DNA of 32,737 nt, from assembly GCA_017302435.1 (NCBI GenBank), contig JAFLDL010000051.1:1-32737 (forward strand), read 5' to 3'. This document shows, piece by piece, positions 1-32,737 of this stretch. A model generated the notes under the pieces. That model was not told the DNA's origin. It worked only from the letters and a program-made list of their open reading frames with translations, and did not search any database. Both the position numbers and the translations under genes were made by a program. Within the stretch, counting starts at the first letter, position 1. Each line of letters starts with the position of its first letter. Source of the stretch: Candidatus Accumulibacter necessarius. GTDB taxonomy: Bacteria > Pseudomonadota > Gammaproteobacteria > Burkholderiales > Rhodocyclaceae.

Positions 1-2
1 CG

Positions 3-107
3 GTTTTTTTGCGCTCGCTGTGGCTGGCGCTGTGGGCGGTGATTTCAGGCAATGAACCTCGTCGGGCGGTGCGTCACGCGCCGGGCCTCGCGTTCCTGGG
101 CTGGTAG
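3..107 (+). CDS. Possible C-terminal tail of an unidentified protein (partial)
   Basis: An open frame enters from the left edge and ends at a TAG at 105-107, giving 34 residues. It starts with a Leu/Trp-rich stretch (RSLWLALWAVISGNEPRR) followed by a basic segment and ends in LAFLGW. A short hydrophobic/basic tail of this kind is seen at the end of membrane proteins and some family 2 glycosyltransferases, but nothing here is diagnostic. No other frame is open from the edge for as long on the plus strand. The next 126 bases up to the end of the HD-GYP gene hold no recognisable gene. Treat as a possible fragment only. Confidence 0.3.
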   Translation, partial: VFLRSLWLALWAVISGNEPRRAVRHAPGLAFLGW

Positions 108-223
108 GCGAATTTTGCAGGGCCGACGAATTGGCGCACCCTTGGCCGAGCCGGAAGAACACGAGGGCCCGACTGGCGTGGGGATCGGTGCCACGGGCCG
201 GGTTTGCTGGTGACAACCGAGTC

Positions 224-239
224 GGCTGAGAAATCAGCC
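224..239. repeat. Perfect 6-bp hairpin overlapping the HD-GYP stop codon
   Basis: GGCTGA and TCAGCC flank a GAAA loop. The right arm contains the stop codon of the minus-strand HD-GYP gene. There is no T run on either side, so it is not a standard intrinsic terminator. On the plus strand the loop is a GNRA tetraloop. It may be a 3'-end stabilising structure or chance. Confidence 0.35.
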
Positions 240-1472
240 GGGCAGGTCCGGCAGGCCGGACCAGATCTCGTTGAGGTCAGGGAAGCTCCATTTCGCTGGT
301 TCCTCGCGGCTGACAATCTGCTGCTGACAGCCGGGTTGTGCAAGGTCAATGACTTCCGGCCGGATGCGTGCATTGGCTCGCGTCGAGAAGAAGACCTTGA
401 CGCGCGGGCTGAGCAGAGACTTGTCGCCCTGCTCCGTGACAACGCCCAGTCGTCCACAACTGAGCAGCACCAGTGAGCCGATCGGGTAGATGCCGACGCT
501 CTTGACAAAGGCCTGAAACACCCGTGGGTCGAAATGCCCCTTGCTCCACTCGGCCGTCTTGCGAAGTGATTCGGCCGGGCACCAGCCGGCCTTGTAGGGC
601 CGGTTGGAGGTGATCGCATCGTAGACGTCGCAGACCGCGCCCATTTTGGCAAAGAGGCTGATCTCGTCGCCTTTCAGTCGCTTCGGGTAGCCTGAACCGT
701 CGACCTTCTCGTGGTGGTGGAGGACCACGTCCAGCGCGATGGTGTCGGCACCGCTGCCCTGGAGCAACATCCGATGGCCAGCCCGAGGATGCGACTTGAT
801 GATCGCGAACTCCTCGTCGGTCAGTTTGCCTGGCTTGTTGAGGACGTCGATCGGCATAGCCGCCTTACCGAGGTCGTGCAGCAGGCCGGCCATTCCAACC
901 GAGCGCGTGTGCTCTTCGTCGAGGCCCAACTGCCGGGCAAGCGCGACCATCAGTGCACACACGGCAACCGAATGCATATAAGTGTAATCGTCGGCAGTCT
1001 TAAGGCGTGCCAGGCTGATCAGAGCCCCGGGGTTACGGCTCACCGAGTCGGATATTTCTTCCACCAGACGTTGCGCCCCAGTCGCGTCGACGGCCTTGCC
1101 CATGCGGGCTTCCTCGAACATCGAGGTGACTGCTCGCCGAGACTTTGCGACAATCTTGGCCGCGCGGGCGAATTCTTCCGAACTCGGAACACGCTCGGTC
1201 TCGCGGTTCTGGTGGGCAATGCCGCCCAGCTCAGCATCGACCTGCGCTTCCGATTCGGCAACCGAGACAACCGGGTCGTCGCCTGCCACATCCAGGCCCT
1301 TCTCGCAATCAATCCACACTTCCTTGACGCTGCTTGCCCGGACGCTATCGATGTCCCTCGGGTCGGTGATGACAAACGACGAGCGCCAGAAGGGATGCTC
1401 CATCCAGGAACCGCAGAACTCTTTGAGGTACATGCCAACAGCAAGCTGTTGAACGCTGATTCGCTTGAGCAT
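234..1472 (-). CDS. HD-GYP domain c-di-GMP phosphodiesterase with N-terminal DUF3391
   Basis: The 412-residue product begins with a DUF3391-type segment (MLKRISVQQLAVGMYL...) and carries an HD-GYP domain from about residue 160 to 340. The HD pair lies in LLHDLGK (His199-Asp200), the GYP signature in DGSGYP (residues 261-263), and a HHH metal-ligand run just before it. The family hydrolyses cyclic di-GMP to pGpG or GMP in the cytoplasm; all signature residues are present, so it is expected to be active. It lies 117 bases downstream of metK on the same strand, so it could be read from the metK promoter or from its own. No strong Shine-Dalgarno sequence precedes the ATG. There is no sensory input domain other than DUF3391. 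Together with the PilZ protein at 14.3 kb it shows c-di-GMP signalling in this organism. Confidence 0.92.
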   Translation of the reverse strand: MLKRISVQQLAVGMYLKEFCGSWMEHPFWRSSFVITDPRDIDSVRASSVKEVWIDCEKGLDVAGDDPVVSVAESEAQVDAELGGIAHQNRETERVPSSEEFARAAKIVAKSRRAVTSMFEEARMGKAVDATGAQRLVEEISDSVSRNPGALISLARLKTADDYTYMHSVAVCALMVALARQLGLDEEHTRSVGMAGLLHDLGKAAMPIDVLNKPGKLTDEEFAIIKSHPRAGHRMLLQGSGADTIALDVVLHHHEKVDGSGYPKRLKGDEISLFAKMGAVCDVYDAITSNRPYKAGWCPAESLRKTAEWSKGHFDPRVFQAFVKSVGIYPIGSLVLLSCGRLGVVTEQGDKSLLSPRVKVFFSTRANARIRPEVIDLAQPGCQQQIVSREEPAKWSFPDLNEIWSGLPDLPG

Positions 1473-1589
1473 CTCGATGTCGTGGCTGATGCGCCTGATT
1501 CGGGAAGCGCTAGTCTACACCTGTCCCGAGGGTAAGAGAGGGAGCAAGGGGCACAGCGGGTTCCCTTCCCCCGTGATACCGGGATGAGC

Positions 1590-2756
1590 CTAGAGACCGG
1601 CGTCTGCCCGCAACGCCGCTGCCTTGTCAATGGCCTCCCAGGTGAACTCGGGTTCGTCACGGCCGAAATGCCCGTAGGCGGCAGTCTTGCGGTAAATCGG
1701 GCGCAACAGGTCGAGTGACTGAATGATGCCCTTCGGACGCAGATCAAAGTGCTTGCCGATCACTTCGACGATCACTTCGTCGCTGACGCGACCGGTGCCG
1801 AAGGTGTTGACCATCAGCGAGACAGGTCGGGCAACGCCGATAGCGTACGCCACCTGCACTTCACAGCGGTCGGCCAGACCCGCAGCGACGATGTTCTTGG
1901 CCACGTAACGCGCAGCATAGGCAGCCGAGCGGTCGACCTTGGACGGGTCCTTGCCCGAGAAAGCGCCACCACCGTGCCTTGCCGCGCCACCATAGGTATC
2001 CACGATGATCTTGCGGCCGGTCAGACCGCAGTCGCCGTGGGGGCCTCCGACCACGAAACGCCCGGTCGGGTTGACCAGGTAGCGGGTGTTGGTAGCCAAC
2101 AGGTGCTTTGGCAGTACGGGCTTGATGACCTCCTCGATGATGGCTTCCGAGATCTGGATGTGTGATACGTCCGGATCATGTTGCGTCGAAACGACGATGG
2201 TGTCGATGGACACTGGCTTGCCATCAACATACCTGACGGTGAGCTGGCTTTTCGCGTCCGGGCGCAACCAGGGCAGGCGGCCGTCGCGGCGTACCTCGGC
2301 CTGGCGCTGCATGATCCGGTGCGCATAATGAATCGGTAGTGGCATCAGCGCCGGGGTTTCATTGCAGGCGTAGCCGAACATCAGTCCCTGGTCGCCCGCA
2401 CCCTGGTCGAGATCGATCCCCTGGCCCTCGTTTACCCCTTGCGCGATATCCGGCGATTGACGGTTGATTGCTGTCAGAATGGCGCAGCTCTTGTAGTCGA
2501 AACCTATTTCGGAGTTATCGTAGCCGATGCGACGAACGGCTTCCTGTGCGATTTCGCGATAGTTGATGTGTGCTTTGGTGGTGATTTCGCCCGATATCAC
2601 CACCAACCCGGTCGAGACCAGGGTTTCGCAGGCGACGCGCGCGGGCGGATCGTCGGCCAGGATGGCGTCGAGAATGGCATCCGATATCTGGTCGGCAACC
2701 TTGTCCGGATGGCCCTCGGAAACCGATTCCGAAGTGAATAGGTACTCTTTGCTCAC
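1590..2756 (-). CDS. metK: S-adenosylmethionine synthetase
   Basis: MetK makes S-adenosylmethionine from methionine and ATP. The 388-residue product opens with [19 protein letters not shown], the standard MetK start including the ATP/methionine-binding GHPDK motif, and contains the loop motif [12 protein letters not shown]. Length agrees with the family (~384). The frame stays open upstream to 2870, but those 38 extra residues are low-complexity and lie in the leader and terminator, so a GTG start at 2756 is chosen. GGAG sits 10 bases upstream (2767-2770 on the plus strand). The gene has its own promoter and a structured leader with an intrinsic terminator, which suggests regulation by premature termination. 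The HD-GYP gene follows on the same strand. Confidence 0.96.
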
Positions 2757-2770
2757 GCTAAGTTTGCTCC

Positions 2771-2810
2771 AAAAAAAACCCCGAAACGGTCGCGTGGCCG
2801 GCTTCGGGGT
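2771..2810 (-). terminator. Intrinsic terminator in the metK leader (candidate attenuator)
   Basis: Read on the minus strand, ACCCCGAA and TTCGGGGT form an 8-bp stem around a GC-rich 17-base loop, followed directly by eight T residues. It ends only a few bases before the GGAG of metK and lies downstream of the metK promoter. Its position between promoter and gene argues for an attenuator rather than the end of another transcript. What controls it is not visible. Confidence 0.75.
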
Positions 2811-2893
2811 TCGAGCAGACGACGCTTTAGCAGTATTTGGGGCCAGTCCGTGGCTCCCTCCGCCCTGCAAGTTGTCTTGATTAACTCGGCGGA
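2811..2893 (-). promoter_or_regulatory. Structured metK 5' leader, candidate unidentified riboswitch
   Basis: About 83 nt lie between the predicted transcription start near 2893 and the attenuator. On the minus strand the segment has GCAG...CTGC and GGGC...GCCC arms that can form one interrupted stem around a purine-rich loop (GGAGGGAGCC), followed by a GCTAAAGC segment. It has no start codon giving an obvious leader peptide. I could not fit it convincingly to the SAM-I, SAM-II or SAH riboswitch consensus from memory. Placement before a SAM synthetase and a terminator makes a SAM- or methionine-responsive element plausible, but that is inference. Confidence 0.4.
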
Positions 2894-2899
2894 TGGATA

Positions 2900-2929
2900 A
2901 TTATAGTTTTTCTTCGTTCGGCTGGTCAA
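2900..2929 (-). promoter_or_regulatory. Sigma-70 promoter for metK
   Basis: On the minus strand TTGACC (2924-2929) and a perfect TATAAT (2900-2905) are 18 bases apart, predicting a start near 2893. The same AT-rich core could serve the opposite strand weakly, with TTGATT at 2877-2882 and ATTATA at 2900-2905, spaced 17 bases, facing the acyltransferase gene. Confidence 0.75.
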
Positions 2930-2975
2930 AACTTCTGACCGCCCTTTGCCAACTTTTTCACGAACGGATTGCTGC

Positions 2976-3839
2976 GTGATCACCCTGTCCCGCATTCTCA
3001 GCTGTTTGCCGCTCGCGTGGCTGCATGCGCTTGGCGCACTGCTTGGCTGGCTGGCCTGGCTGCTGTCGGCCACCTACCGCCGGCATATGCGCGAAAACAT
3101 GCGGTTGGCGCTCGGTGAGGCGGAGGCCAGGCGGGTACGGGCGATGGCTATCGGTGAAGCGGGCAAGGGCGCACTCGAATTGGTAAAGATCTGGTTGCGG
3201 CCGCTTGGCGAGACGGCTGCTCGTGTCGTCGAGGTGTCCGGCTGGGAACTGGTTGAGGCAGCCTCCCGCCATGGCAAGGGAATCCTCTATCTGACGCCGC
3301 ACCTCGGTTGTTTCGAGATTACGGCACAGTATCTGTCTACGCATGCACCGATCACTGTTCTCTACCGGCAGCCTCGCCAGGCCTGGCTGCAGGCCCTGAT
3401 CGAAGCTGGCCGGGCGCGACCACAACTCCATTTGGCCGCCGCCGATTTGTCCGGCGTACGCAGCCTGCTCAAGGCACTAAGGAGAGGCGAAGCGGTTGGC
3501 ATGCTGCCCGACCAGGCACCCAAGGCAGGCGAAGGACGCTGGCTCGATTTTTTTGGCAAACCGGCGTATACGATGACTCTGGCCGCGCGACTGACCGAGA
3601 GCGGGGCCGCCGTGATCATGGTCTGGGCGGAGCGCTTGCCCGCTGGCGCGGGTTACCATTTTCGCCTGCAGGAGCCGACGCAGCCGATCCGCGGCAGCAT
3701 CGAGGAGCGTGCGCAGCAGATCAATCACGAGATCGAGCAACTGGTTCGCCAATGTCCAGCGCAGTATCTATGGGGTTACAACCGCTACAAGGGGCGTGGC
3801 CGGGTGCTGCCTGTCCCGGAAGAGGGTGGTCAGGGGTGA
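2976..3839 (+). CDS. LpxL/HtrB-type lipid A acyltransferase family protein
   Basis: The product (287 residues from the GTG at 2976) matches the LpxL/LpxM/HtrB family that transfers an acyl chain onto lipid A at the inner membrane. The N-terminus is the usual hydrophobic anchor (LHALGALLGWLAWLL), followed by the family-typical YRRHMRENMRLAL. The catalytic His-x4-acid motif appears as TPHLGCFE, and MLPDQAPKAGEG is another conserved block. The frame can be extended to a TTG at 2946, but family members begin about where the GTG lies. It is the first gene of the rightward LPS block and stands 43 bases before waaG. Whether it makes a secondary lipid A acylation or another acyl transfer cannot be told. 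Confidence 0.85.
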   Translation: MITLSRILSCLPLAWLHALGALLGWLAWLLSATYRRHMRENMRLALGEAEARRVRAMAIGEAGKGALELVKIWLRPLGETAARVVEVSGWELVEAASRHGKGILYLTPHLGCFEITAQYLSTHAPITVLYRQPRQAWLQALIEAGRARPQLHLAAADLSGVRSLLKALRRGEAVGMLPDQAPKAGEGRWLDFFGKPAYTMTLAARLTESGAAVIMVWAERLPAGAGYHFRLQEPTQPIRGSIEERAQQINHEIEQLVRQCPAQYLWGYNRYKGRGRVLPVPEEGGQG

Positions 3840-3882
3840 GTGACCTGGCGTATCGGCTCCCATCGCCTGGCGTCGGTGCTGG

Positions 3883-5013
3883 ATGTCATTGATGCAGACT
3901 GCCTTCTGTCTCTACAAGTTCTTTCCCTTCGGCGGGCTGCAGCGGGATTTTCTGCGCATCGCGCTCGCCTGCCAGGCGCGCGGCTGTGCCGTTCGGGTAT
4001 ACACACTGGAATGGCGTGGAGAGATCCCCGAGGGCTTCGACGTCGTGCTGGTGCCGGTCAGGGCGTTGACCAATCAGCGCCGCTATGAGAAGTTCAGTAC
4101 CTGGGTCAGGAATCATCTGGCAAGAAATCCTGCCGACCGGGTCGTTGGTTTCAACAAGATGCCTGGCCTGGACGTTTATTTTGCTGCTGACCCCTGCTAT
4201 GAAGACAAGGCGCAGACGCTGCGCAGCCCGCTTTACCGCATGTCCGGGCGCTATCGCCATTTTGCTGCTTACGAGCATGCAGTTTTCGGGGCGCATAGCC
4301 GAACCGGGATCCTGATGATTTCGCCTTTGCAGAAGCCGCTGTTCCAGAAGTACTACCACACAGCCGACGAACGCTTTCACCTGCTGCCGCCAGGAATAGC
4401 TCTGGACCGCCGGGCGCCGGCCAATGCGCCCGAAATCCGGGCCGCATTCCGCCGGGAGTTCGGTCTGGATGCCACCGATCTACTGCTCTTGCAGATTGGT
4501 TCGGGATTCAAGACGAAAGGTCTGGACCGTAGCCTGAAAGCGCTCGCTGCCTTGCCGCCCGAGCTTGCCGGTCGTTGCCGACTGATCGCCATCGGTGACG
4601 ACGATCCGAAGCCGTTCGTTGCCCAGGCGCGAGCCCTGGGGCTTGCCGATCGCGTCAGCATTCTGGTGGGACGTAGTGACATTCCGCGTTTCCTGCTTGG
4701 CGCTGATCTGCTGCTCCATCCCGCGTATAACGAGAACACCGGCACCGTGTTGCTCGAAGCGGTGGTCGCCGGCTTGCCGGTGCTCACCACCGCCGTCTGC
4801 GGCTATGCTCATCACATTGGCGATGCCGATGCTGGCGTGGTTGTCTCCGAGCCCTTCGAGCAAGCGCGCCTTGACGCCTCGCTGGCACGGATGCTGGCCG
4901 ACGAGCCGGCACGTCGGCATTGGCGTGCCAATGGCCTGTCCTATGCCGAGCGAGCTGACATTTACAGCAATGCCGAGCGTGCTGCCGACGTGATTCTCAG
5001 AGATCGGCAATGA
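3883..5013 (+). CDS. waaG: Lipopolysaccharide core glucosyltransferase I
   Basis: The 376-residue product closely follows E. coli WaaG (374 residues), which adds the first glucose to heptose II of the LPS inner core at the cytoplasmic face. Recognisable blocks are FCLYKFFPFGGLQRDFLRI near the N-terminus (acceptor-side loop), PADRVVGFNKMPGLDVYFA, the GT4 donor-site region LLHPAYNENTGTVLLEA and VLTTAVCGYAHHI. This is a GT-B fold, family 4 enzyme. The ATG at 3883 is used; an ATG three codons on (3892) gives a start nearer that of E. coli and is equally possible. Its TGA overlaps the waaP ATG (ATGA), indicating translational coupling. Confidence 0.95.
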   Translation: MSLMQTAFCLYKFFPFGGLQRDFLRIALACQARGCAVRVYTLEWRGEIPEGFDVVLVPVRALTNQRRYEKFSTWVRNHLARNPADRVVGFNKMPGLDVYFAADPCYEDKAQTLRSPLYRMSGRYRHFAAYEHAVFGAHSRTGILMISPLQKPLFQKYYHTADERFHLLPPGIALDRRAPANAPEIRAAFRREFGLDATDLLLLQIGSGFKTKGLDRSLKALAALPPELAGRCRLIAIGDDDPKPFVAQARALGLADRVSILVGRSDIPRFLLGADLLLHPAYNENTGTVLLEAVVAGLPVLTTAVCGYAHHIGDADAGVVVSEPFEQARLDASLARMLADEPARRHWRANGLSYAERADIYSNAERAADVILRDRQ

Positions 5014-5834
5014 ACTCTGACCAGCTTGTTCTCGAGGAGCCCTGGCGTTCGTTGTGGGCGGGAAAGGATCCCTTCGTCGCCGTCGAAGCACTCGAAGGGG
5101 AGGTTTTTCGAGAGCTTGAGGGGCGCCGCACCTTGCGCACTGAAGTCGCGGGGCGAGGCTATTTCGTGAAGATTCATCACGGTATCGGCTGGGCGGAGAT
5201 GCTGAAGAATCTCCTCTCGCTGCGTCTGCCCGTTCTCGGTGCTGAGAATGAGTGGCGGGCGATCCAGCGGCTGCGCGAACTGGGCGTCGACAGCATGCGC
5301 GCTGCTGCCTATGGCCAGCGAGGCCACAATCCGGCACGACGGCGTTCGTTCCTGGTGACCGAAGAGCTGGCGCCCACCGTGAGTCTGGAGGACTATTCGC
5401 TTGACTGGGCAGTACGCCCCCCGCCCGTTCGCCTGAAACGCCTACTGATCATCCGGGTGGCCGAGATGGCGAGGCGAATGCACGCGGGCGGCGTCAATCA
5501 TCGTGACTTCTACATTTGTCATTTCCTTCTCCATCTCGATCCGCCGCCGACAGCAGAGAGGCTCACATTGTCGCTGATCGACCTCCATCGGGCGCAGGTC
5601 AGAGCCAGGACACCCCGCCGCTGGCGCGACAAGGATCTGGCCGCCCTGTATTTCTCGGCACTGGACATCGGCCTGACGAGCCGTGACCTGTTGCGTTTCC
5701 TCGTGGCGTATTTTGCCTGGCCGCTGCGGGATGTTCTCAGCAAGGAGACGGCGTTGCTTTCTGGCCTGACCAGTGAAGCGCTGCGTTTGCAGGCACGGTT
5801 CGCACGCAAGTCCGCCGCCGGTGAAATGACATGA
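5010..5834 (+). CDS. waaP: Lipopolysaccharide core heptose(I) kinase
   Basis: The 274-residue product matches WaaP/RfaP, which phosphorylates heptose I of the inner core with ATP, a modification important for outer-membrane integrity. Family blocks include EVFRELEGRRTLR, KNLLSLRLPVLGAENEW and the catalytic loop NHRDFYICHFLLHL with the catalytic Asp at residue 166 (E. coli Asp162), then IDLHRAQ as the metal-binding segment and RRWRDKDLAALYFS. It overlaps waaG by 4 bases and is itself overlapped by the next kinase gene, so the three are one translation-coupled unit. Confidence 0.95.
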   Translation: MNSDQLVLEEPWRSLWAGKDPFVAVEALEGEVFRELEGRRTLRTEVAGRGYFVKIHHGIGWAEMLKNLLSLRLPVLGAENEWRAIQRLRELGVDSMRAAAYGQRGHNPARRRSFLVTEELAPTVSLEDYSLDWAVRPPPVRLKRLLIIRVAEMARRMHAGGVNHRDFYICHFLLHLDPPPTAERLTLSLIDLHRAQVRARTPRRWRDKDLAALYFSALDIGLTSRDLLRFLVAYFAWPLRDVLSKETALLSGLTSEALRLQARFARKSAAGEMT

Positions 5835-6598
5835 TCTATTGGCGCCTGAATCCGGAATTCTCCTCAAGCTTGGCCGCAGTCCTTTTCGGCGACATTGATC
5901 GCGTCTTCGCTCTTGATGGCGAGTTGATTGCGCACGATTCGCTGAGCCGGGTGCTGCGCGTCACTGCAGGGGGCAAGCGCTATTATGTCAAGCGCTACAG
6001 CGGCACCGGCAAGAACCGCATCCGTCGCTGGTTCGGCACGCGTCGCTGGCTTGGCCCGCCGCGGGTTCGTGCGGAATGGCAGAACCTGCAGGCCTTTCGG
6101 GCCTGGGGAATACCCACCGCGATGGTGGTTGCCTATGGTCTGGAACGTCGCTGCGGTGGTTTCACCCGCGGCGCGCTGGTAACCGAGGAAATCCCAGACA
6201 CGGTCGATCTGGCGCAGATGGCCCATGCCAACGATCCTCGACTGCGTGACCGTGGTTGGGTTGCGCGCGTCTCGCGACAGATTGCCGACATCACGCGTAC
6301 GCTGCACGCGGCCCGCTTCGCGCACAATGATCTGAAATGGCGCAACCTGCTGGTCGATGGTGGAGCTTCGCCGACCGTCTACCTGATCGACTGTCCAAGC
6401 GGCGGCTACTACCGCGGCGTGGTGCTTGACTACCGGATCGTCAAGGACCTCGCCTGTCTCGATAAGCTGGCCAGACATTGGTTGTCTCGTAGCCAGCGCC
6501 TGCGCTTCTATCTGGACTACGTGCGCCACGGCCGCGTGACTGATGAGGACCGCAAGAGGATCGGCAGGATCGTCAGGTTTTTCCATGGACGCGAGTAG
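5831..6598 (+). CDS. InaA/WaaP-family kinase, probable LPS core kinase (WapP-like)
   Basis: The 255-residue protein has the lipopolysaccharide kinase fold: a nucleotide-binding lobe with YYVKRYSG (Lys), the catalytic loop HNDLKWRNLLVD with Asp167, and the metal-binding segment VYLIDCP. All key residues are present, so kinase activity is likely. It overlaps waaP by 4 bases (ATGA). In Pseudomonas aeruginosa, waaG and waaP are followed by further inner-core kinases (wapP, wapQ); order and domain type agree here, so a role in phosphorylating core heptose is inferred. The exact sugar position cannot be read from sequence. Confidence 0.82.
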   Translation: MIYWRLNPEFSSSLAAVLFGDIDRVFALDGELIAHDSLSRVLRVTAGGKRYYVKRYSGTGKNRIRRWFGTRRWLGPPRVRAEWQNLQAFRAWGIPTAMVVAYGLERRCGGFTRGALVTEEIPDTVDLAQMAHANDPRLRDRGWVARVSRQIADITRTLHAARFAHNDLKWRNLLVDGGASPTVYLIDCPSGGYYRGVVLDYRIVKDLACLDKLARHWLSRSQRLRFYLDYVRHGRVTDEDRKRIGRIVRFFHGRE

Positions 6599-6639
6599 AT
6601 CGGGCTTGCCGTGTTGGCAGCGAGAATACGGCGTGACCG

Positions 6640-8076
6640 ATGATGACCCTGGCTACGTTCACCGTCGCCAATAGCCTGCAGGCAGCTGGCCGCGGTCCGG
6701 CCTTGCCTTTCCGGGTAGCGCTCGCCGATGGACGTCAGCTCAGCATGCAGCGATTGCTGCGTGTGCTGCCAGGCAAGCGGTTGGTTGGCGAGGCGGAACT
6801 GGAGGGCAGCCGGGTACTCGCCAAGCTTTTCGTTGGACGTCGCTGCAAAAAGCACTGGCAGCAGGAACGGGCGGGTCTTGAGGCACTGCTCCTGGCCGGC
6901 GTGCCAACACCCGAACTGGTCGCCGCCATGCCGATGGCCGGTGGAGGATACGCTCTGCTGACGACCTTTCTCGATCCCGCCGAGAGCGTGGTCGAATCCT
7001 GGGCGCACGTCGCTGGTCGCCAGCCGGGGGATGGCGAAGCGCTGGCCATAGTGGGTCCGGTAATGGCCATGCTTGGGCGTCTGCACGCCGCCGGCCTGGT
7101 TCAGGAAGACCTGCACCTTGGCAATTTCCTGTTTCACGAAGGCCAATTGTTCGTGGTCGACGGTGATGCGGTACGCGTCATCAGTCGCGGACAGGCGCTG
7201 ACGCCATCGCGTGCGAGCGCCAATCTGGCTGTTCTGCTGGCGCAGTTGCCCGCCGAATGGGATGGCCAGGCTGCGCTGCTATCGTCCTACGCAGTTGGAG
7301 CCGGCCGTGCCCTACTTGACGTGCCGGCCTTGCACGAACAGATCGCGCGGGTCAGAGCTTGGCGGCTGCAGGATTTTCTCAGCAAGACCGTCCGCGACTG
7401 TACGCTTTTCGCAGTCGAGCGCAGTGCGACTCGCTTCAGTGTAGTGCGTCGTCAGGAAGCCGAGCCACTCGCATCGGTGCTGGCTTCTCCGGATGGTGCA
7501 ATCAGCGCTGGCGTCGCGTTGAAGGATGGTGGGACCTGCACTGTGGTCAGGGCTGTCATCGGCGGTCGTGTGCTGCTGATCAAGCGCTACAATCTCAAGA
7601 GCTTGAGCCACGCGCTGGGTCGCGCGTGGCGTCCGAGCCGGGCCTGGCATTCATGGCGCGAAGCACACCGGTTGCAGTTTCTCGGCATCCCGACGCCGGC
7701 ACCCTTGGCGCTGATCGAGGAACGCCTTGGGCCGCTGCGCCGGCGTGCCTGGCTGGTCAGCGAATTCTGCCCGGGGACGAATCTGCTGAGCCACCTATCT
7801 GCCGATCGCGAACCGTCCGAAGAAGTGGGACGGGCAATTCTCAACCTGTTCGAGTCGATGCACAAGGCGCGTATCAGCCATGGTGACATGAAAGCGACGA
7901 ATCTTCTCTGGTACTCGGGGCGGGTCTTGCTCATCGATCTTGATGCGGTCGTCCAGCATCGGTCGCCCGTGGCGCATGCGCGTGCCTGGCAGCGCGACCG
8001 TGCCCGCCTGCTGCGCAACTGGCCCGCCGGGTCCCGGCTCCAGCGTTGGCTTGACGATCGGCTACCGGGGACTTGA
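6640..8076 (+). CDS. Tandem-domain LPS kinase-fold protein (two InaA/RIO-like domains)
   Basis: The 478-residue product holds two protein-kinase-like domains. The N-terminal one (about 1-220) has VLAKLFVG, a catalytic loop QEDLHLGNFLF (Asp157, Asn162) and VVDGD (Asp174). The C-terminal one (about 270-470) has VLLIKRYN, HGDMKATNLL (Asp416) and LIDLD (Asp433). Both sets of residues look complete, so neither half is an obvious pseudokinase. It starts 41 bases after the preceding kinase gene and is the last gene of the LPS run, ending against the convergent msbA gene. A two-domain kinase-like protein of similar size lies near waaP in Pseudomonas, as I recall. Substrate unknown; LPS core is the likely target from context. 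Confidence 0.78.
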   Translation: MMTLATFTVANSLQAAGRGPALPFRVALADGRQLSMQRLLRVLPGKRLVGEAELEGSRVLAKLFVGRRCKKHWQQERAGLEALLLAGVPTPELVAAMPMAGGGYALLTTFLDPAESVVESWAHVAGRQPGDGEALAIVGPVMAMLGRLHAAGLVQEDLHLGNFLFHEGQLFVVDGDAVRVISRGQALTPSRASANLAVLLAQLPAEWDGQAALLSSYAVGAGRALLDVPALHEQIARVRAWRLQDFLSKTVRDCTLFAVERSATRFSVVRRQEAEPLASVLASPDGAISAGVALKDGGTCTVVRAVIGGRVLLIKRYNLKSLSHALGRAWRPSRAWHSWREAHRLQFLGIPTPAPLALIEERLGPLRRRAWLVSEFCPGTNLLSHLSADREPSEEVGRAILNLFESMHKARISHGDMKATNLLWYSGRVLLIDLDAVVQHRSPVAHARAWQRDRARLLRNWPAGSRLQRWLDDRLPGT

Positions 8077-8117
8077 TTTTTCTGCCAGACGGTCGTGGTC
8101 GTCTTGTGCGGCGCTGC

Positions 8118-9929
8118 TCAGCCCGCCGCGGTTGCCGCGTTGCTCGCTGCTTCGGAGAACTGCATCGCGTGCAGTCGCGTGTAGTGACCGTTGGCGGCGA
8201 GCAAACCGGCGTGGGTGCCCCGTTCGACGATGCGTCCCTGATCCATGACCAGGATCAGATCGGCTCTCTCGATGGTCGACAGGCGGTGCGCGATGACCAG
8301 CGTCGTCCGGCCGGCCATCACCCGGTCGAGGGCGCTCTGGATGTGGCGTTCGGATTCGCTGTCCAAGGCCGAAGTTGCCTCGTCGAGGATGAGGATGGGC
8401 GCATCCTTGAGGAGTGCGCGGGCAATTGCCAGACGCTGGCGCTGCCCACCGGAGAGCATCACCCCGTTCTCACCAACCAGAGTGTCGAAGCCGGCTGGCA
8501 GGCGGTCGATGAACTCGCGGGCAAAGGCGGCCTCGGCCGCTGCTACGATCGCTTGCCGCGGCACCGTGGACAGATCACCGTAGGCGATATTGGTGGCGAT
8601 GGTGTCGTTGAAGAGCACCACCTGCTGCGTGACCAGCGCGATGTGCCGGCGCAGGTTGCGCAAGGTGTAGTCCTCGACGTCAACGCCGTCGATCAGAATC
8701 TGGCCGCAGTCGTGGTTGTAGAAGCGGGGAATCAGACTGGCCAGGGTCGACTTGCCGCTGCCGGAACGACCGACGAGGGCAAGCATTTGCCCGGGCCTGA
8801 CCGAGAAGCTGATCCTGTCCAAGACCGGCTGCGTACTGCCCGGATAGCTGAAGGACAGTTCTTTCACCTGCAAGTGGCCGCTGACACGATCCCGTTCGAC
8901 CATGCCATGATCCGGCTCCGGCGTTTCATCGAGCTGGGCAAAAATGCTCTCGGCCCCTGCCAACCCCTTCTGAATCGTTGCGCTGACTTCCGAAAGTTGG
9001 CGAATCGGCTTCGGAAGCATGCCGGCAGCCGTGATGTACGCGACCAGGTCGCCGGCCGAAGCATCGCCGCGTAGCAGGAGAACGAGGACGAGCAGCACCG
9101 CCATCGCGCTGAAGGTGACAAACTGAAGTGCAGGTGTGTAGGTTGCGGCTGTTCTGACCATGCGTAACTGCTTGGCCGTGTTGTCCGCACTTGCCGCCCG
9201 AAAGCGCGCTGATTCGTAATCCTCGCCACCAAAACTGCGTACTACCCGGTAGCCCTGGATGGTCTCCGAGGCGACATGGGTGAGGTCGCCCATTGCGACC
9301 TGTATCTTCCTGCTTTGCTTGCGAAACTTCCGGCTTGCACTGCTCACCATGAGGCCGATGATGGGCAGGATTGCGACCAGTAACAGGGTGAGCTGCCAGT
9401 TCATCCAAAGTAGATAGCCGAACAGGAAGACGATCGTCATCCCCTCCCGAATGACCACCTTGATGGCCTCGGTCGCCGCTCCGGTGACCATGGTCACGTC
9501 GTACGTGATGCGTGAGATCAGATGCCCCGAGTTGTGCTGGTCAAAATAGCCATTCGGCAGCCGCAGCAGGCTATCGAAAAGAGCGCGCCGCAAGTCGTCG
9601 ATGAGGCCCAGCGAGACTCTTGCCAGATAGTAGTTTCCAAGGAAGGAGCCAATCCCTTGCCAGGTGACGACAACGACCAGCAGCAGCGGTACCGCGTAGA
9701 CCAACGGCAGATCGCCAAACAGGGGAGGTGCGTGCGGCATGACGCCGCTGGTGGCGTTCAATCCATCAACGAAGTACTTCAGAATCCCGGCCATCATCGG
9801 TTGTGATGAGGCGAACATCAGGTAGCCGAGGAGACTCACCGCGAACAGGCCGAGCAGCGGTCGCAGATAGCTGAGCAGGCGGAAATAGATACTCAGGGAG
9901 GGGGCGGCTTGCTTGCTTGCTGTTGGCAT
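8118..9929 (-). CDS. msbA: Lipid A export ABC transporter, ATP-binding/permease protein
   Basis: The 603-residue half-transporter has an N-terminal six-helix ABC exporter domain (about 20-330) and a C-terminal nucleotide-binding domain. Walker A is GRSGSGKST (near residue 386), the ABC signature LSGGQRQR (near 488), Walker B ILILDEATSALD, and the switch histidine sits in VIAHRLSTI. MsbA homodimers flip lipid A-core from the inner to the outer leaflet of the inner membrane. The first ~20 residues are short and polar, as in MsbA. It is encoded convergently to the LPS kinase genes with a 41-base gap and no clear terminator between them. Its placement beside LPS genes supports MsbA over a generic multidrug exporter. 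Confidence 0.9.
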   Translation of the reverse strand: MPTASKQAAPSLSIYFRLLSYLRPLLGLFAVSLLGYLMFASSQPMMAGILKYFVDGLNATSGVMPHAPPLFGDLPLVYAVPLLLVVVVTWQGIGSFLGNYYLARVSLGLIDDLRRALFDSLLRLPNGYFDQHNSGHLISRITYDVTMVTGAATEAIKVVIREGMTIVFLFGYLLWMNWQLTLLLVAILPIIGLMVSSASRKFRKQSRKIQVAMGDLTHVASETIQGYRVVRSFGGEDYESARFRAASADNTAKQLRMVRTAATYTPALQFVTFSAMAVLLVLVLLLRGDASAGDLVAYITAAGMLPKPIRQLSEVSATIQKGLAGAESIFAQLDETPEPDHGMVERDRVSGHLQVKELSFSYPGSTQPVLDRISFSVRPGQMLALVGRSGSGKSTLASLIPRFYNHDCGQILIDGVDVEDYTLRNLRRHIALVTQQVVLFNDTIATNIAYGDLSTVPRQAIVAAAEAAFAREFIDRLPAGFDTLVGENGVMLSGGQRQRLAIARALLKDAPILILDEATSALDSESERHIQSALDRVMAGRTTLVIAHRLSTIERADLILVMDQGRIVERGTHAGLLAANGHYTRLHAMQFSEAASNAATAAG

Positions 9930-10215
9930 TCTTGGGCGCGCGGTGGCGGGAAAGGCTGGGCTTGGAGTGTAACACGCAGCCCGAATGTCGTTCCCGCGCG
10001 GGCTGCGAACGGCACGTAGCGGCCCGAGTCCCCGCTATCGTCGATCATTGGTCTGCCCGCTTCCCCAGAGATAGTTCCAGTTACCGTCGCTTCCTCACAG
10101 TAGTGAGTCCGCGATAGGCACCCACTTCCCCTTGAGGGAACACCAAACCGTCATTTATCAGCGGGCGTCTATTCGTCCATCTTGACTGCTGTGGGTATCT
10201 CATGGCTGGGCGCTT

Positions 10216-10416
10216 TCAGTCGAGTTCTGCAGGTTCTCCCTCGTAGCTCGCGCAAATCTGCGCCGCTGATACGTTCAACAGACCGGACGTAGTTCCAAGC
10301 TTCGCCTTGAACGTCCCCCTCACGCCGTAGGCCGCCAGCAGCGCCCGCCCTTCCTCGTCCTCCGGTTCGATCTGCAAAGCACAATCGTTGCCTTCCATTA
10401 CCATCAGAACCTTCAT
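10216..10416 (-). CDS. Small hypothetical protein
   Basis: This 66-residue acidic protein is not one I recognise. It begins MKVLMVMEGND and contains an EPEDEEGRALLAAYG stretch that looks like a small alpha/beta protein, with no signal peptide or membrane segment. Support for a real gene comes from an AGGAG six bases before the ATG at 10416; an in-frame ATG two codons earlier (10422) falls inside this ribosome binding site. It stands alone on the minus strand, with about 290 bases of apparently empty sequence on each side. Confidence 0.55.
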   Translation of the reverse strand: MKVLMVMEGNDCALQIEPEDEEGRALLAAYGVRGTFKAKLGTTSGLLNVSAAQICASYEGEPAELD

Positions 10417-10712
10417 TTCCATCTCCTGTTCACCCGACTCTCGCGCCGACAGACGGATGAGATCGCCCAGCGGCTTGTCAGTCGCCTTGGCGCCCGCTGC
10501 TTACGTCAAGGCTGAGGCGCAAATGGCGAAGGCGCAATTGTGACCTCTGTTTGAAGTCTCACTGATTGCGGCCCAGAAAGGGAAGGAACTACTGCACACC
10601 TGCTGCTGGATGTGTGATTGGCAGGCGAATGAGGAACTCGCGTATGGGCCGGTGCGGTGCGTGATCCGAGCGTCCTTGAACCGCGGATCGCAGGCAATTA
10701 GTCCGCGCGTTA

Positions 10713-11297
10713 CTATGCGTTCCTGCCAGTGATGTCAGCGTAGAACCCCCGGATCTCGGCCATATCTGCGGAAATGTTGCCCGACGGTTGAAGCAGGCGG
10801 CCTATGCCAGCTACCTTGTCCTTGAAATCCAGATAGCCCAGGGCGATAGGAACATCAGCGCCGAGCGCAATGTAATAGAAGCCGGTCTTCCAGTGGGCGA
10901 CGTCACTTCGCGTCCCTTCCGGGGAAACAACGATGGCCATTCGGGGGCTGCAGGCAAACGCGCTGACCATGCCCTGCACGAGATTTCCTGCCCGCTCTCG
11001 GTGCACCGGGATGCCGCCGAGCCAAGTCATCACACGACCAACAATGGGAGGGAAGAGGCTCGCTTTTCCCATCCAGTGAACATTCAGCCGCAAGACAAAG
11101 CACACCATCAGGGTCAAGGGGAAATCCCAGTTGCTGGTATGTGGCGCTGCAATCAGCACATACTTCGGCGCAGTTGGCGCGACCCCCTCGACGTGCCATC
11201 CGGTCAGCCATAACAGCAGCCGGGACAGCCAGTGCATGGAAGAGTTGACGACGGGGGTATCGAATATCGTCCGCTGCATAAATGACGTCTTTGCCAA
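10713..11297 (-). CDS. PlsC-like 1-acyl-glycerol-3-phosphate acyltransferase family protein
   Basis: The 194-residue product shows the PlsC acyltransferase motifs: block I as HTSNWD (His-x4-Asp), a GGIPVHRER block II around residue 95, and PEGTRS as block III. It is shorter than PlsC itself and belongs to the small single-domain acyltransferases often found outside the phospholipid operons. A hydrophobic N-terminal stretch (WLSRLLLWLTGW) may bind the membrane. It is a lone minus-strand gene; its acyl acceptor is unknown. The ATG at 11297 is kept, although the upstream ribosome binding site is weak. Confidence 0.8.
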   Translation of the reverse strand: MAKTSFMQRTIFDTPVVNSSMHWLSRLLLWLTGWHVEGVAPTAPKYVLIAAPHTSNWDFPLTLMVCFVLRLNVHWMGKASLFPPIVGRVMTWLGGIPVHRERAGNLVQGMVSAFACSPRMAIVVSPEGTRSDVAHWKTGFYYIALGADVPIALGYLDFKDKVAGIGRLLQPSGNISADMAEIRGFYADITGRNA

Positions 11298-11582
11298 GTG
11301 AACCCGTCCTCTGAGTTGCCGAAGGCATGCCTGAAGCTGGGTGCCAAAGGGGCCCTCGATTTTGCCCTGCCAAGGGCTGCAGGTGGGGTTGCCGCACGCT
11401 TGCCGACCGCTTGTGCAGTTTACTCGGAAGCTGTTTGGTTTGGCTGATTTCGATTTCTCGTGACCGCAGCGCGAGCTAGCACGCCAGATTTAATTCCGGG
11501 CCACGTTGGCACGCTCTGGCGGGAACCCACGTCACGCAAGGAGCAACTATTCAGAAAGCAAGGTCCAGTGCTATATTGAGCT
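11298..11582. other. Gene-poor intergenic stretch before the crcB leader
   Basis: No credible gene, repeat or terminator was found between the PlsC-like gene and the crcB leader. The open frames here are short and lack ribosome binding sites. The promoter for crcB should lie near the right end, but no convincing -35/-10 pair was identified. Confidence 0.5.
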
Positions 11583-11583
11583 G

Positions 11584-11640
11584 ATGGGAGTCAGTATTCC
11601 TCCGTTAAACGCCGGACTACGGCTTATGGCATGTATGGTT
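11584..11640 (+). promoter_or_regulatory. Candidate fluoride riboswitch (crcB motif) upstream of crcB
   Basis: The leader contains GGAG and CTCC arms around TCAGTATTC, then GTTAAAC, then a GCCG/CGGC stem, then TTATGGCATGTATGG. This order matches the fluoride riboswitch: P1 with a UUC loop end, an unpaired AAAC strand, a second stem, and a 3' strand like GAUGNCUCCUAC. It sits about 70 bases before a crcB start, the classic target. Several consensus positions differ (AUGG in the P1 loop, the 3' UGAUG and the CCUAC end), so it may be a divergent or degraded copy. Confidence 0.55.
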
Positions 11641-11707
11641 CCGGGCTGAGTTGCAGGGGTTCTTTTGCAGACTGCACGCGTGGCTGACATGTCCTCAGGG
11701 CAGATGT

Positions 11708-12094
11708 ATGTGGAAATCGATTCTCGCCATCTCCGTCGGTGCTGTGGTCGGTGCCTTGTTACGCTGGCAACTTGGAACCAGGCTAAACGCGATCTTTCCG
11801 ACCATTCCGCCTGGCACGCTGGTTGCCAATTTGATCGGTGCCTACGTGATAGGCTTGGCGATTGCTTTTTTCGCCTCGTTCTCGGCGCTCGCGCCCGAAT
11901 GGCGTCTGTTAGTGATTACAGGTTTTTGCGGGGGTCTCACCACGTTTTCAACTTTTTCTGCGGAACTGATGACACTGCTGCAACAAGGGCGCATCTCCTG
12001 GGCTCTTGGTATCGTCGCTACCCATGTCGTGGGATCGGTTTTGATGACCTTTGCCGGCATTGCCACATTCGCTTGGGCGAGGAGTGCGAGTTGA
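11708..12094 (+). CDS. crcB: Fluoride ion channel CrcB/Fluc
   Basis: Fluc proteins export fluoride through dual-topology dimers in the inner membrane. The 128-residue product has four hydrophobic segments and the family signatures [23 protein letters not shown] (the conserved Asn of the pore) and [14 protein letters not shown] (the phenylalanine and threonine track). The start at 11708 gives the usual [20 protein letters not shown] opening; the upstream in-frame extension to 11651 overlaps the leader and is not family-like. A fluoride-riboswitch-like element precedes it and a DUF190 gene follows 72 bases later. Confidence 0.93.
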
Positions 12095-12166
12095 TGCAGC
12101 TACTCAGCGGAAGCGGTATCGGGTACCAGAATGCATCAAGGGTATGGCAGGCTGAGGGAGAGAATC

Positions 12167-12519
12167 ATGCGCGGATCATTCCTGAGGTTCTACGTAGGCG
12201 AAAACGAGCACCATCGCGGCGTTCTCCTCTGGGAGTGGCTGCTCGACCAGGGCAACAGACTCGGCATTCGGGGCGGCTCGGCGTTCCGTGCAATTGGCGG
12301 TTTTGGGCGACGTCATACCGTACACGAAGACCACTTTCTTGAATTGGCTGGAAGCGGCAGCATCGAGGTCGAGTTCGTTGTCACCGCGGAAGAAGAGCAA
12401 GGGCTGCTGGATCTGATCCGCCGGGAAAAGGTCCGTATTTTTTCACCCGCATTCCGGCCCGCTTCGGCATCATCAATCCGGACGCCAAAGACTTGCCAAG
12501 CCAGAGGGGTGACGACTAG
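12167..12519 (+). pseudogene. DUF190 protein, CrcB partner, interrupted by a frameshift
   Basis: The opening MRGSFLRFYVGENEHHRG and FRAIGGFGRRHTVHEDHFLEL are typical of the DUF190 family, small proteins often encoded beside crcB. A GGGAG lies before the ATG at 12167. After EKVRI the frame breaks at a run of six T (12438-12443). Reading one base back restores a family-like end, FFTRIPARFGIINPDAKDL, stopping at TAG 12517-12519. Without the shift the frame runs 120 bases into the convergent kinase gene. The likely cause is one lost T (true mutation or a homopolymer sequencing error); -1 ribosomal slippage on the T run is a weaker possibility. Function of DUF190 is unknown. Confidence 0.75.
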
Positions 12520-13247
12520 CCCTTCAGGGCAGAAAGCTGTTGCCGGTAGGCGGCTCGGAACGCGCTCCAGTCTTCATCACTCCAGCCGCTCGTGTGGCGC
12601 ATCAATTGGTCCAGATCATGGGCGCTCACTCGCTCACGGCTGATACGCTTGCGTAGCTTTTCCAGATCAATGAAGCGCACATCGTTTTCCTCATAAGCGC
12701 TGCTCGCCTCCGGCGTGCGACGTACAAACACATGTTTACCGTACAGGGAGCTGTGCTGCAGGCCGTGATGATGGAGGCGAGCGCAGGCGTAGGCGGTGGC
12801 AGCAATCAATGATTGGCGCTCCGGTTGCACATGTTGCGCGGCCATGGCATTCCACTCATCGAGGCTCATGAAGCTGTCGAGCGCCCGCGTTACCAGAATG
12901 GCACGCCAGTGGCCGGTTTCGCGCCTGTCGCCATAATAGAGCGCCTCAACCGTACCGATATCATGTCGATGCAGGCGCAAGATGTTCTGATACTCGCGAT
13001 AGAACGTCGGGATGCCGCGGAGCGGGTGCTGCGGCGTCCGGCAGAGGTGGTTGTCCTGTCGCTTCACGAAGATGGCGCTACCGTCAGCCAGCAGATGGCG
13101 ACTGACGCCGCTCCAGCCACCGCGTCGCTCGTTGGGAGCTTCATGCCAGTCGGCACGCAGCGACCATAGCCCATCGAAGCTTGCCAGCCCGCTGACGGTC
13201 AGCAACTGGCGCGCCGTCGCATCGGGAAACAGATCTCGCGCTTTCAC
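12516..13247 (-). CDS. InaA-family kinase-like protein with an atypical catalytic loop
   Basis: The 243-residue product resembles InaA, a kinase-fold relative of WaaP. It has the nucleotide-lobe segment AIFVKRQDNHLCRTP, GIPTFYREYQNILRLH, and a late VRFIDLEKLR that matches the metal-binding Asp segment. The position of the catalytic loop reads LQHSSLYGKHVFV, with Ser where WaaP has Asp (NHRD). InaA-like proteins often have such non-canonical loops, so activity is uncertain. It lies 33 bases after the methyltransferase gene, probably as one operon, and its stop overlaps the reconstructed stop of the DUF190 gene by four bases. Confidence 0.8.
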   Translation of the reverse strand: MKARDLFPDATARQLLTVSGLASFDGLWSLRADWHEAPNERRGGWSGVSRHLLADGSAIFVKRQDNHLCRTPQHPLRGIPTFYREYQNILRLHRHDIGTVEALYYGDRRETGHWRAILVTRALDSFMSLDEWNAMAAQHVQPERQSLIAATAYACARLHHHGLQHSSLYGKHVFVRRTPEASSAYEENDVRFIDLEKLRKRISRERVSAHDLDQLMRHTSGWSDEDWSAFRAAYRQQLSALKG

Positions 13248-13280
13248 CGGCAGGCTGGTGGCTGTGTTGCCAGCCGGCCT

Positions 13281-13964
13281 CTAAATCGTTTTCTTGCGCA
13301 GCACATACGCACGCCACATGAAAAGGCGGGGCAGGAAGTCGACGTGACCAACGATCTCGAAGCCCGCCTCGCGGCACTCCTGTTCAAACTGCGCGCGCGG
13401 CACGATGAAACGGTTGTCGCTGTTCTCTCCTCTTTGCCGGCGTGCATCTTCGAGTCTGCGACGGCGCCAGGCTTTGTAATTGCCATTGACCCAAAGTGAC
13501 AGGACAACGGTGTCCCGGCTGACTCGATGGAATTCCCTGAGCATTGCGACGCGGTTGGTCGAGTCTCCGATGTGATGCATCAGGCGAATGCAGAAGATGC
13601 AATCGACACTGTCATCAGGCAGCGTGATTTCGAAAGCGGAACACTGCAGCAAACGAAAACGCTGCACCACGGAAGGATCACGCGTCCTTCTGGCGACCTC
13701 CAGCATGGCCTCGCTGTAATCGGCTGCCAGCAACTCGCGCTTCGGGTCCTGCGCCAACATCGACCAGAACCGTCCGGTACCACAGGGCAGGTCCAGCACC
13801 GACGACGGGTTCCCGGCAAGGGCCAGGGCACGCTGCGCCATGCGATGTTCCATTCGGTCAGAGAACTTCTTCTCGTTATGCTTCTGGAAGTACTCCTGTG
13901 AATGCGAATCGGTGTACTTGTCGGAGAAGGGCAGGTGAACCGTAGTTTTTTGCTGATCGTTCAT
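13281..13964 (-). CDS. Class I SAM-dependent methyltransferase
   Basis: The 227-residue product carries methyltransferase motif I VLDLPCGTGRFW (near residue 55), an acidic motif II region LLAADYSEAML, and a post-II segment DSVDCIFCIRLMHHI typical of Rossmann-fold class I enzymes (Methyltransf_11/25). The substrate is unknown. The ATG at 13964 gives a start (MNDQQKTTVHLPF) that looks like folded protein; the 62 residues upstream in the same frame are low-quality and have no family match. The Shine-Dalgarno sequence is weak. The downstream partner is the InaA-like kinase, so a joint role in modifying an envelope molecule is possible but unproven. Confidence 0.8.
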   Translation of the reverse strand: MNDQQKTTVHLPFSDKYTDSHSQEYFQKHNEKKFSDRMEHRMAQRALALAGNPSSVLDLPCGTGRFWSMLAQDPKRELLAADYSEAMLEVARRTRDPSVVQRFRLLQCSAFEITLPDDSVDCIFCIRLMHHIGDSTNRVAMLREFHRVSRDTVVLSLWVNGNYKAWRRRRLEDARRQRGENSDNRFIVPRAQFEQECREAGFEIVGHVDFLPRLFMWRAYVLRKKTI

Positions 13965-14347
13965 GTCGTCGGCTGGAATTGAGCGTCCTGCAGAGGGAGC
14001 GTAGAGGGAGGGAAGAAGCATAGCATGGCACATGTCATGGTTTGGCCAAGAACTTGGGGTCTGCAGTGGCCTGCACTGGAGCGCCTTGTCGTCATGGGCC
14101 GCGTTGTGGTGACCCTGGGTAGAGTATCCGCCTCGATTCGAGAGTATCATAATTGAAGTTCAGAGTTGCCGCTGTTGGCAGCCACCAGGATAATGGGGCA
14201 GGTTTTGGTGTCGTCGGCTACGGGGAGCAGCGGAGGATACCGAAACCGGAAACGATGGTTCGGTAGCGGGCGCAGTGATGAGAACAGGTCTTCGGCGCGC
14301 GGGTAGACCTTTCGCTTTTTGTCCGACAATTAAATTCAGGGTCGACA
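13965..14347. other. Divergent intergenic region between the methyltransferase and PilZ genes
   Basis: About 380 bases without a credible gene. It must hold promoters for both flanking genes. A TATGAT hexamer on the minus strand (around 14145-14150) is a possible -10 but has no good -35 partner. Just before the PilZ gene the sequence is AT-richer (ACAATTAAATTCAG). No repeats were noted. Confidence 0.4.
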
Positions 14348-15256
14348 ATGACGCCAGACACCCGCCACATCGCGGTGCGGAGAAGCGATATTGATCTTGG
14401 GAGGCCCCTTCCATGGGCGGTTTATGACAGCCACGGGAATCTTCTGCTGAAGCAGGGCTTCGTACTGGAAACGAAATCGCAAGTCGATGCGTTGATTGAA
14501 AAGGGGCTGTACCGTGACCGCCAGGGAGTCAGTGTGAACATCGGTTTTCGGCGCGATGGACGCGACGCCGGCGAAGCTGGCCCCAGCGACCCATCTGGCG
14601 AGCGGATCGTACCGCTAGACGAGATCAAGCTGGCAATCGGTGACTCGTTTCAGATCCAGGCACAGGCGGAGCAGGCGGAAAGCAGGTACTACGTCAAGCT
14701 GATTGGCTATCTCAAAGGCAGGAGTGTTATCGTGACGATGCCGGAAGTGGACGGAAGGCTCTGTTTCGTGCGCGAAGGACAGGCTTTCGTGGTCCGCTTT
14801 TTCGCTGGCAGGAATGCTTATGCGTTTACAGCAAGTGTTCTGAGATCATCCAACATCCCTTTTCCGCACCTGCATCTCAGCTATCCCTCGCAAGTACGAG
14901 GTCTGATGGTACGGACCGGCGAAAGAGTGCCGGTCAGAATCATCTGTGCCGTTGCCATTCAGGATGATACGAGGACGGTTACCACGGCCGCCATGGTGAC
15001 CAACATCAGTGTCAGCGGCGCCATGCTGGCGTCCAAGGGGAGGCTCGGGAACAAGGGCGATCTGCTGTCAATCAAGTTTCGCGTGGACATCCGGGAGATC
15101 GAGTTCCTGGCGTCAATTGATGCGACTATCCGCTACGTGTCGAGTGACGAGTCCGGCGAGTTCTTGCATGGTGTGCAGTTCGCTGGTTTGCCCAATGATG
15201 TTGCGATTGCATTGACCGCTTTTGTCTATCAGAAACTGGCCGAATCGTCGCGCTGA
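14348..15256 (+). CDS. PilZ domain protein, YcgR-like c-di-GMP receptor
   Basis: The 302-residue product has an N-terminal region (about 1-75) with a DUF3391-like or linker character, a YcgR N-terminal-like beta domain (about 85-185, FQIQAQAEQ...YYVKLIGYLKGRSVIVTMP) and a C-terminal PilZ domain. The c-di-GMP binding residues are intact: RVPVR (Arg193, Arg197) and NISVSG (Asn219, Ser221, Gly224). YcgR proteins slow flagellar motors or act on other outputs when bound to c-di-GMP. There are no flagellar genes in the window; pilS-pilR lie 5 kb away, so a link to pili is possible but not shown. The start has only a weak ribosome binding site. Confidence 0.88.
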   Translation: MTPDTRHIAVRRSDIDLGRPLPWAVYDSHGNLLLKQGFVLETKSQVDALIEKGLYRDRQGVSVNIGFRRDGRDAGEAGPSDPSGERIVPLDEIKLAIGDSFQIQAQAEQAESRYYVKLIGYLKGRSVIVTMPEVDGRLCFVREGQAFVVRFFAGRNAYAFTASVLRSSNIPFPHLHLSYPSQVRGLMVRTGERVPVRIICAVAIQDDTRTVTTAAMVTNISVSGAMLASKGRLGNKGDLLSIKFRVDIREIEFLASIDATIRYVSSDESGEFLHGVQFAGLPNDVAIALTAFVYQKLAESSR

Positions 15257-15273
15257 GGCAAGCATACCTTGCC
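15257..15273. terminator. Short hairpin between convergent PilZ and proB genes
   Basis: GGCAAG and CTTGCC form a 6-bp stem with a five-base loop, directly after the PilZ stop codon. Neither strand has a T run after it, so it is a weak or factor-assisted terminator at best. Confidence 0.3.
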
Positions 15274-15289
15274 GCAATGTTGGCGGCCT

Positions 15290-16408
15290 TCAGGTGAGAA
15301 TCAGGTTGTCGCGATGGATGATCTCCGGCTCGTCGATGTAGCCGAGAATTTCTTCGATATCCTGGCTGGCGTGGCGCGCAATGCGTCGTGAATCGCTGCT
15401 GCCGTAGTTGACCAGGCCGCGGGCAACCTCCTGGCCTTCGCTGGAGACGCAGGCCACTGCGGCGCCGCGTTCAAAATCGCCCTGGACCATCATCACCCCG
15501 ATTGGCAGGAGGCTTTTTCCTTCCTTGAGTGCGTTTATTGCGCCACCATCGAGAACCAGCTTGCCATTGAGCTGGAGGTGGTCAGCGAGCCATTGCTTGC
15601 GAGCCGTGAGCGGCTGCGTTTCCGACACCAATAGAGTGCCGAGGGGTTCTCCACGCGCCAAGCGTAGTATGACGTCCACCACGTGCCCACTGGCGATGAC
15701 CGTGTGGGCGCCGCTTCGTGCCGCGCGCTTGGCAGCGACCACCTTGGTAATCATCCCGCCCTTACCGAATTGTGTGCCGACACCACCCGCCATCGCTTCG
15801 AGGGCGGGAAGTCCGGCCTGCGCTTCGCTGATCAGAGTGGCCTCCGCATTCTTGCGTGGATCGGCTGTAAAGAGGCCTTGCTGGTCGGTGAGAATGATCA
15901 GGCAGTCGGCTTCAACGAGGTTTGCCACCAGCGCGCCGAGGGTGTCATTGTCACCGAACTTGATTTCATCAGTGACCACGGTGTCGTTTTCGTTGATGAT
16001 CGGGACCACGCCGAATTGCAGGAGTGTGCTCAGTGTCGAGCGTGCATTCAGGTAGCGTTTGCGGTCGGCGAGATCGTCATGCGTAAGGAGGATCTGTGCG
16101 GTATGCAGGTTGTAACGGGCGAAGGCCCTTTCATAAACCTGCGCCAGGCCCATCTGGCCGACGGCTGCCGCCGCCTGCAGTTCGTGCACGGCGCTTGGGC
16201 GCTTTCGCCAACCGAGGCGTTGCAGGCCGCAGGCGATCGCTCCAGAAGAGACAAGAATGGCTTGCTTGCCGGTTTCGCGCAATTTCGCGATCTGTCTTGC
16301 CCAATCGTTGATGGCTACGAGATCAAGGCCTTCGCCGTTGTTGGTGACCAAGGCAGAGCCAACCTTGATGACCAGTCGGTGGGCAGAAGCGGTGCGAGTG
16401 ATGGCCAT
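15290..16408 (-). CDS. proB: Glutamate 5-kinase
   Basis: ProB phosphorylates glutamate to gamma-glutamyl phosphate, the first step of proline synthesis. The 372-residue product has the amino-acid kinase domain ([11 protein letters not shown] at the N-terminus, [47 protein letters not shown]) followed by a C-terminal PUA domain (about 275-355, [23 protein letters not shown]), the full E. coli-type arrangement. It starts two bases after the obgE stop, so the two genes are cotranscribed and likely translationally coupled. proA is not in the window. Confidence 0.95.
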
Positions 16409-16410
16409 GT

Positions 16411-17532
<1,122 letters not shown>

Positions 17533-17552
17533 TCATGTCACGATGGGAAAGC

Positions 17553-17582
17553 AAAAAAGCCCTACCTGCAAGGATAGGGCTT
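17553..17582 (-). terminator. Intrinsic terminator between rpmA and obgE
   Basis: On the minus strand AAGCCCTA...TAGGGCTT forms an 8-bp stem with extra CC/GG pairing above it, followed by a six-T run. It lies about 43 bases after the rpmA stop and 36 bases before the obgE start, so it divides the ribosomal protein pair from obgE-proB. Confidence 0.85.
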
Positions 17583-17624
17583 CGTACGGGGCTGGCTTGC
17601 CTGAGCCTGCCAGCGCTCTGGCTA

Positions 17625-17888
17625 TCAGATGACTACCGGAAGGATGCTCACCGTGCGCCGGTTCATCGCGCCCTTGATCGCAAACTGTACGTGACCATCC
17701 ACCAGCGCGAATAGCGTGTGGTCCTTGCCGATGCCCATATTCTCGCCTGGATGGTAGGCGGTACCGCGCTGGCGAACGATGATGTTGCCGGCGCGAACCA
17801 GTTGACCACCGTAGCGCTTGACGCCAAGACGTTTTGCCTCGGAATCGCGGCCGTTACGTACGCTGCCGCCTGCTTTCTTGTGTGCCAT
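17625..17888 (-). CDS. rpmA: 50S ribosomal protein L27
   Basis: The 87-residue protein begins [20 protein letters not shown] and contains GVKRYGGQ and [24 protein letters not shown], the standard L27 blocks; its N-terminal tail reaches the peptidyl transferase centre. The usual residue is Ser at position 10 (GGSSRNGRDS), here Val, a minor change. It lies 19 bases after rplU and is followed by a terminator. Confidence 0.97.
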
Positions 17889-17907
17889 GAGTCAGACTCC
17901 TCTGAAA

Positions 17908-18243
17908 TCAGACTGAAACGTCAAGCGCAGCGTCACCGGCAATGACGTCAACGCGAATCTCGGTGTAATTCTGGCGATGTCCCTGATGCTTCTGCGAGTG
18001 CTTCCGACGACGCATCTTGAATATCCGGACCTTGTCGTGGCGGCCATGTGAAAGCACCGTGGCTCTTACCGTGGCGCCGACGACGATCGGTGTGCCGACC
18101 TGCACGGTGTCACCTTCGCCAACCATGAGAACTTGGTCAAGGGTGACCTCAGCGCCAACTGCTGCCGGTATCTGTTCTATTTTCAATTTTTCGCCGCTGA
18201 CAACCCGATACTGCTTGCCCCCGGTTTTTATGACCGCGTACAT
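17908..18243 (-). CDS. rplU: 50S ribosomal protein L21
   Basis: The 111-residue product begins [23 protein letters not shown] and carries the [21 protein letters not shown] signature region of L21 near the C-terminus. The ATG at 18243 matches the family start; eight extra in-frame codons upstream do not. The C-terminus is about eight residues longer than the 103-residue E. coli protein. It is first in the rplU-rpmA-obgE-proB cluster and has its own promoter. Confidence 0.97.
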
Positions 18244-18287
18244 GTTGGACTCCAAATAGCTAGACAATATGAAGCGAAGGACCGCCG

Positions 18288-18316
18288 ATGATACGTTCTT
18301 TTCCTGGGCTCGTCAA
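18288..18316 (-). promoter_or_regulatory. Sigma-70 promoter for rplU-rpmA
   Basis: On the minus strand TTGACG (18311-18316) and TATCAT (18288-18293) are exactly 17 bases apart, predicting a start near 18281 and a leader of about 38 nt before rplU. Confidence 0.75.
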
Positions 18317-18347
18317 AGGGTTTGCGATGCTCCCGAGAATCCCTTGC

Positions 18348-18376
18348 TTGACGCAGGACATGCCGGCGCCTAAGAT
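18348..18376 (+). promoter_or_regulatory. Sigma-70 promoter for the polyprenyl diphosphate synthase gene
   Basis: TTGACG (18348-18353) and TAAGAT (18371-18376) are exactly 17 bases apart. The predicted start near 18383 leaves a leader of about 20 nt before the GTG at 18404. It points away from the rplU promoter; the two -35 elements lie 31 bases apart. Confidence 0.65.
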
Positions 18377-18403
18377 CCTCGGGTTTTTGTGCCAAGGTGC
18401 AGT

Positions 18404-19375
18404 GTGGTGAGAAAGCAGCAGTTCTACAACCTGATCGGATCGGATATGAAGGCTGTTGACGCGGTAATCCGCCAGCGTTTGCATTCCGATGTCGTTCTCG
18501 TGCGGCAGGTGGCGGAGTACATCGTTCAGAGCGGTGGCAAGAGACTGCGTCCGGCATTGGTCCTGCTCTCGGCCGGCGCGCTGGGTTATCGCGGTACGCA
18601 TCATCACGAACTGGCGGCGGTGATCGAGTTCATCCACACGGCCACCTTGTTGCATGATGATGTGGTCGATGCTTCAGACCTGCGGCGCGGCCGACAGACC
18701 GCCAATGCGATGTTTGGCAACTCGGCCAGCGTGCTGGTTGGCGACTTCCTGTATTCGCGGGCCTTTCAGATGATGGTTGCAGTCAATGATATGCGCATCA
18801 TGCGGGTCTTGTCAGATGCGACGAACGTCATCGCCGAGGGCGAGGTACTGCAGTTGATGAACTGCCATGACGCAGATCTCGACGAGACGGGTTACCTGCA
18901 GGTTATTCGCTACAAGACGGCGAAGCTGTTCGAGGCCGCAGCGCAAGTTGGTGCGATCATTGGCGGAGCCAGTATGGCCATTGAGCAGGCGATGGCCATT
19001 TACGGCGCGCACCTGGGGACCGCGTTCCAGTTGATTGATGACGTGCTTGACTATTCGGGTGCCGAGGTGGAGACGGGCAAGCATCTGGGTGACGATCTGG
19101 CTGAAGGCAAGCCAACACTGCCTCTGATTTTCGTCTTGAAAAACGGGAATGCAGACCAGGTTGCTAGTGTGCGGCGCGCGATAGAAAATGGCGGACGCGA
19201 TGATCTACCCGAGGTCCTGGCGGCCATTCGTGGGACCGGGGCGCTTGAATATGCAAAACGGAAGGCTGCGACCGAGGCACAGCATGCTGCCGTTGCCCTC
19301 GAACTCGTACCGGCTTCTCAATACAAGGATTCCTTGTTAGAATTATGCCTCTTCGCGGTTGCTAGGACCCATTAG
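18404..19375 (+). CDS. ispB: Octaprenyl (polyprenyl) diphosphate synthase
   Basis: The 323-residue product is a long-chain trans-prenyl transferase that makes the ubiquinone side chain. It has the first aspartate-rich motif as LLHDDVVDASDLRRGR, with GGKRLRPALVLL before it, and the second as LIDDVLDYSG. Opening residues (VRKQQFYNLIGSDMKAVDAVIRQRLHSDV) fit IspB of betaproteobacteria. The GTG at 18404 is chosen because AAGG lies a few bases upstream and the predicted promoter start is at 18383; a GTG at 18389 is too close to it. The gene lies divergent from rplU, as in E. coli. Confidence 0.93.
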   Translation: MVRKQQFYNLIGSDMKAVDAVIRQRLHSDVVLVRQVAEYIVQSGGKRLRPALVLLSAGALGYRGTHHHELAAVIEFIHTATLLHDDVVDASDLRRGRQTANAMFGNSASVLVGDFLYSRAFQMMVAVNDMRIMRVLSDATNVIAEGEVLQLMNCHDADLDETGYLQVIRYKTAKLFEAAAQVGAIIGGASMAIEQAMAIYGAHLGTAFQLIDDVLDYSGAEVETGKHLGDDLAEGKPTLPLIFVLKNGNADQVASVRRAIENGGRDDLPEVLAAIRGTGALEYAKRKAATEAQHAAVALELVPASQYKDSLLELCLFAVARTH

Positions 19376-19393
19376 CGCCGTTGTCGCTTCGGT

Positions 19394-19470
<77 letters not shown>

Positions 19471-19510
19471 ACCGTTGCTCCTCCTGTTTTCCTCCATTTG
19501 TTCTGCAAGG

Positions 19511-19526
19511 GTAGGCCTGCGCCTAC
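19511..19526. repeat. Small inverted repeat after tRNA-Pro
   Basis: GTAGGC and GCCTAC flank a four-base loop, about 40 bases past the tRNA end. It has no T run and may only be a processing or 3'-end structure. Confidence 0.3.
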
Positions 19527-19610
19527 GGCGTTCCCTTGTCCGCTGCCTGCCTCAGTCCGCTGTACTCCTGGCTTCTGCTATGCTTGAGAACTCTGCGGGA
19601 CTTTGTGGAA

Positions 19611-19838
19611 ATGACGAAATACCTATTGCTGGCGGGACTGGTTCTTTTTGTCTGGTGGGCTTGGCGAAAGGCGCGAACGAAACGGGGCGCGGCTTCACAG
19701 CCCATGCGGGAGGTCGAGCGCATGGTGGAGTGTGCCCACTGTGGTGTCAATCAGCCGGTGAGTGAGAGCATTCTGGCCAATCATCGCTACTACTGCTGTG
19801 CTGCGCATTTTCGTCAAGCCCAGTCCGACGACGGCTGA
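19611..19838 (+). CDS. PP0621-family small membrane-anchored zinc-ribbon protein
   Basis: The 75-residue protein starts with one transmembrane segment (YLLLAGLVLFVWWAWRK) followed by a basic linker and a C-terminal metal-binding part, MVECAHCGVNQP...YYCCAAHF, with a CxxC pair and a later CC/H group that would bind zinc. This arrangement is that of the PP0621 family, often encoded next to pilS-pilR in betaproteobacteria. Function unknown. The ATG at 19611 is chosen since it places the membrane segment at the N-terminus; upstream in-frame codons lack family character. pilS starts seven bases after its stop. Confidence 0.8.
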   Translation: MTKYLLLAGLVLFVWWAWRKARTKRGAASQPMREVERMVECAHCGVNQPVSESILANHRYYCCAAHFRQAQSDDG

Positions 19839-19844
19839 CTGGCC

Positions 19845-21431
19845 ATGCTGACCACGGTGGCTGGCGCGGAACGCTTCTCCGAGACTCACTGGAAGTCACT
19901 CCGCTACTTTAGTCTCTACCGCTGCGCGGTTGCGACGCTTCTTTTCTTCGCCGCGCTGTTGTACCCGTCAGCTTTTCCCGTATCTATCGCGCATCAGGGT
20001 TTGCCGCATCTGGCCCTGGCTGGCCTATACCTGGCGAGTGCCGTGCTGGCGGTTGTCCTGGCTTATCGTCATCGCCAGGGCTACAGCATGCAGTTGACCG
20101 CAAGCGTGCTGGTCGACGTGGTGGTGATGACTCTGCTGATTCATGTCGGTGGTGGCCTGGGCAGCGGTTTTGGCTCAATGCTGTTGGTGACGTTGGCTGG
20201 CGCTGGCCTGGTCGGCCAAGGCAGTCTGGTGCTGTTTTATGCGGCCATGGCCACTCTCTCGATTCTGTTCGAGCAGTCCTACCGGGCATTGCAGCACGAG
20301 TTCGACGCAGCCGGGTTCTTTCATGCCGGGCTATTCTGTGCCGGGTTCTTTGCGGTTGCCATCTGCGCCCGGCTGTTGGCACGGCGGGTGATCGCCAACG
20401 AGGCGCTGGCGCGTCAGCGTGGCATTGACCTGAACAACCAGACCGTGATCAGCCAGCGCGTGATCGAGGAGATGCAGGATGGCGTCCTCGTGCTCAGCCG
20501 AGACGGCCGGGTAAGACAAAGCAACCCACGTGCCAGGGAGTTACTGGGATCAAATGGCAGTAGCGAGGTCTTGTTGCCGGAGTATTCGCCAGAGTTGGCG
20601 CGGGGTTTTGCTGATTGGTGTCGGGATGGCAGTGAAGATGCCATGCTTGTGCAGGTGGCGGCGAACCAAATGCAGTTGCGCGCACGGTTTGTTGGTACAG
20701 CGAGCACGGAGCGCGACGTCCTTGTTTTTCTGGAGAATATGAGTCGCCTGCGCGAGCAGGCGCAGCAAATCAAACTGGCCGCCCTTGGCCGGCTGACCGC
20801 CAGTATTGCGCACGAGATCCGTAATCCGCTTTCGGCCATAAGTCATGCCGGCGAGTTGATGCGAGAAGAGCGACGCGGCGAGCTGCATGAGCGCCTGTTG
20901 CGCATCGTCCTGGACAATAGCCAGCGTCTGGAGCGCATCGTAAGTGACGTCCTGGAGCTAGGGCGCCGAGATCGTGTTTACCGTGAATTGATCGACCTGA
21001 GAGAAATGCTGCCATCCTTTGTCGAACAATACCTGGTCAAGGAGAACGTGCCGGCCGACGTGATCCGCCTTGAGTTGTCGGGCTTGGCTACCCTTTGTTT
21101 CGATCGTTCCCATTTTCATCAGGTGCTGTGGAACCTGTTGAGCAACGCGCTGCGTCACTCGCAGGTTTTGGCTGGAAGCGTTCGCATGCTGGTCTTTAAT
21201 GCGAAGGTCGATGGTCAGGTGGAACTGCATGTGATCGACGATGGAGAGGGTGTGGGCGACGAGTGGCGGGAACAGATCTTCGAGCCCTTCTTCACCACAC
21301 ACCATAGGGGTACTGGTCTGGGTCTCTATATTGCCCGCGAGTTGTGTGACGCGAATGGCGCACAACTCGAATTGCTGAGTCCTGGGCCAGGTGCGGATTT
21401 TCGTGTATTGGGGAGGGCTGTCGGGTGTTGA
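19845..21431 (+). CDS. pilS: Sensor histidine kinase PilS
   Basis: PilS is the membrane sensor that controls type IV pilin transcription through PilR. The 528-residue product has about six N-terminal transmembrane segments (roughly 25-185), a PAS-like segment (about 205-300, EEMQDGVLVLSRDGRVRQSNPRA), a HisKA domain with H-box ASIAHEIRNPLSAI (phospho-acceptor His323) and a HATPase domain with N box NLLSNALRHS, G1 DDGEGVG and G2 RGTGLGLYIA. All catalytic boxes are intact. Its last seven bases overlap the pilR start. Pilin genes are not in the window. Confidence 0.92.
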   Translation: MLTTVAGAERFSETHWKSLRYFSLYRCAVATLLFFAALLYPSAFPVSIAHQGLPHLALAGLYLASAVLAVVLAYRHRQGYSMQLTASVLVDVVVMTLLIHVGGGLGSGFGSMLLVTLAGAGLVGQGSLVLFYAAMATLSILFEQSYRALQHEFDAAGFFHAGLFCAGFFAVAICARLLARRVIANEALARQRGIDLNNQTVISQRVIEEMQDGVLVLSRDGRVRQSNPRARELLGSNGSSEVLLPEYSPELARGFADWCRDGSEDAMLVQVAANQMQLRARFVGTASTERDVLVFLENMSRLREQAQQIKLAALGRLTASIAHEIRNPLSAISHAGELMREERRGELHERLLRIVLDNSQRLERIVSDVLELGRRDRVYRELIDLREMLPSFVEQYLVKENVPADVIRLELSGLATLCFDRSHFHQVLWNLLSNALRHSQVLAGSVRMLVFNAKVDGQVELHVIDDGEGVGDEWREQIFEPFFTTHHRGTGLGLYIARELCDANGAQLELLSPGPGADFRVLGRAVGC

Positions 21432-22795
21432 CAGGCAAGGTGGAACGTCGTCCTCGCGGCGACCTGGCACGTGTGCTGGTAATCGACGATGAGGCGGATA
21501 TTCGCGAGCTGCTCGATCTGACTGTAGCTCGTATGGGGCTCTCGGCCGACTGCGCGGCAAGTGTGGCGCAGGCGCGCCAGTTGCTCGAACAGCAGCGCTA
21601 TCAACTGTGTTTGACCGATATGCGCCTCCCTGACGGCGAGGGGTTGGAGATCGTCCGGCTGATCTCGGAGCGCTACGGCGAGACGCCGGTGGCGGTGATC
21701 ACTGCCTTCGGCAATGCCCAGAATGCGGTCGCTGCACTCAAAGCAGGCGCTTTTGACTATCTCGCCAAGCCGGTGGCGCTCGAGCAATTGCGCAGCCTGA
21801 TCAAGTCGGCACTCAACCTGCCTCGTCGCAACGGAGCGGTGGACGGTAACCAACCAGCCGGCAGTGCGACACAACTGATCGGGCACTCGCCTGCCATTGA
21901 ACATGTCCGAGAAACGATCGACAAACTCGCCCGTAGCCAGGCGCCTGTCTACATCTCCGGTGAGTCGGGTACTGGAAAGGAGCTCGCAGCCCGCCTGATT
22001 CATGACCAAAGTGCGCGCCGCGCCGCGCCCTTTATTCCGGTGAACTGTGGGGCAATTCCGGAGAACCTGATGGAGAGCGAGTTCTTTGGTTATCGCAAGG
22101 GTGCTTTTACTGGTGCGGATAGCGAGCGTGACGGCTTCTTCCAGGCTGCGCAAGGGGGGACACTGTTTCTCGATGAGGTCGCTGACCTGCCACTGGTCAT
22201 GCAGGTCAAGTTGCTGCGGGCCATTCAGGAAAAGAAGGTACGCAAGGTCGGCAGCACAGTCGAAGAATCTGTCGACGTGCGCATAATCTCGGCGACCCAT
22301 CGGTTGCTGAAGGACTGTGTGGATGCCGGAACCTTTCGCCAGGATCTCTATTACCGCGTCAACGTCATCGAACTCAAGATGCCGCCGCTACGTGAACGCC
22401 GCGAGGATGTTCAACCCCTCGTAGAGGCCCTGCTGGTTCGACTCTGCGGAGCGGAGCCTCCACGCCTTGAGCTGCAATCAATAAAGGCGCTGGAAGCCTA
22501 TAGCTTTCCTGGAAATGTGCGGGAACTCGAAAACATCCTGGAACGGGCTACAGCGCTGTGTAACGACAATACAGTGGTTCTCGATGATCTGCAGCTCGCG
22601 CCTGCCTTGGTTGTCACTGACAGCCAAGGCAGGGAGGGTGAGGCACTTGACGACTACCTGAACCGGCTCGAAAAGCAGGCAATCCTCGAAGCATTGGCCA
22701 AGACGGCTTTCAACCGGACGGCTGCGGCGAGGCTGCTTGGCGTCAGCTTTCGTTCGCTACGCTATCGCATCGAGCGGCTCGGAATCGAGGAGTGA
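21425..22795 (+). CDS. pilR: Sigma-54-dependent response regulator PilR
   Basis: The 456-residue product has a receiver domain with VLVIDDE and the phospho-acceptor Asp65 in LTDMRLPDG, a sigma-54 AAA+ domain with Walker A GESGTGKE, the sigma-54 contact loop GAFTGA and Walker B TLFLDEVADLP, and a C-terminal Fis-type helix-turn-helix (NRTAAARLLGVSFRSLRYRIERL). It activates RpoN promoters, classically pilA. The GTG start at 21425 overlaps pilS by seven bases, and the stop overlaps the ampD start (GTGA). Confidence 0.94.
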   Translation: MLTGKVERRPRGDLARVLVIDDEADIRELLDLTVARMGLSADCAASVAQARQLLEQQRYQLCLTDMRLPDGEGLEIVRLISERYGETPVAVITAFGNAQNAVAALKAGAFDYLAKPVALEQLRSLIKSALNLPRRNGAVDGNQPAGSATQLIGHSPAIEHVRETIDKLARSQAPVYISGESGTGKELAARLIHDQSARRAAPFIPVNCGAIPENLMESEFFGYRKGAFTGADSERDGFFQAAQGGTLFLDEVADLPLVMQVKLLRAIQEKKVRKVGSTVEESVDVRIISATHRLLKDCVDAGTFRQDLYYRVNVIELKMPPLRERREDVQPLVEALLVRLCGAEPPRLELQSIKALEAYSFPGNVRELENILERATALCNDNTVVLDDLQLAPALVVTDSQGREGEALDDYLNRLEKQAILEALAKTAFNRTAAARLLGVSFRSLRYRIERLGIEE

Positions 22796-23373
22796 ATTCG
22801 TCGCGTAATTCTGCCAACTCAGCGATCGGGGATGACGGATGGCTCGAAGGCGTACAGCGTATTCGGTCGCCCAACCAGGACGAGCGGCCACCGGGCGAAC
22901 TTGTCTCGCTGATCGTGGTTCATGCCATCAGCCTGCCGCCGGGGCAGTTCGGTGGTGACGGGATCGTGCAGTTGTTCACCAACCGGCTTGATCCGGCTGC
23001 TCATCCCTATTTTGTGAAGATCAGCGGTTTGCAGGTCTCGGCCCATTTTCTTGTTCGAAGAGATGGTCAGTTGATCCAGTTTGTCTCATGCCAGCAGCGC
23101 GCCTGGCATGCCGGCCTTTCTTCCTGGCAGGGGAGAGTACGCTGCAACGACTTCTCGCTCGGTATCGAACTGGAGGGCTGTGACGAGTTGCCGTTCGAGG
23201 AGGTGCAGTACGTCTGCCTGGTGGACCTGCTTCAGCGACTGTGTGCGCGCTACCCGATAGAGGCGGTGGTCGGTCACAGTGATGTTTCTCCAGGGCGAAA
23301 GACCGACCCCGGGCCCGGCTTCGACTGGCAGCGCCTCAGGGTGATGGGGAAGTTGCCCCGGGCTTTGCGCTGA
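22792..23373 (+). CDS. ampD: 1,6-anhydro-N-acetylmuramyl-L-alanine amidase AmpD
   Basis: AmpD cleaves the peptide from anhydro-muropeptides during cytoplasmic peptidoglycan recycling. The 193-residue product shows the amidase_2 fold with the three zinc ligands: His44 (VVHAIS), His162 (VGHSDVSPGRK) and Asp172 (KTDPGPGFDW). AWHAGLSSWQGR and NDFSLGIELEG are further family blocks. No signal peptide, as expected for the cytoplasmic enzyme. The GTG start overlaps the pilR stop by four bases, so it is translated as part of the pilS-pilR unit. Confidence 0.93.
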   Translation: MNSSRNSANSAIGDDGWLEGVQRIRSPNQDERPPGELVSLIVVHAISLPPGQFGGDGIVQLFTNRLDPAAHPYFVKISGLQVSAHFLVRRDGQLIQFVSCQQRAWHAGLSSWQGRVRCNDFSLGIELEGCDELPFEEVQYVCLVDLLQRLCARYPIEAVVGHSDVSPGRKTDPGPGFDWQRLRVMGKLPRALR

Positions 23374-23423
23374 GCGCCGCCGCATGTCGATCGAGTGCCA
23401 ATGAAGCGACCGCTGGAAAGGCC

Positions 23424-24584
23424 TCAGCCCAGAAAGCGGCGGATTCTGTCGACCGCCTCGGCAAGCCTTACAACATCGGTCGTATAAGCGAACCGCAGAT
23501 GTTTTTCCGGCGCATTGCTGCCGAAATCCAGGCCCGGTGTGACCGCGACTCCTGCCGTATCCAGGAGGTCGCGAGCGAAGCGATCACTGTTGACGGTCAA
23601 TTCGCTGCAATTGACGTAGAGGTAGAAGGCGCCGTCCGGTCTTGCAGCGATGCGAAAACCCAGAGCCTCCAGAGCAGGTGCCAGGAAGTCCCGCCGTTTC
23701 TGGAACTCGCTGCGCCGTGCTTCAAGGATGTTGATGGTCGCCGGCGTGAAGGCGGCGAGCGCGGCGTGCTGCGCCGGTGTCGATGGTGAGATGAAGAGAT
23801 TCTGGGCCAGCTTTTCAATGTCGCGGACGAAGCGTTCGGGGACAACCAGCCAACCTAGTCGCCAGCCAGTCATGTTGAAATACTTGGAGAAGCTTTGCAC
23901 GACGAAGATATCGTCACCGAACTGCAGGGCCGTCTGAGCGTCACGCTCATAGGTTAGCCCATGGTAGATCTCGTCGACGATCAGTTGCCCCTGACGCTGG
24001 CGAACGAACCCGCTGATGGCCGCCAGTTGGTCGTTACGCAGCATGCTTCCGGTAGGATTGGCCGGCGAGGCCAGCAGAGCCCCGGCCGAGCGTTCGGTCC
24101 AGTGTGCTTCGAGTGTTGCCGGGGTGGGTTGAAAGTTGCTTTCCGGGCCGACCGGAATACCTATCGGGATACCTTCAAAGCTCCGGATGAAATGACGATT
24201 ACACGGGTAGCCAGGATCGGAGAGCAGCCATTCGCTGCCCGGTTCGGTGAGGCAGGCCAGGGCCAGCAGCAGGGCGCCGGAGGCGCCGGCAGTCACCGCA
24301 ATACGTGCTGCGGGGATGCTGATTCCGTAGCGTGTCTGGTAGAAGTTGGCGATTGCACGACGCAGCTCGGGCAGACCGAGCGCTGGCGTGTAGAAGACGC
24401 GGCCGCTTTCGATGCTGGCCCGGGCGGCAGCGATTATTGGCCCGGGCGTCTGGAAATCGGGTTCACCGACTTCCATGTGAATGATGTTCCGACCCTCGGC
24501 TTCGAGTGCCCTGGCGCGCGCCATCAACTCCATGACTTGAAATGGGGCAATGTCGGCAAGGCGACTGGCAGGAAAGGTGGGCAT
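23424..24584 (-). CDS. PLP-dependent class I/II aminotransferase
   Basis: The 386-residue product is a fold-type I aminotransferase: IHMEVGEPDFQTP near the N-terminus, ASPANPTGSM (substrate-binding Asn), IVDEIYHGL (PLP Asp/Tyr) and the PLP-binding Lys234 in SFSKYFNMTGWRLGW, with a late LRFAY arginine for the substrate carboxylate. The overall style is that of aspartate/alanine aminotransferase-like enzymes; the substrate cannot be fixed from sequence. It lies downstream of pckG on the same strand but behind a strong terminator, so it probably uses its own promoter. It faces ampD with a 50-base gap. Confidence 0.88.
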   Translation of the reverse strand: MPTFPASRLADIAPFQVMELMARARALEAEGRNIIHMEVGEPDFQTPGPIIAAARASIESGRVFYTPALGLPELRRAIANFYQTRYGISIPAARIAVTAGASGALLLALACLTEPGSEWLLSDPGYPCNRHFIRSFEGIPIGIPVGPESNFQPTPATLEAHWTERSAGALLASPANPTGSMLRNDQLAAISGFVRQRQGQLIVDEIYHGLTYERDAQTALQFGDDIFVVQSFSKYFNMTGWRLGWLVVPERFVRDIEKLAQNLFISPSTPAQHAALAAFTPATINILEARRSEFQKRRDFLAPALEALGFRIAARPDGAFYLYVNCSELTVNSDRFARDLLDTAGVAVTPGLDFGSNAPEKHLRFAYTTDVVRLAEAVDRIRRFLG

Positions 24585-24644
24585 GGTTCAGTGATCACGG
24601 TTGTGGCGAAGCAGATAGTTTAACGACAGGGTGAACGTTGGGCG

Positions 24645-24671
24645 AAAAAAAGGCCGCCCAAAGGCGGCCTC
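24645..24671 (-). terminator. Strong intrinsic terminator after pckG
   Basis: On the minus strand AGGCCGCC and GGCGGCCT enclose a TTTG loop, followed by seven T residues. It lies about 20 bases past the pckG stop and isolates pckG from the aminotransferase gene. Confidence 0.92.
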
Positions 24672-24689
24672 CTTGATGGCAGAGAAAGC

Positions 24690-26528
24690 TCAGGCTGCCT
24701 GGAATTCCTTCTCGAACTTGTCGCGGACGTCAGCCAGCTTGGCTGGCAGCTTGTCGCCCATCTTCCCGAACCAGTCCTTCACGCCTTCGAGTTCGCTCAG
24801 CCAGGCCTGCTTGTCGAGGCTGGTGACACCGGCAAACTCTTCCTTGGAGAAGTCGGTGCCGGACCAGTCGAGGTCCTCGTAGTTGGGCATCCAGCCGAGG
24901 GTGGTTTCCCTGGCGGAGACTTTGCCTTCGCAGCGTTGGATGATCCATTTGAGAACCCTTGCATTGTCACCAAAGCCGGGCCACGCGAATTCGCCCTTCT
25001 CGTTCATGCGGAACCAGTTGACCATGAAGATTGGCACTGGCTGGTCGGTTGCTTTGCCCATCTTCAGCCAGTGGCTGTAGTAGTCAGCCATGTTGTAGCC
25101 GCAGAACGGCAGCATGGCGAACGGGTCACGCCTGACGACGCCCTGCTGGCCAAAAGCGGCAGCGGTCGTTTCGGAACCCAGCGTGGCGGCAGCATAAACG
25201 CCGTGCTCCCAATCACGAGTCTGGCAGACCAGCGGCACGGTCGAGGCACGACGGCCACCGAACAGGAAGGCCGAGATGGGAACCCCTTCCGTGCTCTGCC
25301 ACTGGTCGTCGATGCACGGGCACTGCGCCGCCGGAGCGGTGAAGCGGGAGTTCGGGTGAGCGGCCTTGGTGCCTTTCTCCTTCGCAATTTCAGGCGTCCA
25401 GTCGTTACCTTGCCAGTCGATCGCATGTGCGGGCGCCGGACCCATACCTTCCCACCAGACGTCGCCGTCATCGGTCAGTGCGACGTTGGTGAAGATGGTA
25501 TTCTCGGCGAGCGACGCCATGGCGTTGAAGTTGGTCTTGTCGTTGGTACCGGGGGCAACTCCGAAGAAACCAGCTTCCGGGTTGATCGCGTAGAGACGGG
25601 TGACGCCGTCCTTGTCCTTGCGCGGCTTGATCCAGGCAATGTCGTCGCCGATGGTGGTGATCTTCCAGCCGCTCAGGCTCTGCGGTGGTACCAGCATGGC
25701 GAAGTTGGTCTTGCCGCAGGCCGACGGGAAAGCAGCGGCGACGTAGTGCTTGTTGCCAGCGGGCGATTCGACGCCGAGGATCAGCATGTGTTCGGCCATC
25801 CAGCCATCGTCACGCGCCATGTTGGAAGCGATGCGCAGGGCCAGGCACTTCTTGCCGAGGAGCGCGTTGCCGCCGTAGCCCGAGCCGTAGGACCAGATTT
25901 CGCGGGTTTCGGGATAGTGCACGATGTACTTGGTGGTCGGGTTGCACGGCCAGCGCGGATCCTTCTGGCCCGGCTCCTTTGGGGCGCCAATCGAATGCAC
26001 GCAAGGAACGAAGACACCGTCGGTACCAAGGACCGGGAAGACGTCCTTGCCCATGCGGGTCATGATGCGCATGTTGACCACGACGTAGGCGCTGTCGGTG
26101 ATCTCGATGCCGATCTGGGCGATCGGTGAGCCGATCGGTCCCATCGAGAACGGGATGACGTACATCGTCCGACCCTTCATGCAGCCTTTGAACAGGCCGC
26201 TGAGGATTCCGCGCATCTTGGCCGGGTCTTCCCAGTTATTGGTCGGGCCGGCGTCTTCCTTTTTCTCAGAACAGATGTACGTGCGGTCTTCGACGCGGGC
26301 AACATCCGAAGGATCCGAAAAGGCCAGGAACGAGTTCTTGCGCTTCTTGAGCTTGATGAAGGTGCCTGCCTCGACCAGTTCGGCGCAGAGACGGTCGTAT
26401 TCTTCCTGCGAACCGTCAGCCCAGACAACCTGGGCTGGCTCGGTGAGTGCCGCGATTTCGGCAACCCATTTTTTCAGGCGTTCATGTTTGACGTAGTCGG
26501 GGGCATTGATGGAAACAGTCTGGTTCAT
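24690..26528 (-). CDS. pckG: Phosphoenolpyruvate carboxykinase (GTP)
   Basis: GTP-type PEP carboxykinase interconverts oxaloacetate and phosphoenolpyruvate. The 612-residue product has the P-loop [15 protein letters not shown] with the family's reactive Cys, the GTP-class [13 protein letters not shown] block, the [14 protein letters not shown] segment and a late [15 protein letters not shown]. It is complete. The ATG at 26528 is chosen; three extra codons upstream lead to a GTG without better signals. The gene is divergent from maeB, so the PEP-oxaloacetate and malate-pyruvate steps are placed back to back. A hairpin in its leader could affect expression. Confidence 0.96.
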
Positions 26529-26885
26529 GGTAATCACTCTCGAAGGAAGGTAGAGAAGCAGAAGTTACCGTGGAGCGGCGCGCGCAGAGCGAAAGCAAAA
26601 GGGCTGGGAGCCGTAATAGTTTTTCCAGCCCAGTCGGGTGCGACGCGTCGGTCGCGGCTGGCGATAAACAAGCCTCGTGCAGGGGTGTGATACAGCATGC
26701 TAGGCGTTGGTGCTACAAGTCTGTGAGAGTTTGTGTAATTATGCCACAGGTCCGACCAACGCTCACGGTCCACCGAAAGTGTCGTTCTGGTGAAAGGCCT
26801 TGGCAATGTTTCTGAGATGTCATCGCTTGACAGTCGGCTACCCAGCGCAGCTGCCATGGCCCGATAGTCGCAAGGAGAGTGAAGA
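26529..26885. other. Divergent pckG-maeB intergenic region
   Basis: About 357 bases without a credible gene. It holds a 7-bp inverted repeat at 26601-26631 and an AT-rich segment near 26735-26750 (GTGTAATTATG) that could contain a -10 element for either strand. No clear -35/-10 pair was found for either gene. Confidence 0.45.
26601..26631 (-). repeat. Inverted repeat in the pckG leader, weak attenuator-like
   Basis: GGGCTGG and CCAGCCC form a perfect 7-bp stem with a 17-base loop. On the minus strand, toward pckG, the stem is followed by only four T residues. It lies about 70 bases before the pckG start, so it may be a weak attenuator, an mRNA-stability hairpin or an operator. Confidence 0.4.
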
Positions 26886-29186
26886 ATGCACAAGGAAAAA
26901 GACCAGCTCCGTACTGCCGCCCTGTTCTACCATCGCAACCCAAAGCCCGGCAAGGTGTCGATACAGCCGACCAAGCAACTGGCGAACCAGTATGACCTGT
27001 CAATGGCTTACTCTCCTGGAGTGGCTGCTGCCTGCGAAGAGATTGTCGCTTTTCCGGGTGAAGCGAGCACCCTTACTTCGCGGGCCAACTTGGTTGGCGT
27101 CATTACCAATGGCACGGCGGTTCTTGGCCTGGGCGCGATCGGTCCGCTGGCTGCCAAGCCAGTGATGGAAGGTAAGGCGGTGCTGTTCAAGAAGTTTGCC
27201 AATATCGACGTGTTCGACCTCGAAATCGAGGAACGCGACCCCGATCGCCTGGTCGAGATCATCGCCTCCTTGGAGCCGACCTTTGGTGGCATCAACCTCG
27301 AAGACATCAAGGCGCCGGAGTGCTTCTACGTCGAGAAGAAGCTGCGTGAACGGATGAGGATTCCGGTCTTTCATGACGACCAGCACGGTACCGCGATCGT
27401 TGTTGGTGCAGCAATCCTCAACGGTCTTTTCCTTCAAGGCAAGCAACTGGACCAGGTCAAGGTGGTGACCTCGGGCGCCGGCGCTGCCGCGCTCGCCTGC
27501 CTCGACTTGCTGGTGATGCTGGGCATCCCGGTCGACAATATCTGGGTGACCGACATCAAGGGGCTCGTTTACCAGGGGCGCGTCGAGGATATGGACGAGA
27601 TCAAGGGACGGTACGCCAAGCAGACGGACGCTCGGACCCTTAACGAGGTCATCGAAGGAGCTGACGTTTTCCTCGGGTTGTCGGCCGGTGGCGTCCTCAA
27701 GAAGGAGATGGTGGCCAGGATGGCGCCTTCACCGCTGATTATGGCGTTGGCCAATCCCAATCCGGAAATCAGGCCTGAAGATGTCAAGGCCGTGCGTGGT
27801 GACGCGATCATCGCCACGGGCCGTTCGGACTACCCTAATCAGGTTAACAACGTGTTGTGCTTCCCCTTCATTTTTCGCGGTGCGCTCGATGTCGGGGCCA
27901 CGACCATTACTGAGGCGATGAAGCTGGCTGCCGTCAAGGCGATCTCGGAACTGGCGCGGGTCGAGCAGTCGGAAGTGGCGGTCCAGGCGTATGGCGAAAA
28001 GCACGCCAACTTCGGTCCGGAGTACCTGATTCCCAACCCCTTCGATCCGCGCCTGATCGGCAAGATTGCGCCGGCGGTTGCCGAGGCGGCGATGGAGTCC
28101 GGGGTCGCAGCCAGGCCAATCAGGGATATCGATGCCTATCGCGACAGTCTGGACGAGTTCGTCTATCACTTCGGCTTGATCATGAAGCCGGTCTTCTCAC
28201 AGGCCAAGCAGGCGCCAAGGCGGATTGTTTTTGCGGAAGGGGAGGACGACCGCGTGCTGCGCGCAATACAAGTCATCGTCGACGAAGGAATAGCCAGACC
28301 GATTCTGATCGGCCATCCTGGCGAGATCACGCGCAAACTCGAAGCTCTCAACCTGCGAGTCAGCCCGGGGACCGACTTCGATATCGTCTATGCGGACAAC
28401 AACGGGTTTTTCGATGAGCATTTCGAGCCGTACTGGCGGGAGTACCGGCATCTGATGGAGCGTAAGGGTGTCTCGGTCGAATTTGCCAGACGCGAAGTCA
28501 GGCGCCGCGCCTCGCTGTTCGGCGCCATGATGGTGCGCATGGGCGACGCAGACGGACTGATCTGCGGCACCTTTGGTCGCCACGATGTACATCGCGAGTA
28601 TGTCGAACACGTTATCGGTCTGGCGCCGGGAGTCCGGAACCTGTATGCGATGAGTCTTCTGGTGCTGCCCGATCGCACGCTCTTCCTGGCGGACACCTAC
28701 ATCAACTACGACCCATCGGCGGAGCAGCTGGTGGACATGACGCTGCTTGCTGCCGACGAGGTCCGTCGCTTTGGCGTCACGCCGAAAGTTGCCCTGCTGT
28801 CGCATTCGTCGTTTGGTTCCGAGAACACGCCAACTGCACGCAAAATGCGCGAAGCACTGCGGTTGCTCAAGGAGCGTGCGCCACGGCTCGAGGTCGAGGG
28901 CGAGATGCACGGGGACGCAGCGCTTGACGATCACATCCGGCAGCGGGTTTTTCCAAGCGACGCTCGCCTGAAAGGGCAAGCCAACCTCTTGATCATGCCT
29001 ACGCTGGATGCAGCCAACATCTCGTTCAATCTTCTGAAGATCGCTTCGGGTGACAACCTGACGATTGGACCGATCCTTTTGGGTGCTGCTCAACCCGTGC
29101 ACATCCTGACTTCGACGGCGACGGTGCGGCGGATTGTCAACATGACCGCGCTGACGGTGGTTGATAAACTGATGAATGAGCGCTAA
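26886..29186 (+). CDS. maeB: NADP-dependent malic enzyme with C-terminal phosphotransacetylase domain
   Basis: MaeB decarboxylates malate to pyruvate with NADP. The 766-residue product has the malic enzyme part (about 1-430: [40 protein letters not shown] for dinucleotide binding, [12 protein letters not shown]) and a phosphotransacetylase-like part (about 435-766: [38 protein letters not shown]). In this family the second domain is usually regulatory, binding acetyl-CoA, rather than catalytic. GGAGA lies eight bases before the ATG. The order fits the long MaeB class of proteobacteria. Confidence 0.96.
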
Positions 29187-29200
29187 CCGCTTTTTCCACC

Positions 29201-29218
29201 CCGGCGCCAGTGCGCCGG
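29201..29218 (+). terminator. GC-rich hairpin after maeB
   Basis: CCGGCGC and GCGCCGG pair perfectly around a four-base loop, 15 bases after the maeB stop. There is no T run after it on either strand, so it is either a factor-dependent end or an mRNA 3' structure. Confidence 0.4.
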
Positions 29219-29286
29219 TCGATCTCGCTCACATGGGTCCCTCGCGTCGTCGAGCAAACTCACAGCCTTTCTGTAACCCGGACAGG

Positions 29287-29318
29287 CACATCATGTGATA
29301 GATAAGATACTATCGCTA
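29287..29318. repeat. Short inverted repeats upstream of the endopeptidase gene
   Basis: CACAT-C-ATGTG (29287-29297) is directly followed by GATAG...CTATC elements within a GATA-rich stretch. Such compact symmetry in an AT-rich upstream region could be an operator, but no regulator can be named. Confidence 0.3.
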
Positions 29319-29402
29319 TCCTGTTATTTTTGATCAGCTATGGTGTTACGATAACGGCCTGTTGTAGAATTGGGAGACATTGAATCCCGCAGGAGGCTTG
29401 TA

Positions 29403-30647
29403 ATGCGAATGATGCTGAAAGCACTAGTGCTGGTGCCTTGTGTCGTGGGCACGACCATGTTCGCGATGGAAACTGCAGAGGCCGTCGAGAAGCCTAAGGG
29501 CAGGGCCGAATTACAGAATAGCAAGGGCGTTCAGGTAGCGCAGAAGGGCAACGTCGCGCCGGTAGCCAAGAAGGGCACAGCCACGCCGATAGCGAGCAAC
29601 GCCACCCTGAGCAAGGGCAGCAGGGTTAAATCGGAGCAGGCAAAGGGCATTCCGGTGGCGGAAAAAGGGAAAGCCAAGCCGGTAACTGCCAACGGCAAAG
29701 CCGTGCCGCTGGCCACGAAAGAAAACGCGGTAGCTCGGTCAGCGCAGCCCAAACCTACAGCTTTAGCTCGAAAAGGCAGGTCTATCCCTGCGCCCGCAAG
29801 GAGTTCTTTGACGCACGCGGCACAGCAGCGGAATTTGACCAAGGATCTTGCCTCGCATGTCGACATCTGGCAGGAACCCGGAAAGTTGGCGGTTCAGTCG
29901 GGATCGGCGCTGGTGATTGGAGGCGAAGGCGGAGAGCTTTTTTATGAGAAGAACGCCAACGTCGTCGTACCGATCGCTTCGATTACCAAGGTGATGACGG
30001 CGATGGTTGTGCTCGACAGTCTTCCCAATCTACAAGCCACGATTACGATCAGCGACGACGATGTGGATTATCTTCGGGGTAGTCGTTCGCGCCTCGGCGT
30101 GGGCGCTGAAATCACTCGCGAAACTGCTCTCTTGCTGGCGCTGATGTCGTCGGAGAATCGTGCGGCGAACGCACTGGGGCGTCACTATCCGGGGGGCTTG
30201 CAGGCCTTTGTGGCAGCCATGAATCGCAAGGCTCTGTCCCTCGGCATGAAAGATACGCGTTTTGAAGACCCGACCGGTCTCAACAGCAACAACGTATCCA
30301 CGGCGCATGACCTGGCACGGATGGTTGCTGCTGCGCATCGCTATCCCTTGATTCGCGAGTTTTCGACGACCCCCGGAGCGCGCGTCGAAGTGAAAGGTCG
30401 TGATCTTGACTTTCACAATACCAATCAGTTGGTCAGCAGTCCGACTTGGGCGATCGGACTGTCGAAGACCGGTTACATTCGGGAAGCGGGCAAGTGCCTG
30501 GTCATGCAGGCGCAGGTTGCCGACAAGCCGGTGGTCATTGTGCTGCTTGACTCGGCGGGCAAGCAGACCCGCATTGGTGATGCCAATCGCATCAAGCGCT
30601 GGATGGAAAGTGCCTCAGCGACCGGCAGGCTGCTTGCCCGTGGGTGA
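29403..30647 (+). CDS. pbpG: D-alanyl-D-alanine endopeptidase (PBP7-like, S11 family)
   Basis: The 414-residue product has a signal peptide ending near AMETAEA, a lysine/alanine-rich low-complexity segment (about 35-145) and a C-terminal S11 peptidase domain. Catalytic motifs are complete: SITK (Ser193, Lys196), SEN (Ser250, Asn252) and KTG (Lys355). PBP7-type enzymes cut D-Ala-meso-DAP cross-links in periplasmic peptidoglycan. The N-terminal segment is unusual: imperfect units of about nine residues, of the type KG-x-PVA-x-KG, likely a flexible or wall-binding tether. The ATG at 29403 follows AGGAGG at good spacing. A strong terminator follows the gene. Confidence 0.9.
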   Translation: MRMMLKALVLVPCVVGTTMFAMETAEAVEKPKGRAELQNSKGVQVAQKGNVAPVAKKGTATPIASNATLSKGSRVKSEQAKGIPVAEKGKAKPVTANGKAVPLATKENAVARSAQPKPTALARKGRSIPAPARSSLTHAAQQRNLTKDLASHVDIWQEPGKLAVQSGSALVIGGEGGELFYEKNANVVVPIASITKVMTAMVVLDSLPNLQATITISDDDVDYLRGSRSRLGVGAEITRETALLLALMSSENRAANALGRHYPGGLQAFVAAMNRKALSLGMKDTRFEDPTGLNSNNVSTAHDLARMVAAAHRYPLIREFSTTPGARVEVKGRDLDFHNTNQLVSSPTWAIGLSKTGYIREAGKCLVMQAQVADKPVVIVLLDSAGKQTRIGDANRIKRWMESASATGRLLARG

Positions 30648-30666
30648 TTCCTTCGGGCCGAGCACG

Positions 30667-30693
30667 AGCCACGGTGCGCCGTGGCTTTTTTTT
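30667..30693 (+). terminator. Intrinsic terminator after the endopeptidase gene
   Basis: AGCCACGG and CCGTGGCT form an 8-bp stem around a four-base loop, followed by a long T run. It lies about 20 bases after the stop codon. Confidence 0.92.
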
Positions 30694-30964
30694 GTCCAGC
30701 ACTCTTGCAGCAGGGTGATGGTACTTGGGCGGACATTGGTCTGGGACCTCGTGAAAGGATTGGTGCCTGCCCAAGGGTAGGAGGCATGACTCAAGCCGGG
30801 TCAAGTCGGGGCATTCTCCGCTTCGCCAAAGGTGATGGGAGAGGGCGGGTCGGGAATTGCGACGGCAAACCCGTTGAAGCTTGATTGCTGTTTCGATGGC
30901 TGATGGCGTTGGTGTTCGAGGAGGCGCGAAACGTCGAATCCATTGTCTGGTAGGATGCGCTGTG
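30694..30964. other. Intergenic leader before the PstS-like gene
   Basis: About 270 bases without a credible gene. It contains a long-range inverted repeat, CTTGGGC near 30725 and GCCCAAG near 30771, and a CGGGT...ACCCG pair near 30850-30875. Both arms lie on the sense strand of the downstream genes. I could not match this to a known riboswitch. Confidence 0.35.
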
Positions 30965-31435
30965 ATGGAAACGATTCCTGCCATTAAATTCGGGACTTCG
31001 CTGGTGCGAGTGGTTTTGCTCTGTCTTTTCGCGATGGCCCTGCTCGTAGCCATCGCCCATGCCCAGACGTCTGAGCCGGTGATGGTTGCCATCGCCCATC
31101 CTGCCACGAGCGAAGACACGATTCCCAGATCTTCCCTGCGCGCCATCTTTGGCATGCGCTTGCAGAAATGGCCGGCCGAGACGCCGGTGAAGGTGTTCGT
31201 TCTCCGGGATGACACGTTGGAACATGCCACCTTTAGCAAAACCGTATTGCAAGTGTTTCCTCATCAATTGCGAATGGCCTGGGATCGGCAGGTTTTTTCG
31301 GGGCAGGGGCAATATCCGGAGCAAGTCGGTTCGACACAGGAGATGCTGTCCAGAGTGGCATCCACAGCAGGGGCGATCGGTTACGTCAAGGCGAGCGAGG
31401 TTGGTCAGAATGTGCGTGTACTCAAGATTCGCTAG
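30965..31435 (+). CDS. PstS-like periplasmic substrate-binding domain protein
   Basis: The 156-residue product has an N-terminal signal sequence (VVLLCLFAMALLVAIAHAQ) and one compact PBP-like domain. The segments SSLRAIFGMRLQKWP, VFPHQLRMAWDRQVFSGQGQ and TAGAIGYVKASEV match the small phosphate-binding-protein-like family. It is about half the length of true PstS and no ABC transporter genes adjoin it, so uptake is unlikely. The start at 30965 follows AGGA and leaves a normal signal peptide. Its 3' end overlaps the next gene, a porin-like barrel, by 26 bases, suggesting the two work together in the periplasm and outer membrane. The bound ligand is unknown. Confidence 0.78.
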   Translation: METIPAIKFGTSLVRVVLLCLFAMALLVAIAHAQTSEPVMVAIAHPATSEDTIPRSSLRAIFGMRLQKWPAETPVKVFVLRDDTLEHATFSKTVLQVFPHQLRMAWDRQVFSGQGQYPEQVGSTQEMLSRVASTAGAIGYVKASEVGQNVRVLKIR

Positions 31436-32621
31436 GACGACCTCCTGCATCGCCCTGCTTGGCATGTTGTCGCTGTGGGCCACGGCGGCACGTGCGCTGG
31501 ACTTGCTGGGTGGCGATTTTCAGCTGCACGGTTTCGCTTCTTTGACGCTGGTGAATACCACCGACAACAACTTTTTCGGTCAGAGTGATGACCAGGTGAG
31601 CAAGGATTTCAGGGAAGTTGGCGTCAATGCATCGTGGCGGGTGACGCCTGCACTGCAACTGTCAGCCCAACTGCTTTCGCGTGTGGCTGGGGAGATTGAT
31701 AACGGCGGCGTCCGTCTCGATTACGGATTGGTCGACTGGGCAGCACTGTCGAGTGAGGATGGACGGGGTGGAATCCGTTTGGGACGGGTCAAGACCGCCT
31801 ATGGTTTGTACAATACGACTCGAGACGTGCCTTTCACCCGACCGAGTATCATTCTGCCGCAGTCGATCTATTTCGAGCGGACGCGCAACCTGACGGTATC
31901 AGCCGATGGTGCCGAGCTCTATTTCGAGCGTTACGGCGAATCCGGTATGCTGTCTGCCAGCTTCGCTTACGGGCAGCCCCAGACAGATACCGACGCGGCC
32001 AAGGTGGCCTTGGTCGGATTGAATCGCCCTGGAAGTGTGGATTCGAAACTTGCTCCGGATTTACAGGTGATGTACGAGGGAGCTGGCAGCAGGTATCGGC
32101 TCGCGTTCACTGCCTTGCGCCTCGACCTGCGATACAGGCCGGGCTATGGCGATGTCCTTATGGCCGGCAGATTCAAGCTCACGCCGCTGATCTTTTCCGC
32201 CCAGTACAACGCCGAGGCTTGGAGTCTGACCAGCGAGTACGCCTTCCGTCGAACCTCTGTCGACGATTTCGGGCCATTTTTTTACAACGGCAAGGCGGAC
32301 GGGCAGAGCTATTATGTCCAGGGAACCTACCGACTCGCGCCACAGTGGGAAGCTCTGGTGCGCTACGACGCGTATTACGCTGACAAGGATGATCGTGATG
32401 GCAAGGACTTTGCAGCCGCCACTCGCCTGCCGCGTTTCACGCGCTTCGCCAAGGACTGGACGGTTGGCCTGCGCTATGACGTCACTCCACAGTTCATGTT
32501 GCGCGCCGAGGTACATCGCGTTGATGGCACCGGTTTCCTGGCAGCGCAGGACAACCCCCAGCCCCAGGCGCTGCGCCGCGACTGGGATATCTTCATGTTG
32601 CAAGCTTCCTTCCGCTTCTAG
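31410..32621 (+). CDS. Porin-like outer-membrane beta-barrel protein
   Basis: The 403-residue product begins with a signal peptide (ending near WATAARA) and continues as a series of alternating-hydrophobicity strands (FQLHGFASLTLV, VGVNASWRVTPALQLSAQLL, GGIRLGRVKTAYGLYN) and ends in FMLQASFRF, the terminal Phe signature recognised by the BAM complex. It belongs to the porin-like families seen next to small PstS-like proteins. Substrate unknown. The ATG at 31410 overlaps the end of the preceding gene; a GTG two codons later is an alternative. The same frame extends far upstream without signal-peptide character, so the long version is rejected. Only about 77 bases separate it from an IS630-like start. 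Confidence 0.82.
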   Translation: MCVYSRFARTTSCIALLGMLSLWATAARALDLLGGDFQLHGFASLTLVNTTDNNFFGQSDDQVSKDFREVGVNASWRVTPALQLSAQLLSRVAGEIDNGGVRLDYGLVDWAALSSEDGRGGIRLGRVKTAYGLYNTTRDVPFTRPSIILPQSIYFERTRNLTVSADGAELYFERYGESGMLSASFAYGQPQTDTDAAKVALVGLNRPGSVDSKLAPDLQVMYEGAGSRYRLAFTALRLDLRYRPGYGDVLMAGRFKLTPLIFSAQYNAEAWSLTSEYAFRRTSVDDFGPFFYNGKADGQSYYVQGTYRLAPQWEALVRYDAYYADKDDRDGKDFAAATRLPRFTRFAKDWTVGLRYDVTPQFMLRAEVHRVDGTGFLAAQDNPQPQALRRDWDIFMLQASFRF

Positions 32622-32737
32622 TGTAGTGTTGCATTCTTGAGGGAACTTGTCTGGATACCACGTCTCCAATGCACGTTGTGTGCGGAGTGGAGATGCAGAT
32701 GCGAGTTGCCCCGAAGATTGTCTTGTCCGAAGAGGAG
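32622..32737 (+). mobile_element. Left part of a probable IS630-family insertion sequence (runs off the window)
   Basis: The transposase start at 32699 implies the element's left end lies in the 77 bases after the porin stop codon. The terminal inverted repeat cannot be confirmed with only one end in view. IS630 elements insert at TA, and a TA lies within the stop region of the porin gene (CTAGTGTAGTG), so the boundary may be there. Confidence 0.45.
32699..32737 (+). CDS. IS630-family transposase, N-terminal fragment (partial)
   Basis: The first 13 residues, MRVAPKIVLSEEE, are those commonly found at the start of IS630-type transposases (MRxAPxIxLxxEER). GGAG lies six bases before the ATG at 32699; another in-frame ATG at 32693 overlaps this site. 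The rest of the gene lies beyond the window. The assignment rests on a short sequence, so it is moderately secure only. Confidence 0.6.
   Translation, partial: MRVAPKIVLSEEE

Follow-up and report, generated by a model that had tools for sequence, protein, structure and literature searches.

A candidate SAM-II-like riboswitch in the leader of betaproteobacterial metK

The metK gene of the window (the whole 32,737-nucleotide stretch of DNA that was analyzed) is preceded by a conserved RNA leader with a pseudoknot core. On comparative sequence evidence, we give roughly a three-in-four chance that this leader is a divergent, uncatalogued SAM-II-like riboswitch that turns metK off at high SAM. SAM-dependent shutoff of metK would allow these bacteria to make less SAM whenever it is abundant. 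According to the available text of Leyn et al. (2014), betaproteobacterial metK was under no known methionine regulator, and their own search for one failed (PMC4239095); the element is a candidate answer to the missing metK regulator for many Betaproteobacteria. A transcription-start study of B. cenocepacia in which leaders were checked against Rfam described a SAH riboswitch before an adenosylhomocysteinase gene, and its available text mentions no SAM element (PMC4603805). Among the titles and abstract openings listed, with subscription papers, preprints, and supplementary alignments outside this coverage, we found no earlier report of a SAM-II-like RNA before metK.

The metK leader and its parts

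The initial annotation had listed a TATAAT promoter, ~137 nt of leader, a hairpin followed by eight T, GGAG, and metK; all are present in this order on the minus strand. The promoter has 11 of 12 consensus matches and is a near-consensus sigma-70 promoter, and the two strands together hold 2 promoter-like sites compared with a mean of 0.1 in shuffles. Transcription probably starts near 2893, which would give a leader of 137 nt (2893 to 2757). The leader strand folds more stably than its shuffles do (z of -2.22; 3 of 200 shuffles equally stable). Its features are as follows.

2900 to 2929, minus strand: promoter TTGACC-18-TATAAT (-35 at 2929-2924, 18-nt spacer, -10 at 2905-2900)
2888 to 2893, minus strand: P1 5′ strand UCCGCC, covarying with 2864-2859
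2881 to 2887, minus strand: third strand GAGUUAA, with G2885 in place of U8 of SAM-V and the U of the Rfam SAM-II consensus
2874 to 2876, minus strand: GAC, possible P2a 5′ strand, complementary to 2823-2821 and nearly invariant
2865 to 2870, minus strand: UUGCAG, P2 5′ strand, whose GCAG pairs with 2833-2830, with covariation
2859 to 2864, minus strand: P1 3′ strand GGCGGA, with covariation
2839 to 2858, minus strand: P3, an optional local hairpin of variable length
2826 to 2833, minus strand: CUGC (P2 3′ strand) and UAAA, with U2829 equivalent to U47 of SAM-V and the As to A48-A50
2821 to 2823, minus strand: GUC, possible P2a 3′ strand
2813 to 2825, minus strand: switching strand GCGUCGUCUGCUC, containing the anti-Shine-Dalgarno (anti-SD) strand (2820-2813)
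2792 to 2805, minus strand: conserved block GAAGCCGGCCACGC, which may pair with 2825-2813 as an anti-terminator
2771 to 2810, minus strand: terminator, with stem ACCCCGAA (2810-2803)/UUCGGGGU (2785-2778) and then eight T (2778-2771)
2767 to 2770, minus strand: Shine-Dalgarno sequence (SD) GGAG, with which the anti-SD strand can pair
1590 to 2756, minus strand: metK, with a GTG start (2756-2754)

The hairpin ahead of the eight T has arms ACCCCGAA/TTCGGGGT. A terminator scan returned no entry at this hairpin, probably because the scan permits loops of 3 to 8 nt only. By eye, an alternative pairing that involves GCAGGGCG and CGUCUGC is conceivable. On the plus strand, an ORF at window positions 2946 to 3839 begins behind the metK promoter and diverges from it; by eye, it resembles a lipid A acyltransferase.

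The leader core is a covarying pseudoknot

The core is an H-type pseudoknot made up of P1 and P2, as in SAM-II. Two pairs of arms had been drawn in the initial annotation: GCAG/CTGC is real and forms the P2 pseudoknot helix, while GGGC/GCCC belongs to a variable local hairpin and is not conserved. This hairpin region (P3) varies in sequence and length among relatives and is missing in those with a linker of 4 to 8 nt.

Covariation was scored in alignment A2, which holds 88 sequences, 31 from relatives and 57 found with a DNA pattern, so that the letters fixed in the pattern are constant in these 57 by choice. Standard pairs fill 97.5% of the 879 P1/P2 cells. Changes on both sides of a pair occur in 126 cells, compared with 42.8 ± 10.2 in 500 shuffles and with 2 to 15 after sliding of the partner strand; the P1/P2 covariation score is 0.360 versus 0.149. 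The most variable P1/P2 pairs fall outside the pattern letters. Two further counts lie inside the shuffle range: pairs with a double change (5 versus 3.8; reached by 56 of 500 shuffles) and further pair types (14 versus 12.7; reached by 58 of 500).

Alignments A1 and A2 show no variation in the UUGC and GCUAAA core (57 of the 88 A2 rows having been selected with UUGC in the pattern) or in GCTAAAG, which had been singled out from the window as conserved-looking. One locus, L074, is an exception to the core letters and reads UUUC/GAUAAA. The putative P2a strands GAC and GUC are complementary; since their letters are nearly invariant, they yield little covariation evidence.

The core resembles SAM-II and SAM-V

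The elements of the core follow one another as P1, third strand, UUGC, P1, optional P3, and GCUAAA, which is the order of SAM-II and SAM-V, and the site letters of these riboswitches (UU, UUGC, and GCUAAA) stand at equivalent places. In SAM-V, as described in the available text of PMC6061858, the SAM adenine pairs with U47, to which U8 is bonded, the sulfonium lies beside a U20:A48.U9 triple, and A50 holds the amino-acid end. All of these contact letters have equivalents in the metK core except U8, which is replaced by G. The base in place of SAM-V A18 is C, as in the Rfam SAM_alpha consensus.

With SAM-II (RF00521, SAM_alpha), the metK element shares the pseudoknot, the third strand, UUGC, GCUAAA, and possibly P2a, and it precedes a SAM gene, in keeping with the methionine or SAM genes found downstream of SAM-II. 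It differs in that its third strand reads GAGUU and not GAUUU (three U), as well as in its optional long linker, its anti-SD platform, and its position before metK. The 2014 survey, in its available text, placed SAM_alpha before metY, metA, metX, hom, metC, and metW and in Rhizobiales and Rhodobacterales only (PMC4239095). The accessible part of PMC2704228 places SAM-II in Beta- and Gammaproteobacteria as well as in Alphaproteobacteria; its occurrence beyond the Alphaproteobacteria is thus not new.

SAM-V, known from marine bacteria, has the same core, a P3 hairpin between P1 and P2, and an SD-masking translational output, as far as the available texts describe it (PMC6061858, PMC2704228). It masks the SD itself with a 2-bp P2a, adjoining the aptamer, whereas in the metK element a separate strand and a hairpin intervene and the SD lies one hairpin away. 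The SAM/SAH riboswitch (RF01727) is likewise a short pseudoknot RNA before metK and, in the parts of the reports available, is given for Rhodobacterales only (PMC2864571, PMC7367207).

Rfam models do not recover the element at their cutoffs. The Rfam check suggested for the leader gave no SAM or SAH family match in the window: at gathering cutoffs the whole window yielded tRNA only, and at an E value of 10 the region from 2600 to 3100 yielded five weak matches, none to a SAM or SAH family. Twenty loci of relatives gave nothing at the gathering cutoff. Among 7 metK elements given to cmscan, 2 reached 20 to 21 bits with SAM_alpha and 5 had no SAM_alpha match at an E value of 10; none reached the SAM_alpha gathering cutoff of 36. 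The best, at 21.4 bits (E value of 0.003 in a small search), was the short-loop relative L101, to which the entire SAM_alpha model aligns, placing GAGUUAA against GAUUUGa and matching CUUGCA and GCUAAAG. SAM-V matched none of the sequences given to cmscan, and neither SAM/SAH, SAH, nor any other Rfam SAM class matched the window or the scanned elements. The initial annotation had proposed an unnamed or divergent RNA class for control by methionine or SAM. Conservation, covariation, and the match to the SAM-II/SAM-V core argue for a divergent class through which SAM would act back on metK; an unnamed fold is disfavored, as the leader appears to form a SAM-II-like pseudoknot that the Rfam models miss. 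The Rfam SAM-II model would then overlook a large branch.

The element precedes metK across many genomes

Conservation in related genomes, which had been named as a check, reaches far past the terminator. Of 150 relatives, 97 match the leader DNA at an E value of 0.01, among them every one of the 28 genomes in the genus, and in 92 of these 97 the element lies directly upstream of metK (90 by motif pattern and 2, L062 and L066, by eye, where the motif is readable with small changes). As for the other five, the contig ends ahead of the gene in L092, and the match precedes another gene in L114, L120, L125, and L126.

A 20-base piece of the leader, written as the DNA pattern GCCGAGTTAA-N1-8-GACAACTTGC, was found in at least 120 stretches of public genomes, at least 111 of them before metK (tblastn). 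The remaining 9 of the 120 listed matches were either too near the stretch end (5) or before another gene (4). By eye, L256 among these nine precedes metK, six (L243, L264, L266, L278, L288, and L318) precede a short gene whose product begins MYDC, and L233 and L262 were left without a call. The MYDC gene also replaces metK behind a metK-type element in L114; the copy tested (L278) has no Pfam match. The recognizable genus names among the listed pattern matches (80 titles) are betaproteobacterial and include Burkholderia, Cupriavidus, Ralstonia, Bordetella, Massilia, Thauera, and Dechloromonas.

R1, a covariance model built from 52 sequences of the core, matches all 28 genomes in the genus, 262 of 399 genomes of the order at an E value of 0.01, and 141 of 369 genomes of the class at an E value of 0.1, the class-level matches including sister elements before other met genes. 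Twenty-nine loci of the order (L332 to L360) were read, and 28 precede metK (the exception being L359); L332 to L334 repeat L063, L064, and L073, leaving 25 of the 28 in a separate count. The motif is absent from the metK upstream regions read in five order genomes (L136 to L140) and from second, more distant metK copies, 58 to 60% identical, in two genomes of the family (L134 and L135).

A pocket base differs in the metK type

The metK type differs from SAM-II and SAM-V at one pocket base, a change of U to G in the third strand. With loci found by a GAGTTAA pattern left out, G occurs in 85 metK elements (83 scripted; L056 and L094, which the motif script misreads from the upstream sequence, by eye) and U in one, L074, which the script does not recognize. 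Elements before metX, metZ, metH, and metF carry U in 13 cases and G in 3 (two in the metF tandem L185 and one before metZ, L427). The motif pattern misses metX elements with a G-G third P2 pair. Ten other metX leaders that it missed read GATTTGA by eye. G is also found in metK elements of two other families (L180 and L183; L182). The pocket G thus goes with metK without being exclusive to it, and the change offers a natural pocket variant for the study of SAM recognition by RNA.

This near-separation of G and U between metK and the methionine biosynthesis genes would also be expected if the same fold had moved its specificity from SAM to another ligand, such as SAH or another SAM relative. 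We consider such a shift quite improbable: the equivalents of both sulfonium-side U residues and of the adenine-pairing U are kept in 88 of 88 A2 sequences (57 of them chosen by pattern, with letters partly fixed), and the occurrence of G in metF and metZ elements means that G does not define the ligand.

A proposed platform for termination and SD masking

Downstream of the aptamer come GCGUC, the anti-SD strand, a hairpin, and the SD. The anti-SD strand reads UGCUC in relatives of the window and has other sequences elsewhere. Of 208 distinct leaders, 183 have an anti-SD:SD duplex at least as stable as -8 kcal/mol; mismatched partners reach this value in 60.7% of cases and shuffled partners in 41.3%. 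At least five T in a row within the last 40 nt were found in 74 of the 208 leaders (48 of 87 relatives and 21 of 102 pattern loci). Premature termination, which had been put forward as the output, is thus not the general one: a U-run is present in 74 of 208 leaders, whereas SD masking by a strand close behind the aptamer is possible in 183.

Frequently the anti-SD strand is followed by a block like GRAGCYGGYNACGC (81 distinct examples, collected with a pattern chosen for the block), which complements GCGUC together with the anti-SD strand. Block duplexes in 200 leaders averaged -16.2 kcal/mol for matched, -14.8 for mismatched, and -12.5 for shuffled partners, and L224, L271, and L280 have other letters downstream yet keep the pairing at the block. 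Pairing of the block with GCGUC and the anti-SD strand is moderately supported. In growing transcripts of the window leader, ~11 block pairs were predicted at 104 to 110 nt and none at 116 nt, by which length the terminator stem has fully formed; masking of the SD appeared at 128 nt. At least five block pairs formed in 173 of 225 leaders cut at the block end versus 18 at full length.

We propose that SAM would bind within the P2 triple helix and that, in the bound state, P2 and P2a would hold GCGUC, which would prevent the adjoining anti-SD strand from remaining paired to the conserved block. The terminator would then form, and transcripts that escape it would have a masked SD, so that metK is off. 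At low SAM, the growing RNA would first pair GCGUCGUCUGCUC with GAAGCCGGCCACGC, which would delay terminator and mask and leave metK on. Relatives without a U-run would use the mask alone. The switch would be kinetic. Equilibrium folding of 223 leaders gave equal SD access with the aptamer free (0.30) or withheld (0.29), in programs that ignore the pseudoknot, so the switch must be either kinetic or wrongly modeled; such folding was therefore rejected as evidence for switching. RNAalifold on 155 platform tails gave no useful consensus, the alignment being too gappy.

The lack of a switch in equilibrium folding would also suit a structure that is read by a protein or a small RNA, or one that acts on transcript stability, and many leader structures are protein bound. 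We regard this reading as very improbable, as the conserved letters are the SAM-contacting letters of SAM-II and SAM-V and sister elements stand before metX, metZ, metH, metF, and metN. Leader-peptide attenuation at the terminator, to which the hairpin with eight T ahead of the start and a TTG at 2870, open and in frame with metK, could point, receives almost no weight: the leader has no ATG, linker lengths among relatives are not multiples of three and thus do not keep a frame, P1 and P2 covary as RNA, and most leaders lack a U-run. Attenuation of this kind was disfavored for the missing ATG and the frame.

Sister elements and tandem arrays

R1 gave five matches in the window's own genome: metK (79.8 bits), an element at C4:19203-19257 (52.5), elements before metX (28.3) and metH (20.8), and a fifth match (12.9) that we took for chance. 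SAM_alpha scores the metX and metH elements at 31.6 and 23.5 bits, both below the cutoff, and does not match the C4 element. Besides that of metK, the SAM-II-like elements of this genome (G000) are as follows.

C2:5422-5477: before metX
C18:65461-65515: before metH
C4:19203-19257: before an unnamed ORF

The C4 element reads GAUUUAA and has no clear gene start behind it.

The metX leaders of relatives have the same core, GAUUUGA, and a hairpin with a T-run. All 11 given to cmscan match SAM_alpha, at 26 to 38 bits against the cutoff of 36, two of them above it.

L144-L146, L148, L150, L151, L156, L161, L163, L165, L142: metX leaders matching SAM_alpha

Leyn et al. (2014), in their available text, described metXZ as a betaproteobacterial pseudoknot element upstream of metX or metZ (PMC4239095). 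The metX leaders are probably this element, a match made to the published description and not to an alignment. Since leaders that fit the metXZ description score with SAM_alpha, the orphan metXZ element looks like SAM-II. The metK element appears to be its sister: the metXZ third strand has U and not G (GAUUUGA...CAGCUUGC versus GAGUUAA...CAACUUGC), and the platform differs.

A wider reading is that metK elements are a third branch of the SAM-II/SAM-V fold, in which a pocket base changed for a sensing task of its own (affinity or ligand) and a three-way platform acts on transcription and translation; the branch would be common in Betaproteobacteria, and its relatives would supply the second member of tandem arrays upstream of nonmethionine genes, including that for a bpMoxR-type ATPase. 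We hold this broader proposal to be rather doubtful.

Tandem pairs of such elements lie before genes without a known methionine link in L125, L126, L128, L174, L176, L278, L318, and L422. The first element reads GAUUUG in 7 of the 8 (CAAUUUG in L422) and has a terminator-like hairpin; the second carries G in four and U in four. Ten proteins encoded behind such elements were compared with Pfam: 9 had no bpMoxR match and 8 had no Pfam match at all. The available text of a paper on MoxR-vWA conflict systems contains no occurrence of "riboswitch" (PMC7159879). An HD-domain ORF lies near the L126 tandem and may not be the first gene. The gene behind the L176 tandem encodes a bpMoxR domain (PF20030; 31.1 bits, cutoff of 27) and thus a bpMoxR-type ATPase, and similar ATPases are encoded behind single elements in L120, L172, and L426.
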